Position numbers and translations under genes: made by a program. From Pseudooceanicola nanhaiensis DSM 18065 (lineage in GTDB: Bacteria > Pseudomonadota > Alphaproteobacteria > Rhodobacterales > Rhodobacteraceae), in assembly GCF_000688295.1 (NCBI RefSeq), contig NZ_JHZF01000011.1:714288-778287 (forward strand): a DNA stretch of 64,000 bases, read 5' to 3'. The notes under the pieces are model-generated. The model did not search any database, was not told where the DNA came from, and saw nothing but the letters and a program-made list of their open reading frames with translations. Numbering within the stretch: position 1 is the first letter of the stretch; the number at the start of each line of letters is the position of its first letter. Shown here in pieces: positions 1-64,000 of this stretch.

Positions 1-1
1 C

Positions 2-1144
2 ATCGGCTACCGCGGGGCGGGAACGATCGAGTTCATCGTGGACGGCTCGGGCCCGCTCCGGACGGACGGGTTCTGGTTCATGGAGATGAACACGCGGCTT
101 CAGGTCGAGCATCCGGTGACCGAGGCGATCACGGGCGTGGACCTCGTCGAATGGCAGATCCGGGTGGCGGCGGGGGAACCGATCCCTCTGGCGCAGGAGG
201 ACCTGGCGATCCACGGCCATGCCTTCGAGGCGCGGCTCTATGCGGAGGATGTCGAGAAGGGGTTCCTGCCCGCGACGGGGCGGCTCGGGGCGCTGGAGTT
301 TCCGGAAGGCGTGCGGGCGGATACCGGGGTGCGGGCGGGGGACGTGATCTCTCCGCATTACGACCCGATGATCTCGAAGGTGATCGTGCATGGCGCGACG
401 CGCGACATCGCCCTGCGGCAGCTCTCCCGCGCGCTGCGGGAGACGAAGGTGGCGGGGACCGTGACGAACCTCGCCTTCCTCGCCGCGCTCTCGGAGCATG
501 AGGGCTTCCGGCGGGGCGAGGTGGACACCGGGCTGATCGGGCGCGACATCGAGGGGCTCGCCGCCGTGCCGCAGGCGACGGCGCAGGAGGTCGCGGTGGC
601 GGCCATGGTCGCGCTCGGGCTCGACGGCGCGCCGGGGCGGTTCGACGGCTTCTCGCTCTGGGCGCCGATGGCGCGGCGGGTGGCGCTGCGGCACCGCGGG
701 GAGGAGCAGGAGGTCCGGGTCGAGGTGCGCGGCCCCGGCGAGATCGCGCTGCGGGTCGGGGAGACCGACACCGCGGCCCGCTGGCAGGGCGGCGCATGGC
801 GGCTCGACGGACGGGCGATGCCCGCGCATCACGCGGACGGCCAGCGGATCACGGTCTTTGGCGCCGTGGCGCAGGTCTTCGACGTGATCGACCCGCTGGA
901 ACGCGCGGCCGAGGCCGGCTCGGGCGACGTGATCGAGGCGCCGATGCCGGGGCTCGTGAAGCTGCTGACGGCCGAGGCCGGGCAGGCGGTGACGGCGGGG
1001 CAGAGGCTTGCCGTGCTGGAAGCGATGAAGATGGAACACGGACTTGTCGCACCGCGCGACGGTATTGTCGCCGAGGTGCTGGTGACCGAGGGTGCGCAGG
1101 TGGAGGCCGGGGCGCCTCTGATCCGGCTGGAGGGCGAAGAATGA
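2..1144 (+). CDS. mccA: Methylcrotonyl-CoA carboxylase, biotin-containing alpha subunit (5' end outside window)
   Basis: This is the C-terminal part, about 380 residues, of a biotin-dependent carboxylase alpha chain. The frame is already open at base 2, so the start lies outside the window. It shows the end of the biotin-carboxylase domain (EMNTRLQVEHPVTE, then ARLYAED) and a C-terminal biotinyl domain with the EAMKMEH signature. The biotinylated lysine is the AAG at 1028-1030. Acetyl-, propionyl- and methylcrotonyl-CoA carboxylase alpha chains look alike. The choice of methylcrotonyl-CoA carboxylase (ATP-dependent carboxylation in leucine breakdown) rests on the HMG-CoA lyase and methylglutaconyl-CoA hydratase genes just downstream. 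The stop codon overlaps the ATG of the next gene as ATGA, so the genes are translationally coupled. Confidence 0.9.
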   Translation: MGYRGAGTIEFIVDGSGPLRTDGFWFMEMNTRLQVEHPVTEAITGVDLVEWQIRVAAGEPIPLAQEDLAIHGHAFEARLYAEDVEKGFLPATGRLGALEFPEGVRADTGVRAGDVISPHYDPMISKVIVHGATRDIALRQLSRALRETKVAGTVTNLAFLAALSEHEGFRRGEVDTGLIGRDIEGLAAVPQATAQEVAVAAMVALGLDGAPGRFDGFSLWAPMARRVALRHRGEEQEVRVEVRGPGEIALRVGETDTAARWQGGAWRLDGRAMPAHHADGQRITVFGAVAQVFDVIDPLERAAEAGSGDVIEAPMPGLVKLLTAEAGQAVTAGQRLAVLEAMKMEHGLVAPRDGIVAEVLVTEGAQVEAGAPLIRLEGEE

Positions 1145-1797
1145 AGCTGCATCACATCCCCATGACGCGGAGTTTCCGCATCCTGTGGCTATTGACCGAG
1201 ATGGGCGAAGAGCCCGAGGTCGTGACCTATTCGATCACCGACGGCTCCTTGCGGACGCCGGAATACCTCGAGCGCTCGCCCGCGGGCCGGGTGCCGGCGC
1301 TGGAGGTGGACGGGCAGGTGATCCACGAGAGCGGCGCGATCACCGAATACCTGGTCGAGACGCGGCCCGAGCACGGGCTGGGGCGGTTGCCGGGCGATCC
1401 GGAGCGGGTGCCCTTCCTCGAGGCGATGCATTACGCCGAGACGATGGGGCATCTGGTCGCGAACCTGAACCTCCAGTGGATCTTCCTGCGCGACCCCTCG
1501 CACCGTTCGGACACCGTGGTGAAGATCGAGGCGCGGCGGCTGGCGGCCACGCTGGCGCCGCTCGAGAAGACCTTCGCAGAGCACGAGTGGATGCTGCCCT
1601 CGGGCTTCTCGGCGGCCGACACGATGATCGGCTGGACGCTGCTGGCCGCCCCCCGCTACGTGCGGTTCGATCCCTTCCCGAACATCCGCGCCTATGTCGA
1701 ACGGATGAAGGCGCGTGACGGGTTCAAGCGGGCGCAGGAGCTGGACGGGGCGCCGAACTTCCACCGCGAAGAGTTCTACGCCGTCGGGGAATCGTGA
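1141..1797 (+). CDS. Glutathione S-transferase family protein
   Basis: A 218-residue protein of normal glutathione-transferase length. The N-terminal thioredoxin-like half (residues 1-80) carries the typical SPAGRVPALEVDG stretch with the cis-proline, followed by HESGAITEYL, which forms the glutathione-binding SNAIL/TRAIL position. The C-terminal half is helical, with FSAADTMIGWTL as the usual N-capping box. The start overlaps the mccA stop, the stop overlaps the HMG-CoA lyase start, and GGAGGG lies just upstream. The substrate is unknown. The position inside a leucine-catabolism operon suggests detoxification of a reactive pathway intermediate, but that is inference. Confidence 0.88.
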   Translation: MKLHHIPMTRSFRILWLLTEMGEEPEVVTYSITDGSLRTPEYLERSPAGRVPALEVDGQVIHESGAITEYLVETRPEHGLGRLPGDPERVPFLEAMHYAETMGHLVANLNLQWIFLRDPSHRSDTVVKIEARRLAATLAPLEKTFAEHEWMLPSGFSAADTMIGWTLLAAPRYVRFDPFPNIRAYVERMKARDGFKRAQELDGAPNFHREEFYAVGES

Positions 1798-2651
1798 TGC
1801 CCGAACGGGTCGAGATCTTCGAGATGGGGCCACGCGACGGGCTCCAGAACGAAAAGCGCGCGATCCCGGTGGCCGAGAAGATCGCGCTTGTCGATTGCCT
1901 GAGCCGCGCCGGGTTCCGGCATATCGAGACGGCGTCCTTCGTGAGCCCGAAATGGGTGCCGCAGATGGCCGGAAGTGGCGAGGTCCTTGCCGGGATCCGC
2001 CGGGCGGAGGGGGTGCGCTACACGGCCCTCACGCCGAACCTGCGCGGGTTCGAGGATGCCCTGGCGGCGGGCGCGGACGAGGTGGCGATCTTCGCCTCGG
2101 CCTCGGAGGGGTTCTCGCGGGCGAACATCAACTGCTCCATCGCCGAAAGCCTCGAGCGCTTCGCGCCTGTGGCGGAGGCAGCCGCGAAGGCGGGCGTGCC
2201 GATGCGGGGCTATGTCTCCTGCGTGACGGATTGTCCCTATGACGGCGCGGTGCCGCCGTCCGAGGTCGCGCGGGTGGCGAAGGCGCTCGACGGGCTCGGG
2301 GCCTATGAGGTCTCGCTCGGGGACACGATCGGGCAGGGGACGCCGGCGAGCATCCGGGCGATGCTGGAGGCGGTGCTGGCCGAGATCCCGGCCGAGAGGC
2401 TCGCGGGGCATTACCACGATACGGCCGGGCGGGCGCTCGCGAACATAGAGGTGTCGCTCGAGATGGGCCTGCGGGTCTTCGACGCCGCGGTCGGGGGCCT
2501 TGGCGGCTGTCCCTATGCGCCGGGGGCGAAGGGCAACGTGGCGACGGAGGCGGTGCATGACCGGCTCTTGTCGCTGGGCTACGAGACCGGGCTCGACCGG
2601 GACGTTCTGGACGAGGCAGCGGCCATGGCGCGCCGGATGCGGGAGGGATGA
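1797..2651 (+). CDS. mvaB: Hydroxymethylglutaryl-CoA lyase
   Basis: A 284-residue TIM-barrel lyase that splits 3-hydroxy-3-methylglutaryl-CoA into acetoacetate and acetyl-CoA, the last step of leucine degradation. It opens with the FEMGPRDGLQNE motif, has the metal-binding HYHDTAG histidines near residue 202 and the GLGGCPYAPGAKGN signature containing the catalytic cysteine. I take the ATG at 1797, which overlaps the upstream TGA; a GTG one codon earlier (1794) is possible. The length is that of the bacterial enzymes. The gene is tightly coupled to its neighbours, with overlaps of one to four bases, and belongs to the same transcript as mccA. Confidence 0.95.
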   Translation: MPERVEIFEMGPRDGLQNEKRAIPVAEKIALVDCLSRAGFRHIETASFVSPKWVPQMAGSGEVLAGIRRAEGVRYTALTPNLRGFEDALAAGADEVAIFASASEGFSRANINCSIAESLERFAPVAEAAAKAGVPMRGYVSCVTDCPYDGAVPPSEVARVAKALDGLGAYEVSLGDTIGQGTPASIRAMLEAVLAEIPAERLAGHYHDTAGRALANIEVSLEMGLRVFDAAVGGLGGCPYAPGAKGNVATEAVHDRLLSLGYETGLDRDVLDEAAAMARRMREG

Positions 2652-2653
2652 GC

Positions 2654-3436
2654 ATGTACGAGACCGTGACCATCGAGCGCGACGACCGCGACGTCGCCTG
2701 GCTCTGGCTCGACCGGGCCGAGAAGCACAACGCGATGTCGGCCCGGATGATCGGCGAGATCACGGCGGCGGCGAATGAGCTTGCGGCGGATGAAAGCGTG
2801 CGGGTCGTCGTGCTGGGCGCGAAGGGCCGGACCTTCTGCGCCGGGGGCGACCTGGGTTGGATGAAGGACCAGTTCGACGCCTCGCCCGATGAGCGCCGGC
2901 GCGAGGCGGCGGCGCTGGCCTACATGCTCAAGGCGCTGAACGACATGCCGAAGCCGCTGATCGGGCGGCTGCAGGGCAATGCCTTCGGCGGCGGCGTGGG
3001 CATGGCCGCGGTCTGCGACATCGCGATCGGGGTGGACACGCTCTCGATGGCGCTGACCGAGACCCGGCTGGGCCTGATCCCCGCGACCATCGGGCCCTAC
3101 GTGGTCGCCCGGATGGGCGAGGCCAAGGCGCGGCGGGTGTTCTTCACCGGCCGCAGGTTCGATGCGGCCGAGGCGGTGGCGCTCGACCTGCTCTCGCGCG
3201 CGGTGCCGGAAAGCGAGCTCGACGCGGCGGTGGAGGCCGAGATCGTGCCCGCGCTCGACTGCGCGCCCGGCGCGGTGGCGCGGGCGAAGGCGCTCGTGCA
3301 GCATCTCGGGCCGCGGGTCGGAGAGGCCGAGATCGACCATTCCGTGGGCGAACTCGTGGCCTGCTGGGAAGGCGACGAGGCGCCGGAGGGGATCGGCGGG
3401 TTCTTCGACAAGCGGAAGCCGCGCTGGCAGGGGTGA
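2654..3436 (+). CDS. liuC: Methylglutaconyl-CoA hydratase (crotonase family)
   Basis: A crotonase-superfamily protein of about 260 residues. The first oxyanion-hole segment is FCAGGDLGWMK and the second is NAFGGGVGMAAVCDIAI; LTETRLGLIPATIGPYV follows, as in enoyl-CoA hydratases. Substrate assignment (3-methylglutaconyl-CoA to HMG-CoA, leucine pathway) comes from the operon, since the fold alone does not fix it. Two in-frame ATGs exist. I prefer 2654 because GGGAGG at 2641-2646 sits seven bases before it; the ATG at 2648 would have almost no spacing but would overlap the upstream TGA. This is the last gene of the operon in view. Confidence 0.88.
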   Translation: MYETVTIERDDRDVAWLWLDRAEKHNAMSARMIGEITAAANELAADESVRVVVLGAKGRTFCAGGDLGWMKDQFDASPDERRREAAALAYMLKALNDMPKPLIGRLQGNAFGGGVGMAAVCDIAIGVDTLSMALTETRLGLIPATIGPYVVARMGEAKARRVFFTGRRFDAAEAVALDLLSRAVPESELDAAVEAEIVPALDCAPGAVARAKALVQHLGPRVGEAEIDHSVGELVACWEGDEAPEGIGGFFDKRKPRWQG

Positions 3437-3511
3437 GGGGCGGGCAGGAAGACGTCCGGAACAGGTGTTCGGCCGCTAGCGTGCAAGGCGCCGGGGGAAC
3501 TTGTGCGTGCC

Positions 3512-3540
3512 GACATCCCCGGGCTTGGCCCGGGGACGTC
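3512..3540. repeat. REP-like palindrome
   Basis: Two 13-base arms (3512-3524 and 3528-3540) are inverted copies with one mismatch around a TTG loop; the core is CCCCGGGC-TTG-GCCCGGGG. Palindromes of this CCCGGGCTT type are dispersed between genes in many alphaproteobacterial genomes. It has no T-run, so it is more likely an interspersed repeat than a Rho-independent terminator, although it lies about 75 bases after liuC. Only this copy is seen here. Confidence 0.55.
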
Positions 3541-3667
3541 GTGACCGGGAGATCATGCGGGCAAGCCGCATTGTGACGGAGCGAAGGCGAGAGCTGCGCG
3601 CCGTGTCATCGTCTCCGACAGCCGCGCGTCCTCCGCCCCCCATGCCCCGCTCCGGCAGCGCCGGGTC

Positions 3668-3743
3668 GGATCGCGCCCGCTCGCCATGGGGGCGCCATCG
3701 GGTCGAGCACCAATGGCGCCGCCCCCGGGGTCGGGCGCGATCC
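3668..3743. repeat. Long imperfect inverted repeat upstream of the nuo operon
   Basis: A perfect 12-base inverted pair, GGATCGCGCCCG (3668-3679) and CGGGCGCGATCC (3732-3743), encloses a second inverted pair, GGCGCCAT (3691-3698) and ATGGCGCC (3713-3720), which is extended by a G-run facing a C-run. As RNA this would form one long, interrupted hairpin of about 76 bases. Its role is unknown. Confidence 0.5.
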
Positions 3744-3962
3744 TTTCGCGGGTGCGATGAAGGTGCCGCACGGATCGAGCGGGATACGTTGCGCCGCGGT
3801 GAGTCGCGGCAGCGGAGGTTTAACGTTCGGGAAATCTTTACGAATTGCCCCGCCACCCGCTCCCCGGAGCCCTCTTTCACCGTGAATTTCCGTTGAATTC
3901 CGCCGATCCGGAGACCCATCACCGGCCGCCCATGCCGCAATGCGGAAAAGGCCCGGCTTCGG

Positions 3963-3991
3963 TTGACCCTGCCATGGGGCGGGAGTAAACC
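3963..3991 (+). promoter_or_regulatory. Candidate housekeeping promoter for the nuo operon
   Basis: TTGACC at 3963-3968, 17 bases, then TAAACC at 3986-3991. The -35 element matches the sigma-70 consensus in five of six bases; the -10 element is weak. Transcription would begin near 3998, leaving a leader of about 55 bases before nuoA. This is read from consensus only. Confidence 0.35.
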
Positions 3992-4052
3992 CGACACCAG
4001 CCAATGCGGCCCCCTCCCGGGGGGTCCGCCCGCGCAAGCAAAGGAGCCGACC

Positions 4053-4418
4053 TTGGAAGAGATGCTGCGGGAATACCTCCCCATTCTCGTCTTTCTGGCC
4101 GTCGCGATCGGCCTGGGCCTTGTCCTGATCCTCGCCGCCGTGATCGTTGCCGTCCGCAATCCCGACCCCGAGAAGGTTTCGGCCTATGAATGCGGCTTCA
4201 ACGCCTTCGACGACGCGCGGATGAAATTCGACGTGAGGTTCTACCTCGTGTCGATCCTGTTCATCATCTTCGATCTCGAGATCGCGATGCTCTTCCCCTG
4301 GGCCGTGGCCTTCAAGGACGTGAGCATGGTGGGCTTCTGGTCGATGATGGTCTTCCTCGGCGTGCTGACGATCGGCTTCGCCTACGAATGGAAGAAAGGG
4401 GCGCTGGAATGGCAGTGA
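4053..4418 (+). CDS. nuoA: NADH-quinone oxidoreductase subunit A
   Basis: A membrane subunit of complex I, 121 residues with three predicted transmembrane helices and the conserved loop [20 protein letters not shown] between helices 1 and 2. The open frame extends upstream, but the start is read as TTG at 4053: AAGGAG at 4041-4046 gives a spacing of six bases, and the resulting N terminus [12 protein letters not shown] looks like other Rhodobacteraceae NuoA proteins. The next in-frame ATG (4062) is too far from the ribosome binding site. It is the first gene of the nuo operon and overlaps nuoB by ten bases. Confidence 0.95.
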
Positions 4419-5029
4419 AGCACAACGACGACGCGCTCGTGACGCCCGTGCAGGGCGACGGGCTGCAGACCGACCGGGTGAAGTCCGGCCCCTCGGTGCC
4501 GCAGGCCTACGGCGCGACCGGTGCCGGCCCCGATCCCGAGGTCGCCACCCAGACGCTCAACAAGGAGCTGCAGGACAAGGGCTTCCTGCTGGCCTCCTCC
4601 GAGGACATCATAAACTGGGCGCGCACCGGCTCGCTGCACTGGATGACCTTCGGCCTGGCCTGCTGCGCGGTCGAGATGATGCACACCTCGATGCCGCGCT
4701 ACGATGCCGAACGCTTCGGGATCGCGCCCCGCGCCTCTCCGCGGCAATCGGACGTGATGATCGTCGCCGGCACGCTGACGAACAAGATGGCCCCCGCGCT
4801 GCGCAAGGTCTACGACCAGATGCCGGAACCGCGTTACGTGGTCTCGATGGGGTCCTGCGCGAACGGCGGCGGCTATTATCACTACAGCTATTCCGTGGTG
4901 CGCGGCTGCGACCGGATCGTGCCCGTGGACATCTACGTTCCGGGCTGCCCGCCGACGGCCGAGGCGCTGCTCTACGGCATCATGCAGCTGGCGCGGAAGA
5001 TCCGCCGCACCGGCACGATCGCGAGGTAG
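4409..5029 (+). CDS. nuoB: NADH-quinone oxidoreductase subunit B (cluster N2)
   Basis: Peripheral-arm subunit of about 206 residues that holds the terminal [4Fe-4S] cluster N2 and passes electrons to quinone. The ligands are visible: the adjacent pair in [10 protein letters not shown], one cysteine in MGSCANGG and one in [10 protein letters not shown]. The start is the ATG at 4409, inside the end of nuoA, with AAAGGGG seven bases upstream. The first 50 or so residues, before [12 protein letters not shown], are an extension rich in polar residues, making this protein longer than the roughly 175 residues usual for Rhodobacter. Function is not in doubt. Confidence 0.96.
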
Positions 5030-5035
5030 GGCGAC

Positions 5036-5644
5036 ATGACACAGGCACTCGAGGAACTCGGCACCCATATCGAACTGAAGCGCCCGGACAGCGTGCTCGG
5101 CTGGAGCGTGGCCTTCGGCGAGCTGACCGTGGACGTGGCGCCGTCGGGTCTGGCCGATTTCGTGGACTTCCTGCGCACCGACGCCAATTGCCGCTTCTCG
5201 ACGCTGGTGGACATCACCGCCGTCGATTACCCGGCGCGGGCCAAGCGGTTCGACGTGGTCTACCATTTCCTGTCGATGTACCAGAACCACCGCGTCCGGC
5301 TGCGCGTCTCGACCCGCGAGGACGAGATGGTGCCCTCGATCACCGGCGTGCATCCGAGCGCCGACTGGTTCGAGCGCGAGGTCTTCGACATGTTCGGGAT
5401 CATCTTCTCGGGCCACCCGGACCTGCGGCGCATCCTGACCGACTACGGCTTCCGCGGCTACCCGCTGCGCAAGGACTTCCCGACCACCGGCTACACCGAG
5501 GTCCGCTATGACGAGACCGCCAAGCGCGTGGTCTACGAACCGGTGAGCCTGGTGCAGGAATACCGCCAATTCGACTTCATGAGCCCCTGGGAGGGTGCGC
5601 AATACATCCTGCCCGGCGACGAGAAGAAGGACGGCGCGAAATGA
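5036..5644 (+). CDS. nuoC: NADH-quinone oxidoreductase subunit C (30 kDa)
   Basis: A 202-residue peripheral-arm subunit. The family signature is in the segment [12 protein letters not shown], followed by [23 protein letters not shown]. It is a separate protein here, not fused to NuoD as in Escherichia coli. It starts six bases after nuoB, and its stop overlaps the ATG of a small extra gene rather than nuoD directly. NuoC packs against NuoD beneath the quinone-reducing site. Confidence 0.96.
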
Positions 5645-5832
5645 TGGGCGGCGGCGGAGGACTCCTGTGGTGGGTGATCGTCTGCGTGCTGCTGGTCGTC
5701 CCGTTCTGGCGGCTGCTGCCGCAGTTCGGGATCCCGAAGTATTTCGCCCTGCTGGCGGTGCTGCCGCTGGTCGCGATCATCCTGCTCTGGGTCATCGCCT
5801 TCCGGGACAAGTTTGACGGAGACATCAGATGA
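5641..5832 (+). CDS. Small two-helix membrane protein in the nuo operon
   Basis: A 63-residue protein I do not recognise by family. After a glycine run (MMGGGGG) it has two hydrophobic segments, roughly residues 8-24 and 34-53, separated by a short loop ([12 protein letters not shown]), and ends in a charged tail (RDKFDGDIR). It overlaps nuoC by four bases and nuoD by four bases, so it is translated in lockstep with two core subunits. Extra reading frames inside the nuo operon are known from Rhodobacter capsulatus. A role as accessory subunit or assembly factor is inference from position. Confidence 0.75.
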
Positions 5833-7046
5833 TGGACGGCTCCAACCGTTTCGGCGACGCCGAGACCAACGAACAGAAGATCAGGAACTTCAACCTGAAC
5901 TTCGGCCCCCAGCACCCGGCGGCGCACGGTGTGCTGCGGCTGGTGCTCGAGCTCGACGGCGAGATCGTCGAGCGCTGCGACCCGCATATCGGCCTGCTGC
6001 ACCGCGGGACCGAGAAGCTGATGGAAAGCCGCACCTACCTGCAGAACCTGCCGTATTTCGACCGGCTGGACTACGTGGCGCCGATGAACCAGGAACACGC
6101 CTGGTGCCTCGCCATCGAGAAGCTGACGGGCGTTGAAGTGCCGCGCCGCGCCTCGCTCCTGCGGGTGCTGTTCTGCGAGATCGGGCGCATCCTGAACCAC
6201 CTGATGAACGTCACGACGCAGGCGATGGACGTGGGCGCGCTGACGCCGCCGCTCTGGGGCTTCGAGCACCGCGAGAACCTGATGATCTTCTACGAGCGGG
6301 CCTGCGGCGCGCGCCTGCACGCGGCCTATTTCCGGCCCGGCGGCGTGCACCAGGACATCCCCGAGAAGCTGATCGACGACATCGAGGAATGGACGGTCGA
6401 GTTCCTCGACTTCATCGACGACCTCAATTCGCTGCTGACCGAGAACCGGATCTTCAAGCAGCGGAACGTCGACATCGGGGTGGTGACCGAAGAGGACATC
6501 CAGAACTGGGGCTTCTCGGGCGTGATGGTCCGCGGTTCGGGCTTCGCATGGGACCTGCGCCGCGCGCAGCCCTACGAATGCTATGACGAGTTCGAGTTCC
6601 AGATCCCCGTCGGCAAGAACGGCGATTGCTACGACCGCTACCTCGTCCGGATGGAAGAGATGCGGCAATCGACCCACATCATCCGCCAGTGCGTCGCCAA
6701 GCTGCGCGAGGAGCCGGGCGAGGTTCTGGCCCGCGGCAAGATCACCCCGCCGAAACGGGGCGACATGAAGACCTCGATGGAAGCGCTGATCCACCACTTC
6801 AAGCTCTATACCGAGGGCTTCCGGGTGCCGGCGGGCGAGGTCTATGCCGCGGTCGAGGCGCCGAAGGGCGAATTCGGCGTCTACCTCGTCAGCGACGGGA
6901 CCAACAAGCCCTACCGCGCCAAGCTGCGCGCGCCGGGCTTCGCGCATCTGCAGGCGATGGACCATATCGCGGGCGGGCACCAGCTGGCCGACGTGGCCGC
7001 GATCATCGGGACGCTGGACGTCGTGTTCGGCGAGATCGACCGGTGA
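5829..7046 (+). CDS. nuoD: NADH-quinone oxidoreductase subunit D (49 kDa)
   Basis: A 405-residue subunit that forms much of the quinone-binding cavity together with NuoB. Conserved parts are [15 protein letters not shown] with the quinone-site histidine, [18 protein letters not shown] and, near the C terminus, [18 protein letters not shown]. Two tandem ATGs (5829 and 5832) are available; the first overlaps the upstream stop and has GGAG eight to ten bases before it. Length is normal for a stand-alone NuoD. Confidence 0.97.
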
Positions 7047-7111
7047 GCCTGCGGGCCGCCACATCACTGACAGGAGGCGCCGCAGAGCGCGTCCGCGAGG
7101 CGAGGGAAGAC

Positions 7112-7402
7112 ATGGCAAGACGAACGCACCTGGCCGCGGCATGCGGCGCTCTCGGGCTTCTGGCCGCCTGCGCGGTGCCGCCGGCAAGCGTGGGGCCGGA
7201 CATGGTGGGCGCCTATGACGCCGCCGTCGCCTCCGTCGGCTGCGAGATGGTGAACGAACCGCAATATCGCGCCGTCGAGTTCCAGACCGGGATGACGCGC
7301 GAACAGACGATCGAAATGGGGCAGTACCGGATGGCCGCGGGCGCGGCTCAACCGATCGAGGGGGGCGGTATCCGCCTGACCTCGGGGCCCTGTGCCGGCT
7401 GA
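7112..7402 (+). CDS. Small lipoprotein between nuoD and nuoE
   Basis: A 96-residue exported protein of unknown function. The N terminus MARRTHLAAACGALGLLAAC is a lipoprotein signal peptide: two arginines, a hydrophobic core and a lipobox LLAAC with the lipidated cysteine at residue 20. The mature part is small (about 77 residues) with two further cysteines (VGCEMV and GPCAG) that could form a disulfide. The ATG at 7112 has a GAGGGA ribosome site. A GTG at 7043 overlapping the nuoD stop would add an unlikely leader. It lies on the same transcript as nuoD and nuoE; the product would sit on the periplasmic side of the membrane, away from the NADH-oxidising arm. Confidence 0.75.
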   Translation: MARRTHLAAACGALGLLAACAVPPASVGPDMVGAYDAAVASVGCEMVNEPQYRAVEFQTGMTREQTIEMGQYRMAAGAAQPIEGGGIRLTSGPCAG

Positions 7403-7438
7403 GCGCCGGCAAGCGAAGGTTAGAGGAACAGTCGAGAC

Positions 7439-8617
7439 ATGCTGCGACGCCTGCATCACGAACAGCCCGAGGGCTTTGCCTTCACCCCGGACAACCAGAA
7501 ATGGGCCGAGGCGCAGATCACCAAGTATCCCGAGGGTCGGCAGGCCTCGGCGATCATCCCGCTGCTGTGGCGCGCGCAGGAGCAGGAGGGCTGGCTGACC
7601 CGGCCCGCCATCGAGAGCGTGGCCGAGATGCTGGGCATGGCCTACATCCGGGCGCTCGAGGTGGCGACGTTCTACTTCATGTTCCAGCTCCAGCCCGTGG
7701 GCTCGGTCGCGCATATCCAGGTCTGCGGGACGACCTCCTGCATGATCTGCGGCGCCGAGGACCTGATGGAGGTCTGCAAGGACAAGATCGCGCCCCGGCC
7801 GCACGAGCTGTCGGCGGACGGCAAGTTCTCGTGGGAGGAGGTCGAATGCCTCGGCGCCTGCGCGAACGCGCCCATGGCCCAGATCGGCAAGGATTACTAC
7901 GAGGACCTGACCACCGAACGGCTGGCCGAGATCATCGACGAGCTGGCCGAGGGCAAGGTGCCGGTGCCGGGGCCGCAGAACGGGCGCTATGCCTCGGAAC
8001 CGCTGTCGGGGCTGACCAGCCTCAAGGACCACGACAGCGGCAAGACGCAGTACAACGCCTCGGCGCAGCTGGCGACCGACATCGGCGACACGGTGAAGCG
8101 GATCGACGGGACCGAGGTGCCGCTGCTGACGCCGTGGCAGGACCGCGCCGACAAGACCCCGGCCGCGGCGGGCAATGCCGACCAGACGCCGGAAGAGTCC
8201 GTCGCGCAGACCGAGGCGCAGGAACCGCGCCCCGCCGAAGGCAAGCCGGTGGACGAGACCGGCGCCACCGAGCAGGAGGCGCAGGAGGTCGAGAAGGGCC
8301 ATCCGCAATCCCGTGGCGATCAGCAGGAGGGCGGCAACCAGGAGGGGCCGAGGAACCCGCGCGACGTCACCGGCACGAGGCCCGCGGGCCTGACCGAGGC
8401 GCGCGATGGCAGGCCCGACGATCTGAAGAAGCTCCGGGGCGTGGGCCCGAAGCTCGAGGCGCAGCTGCATTCGATGGGCTATTATCACTACGATCAGGTC
8501 GCGGCCTGGAGCGAGGATGAGGTGGCCTGGATCGATCAGAACCTCGAAGGGTTCAAGGGCCGCGCCAGCCGCGATGGCTGGGTCGATCACGCGAAGGAGC
8601 TCGGGAAGAAGGGCTGA
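7439..8617 (+). CDS. nuoE: NADH-quinone oxidoreductase subunit E with C-terminal helix-hairpin-helix domain
   Basis: A 392-residue protein, more than twice the usual NuoE length. Residues 1-175 are a normal NuoE: a helical bundle and a thioredoxin-like domain whose [2Fe-2S] cluster N1a ligands are in [10 protein letters not shown] and [10 protein letters not shown]. Residues about 195-325 are a low-complexity linker rich in Glu, Gln, Pro and Ala. Residues about 327-388 form a helix-hairpin-helix-like domain ([12 protein letters not shown], then [12 protein letters not shown]). The same domain occurs in the next gene. Long NuoE proteins of this type occur in Rhodobacterales, but I know of no function for the extension. 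The frame is continuous, so this is a true fusion and not a read-through error. Confidence 0.94.
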
Positions 8618-8655
8618 GAGGGCAGGCACAGGGGCGTGGCCGAGAGGATGAGACC

Positions 8656-9303
8656 ATGGACTGGGAAAGCAAGGAAGGACGCTGCACGCTGGCCTGCTGG
8701 GCCGGGGCCATCGTCATCGGCCTCCTCGCCTTCTTCGTTCTCGACACCTTCCTCTTCAAGCTGCTGGCCCAGATCGGCGGGCTCCTGGTGCTCGTCGGGG
8801 CCGGTATCGTGCTGACGCAGACCGTCTGCGTCTCGCACAAGGCCCCGCCGCCTGATCCGGCCGATCTGTCGCCGGACGCGGTGGCCGCGCCGCAGGCCGC
8901 GCCCGCCCCGGGCGCGGGCGGCAGCGCGGCACTGGCGCAGCCCGGAAGCGGGGGCGCCGCACGGGTGCATGTTCCGGCGGATGCGGGAACGGCGGAATGG
9001 GACGAGGCGCAGGAGAGCGGCTCGACCGCGGCCACCAGCGCGGTGGCCTATGTGGAACCGGAGATGCCGGAAAGCCCGCAGGGCGGCACGGCGGACGATC
9101 TGAAACGGCTGGAGGGCATCGGCCCGAAGGTCGAGGAGACGCTGAACGGTCTCGGGATCTGGCGCTACGACCAGATCGCCGCATGGACCGGGGAGGACGT
9201 CACCCGGATCGAGGCCGAGGCGCCCGCGCTGCGGGGCCGGGCGGCAAGGGATGATTGGGTCGGGCAGGCGAAGGCGCTCTCGGCCGGGAACGATGTGACG
9301 TGA
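8656..9303 (+). CDS. Membrane-anchored helix-hairpin-helix protein
   Basis: A 215-residue protein without a family name I can give. Residues about 12-54 hold two hydrophobic helices (AGAIVIGLLAFFVL and IGGLLVLVGAGIVL). Residues 62-140 are a Pro/Ala/Gly-rich linker. Residues about 145-209 are a helix-hairpin-helix-like domain (LEGIGPKVEETL, then YDQIAAWTGEDV and RAARDDWV). This last domain matches the C-terminal domain of NuoE encoded immediately upstream at close to half of its positions, so the two genes share a duplicated module. ATG at 8656 follows GAGGATGAGACC. The product would hold the domain at the cytoplasmic face if the N terminus is inside, which I infer only. Confidence 0.8.
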   Translation: MDWESKEGRCTLACWAGAIVIGLLAFFVLDTFLFKLLAQIGGLLVLVGAGIVLTQTVCVSHKAPPPDPADLSPDAVAAPQAAPAPGAGGSAALAQPGSGGAARVHVPADAGTAEWDEAQESGSTAATSAVAYVEPEMPESPQGGTADDLKRLEGIGPKVEETLNGLGIWRYDQIAAWTGEDVTRIEAEAPALRGRAARDDWVGQAKALSAGNDVT

Positions 9304-9306
9304 GAG

Positions 9307-9555
9307 ATGAACCGGGAAGACAGGCAACAGACGGAACGGGCCATGGCCCGCAAGGGGCGCACCGTCGCCCTCGTCATCGCCGCGACGATGGTGATCTGGC
9401 TCGTGGGCACGACGCTCGTGCCCTACATGGGCTGGCCGGCACGCTTCGTCTTCCTCTTCGACATGGCCGCGATCGCCGCCTTCATCTGGGTGTTCGTGGT
9501 GATCTGGCAAATCTGGCAATTGCGCCAGCAACTGAACGAGAACGGGCCGAGGTAG
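9307..9555 (+). CDS. Small two-helix membrane protein before nuoF (DUF5337-like)
   Basis: An 82-residue protein with a polar, charged N terminus ([17 protein letters not shown]), two hydrophobic helices (about residues 19-37 and 44-67) and a Gln-rich tail. From memory it resembles a small Rhodobacterales family annotated DUF5337, found next to nuo genes; I could not check this. It begins three bases after the stop of the preceding gene and ends just before nuoF, so it is co-transcribed with complex I. No catalytic residues are evident. Confidence 0.72.
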
Positions 9556-9559
9556 CGTG

Positions 9560-10858
9560 ATGCTCAAGGACGAAGACCGCATTTTCACCAACCTCTACGG
9601 CATGCACGACCGCACGCTGAAGGGCGCGCAGGCGCGCGGCCATTGGGACGGGACGAAGGACCTGATCGGTCTGGGGCGTGACAAGATCATCGAGATCATG
9701 AAGGCCTCCGGTCTTCGCGGCCGCGGCGGGGCAGGCTTCCCGACCGGGCTCAAGTGGTCCTTCATGCCGAAGGAAAGCGACGGGCGGCCGTCCTACCTGG
9801 TGGTGAACGCGGACGAATCCGAGCCCGGGACCTGCAAGGACCGCGAGATCATGCGCCATGATCCGCACACGCTGATCGAAGGCTGCCTGATCGCCTCCTT
9901 CGCGATGAACGCGCATGCCTGCTACATCTACCTGCGCGGCGAATACATCCGCGAGCGCGAGGCGCTCCAGATGGCGATCGACGAATGCTATGACGCGGGC
10001 TTCCTCGGGACCAATGCCTGCGGCACGGGCTGGGATTTCGACCTCTACCTCCACCACGGCGCCGGCGCCTACATCTGCGGCGAGGAAACCGCGCTGCTGG
10101 AAAGCCTCGAAGGCAAGAAGGGCATGCCCCGGATGAAGCCGCCGTTCCCGGCGGGCGCGGGGCTCTACGGCTGCCCGACCACGGTGAACAACGTCGAATC
10201 CATCGCCGTCGTGCCGACCATCCTGCGCCGCGGCGCCGAATGGTTCGCGGGCTTCGGCCGCGAGAACAACGCGGGCACCAAGCTCTATGCCATCTCGGGC
10301 CACGTGAATAACCCCTGCGTCGTCGAAGAGGCGATGAGCATCCCCTTCGAGGAGCTGATCGAGAAGCATTGCGGCGGTATCCGCGGGGGCTGGGACAACC
10401 TGCTCGCCGTGATCCCCGGCGGTTCCTCGGTCCCGTGCGTCCGCGGCGAGAAGATGCGCGACGCGATCATGGATTTCGACTACCTCCGGGGCGAGCTGCA
10501 ATCCGGCCTCGGCACGGCGGCGGTGATCGTCATGGACAAGAACACCGACATCGTGAAGGCGATCTGGCGGCTGGCGAAGTTCTACAAGCACGAAAGCTGC
10601 GGCCAGTGCACGCCCTGCCGGGAAGGCACCGGCTGGATGATGCGGGTGATGGAACGGCTCGTGCGCGGCGACGCCAGCATCGAGGAGATCGACATGCTGC
10701 TCGACGTCACCAAGCAGGTCGAGGGCCACACGATCTGCGCATTGGGCGATGCGGCGGCCTGGCCGATCCAGGGCCTGATCCGCAACTTCCGGGGCGAGAT
10801 CGAGGACCGCATCAAGGCCAAGCAGACAGGCCGCGTCTCTGCGGTGGCGGCCCGCTGA
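9560..10858 (+). CDS. nuoF: NADH-quinone oxidoreductase subunit F (NADH- and FMN-binding)
   Basis: A 432-residue subunit that oxidises NADH. The glycine-rich NADH/FMN motifs [16 protein letters not shown] and [16 protein letters not shown] are present, and the [4Fe-4S] cluster N3 ligands are in [12 protein letters not shown] plus TICALGD. The start is taken as ATG at 9560, giving [15 protein letters not shown] as in other Rhodobacteraceae; GAGG at 9549-9552 is seven bases upstream. A GTG one codon earlier is less well spaced. It follows the small membrane protein by four bases. Confidence 0.97.
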
Positions 10859-10859
10859 G

Positions 10860-11111
10860 GTGAGCGCCCCCATCCGTCATATCGCCGAGTTCAACATCGG
10901 CATCCTCCGGCACGGCTGGGACGATCCGCGGATCGCCGATTTCGTGAACGGGCTGGACCGCGTGAACGCCCTGGCGCACCGCGGGCCCGGGTTCGTCCGG
11001 ATGGAGCGGCTCGAGCGTCTGACTGAACACGGGCCCACGGATCATGCCTTCGGCTGGGACGCGGTGAAGGCGCAGGGTTGGCAGGCACATCGGTGCGGGG
11101 AGGCGGCATGA
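10860..11111 (+). CDS. Shortened DUF3291-like protein
   Basis: An 83-residue protein starting with GTG one base after the nuoF stop. Residues 5-47 (HIAEFNIGIL, DDPRIADFVNGLDRVNALA, GPGFVRM) look like the N-terminal part of DUF3291 proteins. Residues 48-66 (MERLERLTEHGPTDHAFGWD) look like the C-terminal end of the same family. The middle, roughly 70 residues in family members as I remember them, is missing. The reading frame is intact and the stop overlaps the next gene's ATG, so it is expressed or at least kept in frame. It may be a degraded copy or a minimal form. Function is unknown. Confidence 0.65.
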   Translation: MSAPIRHIAEFNIGILRHGWDDPRIADFVNGLDRVNALAHRGPGFVRMERLERLTEHGPTDHAFGWDAVKAQGWQAHRCGEAA

Positions 11112-11461
11112 AGCTGGTAGGTGCGGTGATCATCCTGGGTGTGCTCGCGGGCTGCGCGGCGATCCAGAACGGGACGCGGGCCCTGTCGAACGACCGGCAG
11201 CGGTTCAACGGGCAGCTCTATTCGGCCAAGGTGCAGGCGGATGCGACCCGGCCCGAGCTTTTCGTCGTCGGCGTCGGCAACCTCGACCGCGGGCTCGAGG
11301 GCGCCGTGGAGGCGGGCCGCTACGAGGCCTATACCTATTGCCTGAACCAGTTCGGCCTGACCGACATCCGCTGGGCGCTCGGCCCCGATGCGCCGCGGCA
11401 GAGCCTGAGGATCACCGACGGCCGCCTGACCCTGCAGGGGGAGTGCGTCGGATGGGTCTGA
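11108..11461 (+). CDS. Small lipoprotein in the nuo operon
   Basis: A 117-residue protein with a short lipoprotein signal: MKLVGAVIILGVLAGC, with the lipobox LAGC and the lipidated cysteine at residue 16. The mature part has conserved-looking segments (GQLYSAKVQADAT, YEAYTYCLNQFGLTDIRW) and a second cysteine pair (TYCLN, GECVG). No known family is recognised. The start overlaps the upstream stop by four bases and the end overlaps the next gene by ten, so it belongs to a chain of coupled genes between nuoF and nuoG. The product would be anchored in a membrane facing the periplasm. Confidence 0.75.
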   Translation: MKLVGAVIILGVLAGCAAIQNGTRALSNDRQRFNGQLYSAKVQADATRPELFVVGVGNLDRGLEGAVEAGRYEAYTYCLNQFGLTDIRWALGPDAPRQSLRITDGRLTLQGECVGWV

Positions 11462-11868
11462 GCCTGAAACCCGGTCTCTCCCTCGCGCTGGTGCTGGCGC
11501 TCGGCTTCGGCGCCGGCGCCGCGGCCAAGACGCCGCTGCGCGAGCAGAAGGAGATCGACGACAAGATGCTCTGGGTGGCGCTCGCCATCGAGATCAGCGA
11601 CCGCTGCGCGGCCATCGCGCCCCGGACGCTGACCGGGCTGAGCTATCTCTGGGGGCTCAAGTCCGACGCCAGCAAGCTGGGCTACACGGACGATGAAATC
11701 CGCGCCTACGTGCGCTCCGATGCCGAGAAGGCCCGGATGCGCCGGCGCGGCGAGGCTTATGTGCGGGCAAAGGGGCTCGATCCCGAGAGCGACGCGGATC
11801 TCTGCGCACTCGGCACGCAGGAAATGGAGAAGGGCAGCCAGATCGGCGCCTTTCTGAAGGAGAAGTGA
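11452..11868 (+). CDS. Exported protein between nuoF and nuoG (DUF5333-like)
   Basis: A 138-residue protein with a Sec signal peptide (MGLSLKPGLSLALVLALGF, cleavage probably after AGAAA). The mature part has two cysteines (DRCAAIAP and DLCALGT) about 75 residues apart, consistent with a disulfide, and a charged helical segment (RSDAEKARMRRRGEAYV). From memory it fits a Rhodobacterales family called DUF5333 seen with nuo genes; unverified. The ATG at 11452 lies inside the end of the preceding lipoprotein gene, and the stop is three bases before nuoG. Confidence 0.72.
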   Translation: MGLSLKPGLSLALVLALGFGAGAAAKTPLREQKEIDDKMLWVALAIEISDRCAAIAPRTLTGLSYLWGLKSDASKLGYTDDEIRAYVRSDAEKARMRRRGEAYVRAKGLDPESDADLCALGTQEMEKGSQIGAFLKEK

Positions 11869-11871
11869 GAC

Positions 11872-13893
11872 ATGGCTGACCTTCGCAAGATCGTCATCGA
11901 CGGCAAGGAAATCGAGGTGGATCCGGCGCTGACGCTGATCCAGGCCTGTGAGCAGGCCGGGATCGAGGTGCCGCGCTTCTGCTATCACGAGCGTCTGTCG
12001 ATCGCGGGCAACTGCCGGATGTGCCTCGTCGAGGTCGTCGGCGGGCCGCCGAAGCCCGCTGCCTCCTGCGCGATGCAGGTCCGCGACCTGCGGCCCGGGC
12101 CGGAAGGCGCCCCGCCGGTCATCAAGACGAATTCGCCGATGGTGAAGAAGGCCCGCGAGGGGGTGATGGAGTTCCTGCTCATCAACCACCCGCTCGACTG
12201 CCCGATCTGCGACCAGGGCGGCGAATGCGACCTGCAGGACCAGGCGATGGCCTATGGCGTCGACTTCTCGCGCTACCGCGAGCCGAAGCGCGCCGTGGAC
12301 GATCTGGACCTCGGCCCGCTGGTCGAGACGCACATGACCCGCTGCATCTCCTGCACCCGCTGCGTGCGCTTCACGACCGAGGTCGCGGGCATCACCCAGA
12401 TGGGCCAGACCGGCCGGGGCGAGGATGCGGAGATCACCTCCTACCTCAACCAGACGCTCGATTCGGAGCTTCAGGGCAACATCATCGACCTCTGCCCCGT
12501 GGGCGCTCTGGTCTCGAAGCCCTACGCCTTCACCGCGCGGCCCTGGGAGCTTTCGAAGACCGAGACGGTCGACGTGATGGACGCGCTCGGGTCCTCGATC
12601 CGGGTGGACACGAAGGGCCGCGAAGTGATGCGGATCCTGCCGCGCAACCATGACGGCGTGAACGAGGAATGGATCTCGGACAAGACGCGCTTCGTCTGGG
12701 ACGGGCTGCGGCGCCAGCGCCTCGACCGGCCCTATCTGCGCGTGGACGGCAAGCTGAAGCCCGCGACCTGGCCGGAGGCGCTGACGGCTGCCGCCAACGC
12801 GATGAAGGGCAGGAAGGTTGCCGGGCTGGTCGGCGATCTCGTCTCGGTCGAGGCGGCCTATGCGCTGAAGACGCTGGTCGAAAGCCTCGGCGGCACCGTG
12901 GAGTGCCGCACCGATGGCGCGAAGCTGCCCGCCGGCAACCGGTCGGGCTATGCCGGGACCGCCGCGATCGAGGACATCGACACCGCCGGCGGCATCCTTC
13001 TGATCGGGACCAACCCGCGCGCCGAGGCGCCGGTGCTGAACGCCCGGATCCGCAAGGCATGGCTGAAGGGCGCGCAGGTCGGGGTGATCGGCGAGGCGGT
13101 CGACCTGACCTACGATTACCACCATTTCGGCACCGACCGCGCGGCGCTCTCCGAGCATGTAAAGACCGCGAAGGAGGCGCCCGAGGACGAGAGCCAGGGC
13201 ATCGTGATCGTCGGGCAGGGCGCCCTGCGCGAGGCGGACGGCGCGGCCGTGCTGGCCGCCGCGATGGAGATCGCCGAGGCGCGCAAGGCGAAGCTGCTGA
13301 TCCTGCACACCGCCGCCTCCCGCGTCGGCGCAATGGACATCGGCGCCGTGACCGAGGGCGGCATGGAGGCCGCGCTCGACGGGGCGGAGGTGATCTACAA
13401 CCTCGGCGCCGACGAGGTCGAGATCGGCGAGGGCGCCTTCGTGATCTACCAGGGCAGCCATGGCGACCGGGGCGCGCACCGCGCCGACGTGATCCTGCCG
13501 GGCGCCGCCTGGACCGAGGAGAACGGGCTTTTCGTCAACACCGAGGGCCGCCCGCAGCTGGCGCTCCGGGCCGGGTTCGCCCCGGGCGAGGCCAAGGAGA
13601 ACTGGGCGATCCTGCGCGCGCTTTCGGCCGAGGCCGGAGAGACGCTGCCCTTCGACAGCCTCGCGCAGCTGCGCACGGCCATGGTCGAGGTGGCGCCGGT
13701 CCTGAAGGGGCTGGACGAGGTGGCCGAGAACGAATGGCAGGCCCTCGAGCCGGGCCAGCTGGGCGAGGCGAGCTTCGTCGGCGCGGTGAAGGACTTCTAC
13801 CTCACCAACCCGATCGCGCGCGCCTCCGAGGTGATGGCCGATCTCTCGGCGCGCGCCAAGGCGCGGGGCCAGACCGCCATGGCCGCGGAGTAG
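11872..13893 (+). CDS. nuoG: NADH-quinone oxidoreductase subunit G (75 kDa, iron-sulfur)
   Basis: A 673-residue peripheral-arm subunit. The N terminus has the ferredoxin-like [2Fe-2S] site ([16 protein letters not shown] and a later cysteine in AASCAMQ), then the His/Cys motif of cluster N5 ([17 protein letters not shown]) and the N4 motif ([10 protein letters not shown], with CPVGAL further on). The remainder is a degenerate molybdopterin-oxidoreductase-like domain, shorter than in E. coli, as in mitochondria-like alphaproteobacterial enzymes. An AAGGAGAAG ribosome site overlaps the end of the preceding gene. Confidence 0.97.
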
Positions 13894-13895
13894 GA

Positions 13896-14324
13896 GTGGG
13901 TCGCATGGCGCTCATACCCCTCGCCCTGGCCGGCCTGGCCGCCTGCGCTCCCGGGCCCGACCCGGCCGAGGCGAAGGCGCTGGCCGCGCAGCGGGCGGCC
14001 GGTCCGGCCCCCGCGGGGGCCGTCTACGAGGGAATCGAGACGCGGCTTCTGGACGGCGATCTGGTCAATTTCCACGTCCGTATGCGCGGTGCGCGGGACG
14101 ACGCGGACCTGGCCCAGTACGCCGAATGCGCCGCGGCACAATATGCCCTGATCAGGGGCTACGGATTTGCCAGACATTTGCGCACAAATGTCGCTCAAGA
14201 GGGTGGCCTCTGGCTGGCAGATGCGGTTTATACCATCTCGGCGGCGCTGCCGGATGGACTGAAAACCATCGACGCCGAAGTGGTCGTCGCCGACTGCACG
14301 GAACGTAAGATTCCGACGGTATGA
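13896..14324 (+). CDS. Small lipoprotein between nuoG and nuoH
   Basis: An unrecognised exported protein of about 142 residues. Start choice: GTG at 13896 gives MGRMALIPLALAGLAAC, with an arginine before the hydrophobic core and a lipobox LAAC; ATG at 13905 has the better spaced GGAG but leaves a 14-residue signal without positive charge. The mature part carries two further cysteines (AECAAAQYA, VADCTERK). The 3' third of the gene is less GC-rich than its neighbours. It is the third lipoprotein-type gene inside the nuo operon. Confidence 0.68.
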   Translation: MGRMALIPLALAGLAACAPGPDPAEAKALAAQRAAGPAPAGAVYEGIETRLLDGDLVNFHVRMRGARDDADLAQYAECAAAQYALIRGYGFARHLRTNVAQEGGLWLADAVYTISAALPDGLKTIDAEVVVADCTERKIPTV

Positions 14325-14341
14325 AAAGGATGTAGGGACCA

Positions 14342-15379
14342 ATGAGCTTCTTTACCGACCATCCTCTGGGCATCTTGCTGCTGGTCATCGGACAGGTTCT
14401 GCTGATCGTCGTGCCGTTGCTCGTGGCCCTGGCGTTTCTGCTCTATGCCGACCGCAAGATCTGGGCCGCGGTGCAGCTGCGCCGGGGGCCGAACGTGGTG
14501 GGCGTCTTCGGCCTGCTGCAGAGCTTCGCGGACTTCATCAAGTACATCACGAAAGAGGTCGTGATTCCCGCCGGTGCCGACCGCGCGGTCTTCCTGATGG
14601 CGCCGCTGACGAGCTTCGTGCTGGCGATGGTCGCCTGGGCGGTGATCCCGTTCAGCGACGGCTGGGTGCTGTCGGACATCAACGTCGCGATCCTCTACAT
14701 CTTCGCCGTCTCCTCGCTCGAGGTCTACGGCGTGATCATGGGGGGCTGGGCGTCGAACTCGAAATACCCGTTCCTCGGCTCGCTGCGCTCCGCCGCGCAG
14801 ATGATCTCCTACGAGGTCTCGCTGGGGCTCATCATCATCGGCGTCGTGATCTCGACGGGTTCGCTGAACCTCAGCCACATCGTGCTGGCGCAGGAGGGCG
14901 ACTGGGGCCTGTTCAACTGGTACTGGCTGCCGCACCTGCCGATGGTGTTCCTGTTCTTCATCTCCTGCCTGGCCGAGACCAACCGCCCGCCCTTCGACCT
15001 TCCGGAAGCGGAATCGGAGCTCGTCGCGGGCTACCAGGTGGAATATTCCTCGACCCCGTTCCTGCTGTTCATGATCGGCGAATACGTGGCCATCGTGCTG
15101 ATGTGCGCGCTCGTCTCGATCCTGTTCTTCGGCGGCTGGCTCTCGCCGGTGCCGTTCCTGCCGGACGGGTTCTTCTGGATGTTCCTGAAGATGCTCATGG
15201 CCTTCTTCGTCTTCGCTCTGGTGAAGGCCGTGGTCCCGCGCTACCGCTACGACCAGCTCATGCGGATCGGCTGGAAGGTGTTCCTTCCGCTGTCGCTCGC
15301 CTGGGTCGTGATCGTCGCGTTCCTTGCAAAATTCGAAGTTCTCGGCGGGTTCTGGGCTCGCTGGGCGATTGGAGGCTGA
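14342..15379 (+). CDS. nuoH: NADH-quinone oxidoreductase subunit H
   Basis: A 345-residue membrane subunit with about eight transmembrane helices that links the quinone site to the proton-pumping modules. Family signatures are [19 protein letters not shown] and the quinone-loop motif [20 protein letters not shown]. The ATG at 14342 follows AAAGGATGTAGGG. Length and motifs are standard, with nothing unusual seen. Confidence 0.97.
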
Positions 15380-15380
15380 C

Positions 15381-15875
15381 ATGGCCAGCATCGACTATGG
15401 CCGCGCCGCGAAATACTTCCTGCTGACGGACATCTTTGCCGGGTTCCGGATGGGCATGAAGTACTTCTTCAAGCCCAAGGCCACACTGAACTACCCGCAC
15501 GAGAAGGGCCCGCTGTCGCCCCGTTTCCGCGGTGAGCACGCCCTGCGCCGCTATCCCAACGGGGAAGAGCGCTGCATCGCCTGCAAGCTCTGCGAGGCGA
15601 TCTGCCCGGCACAGGCCATCACCATCGACGCGGAACCGCGCGACGACGGCTCGCGCCGGACGACGCGCTACGACATCGACATGACGAAGTGCATCTACTG
15701 CGGTTTCTGCCAGGAAGCCTGCCCGGTGGACGCGATCGTCGAGGGGCCGAATTTCGAGTTCGCAACCGAGACGCGGGAAGAGCTGTATTACGACAAGGCC
15801 AAGCTGCTCGCCAACGGCGAACGCTGGGAGGCCGAGATCGCCCGCAACCTCGAGCTGGACGCGCCCTACCGATGA
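15381..15875 (+). CDS. nuoI: NADH-quinone oxidoreductase subunit I (two 4Fe-4S clusters)
   Basis: A 164-residue ferredoxin-type subunit holding clusters N6a and N6b. The two cysteine motifs are [16 protein letters not shown] and [16 protein letters not shown]. The open frame extends upstream, but ATG at 15381 has GGAGG at 15371-15375, five bases before it, and gives the usual amphipathic N terminus with the [14 protein letters not shown] segment that lies along the membrane. One base separates it from nuoH. Confidence 0.97.
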
Positions 15876-15908
15876 GCGGCCGCGCCGGACATATCGCAGG
15901 AGGCGGGC

Positions 15909-16316
15909 ATGGCTGATCCGTTCAACCCCTTCGAGAAGATGATGGAGCAGGCGCATGCCATGGCCAAGGCCATGAACCCCGCGCTCGAGAACTTCAATCC
16001 GAAGGCGTTCGAGGCGATGTGGCCGACGCTGCCCAAGGAGTTCATGGAGGTCGCCTTCGGCAAGGCCTTCAACAAGGAGGGGCTGGACAGCAAGACCCGG
16101 CTCTTCCTCGTGCTCTCGGGGCTGACGATGCAGGGCGCCGTGGCGGAAAGCCAGGTGCGGATGACGGTGCGCCACCTCATGGAGGCGGGCGCCACGAAAC
16201 AGGAGATCGCCGAGGCCATCGCCCAGATGACGATGTTCGCCGGCGTCCCGGCCGTGACCAAGGCGGGCACGCTCGCCAAGGAAGTCATGGACGAAATGGA
16301 AGGGGATGAGGAATGA
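15909..16316 (+). CDS. Carboxymuconolactone-decarboxylase-fold protein without cysteines
   Basis: A 135-residue protein inserted between nuoI and nuoJ. The second half ([19 protein letters not shown], then [21 protein letters not shown] and [10 protein letters not shown]) follows the helical pattern of the carboxymuconolactone decarboxylase / AhpD superfamily. The CxxC pair of AhpD-type peroxidase partners is absent: there is no cysteine in the whole protein. The N-terminal 55 residues are Met-, Phe- and Asn-rich and helical. Its stop overlaps the nuoJ ATG. Enzymatic activity cannot be assumed; a structural or assembly role in complex I is inference. Confidence 0.8.
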
Positions 16317-16921
16317 CCATCTCGGTGCTGTCCTTTTATCTGTTCGCCATCGCGGTGCTGGCGGGGGGCCTGTTCACGGTCATCGCGCGCAACCCGGTGC
16401 ATTCGGTGCTCTGGCTGATCCTGTCGTTCCTGTCGGCCGCGGGGCTCTTCGTCCTGCTGGGCGCGGAATTCGTGGCCATGCTGCTGATCATCGTCTACGT
16501 GGGCGCGGTTGCGGTGCTCTTCCTCTTCGTGGTGATGATGCTCGACGTCGATTTCGCCGAGCTGAAGGCCGAGATGGCCCGCTACATGCCGCTGGCGCTG
16601 CTGGTCGGCGTGATCCTGATGATGGAATTCGGCCTCGCCTACGGCTCCTGGGCCGAATCCGAGGGGGCCGAGGCCGCGCGGCTTGCCGTGACGCCCGCGG
16701 GCGTCGAGAACACCGCCGCGCTCGGGCTCATCGTCTACGAACAGTACTTCATGATCTTCCAGCTCGCGGGCCTGATCCTGCTGGTCGCGATGATCGGGGC
16801 CATCGTGCTGACCGTCCGCCACCGCAGCGACGTGAAGCGCCAGAACGTGCTCGAGCAGATGTGGCGCGACCCGGCCAAGGCGATGGAGCTGAAGGACGTC
16901 AAACCGGGGCAGGGGCTCTGA
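16313..16921 (+). CDS. nuoJ: NADH-quinone oxidoreductase subunit J
   Basis: A 202-residue membrane subunit with five predicted helices. The conserved region [31 protein letters not shown] is recognisable in pieces ([20 protein letters not shown], around residues 48-67), including the glutamate and tyrosine positions typical of the pi-bulge helix. The start ATG overlaps the TGA of the preceding gene. About 100 bases with a small GGGCCC hairpin (16962-16978) separate it from the next gene. Confidence 0.96.
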
Positions 16922-17022
16922 GCCTCTGACCGGGACCGGGCCCCGCCCGGACAAGGATAATGGGCCCGCCAAGGGCCCGCATATGGAAAGACCCCCGGCA
17001 GAGGGGGAGGAATGGGACAGCG

Positions 17023-17124
17023 ATGAGCATAGCCAGTTGGATAGCCATCTTCTTCGCGGGCATCTTCGTGCCCGTGGTCCTCGGCGCCCGGGCGAACCGG
17101 CAGCGGAAAGGGGAAAGCAAATGA
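17023..17124 (+). CDS. 33-residue membrane microprotein overlapping nuoK
   Basis: A very short frame, ATG at 17023 to TGA at 17122-17124. The product has one hydrophobic helix ([19 protein letters not shown], residues 3-21) followed by a basic tail ([12 protein letters not shown]), which predicts a tail on the cytoplasmic side. The stop overlaps the nuoK ATG as ATGA, the same coupling seen at other junctions of this operon, and the frame fills an otherwise unexplained 200-base gap between nuoJ and nuoK. The ribosome site is mediocre (GGAGG at 17006-17010, 12 bases upstream). Either a genuine accessory peptide or a leader that feeds ribosomes to nuoK. Confidence 0.55.
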
Positions 17125-17426
17125 TCGGTCTGGAGCATTACCTCACCGTCGCGGCGGCGCTCTTCGTCATCGGGATCTTCGGCACCTTCCTGAACCGGAA
17201 GAACGTCATCATCCTGCTGATGTCGATCGAGCTGATCCTGCTGTCGGTCAACATCAACCTCGTCGCCTTCTCGTCCTTCCTGGGCGACCTCGCGGGACAG
17301 GTCTTCACCCTCTTCGTGCTGACGGTCGCGGCGGCGGAGGCAGCCATCGGGCTCGCCATCCTCGTCTGCTTCTTCCGCAGCCGCGGCTCGATCGCCGTGG
17401 AAGACGTCAACGTGATGAAAGGCTGA
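17121..17426 (+). CDS. nuoK: NADH-quinone oxidoreductase subunit K
   Basis: A 101-residue membrane subunit with three helices and the conserved acidic residue in [17 protein letters not shown] that belongs to the proton path. The frame continues upstream, but the ATG at 17121 has GGAAAGGGGAAAG before it and gives the family length. It overlaps the 33-residue frame by four bases and lies four bases before nuoL. Confidence 0.96.
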
Positions 17427-17430
17427 CGGC

Positions 17431-19593
17431 ATGTTGCAGCTCATCCTCTTCCTGCCGCTCATCGGCGCCATCATCGCGGGCTTCGGCTGGCGCATCGTCA
17501 CCGAACGGGGCGCGATGTGGATCACCACCGGGCTTCTCTTCGTGGCCTGCGCCTTCTCCTGGGTCACCTTCCTGGGCTTCGACGGCGAGCTGGTGAAGGT
17601 CTCGATCCTGCCCTTCATCGAAAGCGGCACGCTGACGACCGAATGGGCGATCCGGCTGGACCGGCTGACGGCGATCATGTTGATCGTGGTCACGACCGTC
17701 TCGGCGCTCGTCCACCTCTACAGCTTCGGCTACATGGCGCATGACCCGCAGTGGAAAGAGGGCGAGAGCTACAAGCCGCGCTTCTTCGCCTACCTGTCCT
17801 TCTTCACCTTCGCGATGCTCGCGCTGGTGACCGCGGACAACCTGGTGCAGATGTTCTTCGGCTGGGAAGGCGTGGGCGTCGCCTCCTACCTTCTGATCGG
17901 CTTCTACTACCGCAAGCCCTCGGCCAGCGCGGCGGCGATCAAGGCCTTCGTGGTCAACCGTGTGGGCGACTTCGGCTTCGCGCTCGGCATCTTCGCGCTC
18001 TACTACCTGACGGACTCGATCGACTTCGACACCGTCTTCGCCGAGGCGCCGCGCCTGGCGGGCGTGAACCTCGAGTTCCTCGGCATCTCCTGGGATGCGA
18101 CCGAGGTCGTGGTCCTGCTGCTCTTCATCGGCGCCATGGGCAAGTCCGCCCAGCTTCTGCTGCACACCTGGCTTCCGGACGCGATGGAAGGCCCGACCCC
18201 CGTGTCGGCGCTGATCCACGCCGCGACCATGGTGACCGCGGGGGTCTTCATGATCTGCCGCATGTCGCCGCTGGTCGAGTTCGCCCCCGATGCCAAGTCG
18301 ATCATCGTCTTCATCGGCGCCTCGACCGCGTTCTTCGCGGCGACCGTCGGCCTCGTGCAGAACGACATCAAGCGCGTCATCGCCTATTCGACCTGTTCGC
18401 AGCTCGGCTACATGTTCGTGGCCGCGGGCGTCGGCGTCTATTCGGCGGCGATGTTCCACCTCTTCACGCACGCCTTCTTCAAGGCGATGCTGTTCCTCGG
18501 CGCGGGCTCGGTCATCCACGCGATGCACCACGAGCAGGACATGCGGAACTACGGCAACCTGCGGAAGAAGATCCCCTATACCTTCTGGGCGATGATGATC
18601 GGCACGCTGGCGATCACCGGCGTCGGGATTCCGCTGACCCATATCGGTTTCGCCGGGTTCCTCTCGAAGGACGCGATCATCGAATCCGCCTGGGCGGGCA
18701 CCGCCGGGGGCTACGGCTTCTGGATGCTCGTGATCGCGGCGCTCTTCACCAGCTTCTATTCCTGGCGGCTGATCTTCATGACCTTCTTCGGCGAGCAGCG
18801 CGGCGACCGGCACACGCACGAGCATGCGCATGAAAGCCCGATGGTCATGCTGATCCCGCTCGGCGTGCTGTCGCTGGGCGCGATCTTCGCGGGCATGGTC
18901 TGGTACGGCTCGTTCTTCGGCAGCCATGACAAGGTCAACGCCTTCTTCGGCATCCCGGCCCATCACGCCGAGGCCTCGGAAGAGGGGCATGGCGAAGGCG
19001 TGGGCGCAGCGCTCGAGGCCGCGGGCGAGGGTGACGGCGAGGCCGTGGCCGACGCGCTGACCGAGGACCCGGGCCATTCCGAAGCCGGCTCCGCCGCCGA
19101 GAGCGCGCATACCGTGCCCTCGATCGGCGCGGGCGCGGCGCCGCAGGGCGCGATCTACATGGCCCCCCAGAACCACGTCATGGACGACGCGCACCATGCG
19201 CCCGTCTGGGTCAAGGTCTCGCCCTTCGTCGCGATGGTGCTGGGTCTGCTGGTGGCCTACTGGTTCTACATCGTGAACCCCGCGCGCCCGCGTCAGCTGG
19301 CCGAGGCGCAGCGGCCCCTCTACCTCTTCCTGCTGAACAAGTGGTACTTCGACGAGCTCTACAACTTCATCTTCGTCCGCCCGGCCTTCTGGCTCGGCAG
19401 CTTCCTGTGGAAGAAGGGTGACGGAAAGACCATCGACGGCGGCATCAACGGCCTCGCCATGGGGATCATCCCGTTCTTCACGCGGCTCGCCGGTCGGGCG
19501 CAGTCCGGTTACATCTTCACCTATGCCTTCGCCATGGTGATCGGGGCGGCGATCCTCATCACCTGGATGACCATCGGCGCGGGAGCGGAATAA
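17431..19593 (+). CDS. nuoL: NADH-quinone oxidoreductase subunit L (proton-pumping)
   Basis: A 720-residue antiporter-like subunit with about 16 helices and a lateral helix. Typical segments are [49 protein letters not shown] (recognised in parts) and [16 protein letters not shown]. It is longer than the roughly 610 residues of E. coli NuoL because of a low-complexity loop: a His-rich stretch near residue 460 (HTHEHAHES) and a Gly/Glu/Ala-rich insert at about residues 510-565. It begins four bases after nuoK and its stop shares a base with the nuoM ATG. Confidence 0.97.
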
Positions 19594-21137
19594 TGTCGAA
19601 CCTTCTCTCGATCACCTGTTTCATCCCGGCCGTCGCCGCGCTGATCCTCGGGATCTTCCTGCGCGGCGAGGACGAGGCGGCACAGCGCAATGCCAAGTGG
19701 GTGGCGCTGATCGCCACCTCGCTGACCTTCATCGTCTCGCTCTTCATCCTGTTCGGCTTCGACCCCTCCGACACCGGCTTCCAGTTCGTCGAAGAGCATC
19801 CCTGGCTGCTCGGCCTGGAATACAAGATGGGCGTCGACGGGATCTCGGTCCTGTTCGTGCTGCTGACCACATTCATCATGCCGCTGACCATCGCGGCGAG
19901 CTGGGACGTGAAGACCCGGGTGAAGGAATACATGATCGCCTTCCTCGTGCTGGAAACGCTCATGCTGGGCGTGTTCATGGCGCTGGACCTGGTGCTCTTC
20001 TACCTCTTCTTCGAGGCCGGCCTGATCCCGATGTTCCTGATCATCGGCATCTGGGGCGGGAAGGAGCGCATCTACGCCTCGTTCAAGTTCTTCCTCTACA
20101 CCTTCGCGGGCTCGGTCCTGATGCTGGTGGCCATGGTGGCGATGTATGCGCAGGCCGGCACCACCGACATCGAGACGCTGCTGACCTTCCAGTTCGCCTC
20201 CGATCCGATCACCTTCCTCGGCATCCGCTTCGCGGCGGGGCTGCAGACGCTGCTCTGGATCGGGTTCTTCGCCTCCTTCGCGGTGAAGATGCCGATGTGG
20301 CCGGTCCACACCTGGCTGCCGGACGCCCACGTGCAGGCGCCGACGGCGGGCTCCGTGGTGCTGGCGGCGATCCTGCTGAAGATGGGGGGCTACGGCTTCC
20401 TGCGCTTCTCGCTGCCGATGTTCCCCGAAGCCTCGGCCGACCTCGCGCCGCTGGTGTTCTGGATGTCGGCCATCGCCATCGTCTACACCTCGCTCGTGGC
20501 ACTGGTGCAGGAGGACATGAAGAAGCTCATCGCCTATTCGTCCGTCGCGCACATGGGCTATGTCACCATGGGCATCTTCGCGGCGAACCAGCAGGGGATC
20601 GACGGGGCCATCTTCCAGATGCTGAGCCACGGCTTCATCTCGGGCGCGCTCTTCCTCTGCGTCGGCGTGATCTACGACCGGATGCACACCCGCGACATCG
20701 ACGCCTACGGCGGCCTCGTGAACCGGATGCCGGCCTATGCGATGATCTTCATGCTCTTCACCATGGCCAATGTCGGCCTGCCGGGCACCTCCGGCTTCGT
20801 GGGTGAATTCCTGACCCTGATGGGCATCTTCCAGGTCAACACGATCATCGCCGCGGTGGCCACCACCGGCGTGATCCTCTCGGCCGCCTATGCGCTCTGG
20901 CTCTACCGCCGGGTCGTGTTCGGCGACCTGATCAAGGAAAGCCTGCGGACGATCTCCGACATGACCCGCCGCGAGAAGGCAATCTTCGCGCCGCTCGTGG
21001 TGATGACCCTGTGGCTCGGCGTCTACCCGAGCCTCATCACCGATATCATCGGCCCCTCGACCGAGGCGCTGGTGCAAAACTACGAGACCGCCACCGCGGA
21101 GGGCCGAGAGGCCACCCGGGTCGCGGCCTCGCACTGA
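19593..21137 (+). CDS. nuoM: NADH-quinone oxidoreductase subunit M (proton-pumping)
   Basis: A 514-residue antiporter-like subunit with about 14 helices. The lysine/histidine channel segments [19 protein letters not shown] and [15 protein letters not shown] are present, together with the key glutamate in [12 protein letters not shown]. The TAATG junction with nuoL (stop and start sharing one base) implies coupled translation. Length is standard. Confidence 0.97.
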
Positions 21138-21152
21138 CGGAGCCCTGAGACG

Positions 21153-22592
21153 ATGCAGTCCGATCTGAACGTCATCCTCCCGGAAATCATCCTGTCGCTC
21201 TACGCGATGCTGGCGCTGCTCGGCGCGGTCTACACGACCAAGGACAAGGCCGCCTCGCTCATCGTCTGGATGACGGCCGCGGTCATGGTCATCCTGGGGG
21301 TCTGGCTCCTGGTCTACGGCGACGCCGGGGACCGCACCGCCTTCTTCGGCATGTTCATCGACGACGGCTTCGCGCGGTTCTCGAAGGTGGTCATCCTGTT
21401 CTCGGCCGCCGCCGTGCTGGTCATGGGGCAGGAATACATGCTGCGCCGCGGGATGCTGCGGTTCGAATACCCGCTGCTGGTCGCGCTGGCCGTGGTCGGC
21501 ATGATGGTCATGGTCTCGGCCGGCGACCTCATGACGCTCTACATGGGGCTCGAGCTGCAGTCGCTGTCGCTCTACGTCATGGCCTCGATCCGGCGCGACA
21601 GCGCCAAGGCGACCGAGGCGGGCCTGAAGTACTTCGTGCTGGGCGCGCTGTCGTCGGGCCTGCTGCTCTACGGCGCCTCGCTGGTCTACGGCTTCTCGGG
21701 CACGACGCTCTTCTCGGGCATCATCCTCGCCGCCGGTGACGGACAGGTGTCGCTGGGCCTGCTCTTCGGCCTCGTCTTCATCATCTCGGGCCTCGCCTTC
21801 AAGGTGTCTGCGGTGCCGTTCCACATGTGGACGCCCGACGTCTACGAAGGCGCGCCGACCCCGGTCACCGCCTTCTTCGCCACCGCGCCCAAGGTCGCGG
21901 CCATGGGGCTCTTCGCCCGGGTGATGTTCGATGCCTTCGGCGGCGTGATCGGCGACTGGCAGCAGATCGTGGCGCTCCTGTCGCTTCTGTCGATGTTCCT
22001 CGGCGCCTTCGCCGCGATCTCGCAGACCAACATCAAGCGCCTGATGGCCTATTCCTCGATCGCCCACATGGGCTATGCGCTGATGGGTCTGGCCGCGGGC
22101 ACCGTGGTCGGCGTGCAGGCGATGCTGATCTACATGGCGATCTACGTCACCATGAACATCGGCGTCTTCGCCTTCATCCTGACGATGGAGCGGGACGGCC
22201 AGCCGGTGGTCGATATCGCCTCGCTGAACCTCTATTCCAGGGTCCAGCCGGGCCGGGCCTTCGCGGTTCTGCTGCTGATGTTCTCGCTCGCGGGCGTGCC
22301 GCCGCTGATCGGCTTCTTCGCCAAGCTCTGGGTGCTGCGCGCGGCGGTGGATGCGAACCTCGGCTGGCTCGCGGTCGCGGGGGTGCTCGCCTCGGCCATC
22401 GCGGCGTTCTACTACCTGCGGATCGTGTTCTACATGTATTTCGGCAAGGAGGGCGCGGTGCTCGAGACCGGGCGCTCGCCGGTGCTCTGGACGATGCTGA
22501 TGGCCTCGGCCGCGATCATGCTGATCGGGATCGTGAACCTCTTCGGCATCGAAGCCGCGGCCGAAGCCGCCGCCATGACGCTGGTCAATTGA
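21153..22592 (+). CDS. nuoN: NADH-quinone oxidoreductase subunit N (proton-pumping)
   Basis: A 479-residue antiporter-like subunit. Recognisable parts are [37 protein letters not shown] and [18 protein letters not shown]. It closes the nuo gene set in the standard order A to N. The 3' end overlaps the TTG start of birA by four bases, which carries the transcript into cofactor genes. Confidence 0.97.
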
Positions 22593-23353
22593 CCGGAGGG
22601 CCGGGCGACGGCTGGCCCCTGGGCGTCGCCCGGCTCGTCCTCGACGAGACCGACAGCACGCTGAGCGAGGCCGACCGCCGGTTCGAGGAATTTCCCGGAC
22701 CGGCCTGGATCCTCGCCCGCCGCCAGACCACGGCGCGCGGACGCCGGGGCCGGCCGTGGAAGCAGCCCGAAGGCAATTTCGCCGGCACCTTCGTCACCCG
22801 CGTCGAGGGCGGCCCCGAGGCCGCGGCGCTGCGCAGCTTCACCGCCTCGCTCGCGCTCTACGACGCCTTCGTCGCGGTCACCGGGCGGACGGAGCCCTAC
22901 AGCCTGAAATGGCCGAACGACGTGCTGCTGAACGGCGGCAAGGTCGCGGGCATCCTGCTGGAGAGCATCCAGCGGGGCGGCCGGATGGTCGGCGTCGGCA
23001 TCGGCATCGGCGTCAACCTCGCCGAGGCGCCCGCGGCGGCGGATCTGCCGCCCGAGGCGGTGCGCCCCGCCGCGCTCGCCTCGGAAACCGGGGTGCTGGC
23101 GACGCCCGAAGAGTTCCTGACCCCGCTGGCCCAAGCCATGGCCGCGCATGAGCGGACCCTGCGCGATTACGGCTTCGCGCCGATCCGCGAGGCCTGGCTC
23201 GCCCGCGCCGCCCGGCTGGGCGAGGAGATCGTCGCGCGGACCGGCAAGGCCGAGACCCGCGGCATCTTCGACACGGTGGACGAACAGGGCCGCCTGATCC
23301 TGCAGACGCCCATCGGGCGGCAGGCCATCGCGGCGGCGGACGTGTATTTCTGA
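22589..23353 (+). CDS. birA: Biotin-[acetyl-CoA-carboxylase] ligase
   Basis: Attaches biotin to carboxylase biotin domains such as the one encoded at the left edge of this window. 254 residues: the biotin/ATP-binding loop is [15 protein letters not shown] and the catalytic segment [20 protein letters not shown]. There is no N-terminal helix-turn-helix, so this is the non-repressor type. No ATG fits; I read the TTG at 22589, which overlaps the nuoN stop and gives the usual short lead-in to [12 protein letters not shown]. Linkage of nuoN, birA, coaX and rnj is common in Rhodobacteraceae. Confidence 0.92.
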
Positions 23354-23375
23354 GCTTTCTTGGAGGAGGGCTGCG

Positions 23376-24155
23376 ATGCTGCTGACCATCGATTGCGGCA
23401 ACACCAACACGGTATTCTCGATCTGGGACGGCGAGCGGTTCCTATGCACGCTGCGCACCTCGACCGAGCACCAGCGGACGGCGGACCAGTATTACGTCTG
23501 GCTTTCGGCGCTGCTGGCCCATCACCGGATCCCGCTGGACATCAACGCGGTCATCATCTCGTCGACCGTGCCGCGGGTGGTGTTCAACCTGCGGGTCCTG
23601 TCGGACCGCTATTTCAACACGCGGCCGCTGGTCGTCGGCCGGCCCGAATGCCTGCTGCCGCGGATGCCGCGGGTGGACGAGGGCACGCAGGTCGGCCCCG
23701 ACCGGCTGGTGAACTCCGCCGGCGCCTTCGACCGCTACGGCGGCAACCTGATCGTGGTGGATTTCGGCACCGCGACCACCTTCGACGTGGTGGCCGAGGA
23801 CGGCGCCTATGTCGGTGGCGTCATCGCGCCGGGCGTGAACCTGTCGCTTCAGGCGCTGCACGAGGCGGCGGCTGCGCTGCCTCACGTCGATGTGACCAAG
23901 CCGCAGAAGGTCATCGGCACCAACACGGTTGCCTGCATGCAGTCGGGCGTGTTCTGGGGCTATGTCGGGCTCGTCCGCGGAATTTGCGACCGGATTCGGG
24001 GCGAATATGATAAGCCTATGCGCATTATCTCGACCGGGGGCCTTGCGCCGCTCTTCCAACAGGGCGACACGCTCTACGACGAATTCGACGAGTTCCTGAC
24101 GATTCACGGGCTCAGGATCATCCACGACTACAACAAGGCTCAGGGGACTGCATGA
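23376..24155 (+). CDS. coaX: Type III pantothenate kinase
   Basis: Phosphorylates pantothenate, the first step of coenzyme A synthesis. The 259-residue protein opens with the ASKHA-fold phosphate-binding motif TIDCGNTNTVFSIWDG and has the later DFGTATTFDVV and IAPGVNLSLQAL motifs of CoaX. GGAGGAGGG lies just upstream of the ATG, one of the strongest ribosome sites of the window. The last four bases overlap the ribonuclease J gene. Confidence 0.95.
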   Translation: MLLTIDCGNTNTVFSIWDGERFLCTLRTSTEHQRTADQYYVWLSALLAHHRIPLDINAVIISSTVPRVVFNLRVLSDRYFNTRPLVVGRPECLLPRMPRVDEGTQVGPDRLVNSAGAFDRYGGNLIVVDFGTATTFDVVAEDGAYVGGVIAPGVNLSLQALHEAAAALPHVDVTKPQKVIGTNTVACMQSGVFWGYVGLVRGICDRIRGEYDKPMRIISTGGLAPLFQQGDTLYDEFDEFLTIHGLRIIHDYNKAQGTA

Positions 24156-25825
24156 CCGCCGAGAGATTGATCTACCTCCCCCTCGGTGGCGCCGGGGAAA
24201 TCGGGATGAACGCCTATGTCTACGGCTATGGTGCGCCGGGTGAGGAACGTCTGATCCTCGTCGACCTGGGCGTGACCTTCCCGGACATGGACAGCACCCC
24301 GGGGGTGGACCTGATCATGGCGGATGTCACCTGGCTGGCCGAACGCAAGGACCGGCTGGAAGCGGTGTTCATCACCCATGCGCACGAGGACCACGTCGGC
24401 GCCGTCGGCCATCTCTACGAGGCGCTCGGCAAGCCCGAGCTGGTGGCCCGCGCCTTCACCGCCAACATCGCGCGCGGGAAGCTGTCGGAATACGGGATCG
24501 GCGAGAACGCCGTGCGCGTCGCCTCGGCCTGGCCCGAGGTGGTGCAGGCGGGGCCGTTCAAGGTGTCCTTCCTGCCGATGTCGCATTCGATCCCCGAAAG
24601 CTCCGCGCTGGTGATCGACACGCCGGCGGGCCGGGTGATCCACACCGGCGACTTCAAGCTGGACCGCACGCCGCTCGTGGGCGAGCCCTATGACCCGGAC
24701 GTCTGGGCCGAGGTCTCGAAGCCCGGCGTCCGCGCGCTGGTCTGCGATTCCACCAACGTCTTCTCCCGGCATGAAGGCCGGTCCGAGGCGACCCTGGGCG
24801 ACGAGATCACCAAGCTCGTCGCCTCGGTGCCCGAGATGATGGTCGCGACCACCTTCGCCTCGAACGTCGCGCGGGTGAAGACCCTGGCCGAGGCGGGCGT
24901 CCGCGCCGGGCGCTCGGTCTGCCTGATGGGCCGGGCGATGCGGCGGATGATCGAGGCCGCGGTCTCGACCGGCGTGCTGGCGGACTTCCCCTCGACCGTC
25001 TCGCCCGAGGATGCCGCGAGCATCCCGCGCGAGAACCTGATGCTGATCGTCACCGGCAGCCAGGGCGAACGCCGGGCGGCCTCCGCCCAGCTGTCGCGCG
25101 GCAAGTACCTGGGCGTCGAGCTGAAGGAAGGCGACACCTTCCTCTTCTCGTCCAAGACCATTCCCGGCAACGAGCGCGGCGTGATCTCGATCATGAACGC
25201 CTTCTCGGAAAAGGGCGTGGACGTGGTCGACGACAACGACGGGCTCTACCACGTCTCGGGCCATGCCAACCGGCCCGACCTTATGGAGATCCACCGCATC
25301 GTCGATCCGCAGATGGTGATCCCCATGCACGGCGAGCACCGGCACCTGCGGGAACACGCGAAACTGGCCGAAGAGCTCGGCCGTCCGGGCGTCATCGCCG
25401 TCAACGGCACCATGCTGGACCTGACGGGCAACGCGCCGAAGGTCGCGGAATATGTCGAGACGGGGCGCACCTACCTCGACGGCTCGGTGCGGATCGGGGC
25501 GCTCGACGGGATCGTGCGCGACCGGATCCGGATGGCGCTGAACGGCCATGTCACCGTCACCGTCATCATCGACGAAGAGGACGAGCCGCTCGGCGATCCG
25601 TGGTGCGACGTGCGCGGGCTGTCCGAAACCGGCCGCTCGAATGCGCCGCTTCAGGACGTGCTCGAGGAGGACCTGTCGCAATTCCTCGGCCGGGCAGGTG
25701 CCAAGACCCTGCGGGACGATGACAAGCTGGAAGAGGCGCTCCGCCGCGTGGTTCGGCAGGGCGCGCAGGACGAGATCGGCAAGAAGCCGGAAGTGACCGT
25801 GGTGATCAGCCGTCTGTCGGCCTGA
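24152..25825 (+). CDS. rnj: Ribonuclease J
   Basis: A 557-residue metallo-beta-lactamase/beta-CASP ribonuclease for 5'-to-3' exonucleolytic and endonucleolytic mRNA and rRNA processing. The zinc-binding motif is THAHEDHVGAVG (residues near 75), further ligands lie in MSHSIPESSALVIDT and HTGDF, and the beta-CASP part includes VTGSQGERRAA and MHGEHRHLREHAKL. The start overlaps coaX as ATGA. The 3' end overlaps the converging PilZ gene by 20 bases. Confidence 0.95.
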   Translation: MTAERLIYLPLGGAGEIGMNAYVYGYGAPGEERLILVDLGVTFPDMDSTPGVDLIMADVTWLAERKDRLEAVFITHAHEDHVGAVGHLYEALGKPELVARAFTANIARGKLSEYGIGENAVRVASAWPEVVQAGPFKVSFLPMSHSIPESSALVIDTPAGRVIHTGDFKLDRTPLVGEPYDPDVWAEVSKPGVRALVCDSTNVFSRHEGRSEATLGDEITKLVASVPEMMVATTFASNVARVKTLAEAGVRAGRSVCLMGRAMRRMIEAAVSTGVLADFPSTVSPEDAASIPRENLMLIVTGSQGERRAASAQLSRGKYLGVELKEGDTFLFSSKTIPGNERGVISIMNAFSEKGVDVVDDNDGLYHVSGHANRPDLMEIHRIVDPQMVIPMHGEHRHLREHAKLAEELGRPGVIAVNGTMLDLTGNAPKVAEYVETGRTYLDGSVRIGALDGIVRDRIRMALNGHVTVTVIIDEEDEPLGDPWCDVRGLSETGRSNAPLQDVLEEDLSQFLGRAGAKTLRDDDKLEEALRRVVRQGAQDEIGKKPEVTVVISRLSA

Positions 25826-26156
25826 TCCCCTCTGGCGGGGCCTGTTCCGCGAGGAAGCGGGACAGGGCCTGCCGGATCGCTTCAGGCGAGAGGAATTCCA
25901 TCCCGACAAGGTGGTCGCGCGACCAGCGCCAGCGCACCCTGACCAGACCGATGTTGCGCATGTGCAGGCTCGTCAGGCGGTCAAAGGTGTAGGCCGCGAC
26001 GTGCAGGGGCATCTCGACCCGGGCGCCGCCGAGCGAGAGGTCGCGCAGCCGACCATGCGCCATCCGATCCGAGAAATTCACCTGACATGACAGATCGACG
26101 GGCACCCGCGGGTGCTGGCGCCGGTCTGTATGGGGATACCGTGCGAGCGTCTGCAT
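25806..26156 (-). CDS. PilZ domain protein
   Basis: A single-domain protein of 116 residues. The cyclic-di-GMP-binding residues of PilZ are visible: the RxxxR loop in RRQHPRVPVDL (around residues 12-22) and the D/NxSxxG motif as LRDLSLGGARVEMP, ending in a VGMEF strand. It would bind c-di-GMP and act on motility, adhesion or another process through a partner that cannot be named from here. The 3' end overlaps the end of rnj by 20 bases on the opposite strand, leaving no room for an intergenic terminator. Confidence 0.85.
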   Translation of the reverse strand: MQTLARYPHTDRRQHPRVPVDLSCQVNFSDRMAHGRLRDLSLGGARVEMPLHVAAYTFDRLTSLHMRNIGLVRVRWRWSRDHLVGMEFLSPEAIRQALSRFLAEQAPPEGIRPTDG

Positions 26157-26227
26157 GGTCTGCCTCGTGCGAAACCGATGTCTGGCGCCGGTGAATAACC
26201 GCCCATGTGTGTATGCCGGGTAAACGA

Positions 26228-26256
26228 AGCGCGCGCCGGTCGGACCGGCGCGCGCT
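26228..26256 (-). terminator. Strong GC-rich hairpin after the helicase gene
   Basis: Two perfect 14-base arms, AGCGCGCGCCGGTC and its complement, around a single base. Read on the minus strand it lies about 35 bases after the helicase stop and before the PilZ start, followed by a weak T-rich tail. Probably the transcription terminator of the helicase gene. Confidence 0.6.
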
Positions 26257-26292
26257 CTTCAATGACTGTCCGGCGGAGCGGGAGGGCGGCCG

Positions 26293-27816
26293 TCAGGACG
26301 CCTTGCGCTCGTCGAAGGAGAGGGCGATGAAGCTGGGCATGTGATCGCCCATGCCGACCACGCCTTCGCTGCGGTCGGATTTCGGCCGCCCGCCGCGACC
26401 CCGGCGTTCCCGTCCGCGGCCGCTTTCGCCCTGATCGCCGCGGTCGTCGCGCTCGGCCTGGGCGGGCGCGGCCTCTTCGACATTCGGCATCTCGGCGGCC
26501 GGTGCGTCAGCCTTCGGTGCGTCGGTCTTCGCTGCGTCAGCCTTCGGCGCCTCGGTCTTCGGGGCTTCGGCCTTCGGCTCGGATGCCGGGGACCGGCGGC
26601 GCGTGCGGGTGCGGGTCGGCTTCTCCGCCGGTTGTTCGTCGGCGGCCTCGGGCTCTGCCTGGGCCGGCGCGTTCGGCATCTCGATCCGGGGGATGGTCTT
26701 CTCGACCAGCCGTTCGATGTCGGCGAGGTTCTTTTCGTCGCGCGGCACGCAGATCATCACCGCCTTGCCGTCACGGCCCGCGCGGCCGGTCCGGCCGATG
26801 CGGTGAACGTAATCCTCGGCATGGCTGGGCACGTCGAAGTTGAAGACGTGGGACACCGACGGCACGTCGAGCCCGCGCGCCGCCACGTCGGAGGCGACGA
26901 GCAGCTTGAGAGAGCCCTCGCGGAAGCCGTCGAGCGTGCGGGTGCGTTGCGACTGGTCCAGGTCGCCGTGGATCGGCGCCGCGTCCAGCCCGTATTTCTT
27001 GAGCGATTTCGCGACGATATCCACGTCCGTCTTGCGGTTGCAGAAGATGATCGCGTTGGTCAGGCGCTCGCCCTCGGCCTCGATCAGGTCACGCAGCAGC
27101 CGGCGCTTTTCCGAGCCTTCGCGGTCCTTGCGGGACCCCTTGAACATCACCACGCCCTGCTCGATGTTCTCGCCGGTGGTGGCCTGGCGCGCCACCTCGA
27201 TCCGTGCGGGGCCGGAGAGGAAGGTGTTGGTGATCCGCTCGATCTCGGGTGCCATGGTGGCCGAGAAGAACAGCGTCTGCCGGGTGAAGGGCGTGAGCGA
27301 GAAGATTCGCTCGATGTCCGGGATGAAGCCCATGTCGAGCATCCGGTCGGCCTCGTCCACCACCATGATCTGCACGCCGGTCAGCAGCAGCTTGCCGCGC
27401 TCGAAATGGTCGAGCAGGCGGCCGGGGGTGGCGATCAGCACGTCGACACCCTTGTCGATCAGCGCGTCCTGCTCCTTGAACGAGACGCCGCCGATCAGCA
27501 GCGCCTTCGTCAGCTTCACGTGCTTGGCATAGGTGTCGAAGTTCTCGGCCACCTGCGCGGCCAGTTCGCGCGTCGGGCAGAGCACGAGGCTGCGCGGCAT
27601 GCGCGCGCGCGCCCGGCCCTTGGCCAGCATGGTGATCATCGGCAGCGTGAAGCTTGCCGTCTTGCCCGTGCCGGTCTGCGCGATGCCGAGCACATCCTTC
27701 CCCTGGAGCGCCGGGGGAATGGCGCCCGCCTGGATGGGTGTCGGGGTTTCGTACCCGGCTTCGGAAATTGCCTTGAGGACCTTCGGGTCCAGTTCTAGAT
27801 CAGAAAACGTGGTCAT
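26293..27816 (-). CDS. DEAD-box ATP-dependent RNA helicase (RhlE-like)
   Basis: A 507-residue RNA helicase. Motifs in order: the Q motif (YETPTPIQAGAIP), Walker A AQTGTGKT, DEAD in VVDEADRMLDMGF, SAT in FFSATMAPE, and the RIGRTGRAGRDG motif VI. The conserved core ends near residue 375. A C-terminal tail of about 120 residues is low complexity: first repeated Lys-Ala-Pro-Glu/Asp units (such as KTEAPKADAAKTDAPK), then an Arg/Gly-rich region that probably binds RNA. It likely unwinds structured RNA in ribosome assembly or mRNA turnover. RhlE subgroup by overall look only. Confidence 0.93.
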   Translation of the reverse strand: MTTFSDLELDPKVLKAISEAGYETPTPIQAGAIPPALQGKDVLGIAQTGTGKTASFTLPMITMLAKGRARARMPRSLVLCPTRELAAQVAENFDTYAKHVKLTKALLIGGVSFKEQDALIDKGVDVLIATPGRLLDHFERGKLLLTGVQIMVVDEADRMLDMGFIPDIERIFSLTPFTRQTLFFSATMAPEIERITNTFLSGPARIEVARQATTGENIEQGVVMFKGSRKDREGSEKRRLLRDLIEAEGERLTNAIIFCNRKTDVDIVAKSLKKYGLDAAPIHGDLDQSQRTRTLDGFREGSLKLLVASDVAARGLDVPSVSHVFNFDVPSHAEDYVHRIGRTGRAGRDGKAVMICVPRDEKNLADIERLVEKTIPRIEMPNAPAQAEPEAADEQPAEKPTRTRTRRRSPASEPKAEAPKTEAPKADAAKTDAPKADAPAAEMPNVEEAAPAQAERDDRGDQGESGRGRERRGRGGRPKSDRSEGVVGMGDHMPSFIALSFDERKAS

Positions 27817-27942
27817 GTGTGTCCGTTGTTGACGGACACTTCAGGCCCGCCGCATCAGAGGGATCCGGACCCGGATGGTCCTGCGTCTCATGCGCTACTC
27901 GATCCCGCGGCGGGATGTACCTCAATTTCCCGATGCGGTCAA

Positions 27943-28359
27943 TCACGCCGCGGTCTTGGGCGCGTGACCTTGCGGAAAATCAAGATGTTGGCGCAGAAGC
28001 CGCACATTCCGGAGGTTCGACTTGAATCCCATGTCGAAGAGATCGCCCAGAAGGGGGATGCTGCCGACCACGAAATCCACGCCCATGTTCGCTGCCATCC
28101 GCGAGAGCGTCGCGCGGCTCGCGCCGAGCTTGTGCGCGCGGTAGAGGATGTAGAGGCCCGGGCCGAGCGTCGCGACGTCGCCGACGCCCGGGATCAGGCC
28201 AAGCACGCCGTCCCAGCCGATGCGGGTGCCGATGATCGGCAGCCGGAAGGCGGCGTCCATGTTGCGGGCCAGCCATTCCAGCCGGTCGAGTTCGGCGGCG
28301 GCGCTCTTGCTGTCGCGGTGCGTGCGTCGCCCGGTGTCGTTGTAGGCAGTGTCGGCCAT
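27943..28359 (-). CDS. DUF4112 family protein
   Basis: A 138-residue protein with the DUF4112 pattern: LDRLEWLARNMDAAFRLP, GTRIGWDGVLGLIPGVGDVATLGPGLYILYRA (recognised in pieces) and VDFVVGSIPLLGDLFDMGFKSN. The glycine/proline-rich hydrophobic repeats GLIPGVGD and GSIPLLGD suggest short membrane-inserting helices. The biochemical function of the family is not known to me. It stands alone between the helicase and a group of small genes. Confidence 0.88.
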   Translation of the reverse strand: MADTAYNDTGRRTHRDSKSAAAELDRLEWLARNMDAAFRLPIIGTRIGWDGVLGLIPGVGDVATLGPGLYILYRAHKLGASRATLSRMAANMGVDFVVGSIPLLGDLFDMGFKSNLRNVRLLRQHLDFPQGHAPKTAA

Positions 28360-28406
28360 GGCCTGCTCCCGAAAGACGGTTGTGCCGGTAAACGTGCCGC
28401 CTGCGG

Positions 28407-28634
28407 TCAGGGTTCCTTGCGGGCCGCGCGATAATGGGCCAGCACGCTCAGCCGGATCGCCGTGGCGAGGCCGATCTCGGGGTCGCGCGCATCGTCGATC
28501 TCGGTGGCGAGCTGGTTGATGCCCTTGTTCTGGGCCTCGGCGATTTCGCGGAAGGCCTGCCAGAACTCGTCCTCCAGCGTGACGGAGGTGCGGTGCTGGT
28601 GCAGGGTGAGCGAGCGTTTGACCGGCCGGCTCAT
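28407..28634 (-). CDS. Ribbon-helix-helix domain protein
   Basis: A 75-residue protein whose first part (RSLTLHQHRTSVTLEDEFWQAFREIAEAQNKG) has the beta strand and two helices of the ribbon-helix-helix family common in alphaproteobacteria; SVTLEDEFW is the strand-helix junction. It could be a DNA-binding regulator or an antitoxin-like protein, though no toxin gene is adjacent. The start overlaps the end of the DUF4169 gene by four bases, so the two are translated together. Confidence 0.8.
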   Translation of the reverse strand: MSRPVKRSLTLHQHRTSVTLEDEFWQAFREIAEAQNKGINQLATEIDDARDPEIGLATAIRLSVLAHYRAARKEP

Positions 28635-28807
28635 GCGTCGCGCTTGTGTCCGTCGATCCTGCGGGTTGCGCGTTCGGCCTCGGCCTTGTCGCGCTGCTTC
28701 TCGGCCCTGGTCCGGCCGAATTTCACCGCGTTCTCATCGGCCTGCGCGCGTTTTTTCTCGCGGGCCTGCTGTTTGCGGAAACGGTTGAGGTTGGTCGGTT
28801 CGGCCAT
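28631..28807 (-). CDS. DUF4169 family protein
   Basis: A 58-residue, highly charged protein (NLNRFRKQQAREKKRAQADEN, then KFGRTRAEKQRDKAEAERATR) that fits the small alphaproteobacterial DUF4169 family. The frame is open further upstream, but the methionine at 28807 gives the family N terminus MAEPTNLNRFR. Mostly helical and basic; perhaps nucleic-acid or protein binding. It is coupled to the ribbon-helix-helix gene by a four-base overlap. Confidence 0.82.
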   Translation of the reverse strand: MAEPTNLNRFRKQQAREKKRAQADENAVKFGRTRAEKQRDKAEAERATRRIDGHKRDA

Positions 28808-28855
28808 CTGCCAAAGATAGGCGGCGGCCCGGGTGCCGTCCAGATGCCATGGGCG

Positions 28856-28890
28856 CAAAGAAAAACGCAGGGGCGCGGGGCCCCTGCGTT
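28856..28890 (-). terminator. Rho-independent terminator of fumC
   Basis: On the minus strand, an 11-base-pair stem (AACGCAGGGGC and its complement, 28864-28874 with 28880-28890) with a five-base loop is followed by TTTTTCTTTG. It lies just after the fumC stop and has the full form of an intrinsic terminator. Confidence 0.85.
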
Positions 28891-28912
28891 CAGATGCTCT
28901 CTGCAGGAGGTG

Positions 28913-30307
28913 TCAGTCCTTCGGGCCGATCATGTCCTCGGGGCGCACCACGCGGTCGAAGGTCTCTTCGTCCACGAAGCCGAGCGCCACGGCCTCTTCC
29001 CGCAGCGTCGTGCCGTTCTTGTGCGCGGTCTTCGCGACCTTTGTGGCGTTGTCGTAGCCGATGGTGGGGGCGAGCGCGGTGACAAGCATCAGGCTCTCCT
29101 TCATCAGCTTCTCGATCCGCGCCTCGTTGGCCTCGATGCCCACGACCATGTTGTCGGTGAAGGCCGAGGCCGAGTCACCCAGAAGCTGCATCGACTGGAG
29201 GACGTTGTAGCTCATCATCGGGTTGTAGACGTTGAGCTCGAAATGGCCCTGGCTGCCCGCGAAACCGACGGCGGCGTCGTTGCCCATGACATGCGCGCAG
29301 ACCATGGTCAGCGCCTCGGCCTGGGTCGGATTCACCTTGCCCGGCATGATCGAGGAGCCGGGCTCGTTCTCGGGCAGGATCAATTCGCCCAGGCCCGAGC
29401 GGGGGCCCGAGCCCAGCAGGCGGATGTCGTTGGCGATCTTGAAGAGCGAGGCCGCGACGGTCTTCAGCGCGCCCGAGAACATGACCATGGCGTCATGGGC
29501 GGCCAGCGCCTCGAACTTGTTGGGCGCGGTGACGAAGGGCAGGCCGGTGATCTCGGCCATGTTCTTCGCGACCATCTCGGCCCAGCCCTTTTTCGTGTTC
29601 AGCCCGGTGCCGACGGCGGTGCCGCCCTGGGCGAGCTCGTGGATGTCGGGCAGGCAGGCCTTGACCCGTTCGATCCCCTTGCGGACCTGGTGCGCGTAGC
29701 CCGAGAATTCCTGGCCCAGCGTCAGCGGCGTCGCGTCCTGGGTGTGGGTCCGGCCGATCTTGATGATGTCCTTGAAGGCCTCGCTCTTGGCCTCGAGCGC
29801 AGCCGCCAGCTTCTCGAGCCCCGGCAGCAGAACGTCGCGCGCCTGCATGGCGATGGCCACGTGCATCGCGGTCGGGAAGGTGTCGTTGGAGCTTTGCCCC
29901 ATGTTGCAGTGATCGTTCGGGTGCACGGGCTTCTTGGAGCCCATCTCGCCGCCCAGCATCTCGATCGCGCGGTTCGAGATCACCTCGTTCGCGTTCATGT
30001 TGGACTGGGTGCCGGAGCCCGTCTGCCAGACGACCAGCGGGAAGTTGTCGTCGAACTTGCCGTCGATGACCTCGGTCGCGGCGGCAACGATGGCCTCGCC
30101 GACCTCCTTGTCGATCGCGCCCAGCTCGAGATTGGCCTGCGCGCAGGCCTTCTTGACCACGCCGAGCGCCCGGATGATCGGGACCGGCTGCTTCTCCCAG
30201 CCGATCGGGAAGTTCATGATCGAACGTTGGGTCTGGGCGCCCCAGTACTTGTCTGCGGGCACCTCCAGCGGGCCGAAACTGTCGGTCTCGGTGCGGGTCT
30301 TGGTCAT
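28913..30307 (-). CDS. fumC: Fumarate hydratase, class II
   Basis: The iron-free fumarase of the citric acid cycle: reversible hydration of fumarate to malate. 464 residues, the usual class II length. The superfamily signature [15 protein letters not shown] is present around residue 318, with the substrate-site segments [13 protein letters not shown] and [20 protein letters not shown]. It stands alone with its own terminator downstream, and the next gene upstream on the strand (sspB) is 96 bases away. Confidence 0.97.
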
Positions 30308-30403
30308 TGGATCAGCTCTCCCCTGCGGAATGTCGCAGCCGGTTTAGCGGATCTGGGGGCGAGTTCAATGTCGCACGGCGCGAAACCCGCCGCGGGGCGC
30401 GCG

Positions 30404-30916
30404 CTACTTGCGGAAGGTATCCAGCCGCACGACCTCGGCGTCGCGCTTTTCCGAGGGCTTCCTGTCGCGGTGCAGCTCTTCCTTCGACTGGTCGCGGAGC
30501 GGCAGCGGATCGGCGGGGGGCGTCGGATCGTCGTCGTCCTCCTCCTCGTCGTCTTCCTCGAACTCCTGGGTCTCGAAGCGCAGGCCGAATTCCACCGACG
30601 GATCCACGAAGGTCTTGATGGAATCGTAGGGGATGAACATCCGCTCGGGCGCGTCCCCGAAGTTGAGCGTGACCGCGAAGCCGTCGTCGCCGACCTGAAG
30701 GTCGTCGAACCAGTGCTGCATCACCACGGTCATCTCTTCCGGATACCGCTCCTTCAGCCAGTCGGCGAGCGTCGCCTCGGGATGGGTGGTGTCGAAGGTG
30801 ATGAAGAAGTGGTGCTGGCCGGGCAGGCCGTCCTGCGCGACGTCGCTCAGAACCCGCTGGATCAGCCCGCGCATCGCCCGGTGCATAAGCCTGCCATAGT
30901 CGATGGTTGCCGACAT
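30404..30916 (-). CDS. sspB: SspB-family ClpXP adaptor protein
   Basis: A 170-residue adaptor that hands ssrA-tagged proteins to ClpXP. The substrate-binding core is recognisable (HHFFITFDTTHPEA, LNFGDAPERMFIPYDSIKTFVDPSVEFGL), followed by a very acidic linker (residues about 122-140) and a C-terminal basic/hydrophobic tail (KRDAEVVRLDTFRK) of the type that docks on ClpX. The start is ATG at 30916 with GAGGGAC upstream; a GTG four codons earlier is less likely. The substrate's tag RNA, ssrA, lies only 1.5 kb away. Confidence 0.93.
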   Translation of the reverse strand: MSATIDYGRLMHRAMRGLIQRVLSDVAQDGLPGQHHFFITFDTTHPEATLADWLKERYPEEMTVVMQHWFDDLQVGDDGFAVTLNFGDAPERMFIPYDSIKTFVDPSVEFGLRFETQEFEEDDEEEDDDDPTPPADPLPLRDQSKEELHRDRKPSEKRDAEVVRLDTFRK

Positions 30917-30997
30917 CGCGTCCCTCACTTGCTCGACCCCAACATAAGGGATTCGAAGGAAAACGAAAGATGCGGGGTGAAGAAACGGGGGCGGGGT

Positions 30998-32254
30998 TCA
31001 GCCTGCCGCCACGTCGAGCGCAAGACCCGCCATCGCCATCAGCGCCATCGCGGGCAGAAGCCCGAGCCGGAGGGCGAAGACCAGCACGGCCGAGACGGCG
31101 ATCAGGGCCAGCGCGGCGGGGTCGAAACTGCTCCAGTCCGGGCGCGGCGGCATGCTGCCGGGGGCGATGCGGGCGAAGAGCACATGCAGCGCGAACCAGG
31201 CCGACAGGTTGGCGATGACGCCTGCGACGGCCGCGGTGATGCCCTGCAGGGCGCCGGCGAGCCGCGGGGCGGAGAGCAGGCGTTCGAGATGCGGGGCGAA
31301 GGCGAAGATCCACAGGAAGCAGGGCACGAAGGTCATCCAGAGGCAGAGCGCCCCCGCCATGAGCGCCATCGGCCAGCCGGCCTCCTTCGCGCCCGCCACC
31401 ATGGCGGTGAACTGGGTGACGAGGATCAGCGGCCCCGGCGTCGTCTCGGCCAGGCCGAGCGCGTCGATCATCTCGCCCGTGGTCAGCCAGCCATAGCCCT
31501 GCACCACCTCCTGCGCCATGTAGGCGAGCACCGCGTAGGCGCCGCCGAAGGTGACGACGGCGAGCTTGGCGAAGAAGAGCGCGATGTCGGTCAGGAACAC
31601 GGAACCCGCCAGCCAGACCGCGACGAGCGGCATGGCCCAGAGGAGGAGCCAGAGCGCGACGGTGCGCAGCGTCGCCGCCAGCGGCACGGGGCGGCCGGGC
31701 GGCGCGGGGTCGGGCGGGGCGGCCGGGCCGAGCAGGGCGCCGATCGCCGCGGCGGCCAGGATGATGAGCGGGAAGGGCACCGCGAGAAGGAAGATCGCCA
31801 CGAAGGCCGCGGCGGCAAGGGCGATGTCGGCGGGACGGCGGAGCGCCTTCTTCCCCATCCGGATCATCGCCTGGACGACGACCACCACGATCAGCGCCTT
31901 GATCCCGTCGAAGGCCGCCTGCACGGCCGGAAGGTCGCCCCAGGCGACATAGGCGAGCGCGAGCGCCACGATGACGAGCGCGCCGGGCAGGACGAAGAGC
32001 AGGCCGGCCATCAGGCCGGCGCGGGTGCCGCCCAGCCTCCAGCCCGCCCAGGTGGCCAGCTGCATCGCCTCGGGGCCGGGCAGGAGCATGGCGAAGGACA
32101 GCGCGCCGAGGAACTGCTTTTCCGAGAGCCATGCCCGTGTCTCGACGAGCTCGCGGTGCATGATGGCGATCTGCGCCGCCGGTCCGCCGAAGGACAGAAG
32201 GCCGATGCGGGCGAAGGCGCGGAAAAGGTCGGGAGGGGCGGCCAGGGTCTGCAT
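30998..32254 (-). CDS. chrA: Chromate/anion transporter of the CHR family
   Basis: A 418-residue membrane protein made of two homologous halves, each with the CHR pattern (first half LLSFGGPAAQIAIMHRELV and LPGPEAMQLATWAGW; second half VTFGGAYAVLAYM and ETTPGPLILVTQF). Such proteins export chromate or transport related oxyanions; the true substrate here is unknown and no chromate regulator is adjacent. The frame is open 47 codons further upstream, but that part is basic and unlike the family, and it would run toward the tmRNA gene. I therefore start at the ATG at 32254. Confidence 0.85.
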   Translation of the reverse strand: MQTLAAPPDLFRAFARIGLLSFGGPAAQIAIMHRELVETRAWLSEKQFLGALSFAMLLPGPEAMQLATWAGWRLGGTRAGLMAGLLFVLPGALVIVALALAYVAWGDLPAVQAAFDGIKALIVVVVVQAMIRMGKKALRRPADIALAAAAFVAIFLLAVPFPLIILAAAAIGALLGPAAPPDPAPPGRPVPLAATLRTVALWLLLWAMPLVAVWLAGSVFLTDIALFFAKLAVVTFGGAYAVLAYMAQEVVQGYGWLTTGEMIDALGLAETTPGPLILVTQFTAMVAGAKEAGWPMALMAGALCLWMTFVPCFLWIFAFAPHLERLLSAPRLAGALQGITAAVAGVIANLSAWFALHVLFARIAPGSMPPRPDWSSFDPAALALIAVSAVLVFALRLGLLPAMALMAMAGLALDVAAG

Positions 32255-32398
32255 CCTCGGTTGAGGTCGCGCTCTTTTGGCGGGCGAGGCGGACCTTGGC
32301 AAGCGGGAGGGCGGCCTGTCACAGAAGTTTCGCGAACCGACCGGGGGGGCCTTCGCCTGCGCAGCATGCGCCTGGTCCGAGGCATCGTCTGTCATGTG

Positions 32399-32715
32399 GG
32401 GAAAGTGCAGGCTTCTGTTGCCAGGTGCCTGCGAACCCCGCCTTACGCGGCTAAGCGCAAGGACTTAAAGATCGATTACTCGAACCGCTTACGCGGCCAG
32501 AGCAACCGGAGCACGATTGTTGTTGGCAATTATGCTTAGCGTACCGATAACGGTGGTAACTCACCGGGACAAAGCAAACACCTTTAGACGTTCGTCGATC
32601 CTGTTTCGGCCCCATGATCCCCCAACAAAGGATGTATGGTGGAGCCGCCGGGTACCGCCCCCGGGTCCGAACCGCTTATTACGTGCGCGTTTATGTCCAT
32701 AGTCGGTTGCCCGAC
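32399..32715 (-). ncRNA. ssrA: Two-piece (circularly permuted) tmRNA
   Basis: Rescues stalled ribosomes and tags the nascent protein for proteolysis. Minus strand, in transcript order: an acceptor piece from about 32715 ending in CCA at 32637, an intervening segment of 23 bases (32636-32614), then the coding piece beginning GGGGCCG at 32613. GGGGCCG pairs with CGGCTCC just before ACCA, with one G-U pair, to form the acceptor stem across the two pieces. The tag frame at 32527-32489 reads ANNNRAPVALAA then TAA, typical of alphaproteobacterial tags. The coding piece ends near a GCAGGC/GCCTGC hairpin (32407-32432). Exact ends are estimates. Confidence 0.95.
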
Positions 32716-32721
32716 AGGGGA

Positions 32722-32750
32722 CATATAGGACTGCCCGTCCGGAATTTCAA
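32722..32750 (-). promoter_or_regulatory. Promoter of ssrA
   Basis: On the minus strand TTGAAA (32750-32745), 17 bases, then TATATG (32727-32722): five and four matches to the sigma-70 consensus with ideal spacing. Transcription would start near 32715, just before the GTCGG-GCAA-CCGAC hairpin of the acceptor piece. The -35 element overlaps the stop codon of the upstream lipoprotein gene. Confidence 0.65.
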
Positions 32751-33355
32751 AGGCTTTCACGCATTCCGATGGCGAGATTTTTCTTCGCCTTCTCCCGCTC
32801 GCGCCGCGCCTCGAAGGCCTGCCGGCGGGGCAGCCAGCGATAGTCCGGGTCCCCGGTGACGGGCCCCCAGTGCAGATCGCCGCCGTAGCGCCAGGGGTCG
32901 AGCACGATGCCGTCGTAGAGCCCCGCGCCCCGCGCCGAGACGATGAGCGTGGAATGCTCGATCCGGGCGTTGTCCGCATTGGCGATGGCGCGGTGGAGGG
33001 CGAGGGTTTCGAAGCCTTCCGCGGCCAGCCGCGCCTCCATGTCGTCGGCCCAGTCCTTGCAGAGCCCGCGCGGCTTCAGCCCCATGTTCACCTTGGTGTT
33101 GTGGACGAGCGGCGGGTCCGACACCTCGTAGCGCTGGCGGAGCTCGAGCGGGTAGTCGAGCGCGATGCGGGCCGCGCGGGCGGCTTCCTCCGGGTCGACG
33201 TCGGGCGAGAGGGCGGCGATCTCGGCGGTGAGCGGGCCCACCTCGCGGGCGGCCGATGCGGGCGTGTGATCCGGCGCGTAGCCCGAACAGCCCGCCGCCA
33301 GAAGACAGGCGGCGAGCAGGGGGAGGAGGCGCGATATCAGGGGGATACGCGCCAT
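32747..33355 (-). CDS. Lipoprotein with transglutaminase-like residues
   Basis: A 202-residue protein with a lipoprotein signal (RLLPLLAACLLAAGC, lipobox AAGC near residue 23). The mature part has, in order, GLCKDWADDM, IEHSTLIVSA and IVLDPWRYGG: a Cys, a His and an Asp in the order of transglutaminase/papain-like cysteine enzymes. That is suggestive only, and I do not recognise a named family. It follows tyrS by seven bases on the same strand and is probably co-transcribed with it. Its stop codon lies within the ssrA promoter. Confidence 0.72.
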   Translation of the reverse strand: MARIPLISRLLPLLAACLLAAGCSGYAPDHTPASAAREVGPLTAEIAALSPDVDPEEAARAARIALDYPLELRQRYEVSDPPLVHNTKVNMGLKPRGLCKDWADDMEARLAAEGFETLALHRAIANADNARIEHSTLIVSARGAGLYDGIVLDPWRYGGDLHWGPVTGDPDYRWLPRRQAFEARREREKAKKNLAIGMRESL

Positions 33356-33362
33356 GCGGGGA

Positions 33363-34658
33363 TCACGCCGGCTGGCTCAGCTTGACCAGCGCGTGGCGCT
33401 TCTTGCCGGCCGAGACCTTGGTGAAGTCGCGCAGACGCTCGACATTCACGAAGGGGAAGTCCTTCGACACCGGCTCGCCGTCGATCAGGGCGCCGTTCTC
33501 GGCGATCAGGCGCTTCGCGTCCTTGCCCGAGGACGCCAGCTTCGCCTCGACGAAGATCGTGTTGGCGGCGCAGTAGAGGCCCGGTTCCGGCGCGTCGATC
33601 GTCTCGCCCTGAAGGAAGTTCAGCCCGGTCAGGTCGAACTTCGGCAGATCGTCCCCGACGCCGCCCTTCTCGAAGACCTCGCGCGCGGTGGTCTCGGCCG
33701 TCGCCGCCGCCTCGGCCCCGTGCAGGAGCGTCGTGACCTCGTTGGCGAGGATGATCTTCGCCGCGTTGATCTCAGAGCCCCCGAGCGCGCCGAGCCGGTC
33801 GCATTCCTCGACCGGAAGCTCGGTGTAGAGCTTGAGGAAGCGGCCCACGTCGGCATCGGTCGTGTTCCGCCAGAACTGCCAGAAGTCATAGGGCGACTTC
33901 ATGTCCGCGTTCAGCCAGACCGCGCCGTCGGCCGTCTTGCCCATCTTCTTGCCGTCCGAGGTGGTCAGCAGGTGCGAGGTCAGCCCGTAGATCTCGTGAT
34001 CGAGCACGCGGCGGGTCAGGTCGATCCCGTTCACGATGTTGCCCCACTGGTCCGAGCCGCCGAACTGCACGAGGCAGCCGTAGCGCCGGTTCAGCTCGAG
34101 GAAGTCGTAGGCCTGCAGGATCATGTAGTTGAACTCGAGGAACGACAGCGATTGTTCGCGGTCGAGCCGGGATTTCACGCTTTCGAAGGACAGCATCCGG
34201 TTGACCGAGAAATGCCGCCCGATGTCGCGCAGGAACTCGAGGTAGTTGAGCCCGTCGAGCCATTCGGCGTTGTTCAGCATGAGCGCCTTGTTCGGCGCCT
34301 CGGTGTCGTAGTCGATGTAGGCCGCGAAGACCTGTTTGATCCCGGCGATGTTGTCGTCGATCTGGTCGGGCGTCAGCAGGGGGCGTTCGTCGGCACGGAA
34401 GGAGGGATCGCCCACCTTGGTCGTGCCGCCCCCCATCAGGGTGATCGGCTGGTGGCCGGTCTTCTGCAGCCAGCGCAGCATCATGATCTGGATCAGCGAG
34501 CCGACATGCAGCGATTTCGCTGTCGCGTCGAAGCCGATATAGCCCGGGACGACTCCTGCCAGCAGGGCTTCGTCGAAGCCCTGGTAGTCGGTGCAGTCGG
34601 CGACGAAGCCGCGCGCCTGCATGACGTTCAGGAAGTCGGATTTGGGGCTGTAGGTCAT
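33363..34658 (-). CDS. tyrS: Tyrosyl-tRNA synthetase
   Basis: A 431-residue class I synthetase charging tRNA-Tyr. The HIGH-type motif is LHVGSLIQ, the tyrosine-binding region [14 protein letters not shown] and [12 protein letters not shown], and the KMSKS-type motif is KKMGKT; an S4-like RNA-binding domain ends the protein ([19 protein letters not shown]). The frame extends upstream, but the ATG at 34658 gives the normal start [18 protein letters not shown]. It is divergent from anmK with 64 bases between the start codons, a shared promoter region. Confidence 0.96.
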
Positions 34659-34722
34659 GGCACTTGTCCGGGATTTGGTTGCGCGGCAGTGTATAGGCCG
34701 CAGGCAGGGGAAGGAAAAGGGC

Positions 34723-35847
34723 ATGTTGAAGCCCAAGGGCAAGCCGCAGGCGCCGGTCCGGGCGCTCGGCACGATGTCGGGGACCTCGCTCGACGGGGTC
34801 GACGTGGCGGTCGTGGAGAGCGACGGGGAGCGGATTTTCGGCTTCGGAGAGACGGCCTATCGCGAATACACCAACGAGGAGCGCGAGGTGCTGCGCCGGG
34901 CCCTGGGCCGCTGGCCGGGCGAGCCGGGCGTCGCCGAGGCCGCCGAGGTCGTCCAACGCGCGCATACCGAAGTCATGTCGCGGTTCCGCGACGTCGAGAT
35001 CGCGGGTTTCCACGGCCAGACCCTGGCGCATGAGCCGCGGGGGCGGGGGACGCACCAGCTGGGCGACGGCGCGGCGCTGGCGCGCGCGCTCGGGCTGCCG
35101 GTGGTCTGGGACTTCCGCTCGGCGGATGTGCGGTTCGGGGGCGAGGGCGCGCCGCTCGCGCCGTTCTTCCATTTCGCCTGCGCCAAGTGGATCGGCGCGC
35201 GGGAGCCTCTGTGCTTCCTCAACCTCGGCGGCGTCGGGAACCTGACCTATGTCGATCCCTCGCAGCCCGCGCCCGAGAGCGAGGGCGCGCTGCTGGCCTT
35301 CGACACGGGGCCCGCGAACGCGCCGATCAACGACCTGATGCAGGAGCGGCGGGGCGAGGCCTGTGACCGCGACGGCGCGCTGGCCGCGAAAGGGGACGTG
35401 GTGGAGGGGGCGCTCGAGCTCTTCCTCGACGATCCCTTCTTCTCGCGCATGCCGCCGAAGTCGCTCGACCGCAACGCCTTCGCCGAGATGGTGGGCCTGG
35501 TGCGGGAGCTGTCGGATGCCGATGCGGCCGCGACGCTGACGGGGATGTCCGCGGCGGCTGTGCTGCGCGGGATGGAGCATTGCCCGAAGCCGCCCGAGCG
35601 GGTGCTGGTGACGGGCGGCGGACGGAAGAACCCGGTCCTGATGGAGATGATGGCCGTGGCGCTCGACTGTCCCGTGGTGCCGGTCGAGGAGGCAGGGCTC
35701 GACGGCGACATGCTCGAGGCGCAGGCCTTCGCCCATCTCGCCGTCCGGGTGGCGCGCGGGATGGCGACCTCGTGCCCCTCCACCACCGGGGTGCGGGGCG
35801 CGATCGGCGGCGGCGAGATCTCGCGCGGGGTGGCGGGGCAGGTCTGA
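34723..35847 (+). CDS. anmK: Anhydro-N-acetylmuramic acid kinase
   Basis: A 374-residue kinase that recycles peptidoglycan fragments, converting 1,6-anhydro-N-acetylmuramic acid to N-acetylmuramic acid 6-phosphate. ASKHA-fold motifs: [14 protein letters not shown] near the N terminus, [34 protein letters not shown] and [25 protein letters not shown] precedes the ATG at 34723. Length and motifs are standard. Confidence 0.95.
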
Positions 35848-36162
35848 CGGGGCGAACGGCATGTGAAGTCCGTGTCGTTCGGCCCGGTCCGGGCACCCGG
35901 CGCGGTCCCGTTGCGCGCCCGGGGATGACAGCGCATTGGCGAGAACGGACCGCTTCTGCGGACGGTTCACCGGTGCGGACAGGCGCTCTTGTCGGCAAGG
36001 CGCACCGGTGGAGGCGACGCGCGGGGGGGCCGCTGATCATGGAGACCTCTGCGGACGTGGCGGGATAGCGACGCCGACCCGGACGTGTCGTGGTGGCGAA
36101 CAGTTTCACGATTATCGAAATATCGCTTTGCGGTCCGCAAAGATTTCTATATTTCTAGAATC
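35848..36162 (+). other. Intergenic region between anmK and arsR
   Basis: No gene is seen in these 315 bases. It contains a 10-base inverted pair (CACCGGTGCG at 35968-35977 and its complement at 36001-36010) that could act as a hairpin. The last 60 bases before arsR are much more AT-rich and hold palindromes typical of an autoregulated promoter. Confidence 0.5.
36126..36142. promoter_or_regulatory. Probable ArsR operator
   Basis: A perfect palindrome CTTTGCGG-T-CCGCAAAG, 20 bases before the arsR start in an AT-rich stretch. A second small palindrome TTCTAGAA lies at 36153-36160. ArsR/SmtB repressors bind such inverted repeats over their own promoters, so this is the likely operator of the arsR-arsP unit. 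Confidence 0.5.
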
Positions 36163-36519
36163 ATGAAAACGACTCACCCCACCACCGACCCCGATTTCGA
36201 CCTCGCCCGGGCGGCCTCGACCTTCGCGGCCCTCGGCTCCGAGCAGCGGCTCACCGTGCTCCGGACCCTGGTCCGGGCGGGGCCGGAGGGGCTCTCGATC
36301 GGAGAGCTCGGCACCCGCAGCGGCGTCACCGGCTCGACCCTGACCCATCACATGAAGATCCTCGCGCAGGCGGGCCTCGTCCACCAGCGCAAGGCGGGGC
36401 GCAGCATCATCTGCGCCGCCGTCGCCTACGAGGAACTGCGCGACCTGTCCGGCTTCCTGCTGCGCGAATGCTGCGCCGACGCGGGAGCCCCGAGCCCGAA
36501 AGGCACATCCGATGACTGA
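36163..36519 (+). CDS. arsR: ArsR/SmtB-family repressor (probably organoarsenical-sensing)
   Basis: A 118-residue winged-helix repressor: ALGSEQRLTVLRTLVRAG leads to the recognition region GVTGSTLTHHMKILAQAGLV and the wing RKAGRSIICAAV. The classical CVC metal site in the recognition helix is missing; instead there is an adjacent cysteine pair near the C terminus (C103, C104 in RECCADAG) plus C84. Two adjacent C-terminal cysteines are known from ArsR proteins selective for trivalent organoarsenicals. The arsP-like gene overlaps its 3' end by eight bases, which supports that reading. Start at ATG 36163; upstream extension looks non-coding. Confidence 0.85.
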   Translation: MKTTHPTTDPDFDLARAASTFAALGSEQRLTVLRTLVRAGPEGLSIGELGTRSGVTGSTLTHHMKILAQAGLVHQRKAGRSIICAAVAYEELRDLSGFLLRECCADAGAPSPKGTSDD

Positions 36520-37552
36520 CCTGAGCACGCCCCCGTCCCGCAGCCTGCGAAGCCTTCGGGGCCGGGTCGACGGCGCCCTGGCCGCGATGGTCGTCGTGGT
36601 GCTGGCCCTGGTGATCCTCGATCCGGCGCAACTGGGCGACACGATCCGCTTCGCCGCGGCCGCGCTGATCCGGACGGCGCCGGTGATCCTCTTCGCGGTG
36701 CTGGCGATCGGCTACATGAAGGCGAGCGGGGCGGAGACGCTGCTCTCGAAGGCCTTTACCGGGCGCGAGGGGCGGATGATCCTGATGGCGGCGCTTCTGG
36801 GCGGGCTCTCGCCCTTCTGCTCGTGCCAGGTCATCCCCTTCGTCGCCGCGATGCTGGCGCTTGGCGTGCCGCTCTCGGCGGTCATGGCCTTCTGGCTGGC
36901 CTCGCCGATCATGGATCCGGGCATGTTCATCGTGACGGCGGGCACGCTGGGCCTGCCCTTTGCGATCGGCAAGACGCTCGGCGCGGTGGCGCTCGGCCTC
37001 TTCGGCGGCACGGTCACGATGCTGATGCGCCGCAGCCCGGTCTTCGCCGACCCGCTGCGCGCGAAACCGCAGGTCGGCGGCTGCTGCGGGGTGAAGAAAC
37101 CCTACGAGGGCCGCCCGGTCTGGGCCTTCTGGAGCGAGCCCGACCGGCGCGAGACCTTCCGCAGCTCGATCATGGAGAACGCGGTCTTCCTGCTCAAATG
37201 GCTGACGCTGGCCTACCTGCTGGAAAGCGTGATGCTGACCTACGTGCCCTCGGCATGGGTGGCGGGCGTGCTGGGCGGCGAGGGGGCCTGGCCCATCCTT
37301 CTGGGCGCCCTCGTCGGCATGCCCGCCTATCTCAACGGCTACGCGGCGGTCCCGCTGGTGGATGCGCTGCTGGCCCAGGGGATGGCCCCCGGCGCGGCGA
37401 TGTCCTTCGTGATCGCGGGGGGCGTCAGCTCCATCCCCGCGGCGGTCGCGGTCTGGGCGCTGGTCAAGCCGCGCGTCTTTGCCGCCTATCTCGGGCTGGC
37501 GGTGACGGGTGCGGTGATGGCCGGGCTGGGCTGGCAGCTCGTCGCCGGGTGA
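36512..37552 (+). CDS. arsP: ArsP-type permease (organoarsenical efflux)
   Basis: A 346-residue permease of the DUF318/ArsP group with about eight to ten membrane helices. The family motif is LSPFCSCQVIPFVAAML near residue 107, and a cytoplasmic loop carries GGCCGVKKPYEG; cysteines of this kind bind trivalent arsenicals in ArsP. In known systems ArsP exports methylarsenite and aromatic arsenicals. The pairing with a two-cysteine ArsR upstream (eight-base overlap) agrees with that role. Some relatives of this family have other or unknown substrates, so the substrate is inferred. Confidence 0.82.
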   Translation: MTDLSTPPSRSLRSLRGRVDGALAAMVVVVLALVILDPAQLGDTIRFAAAALIRTAPVILFAVLAIGYMKASGAETLLSKAFTGREGRMILMAALLGGLSPFCSCQVIPFVAAMLALGVPLSAVMAFWLASPIMDPGMFIVTAGTLGLPFAIGKTLGAVALGLFGGTVTMLMRRSPVFADPLRAKPQVGGCCGVKKPYEGRPVWAFWSEPDRRETFRSSIMENAVFLLKWLTLAYLLESVMLTYVPSAWVAGVLGGEGAWPILLGALVGMPAYLNGYAAVPLVDALLAQGMAPGAAMSFVIAGGVSSIPAAVAVWALVKPRVFAAYLGLAVTGAVMAGLGWQLVAG

Positions 37553-37613
37553 TCCGAGGCGCTCGCGGGCCGGGCTCGGGTCCGGCCATCTTCATGGATC
37601 GCCCGGCGCGACC

Positions 37614-38567
37614 TCACGCCGAGCAGGAGGCCCCACCCAGTACGCAGAACTTGGCGCAATGCGGATGGTTGAGCGCGACGGGGCGCGACGCCTCCGCCAG
37701 CGTCCCGCCAAGCTCGAAACCCTCGTCATAGGCGAGAAGCGTGCAGGCCAGCACCGCGGGCCGCGCGGCGCCCTTGCGGTGGACCAGCATCCGTGAGCCC
37801 GAACACATCACGTCCGAGGGCGACTTGCCGAGGATGCCCCAGCAGGCGGTCGTGATCTCGGGCACCTCGACCGACAGGTCCATCTCGGGGAAGATCACGG
37901 TCTGCGCGGGGTCCTGCGGGTCGGTCGCGAAACCCTCGGCCTCGAAGAGCGCGGCGAAGGCGGCGCGGGTCTCGGCCTCGGTCTCGTCGGTCAGCGAGCG
38001 GCCCGCGACATGCATCTCGATGCCCGCGTCGCGGATCCAGCGCATCCCCTCCAGCGTCACCGCATGGGTGCCCGGGCCGCGTTCGGCATCGTGGACCTCG
38101 GCCCGGGGATGGTCGAGCGAGATGCGCAGCGTCAGCAGGCCCGGGAAGTCGGCCTGCAGCGCCGCGAGCCCCGCCCGCATCCGGGGCCGCATCATCGGAC
38201 GCATGGCGTTGGTCAGGATCAGCACGCGGTGCCCGGCCCCGAGGGCGAGGCGGGCCATCTCGATGATCTCGGGGTTCATGAAGGGCTCGCCGCCGGTGAA
38301 GCCCACCTCCTCGAGCGGGGCGCCGAGGCTGCGGGCCTCCGCGAGGTAATGGGCGAGGTCGCTGGCGCGGAAATAGACCAGCCGGTCATTGCCCGGCGAG
38401 CTCTCGATATAGCAGTTCGCACATTCGATGTTGCAGAGCGTGCCGGTGTTGACCCAGAGGGTGCGCAGCCCCTCCAGCGCGACGGAGGCCCGCACCTCGC
38501 CGTCGGCGGTGATCTGCGGGTCGATGAACTTGCCCTTGTTCGCGGGCATGGCCGGAATATCCTTCAT
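37614..38567 (-). CDS. Radical SAM enzyme of unknown substrate
   Basis: About 317 residues. The [4Fe-4S] site is CNIECANCY (residues near 45), followed by the SAM-binding GFTGGEPFMNPEI and a TIM-barrel core (RVLILTNAMRPMM, LLTLRISLDHP). The C-terminal third has additional cysteines (TACWGI, DVMCSGS, LACTLL, HCAKFCVLGGASC) that could hold auxiliary clusters, as in SPASM-like proteins. I cannot name the reaction. The start is ATG at 38567, or 38549 six codons later. It converges on arsP, so a link with arsenic metabolism is possible but not shown. Confidence 0.82.
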   Translation of the reverse strand: MKDIPAMPANKGKFIDPQITADGEVRASVALEGLRTLWVNTGTLCNIECANCYIESSPGNDRLVYFRASDLAHYLAEARSLGAPLEEVGFTGGEPFMNPEIIEMARLALGAGHRVLILTNAMRPMMRPRMRAGLAALQADFPGLLTLRISLDHPRAEVHDAERGPGTHAVTLEGMRWIRDAGIEMHVAGRSLTDETEAETRAAFAALFEAEGFATDPQDPAQTVIFPEMDLSVEVPEITTACWGILGKSPSDVMCSGSRMLVHRKGAARPAVLACTLLAYDEGFELGGTLAEASRPVALNHPHCAKFCVLGGASCSA

Positions 38568-38662
38568 GGTCCAAGCATGGACAGGAGCCCGTTGTCCTGC
38601 AATGCTTTCTGCAACGCCGCACAGCGTTGTGAAGGTCGGATTTCCGCGATAAGGTCCGGCCC

Positions 38663-38676
38663 TGTGAGCGCTAACA
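38663..38676. promoter_or_regulatory. LacI-family-type operator upstream of zwf
   Basis: TGTGAGCGCTAACA is a near-perfect palindrome around AGCGCT, differing from the symmetric form TGTTAGCGCTAACA at one position. Such sequences are typical binding sites of LacI-family sugar regulators in proteobacteria. It lies 29 bases before the zwf ATG. The regulator is not in this window. Confidence 0.5.
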
Positions 38677-38705
38677 TCGGCGCATGAAAAGTGGAGCCAC
38701 AGGTC

Positions 38706-40166
38706 ATGGTCTCGCGTGTCATCCCGGTCGATCCCTTCGATCTCGTGATTTTCGGCGGCACGGGCGATCTTGCCCGGCGCAAGATCCTGCCGGCCCTCTT
38801 CCGGCGATTCTGCGCCGGCCAGATGGAGGACAATTCCCGCATCATAGGCGCCGCGCGGGCCGATATGGACGATGCGGGCTACCGCGATTTCGTGCGCGAG
38901 GCGATCGCGGAGTTCAACACCGGCCCCGCCACCTGCGAGGCCGGGACGGTGGACGGGTTCCTCGAACGGGTGGGCTACGTCGCCGTCGACGCCATGGGTG
39001 AGGACGGCTGGGAGGAGCTGGGACGCCGGATGCGCGACCGCAATGTCGTGCAGGCGTTCTATTTCTCGGTCGGACCGAGCCTCTTCGGCGCGCTGGCCGA
39101 ACGGCTGCATGCCCATGGCATGGCGGGCGAGGGCACGCGGATCGTGGTGGAAAAGCCCTTCGGGCGGGACGAGGCCTCGGCCCGGGCGCTGAACGCGACG
39201 CTGGCCGAACATTTCGACGAGAGCCAGATCTACCGGATCGACCATTACCTGGGCAAGGAGACCGTGCAGAACCTCATGGCGGTCCGCTTCGGCAACATGC
39301 TGTTCGAGCCGCTCTGGAATTCGCAATATGTCGACCACATCCAGATCACCGTGGCCGAAACGGTCGGTGTCGGCGGCCGGGGCGAATATTACGACAAGTC
39401 CGGCGCCATGCGGGACATGATGCAGAACCACCTGATGCAGCTGCTCTGCCTGATCGCCATGGAGCCGCCGGCGAAGTTCGATCCCGACGCGGTGCGCGAC
39501 GAGAAGCTGAAGGTGATCCGCGCGCTCGACCCGGTGGAACCCCAGGACATCGTGCGCGGGCAGTACACCGGCGGCGACGGTCAGCCCGATTACCGCACGC
39601 AGGTCGAAAATCCCGATAGCCGGACCGAGAGCTTCGTGGCGCTGAAGGCGCGGATCTCTAACTGGAGATGGGCCGGCACGCCCTTCTACCTGCGCACCGG
39701 CAAGCGGCTGCGGGCCAAGGTCAGCGAGATCGCGGTGGTCTTCAAGGAAACGCCGCATTCCATCTTCACCGAGGATGCCGGGCGGCACCGCAACATCCTG
39801 ACGATCCGGCTGCAGCCGAACGAGGGGATGGACCTGGGCGTCACCATCAAGGAGCCGGGACCGGGGGGCATGCGCCTTGTCGACGTGCCGCTCGACATGA
39901 CCTTCGCGGACGCGCTCGGACCCGATGCCGAGGACGTGCCCGACGCCTACGAGCGGCTCATCATGGACGTGATCCGCGGCAACCAGACCTTGTTCATGCG
40001 CGGCGACGAGGTGGTCGCCGCCTGGGCCTGGACCGATCCGATCATCGCCGCCTGGGAAGAACGCGGCGAGGCGCCCAAGCCCTACGACAGCGGCTCGTCC
40101 GGGCCCGAGGACGCGCTGGCGCTGCTGCATCACGACGGGCGGCGCTGGAGGGACATCCGGGTATGA
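38706..40166 (+). CDS. zwf: Glucose-6-phosphate 1-dehydrogenase
   Basis: A 486-residue enzyme oxidising glucose 6-phosphate to 6-phosphogluconolactone. NADP-binding VIFGGTGDLARRKILPAL at the N terminus, active-site RIDHYLGKETVQNL, and the EKPFG segment are all present. I take ATG at 38706 rather than a GTG five codons earlier. First gene of zwf-pgl-pgi; its TGA overlaps the pgl ATG. In Rhodobacteraceae this feeds the Entner-Doudoroff route. Confidence 0.96.
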   Translation: MVSRVIPVDPFDLVIFGGTGDLARRKILPALFRRFCAGQMEDNSRIIGAARADMDDAGYRDFVREAIAEFNTGPATCEAGTVDGFLERVGYVAVDAMGEDGWEELGRRMRDRNVVQAFYFSVGPSLFGALAERLHAHGMAGEGTRIVVEKPFGRDEASARALNATLAEHFDESQIYRIDHYLGKETVQNLMAVRFGNMLFEPLWNSQYVDHIQITVAETVGVGGRGEYYDKSGAMRDMMQNHLMQLLCLIAMEPPAKFDPDAVRDEKLKVIRALDPVEPQDIVRGQYTGGDGQPDYRTQVENPDSRTESFVALKARISNWRWAGTPFYLRTGKRLRAKVSEIAVVFKETPHSIFTEDAGRHRNILTIRLQPNEGMDLGVTIKEPGPGGMRLVDVPLDMTFADALGPDAEDVPDAYERLIMDVIRGNQTLFMRGDEVVAAWAWTDPIIAAWEERGEAPKPYDSGSSGPEDALALLHHDGRRWRDIRV

Positions 40167-40834
40167 TCCTCACCGAATATCCCGACCGCGACATGCTGGC
40201 GCTCGACCTCAGCGACCGGCTGGCGAGCGAACTGGGCAGCGCGCTCAGGCACAAGGAACGGGTCACCTTCGCGGTGCCGGGAGGCACCTCGCCCGGGCCG
40301 ATCTTCGACGCGCTGACCGCGGTGCGGCTGGACTGGGACCGCGTGGACGTCGTGCTGACCGATGAACGCTGGGTGCCGGAAAGCGCCGAGCGTTCCAACA
40401 CGCGGCTGGTGCGCGAGCGGCTGCTGCAGGGCCATGCCGCCGCGGCCACGCTGCTGCCGCTGGTGGCCGATACGCCGACACCGGAAGAGGCGCTCGAGGG
40501 ATTGTCCGAGGGCCTGCTGCCGCATCTGCCGATCGACGTGCTGGTGCTGGGGATGGGGGCGGACATGCACACCGCCTCGCTCTTCCCGGGGGCGGACCGG
40601 CTGGAGGCGGCGCTCGCCGCCGATGCGCCCGCCCTGATGGCGATGCGCGCGCCCGGCGCGCCCGAGCCGCGCATCACCCTGACCGCGCCGGTCCTGCGCG
40701 GCGCGATCTCGATCCACGTCGTCATCACCGGCGCCGAGAAGCGCGCGGCGCTGGAACGGGCCGCCGGGATGACCCCCGCCGAGGCCCCTGTGGCCACGGT
40801 GCTTGACGAGGCGGTGGTGCATTGGGCCGAATAG
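40163..40834 (+). CDS. pgl: 6-phosphogluconolactonase
   Basis: Hydrolyses 6-phosphogluconolactone to 6-phosphogluconate, the step after zwf. 223 residues with VTFAVPGGTSPGPIFDAL, VLTDERWVPESAERSNTRLVR (recognised in parts) and VLGMGADMHTASLFPGAD, all characteristic of the SOL/DevB family. Overlaps zwf as ATGA; 30 bases before pgi. Length is normal. Confidence 0.95.
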   Translation: MILTEYPDRDMLALDLSDRLASELGSALRHKERVTFAVPGGTSPGPIFDALTAVRLDWDRVDVVLTDERWVPESAERSNTRLVRERLLQGHAAAATLLPLVADTPTPEEALEGLSEGLLPHLPIDVLVLGMGADMHTASLFPGADRLEAALAADAPALMAMRAPGAPEPRITLTAPVLRGAISIHVVITGAEKRAALERAAGMTPAEAPVATVLDEAVVHWAE

Positions 40835-40864
40835 GGCCCGGCGCCATAGGCAAGGAGTGACATC

Positions 40865-42472
40865 ATGTGGGACGACCTGAAGCGCCGCGGCGCCGCGGCC
40901 GAGGGGCGCGAGATCCTTTCGCTGTTCGAGGAAGGCGACCGGGCGGCGTCCTTCTCGGCCACCTTCGGCGGCATGCTCTTCGACTATTCCAAGACCAACA
41001 TCGACGACGGCACGATGGCGGCGCTCCTGCGGCTGGCCGAAGAGGCGGGCGTCGCGGACCGGCGCGCGGCGATGATGTCGGGCGAGAAGATCAACGAGAC
41101 GGAGGGCCGCGCGGTCCTGCATACGGCCCTGCGCAACCTCGACGGCGGGCCGGTCCGGGTGGACGGTCGGGACGTGATGCCCGAGGTCCGCGCGACGCTG
41201 GACCGGATGGAGGACTTCGCCCGCGCGCTGCGCTCGGGCGGCTTCGCGGGGCAGGGCGGCCCGATCACCGACGTGGTCAACATCGGCATCGGAGGCTCGG
41301 ACCTCGGGCCGGTGATGGCGGTGCAGGCGCTCGGGCCCTATTGCGACGGGCCGCGCTGCCATTTCGTGTCGAACGTGGACGGGGCGCATGTGCATGACGT
41401 GCTGGAGCGGCTCGATCCGACGACGACGCTGGTGATCGTCGCCTCGAAGACCTTCACCACGATCGAGACCATGACCAATGCCGAAACCGCCCGCGCCTGG
41501 ATGGCGGATCGGGTCCGCGATCCCGGTGCCCAGTTCGCGGCGCTGTCGTCGAACCGCGACGCGACCGCGGCGTGGGGCATCGACGAGAGCCGCGTCTTCG
41601 GGTTCGAGGATTGGGTCGGCGGGCGCTATTCGGTCTGGGGGCCGATCGGGCTGTCGCTGATGCTGGCCGTGGGGCCCGAGGATTTCCGTGCCTTCCTGCG
41701 CGGCGGTCAGGCGATGGACAGGCATTTCCGGGAGGCGGCATTCGCCGGGAACCTGCCGGTGCTGCTGGCGCTCGTCGGCATCTGGCACAACCAGGTGCTG
41801 GGCTACCCGACCCGCGCGGTGCTGCCCTACGAACAGCGGCTTCTGCGGCTGCCGGCCTATCTTCAGCAGCTCGAGATGGAGAGCAACGGCAAGAGCGTCG
41901 CGATGGACGGCACGCCGCTCGAAACCCCTGCCGGGCCGGTGGTCTGGGGCGAGCCCGGGACCAACGGTCAGCACGCCTTCTACCAGCTGATCCACCAGGG
42001 CACGCAGGTCGTGCCCTGCGAATTCCTCGTGGGCGCCGAGGGCCACGAGCCCGCGCTGGCGCATCAGCACCGTCTTCTGGTGGCCAATTGCCTCGCCCAG
42101 TCCGAGGCGCTGCTGCGCGGCCGCCCGCTCGGGCAGGCGCGGGTCCTGATGGCGGAGAAGGGGCTCGAGGGCGACGAGCTTGAACGTCAGGCGCGGCACC
42201 GGGTCTTTCCGGGCAACCGCCCCAGCACGACGCTGGCCTATCCGAAACTCACGCCCGAGGTGCTGGGCATGATCGTCGCGCTCTATGAACACCGGGTCTT
42301 TGTCGAGGGCGTGATCCTCGGGATCAACTCCTACGATCAATGGGGCGTGGAACTGGGCAAGGAACTGGCGCTCGCCCTCGATCCGGTGCTGCAGGGACAA
42401 AAGGACACGGCGGGCAAGGACGGTTCCACCGCGGCGCTCGTCGCCTACATGCGGGATCACGGCCTGGGGTGA
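40865..42472 (+). CDS. pgi: Glucose-6-phosphate isomerase
   Basis: Interconverts glucose 6-phosphate and fructose 6-phosphate. 535 residues with the family blocks [50 protein letters not shown] and [20 protein letters not shown]. It completes a three-gene unit that lets fructose 6-phosphate enter the oxidative branch. CAAGGAG lies upstream of the ATG. Confidence 0.96.
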
Positions 42473-42477
42473 TACCC

Positions 42478-42514
42478 CGCGACCGGCCGAGAAGGGTTTG
42501 TCTGACCGGTCGCG
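42478..42514 (+). terminator. Possible hairpin terminator after pgi
   Basis: A nine-base inverted pair, CGCGACCGG (42478-42486) and its complement (42506-42514), begins six bases after the pgi stop. The loop is long and there is no T-run, so termination by this hairpin alone is uncertain. Confidence 0.35.
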
Positions 42515-42628
42515 AGGAATGGCGGCTTCGAGACTTGGGATGCTGACGCCACCGAACGCAGTCACGTTTGCCCGCGCCGAGAGTTTCGCCGCGGTGCAAA
42601 ATTTTCTTCGGATGCGACCGGTTTCCGC

Positions 42629-42991
42629 TCAGAAGCAGATCATCCGGCCCCAGGACGGGTAGCAGAAGGTGCGCCCCTTCTCCGTCGCCGCATCCTCGAT
42701 CAGGCCGAGAAGCGCGTCCTGTCCGGCGGCAGCCGCGCGGGCGGCCTCGAGCAGGCTCTCCTTGTCGGTGAAGCTGTCCGCGGGGGCGACGCCGGTGTCG
42801 TCGAGCGAGGCGCGCAGCCGCAGCGCGGCCAGCATCAGCACGGGATCGTTCCGCGCGCGGCCGAGGGCGATCAGCTGTTCCGAGAGCACCGCCTGCTGCA
42901 TCAGCCCGGGGCTCGGCGCGGGTTCGTCCTGCGCGGCAAGGGGCAGGGCGGTGACTGCCAGCAGGCAGCTCGTCGTCAGGAACGTCTTCAC
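42629..42991 (-). CDS. Small secreted protein of unknown function
   Basis: A 120-residue protein with a Sec signal peptide (VKTFLTTSCLLAVTALPLAAQ, cleavage after LAA or AAQ). The start is GTG at 42991, with a perfect GGAGGA eight bases upstream; the longer upstream frame is arginine-rich and non-coding in character. The mature part is mostly helical (LSEQLIALGRARNDPVLMLAALRL) and ends in a short Cys/Trp-rich tail (RTFCYPSWGRMICF) with two cysteines. No family recognised. Confidence 0.72.
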   Translation of the reverse strand: MKTFLTTSCLLAVTALPLAAQDEPAPSPGLMQQAVLSEQLIALGRARNDPVLMLAALRLRASLDDTGVAPADSFTDKESLLEAARAAAAGQDALLGLIEDAATEKGRTFCYPSWGRMICF

Positions 42992-43067
42992 GGGCAGGAT
43001 CCTCCGGGCATGGACGTGCCGCAACGTTAACCGGCCCGGCGGATCCGGCAAGAGCCTTTCGCCGGGC

Positions 43068-43496
43068 TCAGCCGCGGGGGATGTCGAAGCCCGGCGGGGC
43101 GAGGGTGAAGCCCTCGAAGCGGAACCCCGGCGAGACGGTGCAGCCGACAAGGCTCCAGCCGTCCGTGCTGCGGGCCGCCTGCCAATGCGCCTCGGGCACG
43201 ATGACCTGCGGCGCCTCGCCCGCCGCCAGATCGGGGCCGAGGCGATGCTCCGTGGCGGGGCCCGCCTCGTTCGCCGCGAGCGACAGGATCAGCGGGGCGC
43301 CCGCGTAGTGGTGCCAGATCTCCGTGGCGTCGACCTTGTGCCAGTGGCTGCGCTCGCCGGCCTTCAGCAGGAAGTAGATGCAGGTCCCCGCGGGCCGGGT
43401 GCCGCGGGCCGCATCGGCAATCCACGTCTGGCGATAATGGCCGCCTTCCGGATGCGGCGCGAGGCCAAGGCGGGTGATGATCTCGTCGGCGGTCAT
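43068..43496 (-). CDS. Cupin protein of the DUF985 family
   Basis: A 142-residue protein with the DUF985 cupin pattern: the LGLAPHPEGGHYRQTW start, CIYFLLKAGERSHWHKVDATEIWHHYAG (recognised in parts) and PPGFDIP at the end. Histidines in SHWHKVDATEIWHH are in the position of cupin metal ligands. Family members are often annotated only as cupin superfamily; the reaction is unknown. It is upstream of the secreted-protein gene on the same strand, 76 bases apart, and divergent from the lipoprotein gene at 43697. Confidence 0.87.
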   Translation of the reverse strand: MTADEIITRLGLAPHPEGGHYRQTWIADAARGTRPAGTCIYFLLKAGERSHWHKVDATEIWHHYAGAPLILSLAANEAGPATEHRLGPDLAAGEAPQVIVPEAHWQAARSTDGWSLVGCTVSPGFRFEGFTLAPPGFDIPRG

Positions 43497-43696
43497 GGAG
43501 CGTCCTTCAAGTGGCGGTGACGTCGGGCGGTGGTGCGCGGCGCATGTTCCGGGATCACGCAGCAGGGGCGCGGGCGCGATGGCGGGGTGATCGGCGGATG
43601 TATGCACATTTTGAAATGTCGTTGGATCGTCATGGAACCGAATGGTAGGTGAGCCGTTGAGCGGTCGTAAAACACGACGTGTAACAGGAGAGATAC

Positions 43697-43975
43697 ATGA
43701 AAACCCGTTTCGTCCTCGCGCTTGGCCTGTCCGGCAGCCTTCTGGCGGCCTGCGCCAACACGATGAACCCCCAAGCCAATACGGTGGCCGGCGTGGCTGG
43801 CGGGGCGGCGGCCGGGCTGATTGCAGCCGAGGCACTCGAGGCCAACGACAACTGGCGCCTGATCGCGGCGCTCGGCGGCGCTGCAGCCGGCACCATGGTG
43901 GCCCAGAACGCCCAGACGCAGCAATGCGCCTATTCGCGCGGCAACGGCACCTACTACACGGCGCCCTGCCCGTAA
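43697..43975 (+). CDS. Small glycine-zipper lipoprotein
   Basis: A 92-residue protein with a clear lipoprotein signal (MKTRFVLALGLSGSLLAAC, cysteine at residue 19). The mature part has two glycine/alanine-rich hydrophobic segments (VAGVAGGAAAGLIAAEAL and LIAALGGAAAGTMVA) of glycine-zipper type, then a polar tail with two cysteines (QQCAYSRGNG, APCP). Probably an outer-membrane-associated small lipoprotein. AACAGGAGAG is a good ribosome site. A palindrome ACATTTTGAAATGT sits in the promoter region at 43606-43619, and a strong terminator follows the gene. Confidence 0.82.
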   Translation: MKTRFVLALGLSGSLLAACANTMNPQANTVAGVAGGAAAGLIAAEALEANDNWRLIAALGGAAAGTMVAQNAQTQQCAYSRGNGTYYTAPCP

Positions 43976-44002
43976 GACCTGCTGTCACGTCCAGAACGTG
44001 AT

Positions 44003-44031
44003 GAAACCCCGCCGGTTCTCCGGCGGGGTTT
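44003..44031 (+). terminator. Rho-independent terminator
   Basis: A 12-base-pair stem (AAACCCCGCCGG, 44003-44014, with its complement 44019-44030) and a TTCT loop, followed by TTTTCGTTT. It ends the lipoprotein gene. Read on the other strand it is followed by TTTCATC and could also stop enolase transcripts, so it may be bidirectional. Confidence 0.88.
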
Positions 44032-44040
44032 TCGTTTGCG

Positions 44041-44072
44041 CCTGTGCCTTCTGAGTCCTGTGCCTTCTGAGT
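44041..44072. repeat. 16-base perfect tandem duplication
   Basis: CCTGTGCCTTCTGAGT occurs twice head to tail (44041-44056 and 44057-44072) between the terminator and the end of eno. It looks like a recent slippage duplication; no function is evident. Confidence 0.8.
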
Positions 44073-44112
44073 CAGGCGCTCCGGGCCGGCGCGGTCCGGA
44101 GCGCGCGCAGGA

Positions 44113-45669
<1,557 letters not shown>

Positions 45670-45702
45670 CTAGCGCTGCGGGGCATCGGCGAAGGAGCGG
45701 AC

Positions 45703-46599
45703 ATGGCGGACAATCTCAAGGGCATCGTGCTGATGACGCTGGCGATGTTCGGGCTCGCGCTGTCGGACATGTTCGTCAAGCTCGCCTCGGGCGTGCTGCC
45801 GCCCGCGCAGATCATCCTGCTCGTGGGGGGCGGGACGACGCTGGTCTACGCGGCGGGCGCCCTGGCCTTCGGCATGCCGCTCTTCTCGCGCGTCTTCTTC
45901 CGGCCGGTGATCCTGCTGCGCACCTTCGCGGAGGCCGTCGCCGGCGTCTCGATGATGACGGCGATCGCGCTGGTGCCGCTCTCGACCGTGACGGCGATCA
46001 TGCAGAGCAATCCCCTGCTGGTGACCATGGGCGCCGCGCTCTTTCTGTCCGAGAAGGTCGGGTGGCGGCGCTGGCTGGCGATTGCCGTCGGTCTTGTCGC
46101 GATGCTGATGATCGTGCGTCCGGGCGGGTCCGACTACGACGCCACCGTCCTGATCGCCGTGGTCGCGGCCTGCGCGCTCTCGGCGCGCGACCTCGCCACG
46201 CGTGCGGCACCCGCCTCGATCCCCTCGCTGGTGCTGGCCGCCTGGGGCTTCGCCGGCTCCGTCCTGGGCGGGGCGGTGCTGATGGCCTTCGGCCCGGGGG
46301 CCGCGCCGGTCGAGGGGGTGACGCTCGTCTACCTGATCGCCGCCGTGGCGGTGACGGCGCTCGGCTATTACGCGCTGACCGCCTCGGTCCGGGTCGGGCA
46401 GCTCTCGACCGTGGCGCCCTTCCGCTACACCCGGCTCGTCTTCGCCATGGCGATCGCGGTGACGGTCTTCGCCGAGCGGCCCGACGGCTGGACGATCGCG
46501 GGTTCGCTCCTGATCGTGGCGAGCGGCGTCTACACCTTCCTGCGCGAACGCCGGATCGCCCGCGCGATGGCCACACCGGAAGGCGCGGGCCCGGTCTGA
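45703..46599 (+). CDS. DMT-superfamily (EamA) transporter
   Basis: A 298-residue membrane protein with ten predicted helices in two five-helix halves, the EamA pattern (MFGLALSDMFVKLAS in the first half; LSTVTAIMQSNPLLVTMGAALFL marks the end of helices 3-4; APFRYTRLVFAMAI in the second). Such proteins move metabolites, often amino acids or nucleosides; the substrate cannot be read. GAAGGAGCGG precedes the ATG at 45703. The larger open frame upstream is the antisense of enolase. Confidence 0.88.
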   Translation: MADNLKGIVLMTLAMFGLALSDMFVKLASGVLPPAQIILLVGGGTTLVYAAGALAFGMPLFSRVFFRPVILLRTFAEAVAGVSMMTAIALVPLSTVTAIMQSNPLLVTMGAALFLSEKVGWRRWLAIAVGLVAMLMIVRPGGSDYDATVLIAVVAACALSARDLATRAAPASIPSLVLAAWGFAGSVLGGAVLMAFGPGAAPVEGVTLVYLIAAVAVTALGYYALTASVRVGQLSTVAPFRYTRLVFAMAIAVTVFAERPDGWTIAGSLLIVASGVYTFLRERRIARAMATPEGAGPV

Positions 46600-46668
46600 G
46601 CGCTTCGCGCTTTACCGGGGCCGCGCGTTCTGGAAGGCTGGGCGCAGATGCGGGCCCGGGAGGCGGCC

Positions 46669-46974
46669 ATGTCCCGGACCATCACCCTGCCGAAGACCGA
46701 GACCAGTCCCCGGACCGAGCGTCCGAGGCTCTGGAAGGTCATCCTGCTGAACGACGATTTCACGCCGCGCGCCTTCGTGGTGAAGGTTCTGCAGGGCGTC
46801 TTCCGGATGACGGAGGCCGAGGCGGAGGGCGTCATGCTGACCGCGCACCGCCGCGGCGCCTGCGTCGTCGCGGTCTTCACCAAAGAGGTGGCCGAGACGA
46901 AATGCGCGCAGGGCAATGACGCGGGGCGCCGCGCGGGCTATCCGCTGGCCTTCACCACCGAGCGGGAGGAATGA
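46669..46974 (+). CDS. clpS: ClpS-type N-end-rule adaptor
   Basis: A 101-residue adaptor for the Clp protease. The fold signature is [26 protein letters not shown] (recognised in parts) followed by [20 protein letters not shown]; the NDD and the histidine bind N-terminal hydrophobic residues in ClpS. The short N-terminal extension and divergent C terminus suggest the second alphaproteobacterial paralogue (ClpS2-like), which I cannot confirm. The ATG at 46669 has GGGAGG just upstream; another ATG seven codons earlier is less likely. Confidence 0.88.
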
Positions 46975-47083
46975 GCCCCGGGCTGCCACCGCAACGGGCA
47001 GAGGGCGCGCGCGGCAACGGGGAGGGGCGGCGTGGCATTGCCGCCTCTTGCCTCCGCCCCGCCGCCTCTCTAAACGCTCGCAC

Positions 47084-48655
47084 ATGAGCGACATGAACCA
47101 CGACCGCCTTCTCATCATCGACTTCGGCAGCCAGGTGACGCAGCTGATCGCGCGCCGCCTGCGCGAACTGAACGTCTATTGCGAGATCCATCCCTACCAG
47201 AAGGTCACCGACGACTTCCTGCGGGACTTCGCGCCGAAGGCCATCATCTTCTCGGGCGGCCCCGACAGCGTGACGCGCGAGGGCTCGCCGCGCCCGCCCG
47301 GGGCCGTCTACGAGCTCGGGGTGCCGATCCTCGGCATCTGCTACGGCCAGCAGGTGATGATGCAGGACCTCGGCGGCAAGGTGGAGGCGGGCGAGAGCCA
47401 CACCGCGGAATTCGGCCGCGCCTGGGTCACGCCCTCGGAGGAGCGCACCGACCTGCTGACCGGCTGGTTCCTCGACGGGACGGGCCGCGAACAGGCCTGG
47501 ATGAGCCACGGCGACCACGTCTCGGAACTGGCGCCCGGCTTCGCCGTCTACGGCACCTCTCCGGGCGCGCCCTTCGCGGTGACCGCCGATCTGGAGCGCC
47601 GGTTCTATGCCGTGCAGTTCCACCCCGAGGTGCACCACACCCCGAACGGCAAGACGCTCTACGAGAATTTCGTGAAGCTCGCGGGCTTCACCGGCGACTG
47701 GACCATGGCCGCCTACCGCGAGGAGATGATCGAGAAGATCCGCGCGCAGGTCGGCGACGCCAAGGTCATCTGCGGCCTGTCGGGCGGTGTCGACAGCTCG
47801 GTCGCCGCGGCGCTGATCCACGAGGCGATCGGCGAGAACCTGACCTGCGTCTTCGTCGACCACGGGCTGCTGCGGCTCAACGAGGCCGAGGAGGTGGTCA
47901 CGATGTTCCGCGACCACATGAACCTCAGGGTGATCCACGCGCAGGAGCAGGAGCTCTTCCTCGGCGCGCTGGAGGGGGTCTCGGACCCCGAGACCAAGCG
48001 CAAGATCATCGGTAAGCTCTTCATCGACGTGTTCCAGAAATACGCCGACGAGATCGAGGGCGCGCGCTTCCTGGCCCAGGGCACGCTCTATCCCGACGTG
48101 ATCGAGAGCGTCAGCTTCTCGGGCGGTCCTTCGGTCACGATCAAGTCGCACCACAACGTGGGCGGCCTGCCCGAGAAGATGGGCCTGAAGCTGGTCGAGC
48201 CGCTGCGCGAGCTCTTCAAGGACGAGGTCCGCGCGCTCGGCACCGAGCTGGGGCTGCCCGCGTCCTTCATCGGCCGCCATCCGTTCCCGGGGCCGGGCCT
48301 CGCGATCCGCTGCCCGGGCGAGATCACGCGCGAGAAGCTCGAGATCCTGCGCAAGGCGGATGCGGTCTATATCGACCAGATCCGCAAGCACGGGCTCTAC
48401 GACGAGATCTGGCAGGCCTTCGCCGCCATCCTGCCGGTCCGCACGGTGGGCGTCATGGGCGACGGCCGGACCTATGATTTCGCCTGTGCGCTCCGCGCGG
48501 TGACGAGCGTCGACGGCATGACGGCGGATTACTATCCGTTCAGCCACGATTTCCTCGGCGAGACCGCGACCCGGATCATCAACGAGGTGAAGGGCATCAA
48601 CCGCGTGACCTACGACATCACGTCGAAGCCCCCGGGAACCATCGAGTGGGAGTGA
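47084..48655 (+). CDS. guaA: GMP synthase (glutamine-hydrolysing)
   Basis: A 523-residue enzyme converting XMP to GMP with glutamine. The class I glutaminase domain has the catalytic [15 protein letters not shown] and QFHPEVHHT; the synthetase domain starts with the PP-loop [15 protein letters not shown], and the C-terminal dimerisation domain ends PPGTIEWE as in most GuaA. The ATG at 47084 is chosen for family length; there is another at 47093. Stands alone. Confidence 0.97.
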
Positions 48656-48770
48656 GCCGCGCGCCGCGGCGCTGACCGCCGCCGGGCCGTGCGCGTCCCG
48701 GCCTCCCAAACCGCTTGCCTCACCCCGCCCGGCTCTGCCAAAAGAAAGCCCCGGACCCGGATTGGAGCCC

Positions 48771-49187
48771 ATGCACAAGCGCGAGACCATCCTCACCCGC
48801 TGCGAGCAGCAGGGCCTCCGCCTGACCGAGCAGCGGCGCGTGATCGCGGGGGTGCTGGACGGGGCACGGGACCATCCGGACGTGGAAGAGCTGCATGCGC
48901 GGGCCAATGCCGCGGACCCGCGCATCTCGCTCGCGACGGTCTACCGGACGGTGAAGCTGTTCGAAGAGGCGGGGATCCTCGAGAAGGTCGATTTCGGCGA
49001 CGGACGGGCGCGCTACGAGGATGCGGAGCGCGACCATCACGACCACCTGATCGACCTCGAGACCGGCAAGGTCATCGAATTCGTCGACCCCGAGATCGAG
49101 CAGCTGCAGGAAAGGATCGCCCGCAAGCTCGGCTACGACCTCAAGGGCCACAAGCTCGAACTCTACGGGGTGCGCCGGAAGGACTGA
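48771..49187 (+). CDS. Fur-family metal-responsive repressor
   Basis: A 138-residue winged-helix regulator. The DNA-binding part is GLRLTEQRRVIAGVL through ISLATVYRTVKLFEEAGIL; the metal-sensing part contains EDAERDHHDHLIDLETGKVIEF with the His-rich site of Fur/Mur. The CxxC zinc sites of Zur-type proteins are absent. In this order the likely members are Fur or the manganese regulator Mur; the sequence alone does not decide, and no target gene lies adjacent. ATG at 48771 with TTGGAG in front. Confidence 0.88.
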   Translation: MHKRETILTRCEQQGLRLTEQRRVIAGVLDGARDHPDVEELHARANAADPRISLATVYRTVKLFEEAGILEKVDFGDGRARYEDAERDHHDHLIDLETGKVIEFVDPEIEQLQERIARKLGYDLKGHKLELYGVRRKD

Positions 49188-49209
49188 CCTTCCGGCACGG
49201 CGCCCTGGG

Positions 49210-50217
49210 TCAGGCCGCCTGCGAGGCCTCGAACCCCAGATCCCGGAGCGCGGCCGCCGCGATCTCGAACGACCGGCGCCGCTTGGCCGGGTCGTGGATG
49301 TGGCCTGCGAGGATCACCTCGTCGGGCCCGTGCCGGTCGATCAGGCCGGAGAGCTGTGCCTGCACCTCGGCCTTGTCGCCGACCGCCCGGATGCGCCCGC
49401 CGATATCGGTCATGCGGATCATCGACGCGTCGGCGTGATCCTCGATTCGCTCCACCGGCCGCGGCAGCTTGCCCGGCCGCCCGGAGCGCAGGTTGATCAT
49501 GGCGAGCTGGGCGGAGGTGCGGATGAAATGCGCCTCGTCCGAGGTGTCGGCGCCGAAGACATTGATGGCCATCATGAAATGCGGGCGTTCGAGGAACTCG
49601 GACGGACGGAAGGTCTGGCGATAGATGTCGGCGGCCTCTTCCAGCGCGTCGGGGGCGAAATGCGAGGCGAAGGCGTAGGGCAGCCCGAGATGCGCGGCAA
49701 GCTGGGCGCCGTAGAGCGAGGAGCCGAGGATCCAGAGCGGCACATGGGTGCCTTCGCCGGGGATCGCGTGCAGCCGCTGGCCGGGCTCGGGATCGCCGAA
49801 ATAGGCCAGGAGCTCGATCACGTCCTGCGGGAAGGTGTCGGGCGCCTGCAGGTTGCGGCGCAGTGCGCGGGCGGTCTCCATGTCGGTGCCGGGCGCGCGG
49901 CCGAGCCCGAGGTCGATCCGGCCGGGGAACATGGTGGCGAGCGTGCCGAACTGTTCGGCGATCACCAGCGGCGAGTGGTTGGGCAGCATGATCCCGCCCG
50001 AGCCCACGCGGATCCGCTGCGTCTGCTGCGCCACGTGGCCGATCAGGACCGAGGTCGCGGCCGAGGCGATGCCCGGCATGTTGTGATGTTCGGCCAGCCA
50101 GAAGCGGCGGTAGCCCTCGGCCTCGGCGGTCTGGGCGAGGGCGACGGTGGCGGCGATCGCCTCGGCCGCGTCATGGCCTTCGGAGACGGGCGAGAGATCG
50201 AGCAGCGAATAGCGCAT
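49210..50217 (-). CDS. Luciferase-like (LLM class) flavin-dependent oxidoreductase
   Basis: A 335-residue protein of the bacterial-luciferase superfamily, YhbW-like subgroup. Conserved parts are [41 protein letters not shown] (in parts) and [14 protein letters not shown], with [27 protein letters not shown] later. These bind FMN or F420; the substrate is unknown. It converges on the Fur-family gene with 22 bases between the stops. Confidence 0.9.
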
Positions 50218-50318
50218 GGGGTGGTCCTTTCGAACGTGTCGGACAGCAGTGAATGGCCTTTGCCCGCCGGGGGCAAGTGCGGAACGGAGAGGCTGGCGGC
50301 GGCCTCTGTGCGCCAGGC

Positions 50319-51014
50319 TCAGCGAAGCTCTCCCTTCGCGGCCCAGCCGGCCTCGAGCTTGTCGATGGCGGCGATGCGGGCGTCGGTCTTCGGATGGCTC
50401 ATCAGCCAGGCGGGCGTCGCCCCGCCGCCGCCGGTGAGCGCGGCGAGCTTGCGGAAGAGCGATTTCTGCGGCCCGGTGCCGATGCCGGACTTGGTGAGCA
50501 GGGCGGCGGCATAGGCATCGGCCTCGTATTCGTCCGAGCGCGAGAGCCGGGCGGCCAGCAGCGAGGTCAGCGCGCCCGCGATCAGGATGCCGATCCCGGG
50601 GATCAGCCGCGCCAGCACCAGCCCGAGCGCGGTCCGAAGCGCGTTCTGGCCGGAGAAGTCGATCATCCGCCGCCGCGAATGGCCAAGCGCCACGTGGCCC
50701 AGTTCGTGGGCGATGACCGATCCCATCTCCTCGGCCGTGACCTCGCCCTTGCGGAACCGGTCGTAGAAGCCGCGGGTGATGAAGATGCGCCCGTCCGGCG
50801 CGGCCAGGCCGTTGACCGGCGCGATCTCGTAGATGTGGACGCGGATCCGGGGCAGGTCGAGCGCCTTGGCGAGCCGCGTGGTGATCTCGAGCAGCTTCGG
50901 GTCCGCCAGTTCGGAGGATTTGGCGTCCAGTTCCTTGCGGGTGCGCCAGACCGAGAAGTGGTAGGCGACGAGCCCGTAGAGGATGGCCAGCAGGATCGGG
51001 GCGAAGCGGAGCAT
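50319..51014 (-). CDS. M48-family metalloprotease
   Basis: A 231-residue protein with one N-terminal membrane helix (residues 4-20) and a zinc-protease domain: [17 protein letters not shown] carries the HExxH motif (here HELGH) and the downstream [14 protein letters not shown] the third zinc ligand. A second hydrophobic segment ([18 protein letters not shown]) separates them, as in HtpX-like proteins. Possibly membrane-protein quality control. It follows the DedA gene by 42 bases on the same strand. Confidence 0.88.
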
Positions 51015-51056
51015 TGTCTCGATATGGGGTCGCGGCAGCGGCCGGGCAAGCGGGGT

Positions 51057-51719
51057 CTAGGTCTCGGGGTGGTCCCGCTTCGCGACCCGGCGGATCGCCC
51101 AGAGGATCAGCACCAGCGCGCCTGCGGACAGGAGCAATCCGGTCGCCTCGTGCACCACCATGGCGGCGAAGAGGATCGGGTCCGCGAAGGTGTAGCCCGC
51201 GGCGAGGTTCACGAGCACCCAGATCACCTCACCGACCGAGGCCCAGGCGGTGAAACGGGCCCAGTTGTACCCGGCGGCACCGGCGGCAAAATTCACATAT
51301 GGGCCGAGCGGAGAGACCGGCCAGCGGCTGAACAGCACCCCCGGGCCGCCGCGGCGGGCGATCCAGCCCTCGGCCCTGAGTCGCCCCGCGCGCCGTTTCG
51401 GCTTCGCGTCCATCCAGCGGATCAGCGGACCGCGCCCCGCGCGACCGATGGCATAGGCGATCTGGTCGCCCGCGATGGCCCCGAGGATCCCCGCGAGCGC
51501 GAGCTGCCACAACGGCAATCCGCTGGCCGCCGATATGGCCCCCGCCGAGATCAGGATCACCGAGGCGGGCACCGGCAGCGCCACGCAGGAGGCGAGGCAG
51601 ACCGCGAAGATGACGACCGGCCCGTGCGCGGCGAGGGCCTGGATCAGCCAGTCCTCTCCCGCGATGTCGATCATCGTCGGGTCGGGCAGGTCCGGCGGCG
51701 GGGCGGGGATGATGCTCAT
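51057..51719 (-). CDS. DedA-family membrane protein
   Basis: A 220-residue membrane protein of the DedA/SNARE-associated family. The motif [18 protein letters not shown] and the [22 protein letters not shown] segment (in parts) are typical; DedA proteins act as phospholipid flippases or in membrane homeostasis. About five to six hydrophobic segments. It lies between the VWA-protein gene and the M48 protease gene on the same strand. Confidence 0.88.
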
Positions 51720-51832
51720 GCGGGAAACCTTGCCCGTTCAGCGGCTTGCGTAAAGGTCCGGACGTGGTGCGTGAAGATTGTTGACCGGCGCACCGGAGCA
51801 CTTGCCACCGATAGCGGCGCCGGAAGGCAGGC

Positions 51833-53017
51833 TCAGCGGGTGAGTTCCTTCATCCCCTGCGAGAGCCCTTCGAGCGTCATCGGGAACATCTGGTCCTCGA
51901 AGATCTCGCCGATCATCTTGATCGACTGGGTATAGCCCCAGTATTTGCGCGGCACCGGGTTGATCCAGACGTTGTCCTTCCACTGCGCGCGGGCGCGCCG
52001 CAGCCAGGTCTCGCCGGATTCCTCGTTCCAGTGCTCGTTCGCGCCGCCGGGATAGGCCACCTCGTAAGGCGACATCGAGGCATCGCCGATGAAGATCGCC
52101 TTGTAATCGTGGCCGTAGGTCCGCAGCACCTCCCATGTGGGCGTCTGCTCCTGCCAGCGGCGGCGGTTGTCCTTCCAGACGCCTTCGTAGAGGCAATTGT
52201 GGAAGTAGAAGTGTTCGAGATGCTTGAACTCGGACTTGGCGGCCGAGAAGAGCTCTTCCATCACCTTGATATGCGGGTCCATCGAGCCGCCGACATCGAG
52301 GAACAGCAGCACCTTCACCGCGTTGCGCCGCTCGGGCCTTGTCTGCACGTCGAGATAGCCGTGTTCGGCGGTCGAGCGGATCGTGCCGTCGAGGTCGAGC
52401 TCGTCATGCGCGCCGTCGCGGGCCCAGCGACGCAGACGCTTGAGCGCCATCTTGATGTTGCGGGTCCCGAGCTCGACGTTGTCGTCGAAATTCTTGAACT
52501 CGCGCTTGTCCCAGACCTTCACCGCGCGCTGGTGGCGGGATTTCTCCTGGCCGATGCGCACCCCTTCCGGGTTGTAGCCCTGCGCGCCGAAGGGCGAGGT
52601 GCCCTTGGTGCCGATCCACTTGGAGCCGCCCTCGTGCCGTTCCTTCTGCTCCTTCAGGCGCTCCTTGAGCGTCTCCATCAGCTTCTCGAAGCCGCCGAGC
52701 GCCTTGATCTCGTCCATCTCCTCCTTCGAGAGATGCTTTTCAGCCATCTGGGTCAGCCAGTCGGCGGGCAGGTCCACCGCCTCGATCACCTGATCGAACG
52801 AGATGTTCTCGAGCCCCTCGAAGGTCTTCGCGAAGGCGATGTCGAACTTGTCGATATTGCGCTCGTCCTTCACCATCGAGGTCCGGGCGAGGTAGTAGAA
52901 CGCCTCGACGTCGTAGGTCGCCAGTCCGGCGCGCACCGCTTCCAGGAAGGTCAGGTATTCGCGCAGGGTGACGGGGACGGCGTGTTTCCGGAGGTTCTCG
53001 AAGAAGGGTATGAACAT
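51833..53017 (-). CDS. VWA (CoxE-like) domain protein, partner of MoxR ATPase
   Basis: A 394-residue soluble protein. The N-terminal half is helical and charged (TLREYLTFLEAVRAGL, KEEMDEIKALGGFEKLMETL); the C-terminal half is a von Willebrand A domain with the metal-site loop FLDVGGSMDPHIK, where the usual DxSxS motif is DVGGS. Such proteins work with MoxR-type AAA ATPases to assemble or activate other proteins. The cognate ATPase gene is in the same direction 3 kb upstream (56065-56904). ATG at 53017 overlaps the preceding stop. Confidence 0.9.
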   Translation of the reverse strand: MFIPFFENLRKHAVPVTLREYLTFLEAVRAGLATYDVEAFYYLARTSMVKDERNIDKFDIAFAKTFEGLENISFDQVIEAVDLPADWLTQMAEKHLSKEEMDEIKALGGFEKLMETLKERLKEQKERHEGGSKWIGTKGTSPFGAQGYNPEGVRIGQEKSRHQRAVKVWDKREFKNFDDNVELGTRNIKMALKRLRRWARDGAHDELDLDGTIRSTAEHGYLDVQTRPERRNAVKVLLFLDVGGSMDPHIKVMEELFSAAKSEFKHLEHFYFHNCLYEGVWKDNRRRWQEQTPTWEVLRTYGHDYKAIFIGDASMSPYEVAYPGGANEHWNEESGETWLRRARAQWKDNVWINPVPRKYWGYTQSIKMIGEIFEDQMFPMTLEGLSQGMKELTR

Positions 53018-53184
53018 CAGACCATCGTGCGGTGGATTATGAGGGTCAGGAAGAGACCCGCCAGCGCGAAGATCATGGCATGTACCGCCGCGTATTGCAA
53101 AATGTCCGCAGTCTTGCCGCCGCGCGATTTCGCCCGCCAGCCGCCGACGAGGGCGCCGGCGATGATGCCGATGATGACCAGCAT
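53017..53184 (-). CDS. 55-residue membrane protein
   Basis: Two hydrophobic segments (MLVIIGIIAGALVGGW and AAVHAMIFALAGLFLTLII) around a basic loop (RAKSRGGKTADILQ). The frame is open further upstream, but ATG at 53184 starts directly with the first helix and lies two bases after the DUF2927 stop. Its own stop overlaps the ATG of the VWA gene, so it is coupled to that gene. Family not recognised. Confidence 0.75.
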   Translation of the reverse strand: MLVIIGIIAGALVGGWRAKSRGGKTADILQYAAVHAMIFALAGLFLTLIIHRTMV

Positions 53185-53186
53185 GT

Positions 53187-54566
53187 TCAGCCTCCGGTTC
53201 GGTTCGGATTGAGCGCGGCGACCTCGGAGAGTTTCGCCCGGACCGCCCAATCGGGACCGAAGCCGTAGCGCGCCCAGCCGAGGGAGTCACGGCGGGTGGC
53301 CTGCGCCGCTTCGCCGCGCCCGACGAGGTCCAGCGCCTCGGCCTCGAGCATCATCAGCGACGACAGGAGCGCCGCGTTCTCGTGCCGGCGCGCGAGATCG
53401 GACTGGCCCTTCAGCAGCGACAGCGCGGCGGCCCCGTCGCTGCGGGCGATGGCATGGGCGGCCAGCTGCGCGCGGACGAAGGCACGGTGGATCGCGGTGT
53501 CGGGGTTGCGGCCGTAGAGCGCGTCGGCCCGGCGGTAGCTGGCCAGCGCCGCCTGCGGATCCGTCGACTGCACCAGCCGCGCATAGGCGTAATGCGAAAA
53601 GGCGAGGCGGTGATCGCTCCAGCCGCTCCGTCGCGCGATGTCGAGCGCGCGACCGGCGGCGCGCAGCCGCTCCAGGTTCGAGGTGCCGGGCCCGAGCGCG
53701 TTCTGGATCGCGTCGATCCAGTCGCGCGAGGTTTCGGGCAGGTTGCGGGTCGGGCGCCGCTCCCCGGCCGGGTTCAGCCGGGCGAGCAGGGCGGGCAGGC
53801 GGGCCGCGACCTGCGCCTTCGTCATGCCGTTCTGCAGTTCGTCCGCGTAGAAGGCCCGCAGGATCAGCATGTCGAAGGGCGTCAGCACGGTGTGGACGTT
53901 GTCGTCGTTGAAGACGGAATTATCCAGCCGGTAGAGGTCGTTCAGCGGCCCGAGCGCCTGCGCCAGCTCCTCGTGCAGGCAGTCGCGGACCTCCTGCGGG
54001 CTCACGTCGTTCGGCACGAAGATGGCGATCCGCTCGCGCTTCGTCAGGCCGGTCCAGGACGATTGCGCGCGACGCCGGGCGCGGTTGTATTCCGCGAGGC
54101 TCGAGACATTGGGCACGACGAAGCAGGCGGCCTGCGGCAGGAAGCGCCGGATCTGGTCGCCCGAGACGGCCTGGATCGTCACGTTTGCATCGCTGGCCGA
54201 GGTGCGCTGGATGTCGAGCCCCGCCTCGCGCCGCATCCGCGCCAGCACGCGGTCCAGCTCGGTCCGCATTCCCGTGGGCGCGGTGCCGGTCATGCGGACG
54301 CGTATGGTCCCCTCGAACCGTGTCAGCACGGGCAGCTCGCGGCCCGATTCCAGCCGGAAGGCGAGGTCGAGGAAATCGCGGGCGATGTCGGCGTTGGACG
54401 CGCTGACCTGGCCCGGCCCGGCACGGTTTTCCGAGAACAGCTTCATCGGCGGCAGGTCCATGCCGCCCGCGGAATGGGCGGCGCGCGACGGCGGTTCTCC
54501 GGCCTGCGACAGGGGCTGGCAGGCGGCCAGGGCCATCAACAGAAACGCGGCATGTTTCAGCCGCAT
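53187..54566 (-). CDS. DUF2927 lipoprotein
   Basis: A 459-residue exported protein. The signal peptide MRLKHAAFLLMALAAC carries a lipobox (LAAC, cysteine 16). The central part has the DUF2927 pattern with DCLHEELAQALGPLNDL, a HEExxQ-like metalloprotease-style helix (HEELAQ). The C-terminal half (residues about 290-440) is Ala-rich and helical with TPR-like spacing (AYARLVQSTDPQAALASYRRA). Function unknown. Start overlaps the acetyltransferase stop as ATGA, and the next gene begins two bases after its stop. Confidence 0.85.
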   Translation of the reverse strand: MRLKHAAFLLMALAACQPLSQAGEPPSRAAHSAGGMDLPPMKLFSENRAGPGQVSASNADIARDFLDLAFRLESGRELPVLTRFEGTIRVRMTGTAPTGMRTELDRVLARMRREAGLDIQRTSASDANVTIQAVSGDQIRRFLPQAACFVVPNVSSLAEYNRARRRAQSSWTGLTKRERIAIFVPNDVSPQEVRDCLHEELAQALGPLNDLYRLDNSVFNDDNVHTVLTPFDMLILRAFYADELQNGMTKAQVAARLPALLARLNPAGERRPTRNLPETSRDWIDAIQNALGPGTSNLERLRAAGRALDIARRSGWSDHRLAFSHYAYARLVQSTDPQAALASYRRADALYGRNPDTAIHRAFVRAQLAAHAIARSDGAAALSLLKGQSDLARRHENAALLSSLMMLEAEALDLVGRGEAAQATRRDSLGWARYGFGPDWAVRAKLSEVAALNPNRTGG

Positions 54567-55018
54567 CAGAGCGCCCTCTGGTACTTGATGAAATCCGTCT
54601 TCTTCGCGATCCGGTCATAGAGCTTGCGGGCCGTCGCGTTGTCCTCCTGCGTCAGCCAGTAGACGGTGGGCGCACCGGCGGCGTCGGCCCGTTCGTAGAC
54701 CGCCTCGATCAGCGCGCGGCCGACACCGGTGCCGCGGACCTCGGGATCGGCGTAGAGGTCCTGCAGGTAGCAGACGTTCTCCACCTTCCAACCGTGCCGG
54801 TGGAAGAGGTAATGCACCAGGCCCACGGGCTTGCCGTCAACCTCGGCGATGAGGCCGTTGAAATCCTGCGGGTCGTCGCCGAGCAGGCGCGCGAAGCTCG
54901 ATGCCTTGATCTCGGGCGTGACGGAGGTGTGGTAGAATTCCAGGTAGAGATCCCAGAGACGTTCCCATTCGGCGCGGTCGGAAGGGGTGATCGGGCGGAT
55001 CGTAACCGTATCGCTCAA
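54566..55018 (-). CDS. GNAT-family N-acetyltransferase
   Basis: A 150-residue acetyltransferase. The acetyl-CoA-binding loop is VRGTGVGRALIEAVYE, preceded by VCYLQDLYADPE, and the end (NATARKLYDRIAKKTDFIKYQRAL) is the usual final strand and helix. There is no ATG; I use TTG at 55018, which has TAGGA eight bases upstream and yields LSDTVTIRPITPSDRAEW. The long upstream open frame is Arg-rich and non-coding. Substrate unknown. First gene of a coupled group with the DUF2927, 55-aa and VWA genes. Confidence 0.87.
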   Translation of the reverse strand: MSDTVTIRPITPSDRAEWERLWDLYLEFYHTSVTPEIKASSFARLLGDDPQDFNGLIAEVDGKPVGLVHYLFHRHGWKVENVCYLQDLYADPEVRGTGVGRALIEAVYERADAAGAPTVYWLTQEDNATARKLYDRIAKKTDFIKYQRAL

Positions 55019-55157
55019 TGGAATTGTCCTATCATCAGCCTGCAATGCCGCCCGACGGCGGTTCTTTCGCAAGAGTGTCCGCAATTTTGCCCGGAATGTC
55101 ACGCCCGGTGATCCGCGGGCCAGCGGAGTGTCGCTCTTCTGCCGATCGCGGGCGGTG

Positions 55158-56063
55158 TCAGGCCAGCCAGGCGAGCGTGGCGAGGGTCGCGACGGTGGTC
55201 CAGACGGTGACCTGCATGATCGTGCGCGTGCGCACCTCGTAGAGCAGCGCCATCGAGAAGGCCATCGCGCCCGTGGGTCCGGCCGCCGAGAGCAGGAAGC
55301 CATCGGGCGCGGTGCCGGGCGCCAGAACCACGATCGCGGCCCAGAGCGCCAGCGGGAAGACGGCCACCTTGACCGCGATGACGAGCAGGGCCAGCGGTTC
55401 GGGGCGGAGCGGCGTCACCGACAGGATCACCCCCATGGCGAAGAGCGCGGTCGGCGAGGCGGCGCGGCCGACGAACCCCGCGAAGGTGTCGAGCGGGCCG
55501 GGCAGGGGCAGCCCGCCCGCCGCGAAGACCGCCGCCGCCGCGATGGCCCAGAGCAGCGGCAGGCGCAGCACGCGCGTCAGGACCAGCCCGGCGCTGCTGC
55601 CCGCATCGCGCCCGGCCATCACCTCGAGCGCGATCATGGTGCCGGCGAAGGCGAGGATCGAATCCACCATGATGACCGAGGTGATCGCGAGCGTGGTCTC
55701 CGGTTCTCCGAGGAACTGCGCGATCGGCAGGGTGTAGTACGCGTTGTTGACGAAGACGCCCGCGAAGCCCAGAAGCAGCGCCTCCTGACGGGATCGCCCG
55801 AAGAGATTGCGCGCCACCGCGAAGCCCGCGGCATAGACCAGAGCCTCCACCCCCACGTAGGCGAGCAGCGGCACGAGCTCGAACGCGGGCCAGGGCGCGG
55901 TGGCGATGGCGCGGAACAGGAAGATCGGCAGCAGGACGGTCATGGCGAACCGGTTCAGGACCCGCGCGTCCCCCGCGCCGACCCAGCCGGTCCGCCCGCT
56001 CGCGTAGCCGATCAATGCGATGGCGAAGACCGGCAGGATCGGATCCGTCAGGACCCCGAGCAC
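55158..56063 (-). CDS. AEC-family (auxin efflux carrier-like) transporter
   Basis: A 301-residue membrane protein with about ten helices in two halves; the pattern FAIALIGYASGR, LNRFAMTVLLPIFLFRAIA, FVNNAYYTLPIAQ and LFAMGVILS matches AEC transporters, which carry organic acids such as malonate or malate in bacteria. Substrate unknown. It starts one base after the moxR stop, so the two are one transcript. The gap of 139 bases to the acetyltransferase gene may hold a promoter. Confidence 0.88.
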   Translation of the reverse strand: MLGVLTDPILPVFAIALIGYASGRTGWVGAGDARVLNRFAMTVLLPIFLFRAIATAPWPAFELVPLLAYVGVEALVYAAGFAVARNLFGRSRQEALLLGFAGVFVNNAYYTLPIAQFLGEPETTLAITSVIMVDSILAFAGTMIALEVMAGRDAGSSAGLVLTRVLRLPLLWAIAAAAVFAAGGLPLPGPLDTFAGFVGRAASPTALFAMGVILSVTPLRPEPLALLVIAVKVAVFPLALWAAIVVLAPGTAPDGFLLSAAGPTGAMAFSMALLYEVRTRTIMQVTVWTTVATLATLAWLA

Positions 56064-56064
56064 G

Positions 56065-56904
<840 letters not shown>

Positions 56905-57134
56905 CTGCGCATATCCCTCGGTTGGTCCGGGGGCGACACTAGAGGCCTTCGGACGGCGCCGCAATCAATCCCTTGCCGTTCGGCAGGTTCGTGAAGCGGG
57001 CAGGGGTTACTGCTTTATTGCATTGTGTAGTGACAAGACATCTTGAAAGGAGTAGATGCCAGCGCAGGGGTGGCCAGCGGGCTTTCTGAACTCTGAAAGC
57101 GACGTGTTTGGCCGTTTTTGAGGGAGCCTTGTGC

Positions 57135-57557
57135 ATGAAAGCAGAGACGTTTCTTTCTGATGATTACCGGCCCGCTGAGGACGAGCCTTTCATGAACGAG
57201 CGCCAGCTCGAATATTTCCGCAGAAAACTTTGGACCTGGAAAGACGAGATCCTGGAAGACAGCCGCGAGACCATCGAGGGCCTTCAGGACAGCACCCGCA
57301 ACATCCCGGACGTCGCCGACCGCGCCAGCGAAGAGACCGACCGCGCCCTGGAACTGCGGACCCGCGATCGCCAGCGCAAGCTGGTGGCCAAGATCGACGC
57401 GGCGCTGCGGCGGATCGACGAGGGCGAATACGGCTATTGCGAGGTCACCGGCGAGCCGATCAGCCTCAAGCGCCTGGATGCACGGCCGATCGCCACCATG
57501 AGCCTCGAGGCACAGGAACGCCACGAACGGCGCGAGAAGGTCCACCGGGACGACTGA
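57135..57557 (+). CDS. dksA: DksA-family transcription factor with incomplete zinc finger
   Basis: A 140-residue RNA-polymerase-binding regulator that works with ppGpp. The N-terminal half is a coiled coil (MNERQLEYFRRKLWTWKDEILE to ALELRTRDRQRKLVAKIDAAL, in parts) whose tip carries DVADRASEETDRA, with the acidic and alanine residues needed in the polymerase channel. The C-terminal globular part is YGYCEVTGEPISLKRLDARPIATM: only the first of the four zinc cysteines of E. coli DksA is kept, so it is not a canonical zinc finger. AGGGAG precedes the ATG. A terminator follows. Confidence 0.92.
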   Translation: MKAETFLSDDYRPAEDEPFMNERQLEYFRRKLWTWKDEILEDSRETIEGLQDSTRNIPDVADRASEETDRALELRTRDRQRKLVAKIDAALRRIDEGEYGYCEVTGEPISLKRLDARPIATMSLEAQERHERREKVHRDD

Positions 57558-57611
57558 TCTCGTCGCGGCGTTCTGGCCGCGGTGTCAATCGACTGAATTT
57601 GAACAAAATCC

Positions 57612-57642
57612 AACGCGCCGGGCTTTCGCTCCGGCGCGTTTT
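57612..57642 (+). terminator. Rho-independent terminator of dksA
   Basis: A 10-base-pair stem AACGCGCCGG (57612-57621) with its complement (57631-57640), a nine-base loop and TTTT. It ends only 16 bases before the ATG of the next gene, which leaves little space for a separate promoter. Confidence 0.8.
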
Positions 57643-57658
57643 GGTGTCTGAATCGGGT

Positions 57659-58867
57659 ATGGACCTCAATCAACTCAAAGTTGCGGTCGTCGGGGCCGGG
57701 ATCGGCGGGCTTGCCCTGGCCCGCGCGCTCGCGCTGCGCGGCGCATCGGTGACGGTGCTGGAACAGGCGCCGGAGATCCGCGAGGTGGGCGCCGGGCTGC
57801 AGGTCTCGCCGAATGGCGTGGCGGTGATGCGGGGTCTCGGCCTCGACCAGGCGCTGCTGGCGCGGCGCCCGGTGGAGGCGGGCGCCGTCTCGCTCCGCGA
57901 TGCCGGCGGGGACGAGGTGCTGCGGCTGGACCTCGCGCGGCATGCGCCCGGGCAATCGCATCTCTGCGTGCATCGCGCCGACCTGATCGACGTGCTGGCC
58001 GAGGGCGCGCGGGCGGCGGGCGTCCGGCTGCGCCTGCTGCACAAGGTCGATGCGGTCACGCCCGGGCCGCGGCCCGAGATCGTCACCTGCCGGGGCGCAC
58101 GGCTCAGGGCCGACCTCGTGATCGGTGCCGACGGGCTGCATTCGCGCCTCCGCCCGGTCCTGAACCCCGGCGCGGCGCCCGCCTTCACCCGCCATGTCGC
58201 CTGGCGCGCGGTCCTGCCCGAAACCGGCACGCCCGCGGCCGAGGTCCGGCTCTACATGGGGCCGAAGCGGCACATCGTGACCTATCCGCTGCGCGGCGGC
58301 ACGCTGCGCAACCTCGTGGCGGTCGAGGAAACGCCGGTCTGGACCGAGGAGGGATGGTCCCATGCCGGCGATCCCGACCGGCTGCGCGCGCTGTTTTCGG
58401 ACTTCGGCCCGGACGTGCGCGACCTGCTCGCCCGCGTCGAGACGGTGCATCGCTGGGGCCTCTTCCGTCACCCGGTCGCGCGGCGCTGGCACGGCGAGGG
58501 CACCGCGCTGGTCGGCGACGCGGCGCACCCGACGCTACCCTTCATGGCGCAGGGCGCCTGCCTCGCGCTGGAAGACGCCTGGGTGCTGGCCGAGAGCCTG
58601 GCGGAGGGGACGGACATGGCCTCGGGGCTGTCCGCCTACCAGCAGGCGCGGCAGGGCCGCGCAAGCCGCATCGTCGCCGCCGCCTCGCGCAATGCGTGGA
58701 AATACCACCTCAGCCTGCCGCCCCTGCGCCGCGCCGGCCACATGGCGCTGCGTCTCGGCGGCCGGTTCGCCCCCGGCGCCATGGTGCGCCAGTTCGACTG
58801 GATCTATCGCGAGGATGTCACGCGCGGCGCACGCCTCGCGCCGTCCTTGCCCATGGTGGCGGAGTAG
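57659..58867 (+). CDS. FAD-dependent monooxygenase (salicylate-hydroxylase-like)
   Basis: A 402-residue aromatic-ring-type flavoprotein hydroxylase. FAD-binding GXGXXG in VAVVGAGIGGLALARALAL at the N terminus, the middle DG motif LVIGADGLHSRLR, and the second FAD motif TALVGDAAHPTLPFMAQGACLALEDA (in parts) are all present. Family members hydroxylate salicylate, 3-hydroxybenzoate, zeaxanthin and other substrates; the substrate here is unknown. The ATG at 57659 gives the family start but has a weak ribosome site and lies directly behind the dksA terminator. Confidence 0.9.
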   Translation: MDLNQLKVAVVGAGIGGLALARALALRGASVTVLEQAPEIREVGAGLQVSPNGVAVMRGLGLDQALLARRPVEAGAVSLRDAGGDEVLRLDLARHAPGQSHLCVHRADLIDVLAEGARAAGVRLRLLHKVDAVTPGPRPEIVTCRGARLRADLVIGADGLHSRLRPVLNPGAAPAFTRHVAWRAVLPETGTPAAEVRLYMGPKRHIVTYPLRGGTLRNLVAVEETPVWTEEGWSHAGDPDRLRALFSDFGPDVRDLLARVETVHRWGLFRHPVARRWHGEGTALVGDAAHPTLPFMAQGACLALEDAWVLAESLAEGTDMASGLSAYQQARQGRASRIVAAASRNAWKYHLSLPPLRRAGHMALRLGGRFAPGAMVRQFDWIYREDVTRGARLAPSLPMVAE

Positions 58868-59200
58868 GGGCGCCGTCCCCGCGATCTCGCGGAATTTCCG
58901 AGCCTGTAAGGGGGGGCCGGTCCCACTGCCAAGTGCCCGGCCTGCGAGACGCTGCGGCCGGGCGCTCGATCCGTCTGCGGCGATCAACGGCAATGCGGAA
59001 GGCCGGTGTGGCAGAGGGCCCAGTCTCACTGTTGGTTGCAGTGCCCCCACCTCGCACGACGGATCGACTTGGAGCTCGGTAACTGCTGAAAACCAGAGGC
59101 CAGTTCAAACAGCGGCCGTGGCAGGGGGCTCTGCCCCCGTCGCGGCAGGCCGCGACTCCCCCGGAGTATTTCCGGAAAGATGAAGCCTGGGGCGGGCGGC
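58868..59200. other. Intergenic region with no recognisable gene
   Basis: Apart from the repeat at 59124-59190, the region has several small inverted repeats, for example TCGATCCGTC (58966-58975) with its complement (59058-59067) and a CACTG-CAGTG hairpin inside it. No coding frame, tRNA or known RNA could be supported. It may be the remnant of a longer sequence. Confidence 0.4.
59124..59190. repeat. Dispersed double-hairpin repeat, copy 2
   Basis: Same architecture as 45493-45561: GGGGGC-TCT-GCCCCC (59124-59138), a second hairpin GTCGCGGC-AG-GCCGCGAC (59139-59156), then TCCCCCGGAGTATTTCCGG and an AAGATGAAGC tail. The second hairpin has a different stem sequence from copy 1 but remains fully paired. 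It lies just after the mnmA 3' end. Confidence 0.7.
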
Positions 59201-60343
59201 TCAGCCCTTGTGGATCCAGCCGCCGCCGAGGATGCGCGAGCTGTCCGGCGCGTAGAAGACGCAGGCCTGGCCCGGGGAGACGCCTTCTTCGGGTGTCAGC
59301 AGCTCGACCTCGGCCGTGGTGGCCGAGAGCGGACGGATCACCGCCTCGCGCGGGGGGCGGGTGGAGCGGACCTTGACCAGGACGTGATGCTCGGCCGCGC
59401 TGTCGAAGGCGCCGTTGCCCAGCCAGTTGATCTCGCGCACTGGGATGGTCCGGGTGGCCAGCATCTCCTTGGGCCCCACCACGACGCGGCGGGTGTCGAC
59501 GTCGAGCTTCACCACGTAGAGCGGCTCGGAAAGACCGCCGATGCCGAGGCCGCGGCGCTGGCCGATCGTGTAGTGGATGACGCCGTCATGGGTGCCCAGC
59601 ACCCGGCCGTCGGCATGCACGATCTCTCCGGGCTCCGCCGCACCGGGGCGCAGCTTCTCGATGACCGAGGCGTAATTGCCGTTCGGCACGAAGCAGATGT
59701 CCTGGCTGTCGGGCTTGTCGGCGACCGCCAGCCCGTATTTCGCGGCAAGCGCCCTGGTCTCGGCCTTCGAGGCGAGGTGGCCCAGCGGGAAGCGCAGGTA
59801 ATCGAGCTGCTCGGGCGTGGTCGAGAACAGGAAGTAGCTCTGGTCACGGTTCGCATCGGCCGCGCTGTGCAGCTCCGGCCCCGCTTCGCCCATCTTGCGC
59901 TGGATGTAATGCCCGGTGGCCATGCAATCGGCATCGAGGTCGCGCGCGGTCTCGAGCAGGTCCTTGAATTTCACCCGCTCGTTGCAGCGGATGCAGGGCA
60001 CCGGCGTCGCGCCCGCGAGGTAGCTGTCGGCGAACTCGTCGATCACCGCGTCCCTGAAGATGTTCTCGTAATCCAGAACGTAATGCGGGAAGCCCATCTC
60101 CTCGGCCACGCGGCGCGCGTCGTGGATGTCGAGCCCGGCGCAGCAGGCGCCCTTCTTGGCAAGCGCCGCGCCGTGGTCGTAGAGCTGCAGCGTCACGCCC
60201 ACCACGTCATAGCCCTCCTCGGCCAGCATCGCCGCCACGACCGAGCTGTCCACGCCGCCCGACATCGCCACCACCACCCGCGTCTCGGACGGGGGTTTGG
60301 CGAAGCCGAGGGAATTCAGGGTCTTGGTGGTGTCGAGGGCCAT
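59201..60343 (-). CDS. mnmA: tRNA-specific 2-thiouridylase
   Basis: Adds sulfur to uridine 34 of tRNA-Lys, Glu and Gln. 380 residues: the PP-loop [17 protein letters not shown], the first catalytic cysteine in [15 protein letters not shown], the second in [11 protein letters not shown], and the C-terminal [12 protein letters not shown]. The order and spacing of both cysteines are normal. Divergent from sciP with a 145-base gap. Confidence 0.96.
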
Positions 60344-60488
60344 CGGGGCCTCCTGGATCGCGGCGGTCGGGCAGGGGAAGTCCCGGAGAATATAGGAAAA
60401 TGCGAGATACTAACAACCCGCCATTTCATCCGCCGTTAAGCCGGCCGCGCAATTCTGGCGGCATCGGACGACGCGGGGATGGGCCGCC

Positions 60489-60782
60489 ATGTATCTCAAG
60501 AAGGTTCGCGGGCCAAGAGCGGTCACACTGGCCGACGGCAGCGTGATGACGCGCGCCGACCTCCCGCCCGCCGAAACGCGACGCTGGGTCGCCTCACGCA
60601 AGCTTGCCGTGGTGCGGGGGGTGGTCTACGGGCTGATCACGCAGGACGAGGCGCTGGCGCGCTACGGTCTCAGCCGGGAGGAATTCATCGAATGGGTGAC
60701 GGCCGTTACCGAACATGGCGAAGAGGCGCTGAAGGCCACCGCCCTGCAGCGGTTCCGGAACGGCGAGGCGCATGACCGTTAG
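60489..60782 (+). CDS. sciP: SciP-like CtrA inhibitor (DUF1153)
   Basis: A 97-residue helix-turn-helix protein of the DUF1153 family (MYLKKVRGPRAVTLADGS, LPPAETRRWVASRKLAVVRGV, YGLSREEFIEWV). In Caulobacter the family member SciP binds DNA and blocks transcription by CtrA. It lies directly upstream of ctrA in the same direction, which agrees with that role. Residues RRWVASRK and LSREEFIEW form the DNA-binding helices by analogy. A weak CtrA-like half-site (TTAAG, 60436-60440) lies in its own promoter region. Confidence 0.9.
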   Translation: MYLKKVRGPRAVTLADGSVMTRADLPPAETRRWVASRKLAVVRGVVYGLITQDEALARYGLSREEFIEWVTAVTEHGEEALKATALQRFRNGEAHDR

Positions 60783-60793
60783 GGTTTTAAAAT

Positions 60794-60798
60794 GACTC
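60794..60798. promoter_or_regulatory. GANTC site (CcrM methylation) in the ctrA promoter region
   Basis: GACTC lies 99 bases upstream of the ctrA start. GANTC is the target of the cell-cycle adenine methylase CcrM, whose hemimethylation controls ctrA transcription in Caulobacter. Whether it acts here is not shown. Confidence 0.4.
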
Positions 60799-60830
60799 TC
60801 ATAAGCGATTGTCAGAATGCGAGTATCCCG

Positions 60831-60846
60831 GTAACGTGGAGTTAAC
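60831..60846. promoter_or_regulatory. CtrA-binding box in the ctrA promoter
   Basis: GTAA-CGTGGAG-TTAAC matches the CtrA consensus TTAA-N7-TTAAC at eight of nine positions with the exact seven-base spacing, about 50 bases before the ctrA start. It would allow CtrA to regulate its own gene. Confidence 0.6.
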
Positions 60847-60896
60847 CATTTCCGGTCAGGTTGAGTGAAAGTCACCGGGCGAATGGAGTGAACGTG

Positions 60897-61613
60897 ATGC
60901 GAGTGCTTTTGGTAGAAGACGATCCGACCACGTCGAAGAGCATCGAACTGATGCTCACGCACGCCAATCTGAACGTGTACACGACCGACATGGGCGAGGA
61001 GGGGATCGACCTTGCCAAGCTCTACGATTACGACCTCATCCTGCTGGACCTCGGCCTGCCGGACATGAACGGCCACGACGTGCTGCGGCAATTGCGGCTC
61101 GCGAAGATCGAAACGCCGATCCTGATCCTGTCCGGCGCGGACGATACCGAAAGCAAGATCAAGGGTTTCGGCTTCGGCGCTGACGATTACCTCACCAAGC
61201 CTTTCCATCGCGAGGAACTCGTGGCGCGGATCCATGCGATCATCCGCCGCTCCAAGGGCCATTCGCAATCGGTGATCCGGACCGGAAAGGTCGCGGTCAA
61301 CCTGGACGCCAAGACGGTGGAGGTCGCGGGCAAGTCCGTGCATCTGACCGGCAAGGAATACCAGATGCTCGAGCTTCTGAGCCTCAGGAAGGGCACGACG
61401 CTCACCAAGGAGATGTTCCTCAACCACCTCTACGGCGGCATGGACGAGCCGGAACTGAAGATCATCGATGTCTTCATCTGCAAGCTCCGCAAGAAGCTCA
61501 CCGGCGCGACGGGCGGCGACAATTACATCGAGACGGTCTGGGGCCGCGGCTATGTGCTCCGCGATCCCGAGCCCGAGCGGATGGACGACCAGCGGATCGC
61601 GCTCGGCGCCTGA
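60897..61613 (+). CDS. ctrA: Cell-cycle response regulator CtrA
   Basis: A 238-residue OmpR-type response regulator: the receiver domain [20 protein letters not shown] with the phosphorylated aspartate in [11 protein letters not shown] and the lysine in [13 protein letters not shown], then a winged-helix DNA-binding domain ([38 protein letters not shown]). The start is near-identical in style to alphaproteobacterial CtrA. In Rhodobacterales CtrA is not essential and controls motility and gene-transfer-agent genes. ATG at 60897 with GGAG eight bases before; a GTG one codon earlier is possible. Confidence 0.95.

Positions 61614-64000
<2,387 letters not shown>

Follow-up and report, generated by a model that had tools for sequence, protein, structure and literature searches.

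In-frame deletion remnants in operons are an ordinary outcome of gene loss: the middle of a gene is lost and the frame stays open, thus no polar effect is expected. The closest full-length counterparts of the gene described here are DUF3291 genes (PF11695) located between nuoF and nuoG, where the usual neighbours are a lipoprotein-like gene and a DUF5333 gene, frequently in the order DUF3291, lipoprotein-like gene, DUF5333. The DUF3291 fold is presumably dimeric and alpha/beta barrel-like. The window, a stretch of 64,000 nucleotides from Pseudooceanicola nanhaiensis DSM 18065, carries at this place a DUF3291 gene that shares the N- and C-terminal ends, the position, the strand and the 3' junction with the full-length copies of the subfamily named A here, but is without about half of the domain (~78 codons). 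Like the operon remnants, it has lost its middle and kept an open frame; here, the coupling is putative. We propose that one in-frame deletion occurred in an A-subfamily DUF3291 gene and that the ends persist through the translation layout of the operon. We regard this as probable; the junctions are present, and the coupling would follow from their arrangement. The locus would then be a clean case of how an important operon loses a non-essential member: the ends, with the start/stop junctions and the ribosome-binding-like site of the next gene, stay and the middle goes. Joined by another, independent case from the genus, it makes a testable point on gene death in operons. It is also a warning for annotation: an 83-aa DUF3291 product at this site is probably a remnant.

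Features between nuoF and nuoG, in positions of the window
Feature	Position	Strand	Remark
nuoF	9557..10858	+	TGA stop 10856-10858
N-terminal remnant of DUF3291 (residues 1-47)	10860..11000	+	assigned to A subfamily
Deletion junction GFV/RM/ER	10998..11006	+	lacks ~78 codons of G018_A
C-terminal remnant of DUF3291 (residues 48-83) with stop	11001..11111	+	
GGGGAGG, Shine-Dalgarno-like	11097..11103	+	in the final codons of the short ORF
Small lipoprotein-like gene	11108..11461	+	lipobox-like LAGC; start overlaps the short ORF stop
DUF5333 gene	11452..11868	+	PF17267, 2.2e-38
nuoG	11872..13893	+	

The short ORF (10860-11111) has a GTG start and encodes 83 aa, and no alternative start (ATG, GTG or TTG) was found upstream in its open frame. 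Pfam matches it to PF11695 in two stretches (5.7e-14, 52.4 bits, above the curated cut-off of 23.5 bits), thus placing it in the family by score; the complete domain of 139 profile positions is absent, the matches being confined to the two ends. A local DUF3291 profile of 159 positions was made from 60 intact copies in related intervals, leaving out five rows (the window copy, the G009 copy, both G159 pieces and the G214 fragment). On this profile, a first match pairs residues 6-48 with positions 4-46 at 56.8 bits and a second pairs residues 48-79 with positions 126-158 at 26.2 bits; the missing middle amounts to about 79 of the 159 positions. Scored alone, the N-terminal half reaches 57.7 bits and its 2000 shuffles at most 6.4; for the C-terminal half, the values are 29.5 bits and, again with 2000 shuffles, 6.3. 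The initial annotation, which read the product as a fusion of the N- and C-terminal parts of DUF3291, is borne out for both halves, and the idea of a C-terminal half unrelated to DUF3291 is rejected. It had put the loss at about 70 residues; the middle is indeed missing, but the loss is slightly larger, with 252 nt compared with 486 nt in the nearest full-length relative, the A copy of genome G018 (G018_A). At the deletion junction, the GFVW motif has lost its W.

The survey covered 123 nuoF-nuoG loci: 22 from the genus, the window's included, 100 from genera elsewhere in the family, and L002 from Psychromarinibacter sediminicola. All 22 genus genomes have nuoF and nuoG. The 100 loci were mostly the top ones by NuoF similarity, with G168 skipped at a contig end; four of them (G022, G025, G026 and G029) were selected on previously seen DUF3291, and the share of DUF3291 is therefore slightly inflated. 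For 13 of the 123 loci, no nuoG start turned up in the fetched stretch. A DUF3291 signal occurs in 54 of the 123 loci (7/22 in the genus, 46/100 in other genera, and L002), with 60 intact copies spread over 51 of them. Within the genus, five intervals have an intact copy and two a gutted one, leaving 17 of the 22 without an intact copy. Damaged copies occur in four loci: the window (L057), G009 (L055), G159 (L092) and G214 (L091). None of the 123 intervals yielded a second genome with the exact short form of the window. Considering that 51 of the 123 intervals, those of the nearest relatives included, hold intact DUF3291, the short form is the exception, and its being ancestral is rejected. 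In the window genome, a whole-genome search found no further DUF3291, the partial copy being the only one, which disposes of a paralogue encoded elsewhere as a replacement. Given the absence of another genomic copy and the small number of intact genus intervals, the gene is dispensable. Among individual intervals, that of G018 (L036) holds three DUF3291 copies. By eye, it also has a MAPEG-type membrane protein-like ORF, and that of G020 (L037) has a methyltransferase-like one.

The relatives support a full-length ancestor at the same place. G018 and G020 have the top NuoG N-terminal identity to the window (94% and 95%) and carry full-length A copies upstream of the same lipoprotein-like gene, thus the short form is derived. 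In other genera, full-length A copies start soon after the aligned nuoF end (6 bases in L090, 38 in L106 and 72 in L077). The last 24 bases of the short ORF and the first 6 of the next gene are identical to the G018_A site at 29 of 30 positions, which favours a deletion within one gene. Over the whole C-terminal half, base identity to G018_A is 64%, and the best-conserved part is its 3' end with GGGGAGG. Judged by this comparison, the short ORF is a derived DUF3291 gene with an internal deletion. Looking at the junction and at the B copies, we guess that a short ATG or GATG match may have aided the deletion.

The DUF3291 copies split into at least two subfamilies, named A and B here. Of the 65 DUF3291 rows, 50 entered the assignment, 10 as A and 40 as B; the other 15, namely the window, G009, the damaged copies and the outlying branches, were set aside. 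The N-terminal half of the window copy scores 88.1 bits with A and 55.8 with B; in leave-one-out scoring, A members range from +26.7 to +47.4 and B members from -54.7 to -25.6, and with its difference of +32 this half unambiguously belongs to A. For the C-terminal half (43.6 bits with A, 55.1 with B), the difference of -11.5 lies just outside the values of the A copies (-10.9 to +13.0), those of the B copies being -44.6 to -2.5; its subfamily is ambiguous with a lean to B, 37 residues being insufficient for a firm call. This better fit to B would suit a hybrid of tandem paralogues, in which a deletion fused the start of an A copy to the end of an adjacent B copy; the 14 top matches of the C-terminal half are B copies, and neighbouring A-then-B pairs do exist in L002 and L116. 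However, the 3' end and junction match G018_A at 29/30, and the A and B copies of G018 and G020 flank the lipoprotein-like gene, so that a deletion from A to B would remove this gene, yet it is present in the window. We consider a hybrid quite unlikely, and the short ORF as the G018_A orthologue after an internal deletion is favoured.

An intact frame with overlapping start and stop junctions had been described for this ORF. The frame is intact, and at the 3' junction its stop overlaps the start of the next gene in ATGA (11108-11111); on the 5' side, there is no overlap, the GTG (10860) following the nuoF stop (10856-10858) after one base. GGGGAGG (11097-11103), which we take to be the putative Shine-Dalgarno site of the lipoprotein-like gene, sits four bases ahead of its ATG. 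The layout of a coupled stub, with start/stop junctions and a ribosome-binding-like site placed for the lipoprotein-like gene, is present in the sequence. We propose the following course. The ancestor had a full-length A-subfamily gene between nuoF and the lipoprotein-like gene, and a single in-frame deletion of ~234 bp, which the comparison shows, took out the middle of the domain. Ribosomes finishing nuoF would restart at the GTG one base on, read the short frame and halt at the ATGA, where the lipoprotein-like gene begins and close to its Shine-Dalgarno-like site at the end of the short ORF. An internal deletion would spare both junctions, and an in-frame one would let the nuoF ribosomes reach the next start; the ends would thus be kept because they belong to the translation layout of the operon. 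The arrangement is consistent with retention for translational coupling.

A second gutted DUF3291 occurs in the same genus. The G009 stub (L055), of 70 aa, lies between the lipoprotein-like gene and DUF5333, its frame open from an ATG that overlaps the stop of the lipoprotein-like gene through to an ATGA. It resembles the window copy in its in-frame internal deletion, its coupled-looking junctions and the operon interval, but it belongs to the B subfamily, sits at another position, and is an independent event with a decayed protein. Its halves score 40.6 and 12.6 bits on the profile, and a Pfam search of the stub did not recognise DUF3291. Against the B copy of G016 (G016_B), dN is 0.20 and dS 0.17, whereas intact G016_B and G003_B differ over the same columns by dN 0.03 and dS 0.18; with dN/dS near 1, the G009 protein sequence is no longer constrained.

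The residues retained in the window present a different picture. The N-terminal half scores 81.3 bits and the C-terminal half 61.2, both within what the ten intact A copies give (71.1-95.5 and 25.9-65.7 bits), and dN to the A copy of G020 (G020_A) is 0.36 for the window and 0.33 for intact G018_A. Judged by these half-scores and dN values, there is no clear sign of relaxed amino-acid constraint in the window copy. Over 78 codons, the window and G018_A differ by dN 0.27 and dS 0.42, a higher ratio than between G018_A and G020_A (0.33 and 1.12), which may hint at some relaxation, although the numbers are small. Since the remaining residues are not decayed, a recent deletion or a retained mini-protein is possible. 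Most likely, the product no longer performs the job of DUF3291.

The description of the ORF as a decayed gene kept for coupling thus holds in part: the junctions and the 3' ribosome-binding-like site fit, but the retained residues show no decay. Moreover, only two internal deletions were found, in the window and in G009. Both are in frame, for which the chance is 1 in 9, and two are too few to demonstrate constraint on frame. Against coupling as a rule, G004 (L043) has seemingly lost DUF5333 without keeping a coupled frame: by eye, the gene is down to its last codons (GAFLMEN and the stop), within the 50 bases that precede nuoG. These codons contain the nuoG ribosome-binding-like site, and a similar 3' end is found in G018. 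Two further damaged copies depart from the in-frame stub pattern: a nonsense copy in G159 (562-1017 in nuoF-to-nuoG orientation), otherwise full-length with one in-frame TAA at about profile position 102, and a cut-short second copy in G214 (3046-3186), which ends abruptly after ~33 residues in a locus that also has an intact copy. The latter was perhaps broken by a mobile element, which is a guess. A 52-aa ORF before nuoG in G018 was considered as a DUF5333 remnant and rejected, with 0.9 bits on the profile (reached by 121 of 2000 shuffles) and no Pfam match. It has the terminal bases GCCTTTCTGAAGGAGAA in common with the window DUF5333; only these last bases count, and the ORF was excluded as a third gutted case.

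The ends may also have been kept by neutral chance, the deletion being recent, the frame open by luck and the stub bound to decay with no translation role. One deletion in three keeps the frame. With a G+C-rich genome (GC3 of 0.84-0.94 for the genes at this place), open frames persist; the retained residues have not yet decayed, and 17 of the 22 genus intervals do without an intact copy. On the other side, both internally deleted copies are in frame with junctions kept, which is weak evidence at n = 2, and the decayed G009 stub is nevertheless still open. We find chance rather unlikely, and less likely than retention through the translation layout. Selection might instead have acted on a new minimal protein, translated and built from the first and last DUF3291 segments. 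The conserved residues kept at both ends and the lack of a clear excess of amino-acid changes speak for it, but with the form in one genome among 123 intervals selection cannot be measured, the loss of the GFVW tryptophan at the junction counts against it, and a poor AlphaFold2 model (mean pLDDT 55, three-sequence alignment) gives its fold no support. Such a protein is very improbable. A broader reading, that the window holds either a selected mini-DUF3291 or an actively retained relay, and that reduction to in-frame relays, rather than disappearance, is the recurrent fate of accessory genes embedded in the nuo interval, seems unlikely to us. Retention of the ends through the translation layout is thus the reading that we prefer.

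The AlphaFold2 models (mean pLDDT 55, and 39 with a two-sequence alignment) were too poor for use, and a PDB sequence search for DUF3291 relatives gave no convincing match (best E 0.51). G018_A has a weak, below-cut-off Pfam match to ABM (0.0055), which hints at a monooxygenase-like barrel. Literature searches at the level of listings found DUF3291 named in one paper, nothing on DUF5333, nothing on the R. capsulatus nuo operon with nuoF, and nothing visibly relevant either on in-frame deletion and coupling or on Rhodobacterales complex I.

The nuoF-nuoG interval, as seen in L036 (G018) and L037 (G020), is a hot spot for gene gain and loss. Upstream of this interval, the C-terminal tail of NuoE (7439-8617) weakly matches a helix-hairpin-helix, and the following ORF (8656-9303) ends in a tail (DDLKRLEGIGPKVEETL..) that closely resembles that of NuoE; in both cases, the Pfam scores are weak and below the cut-off.
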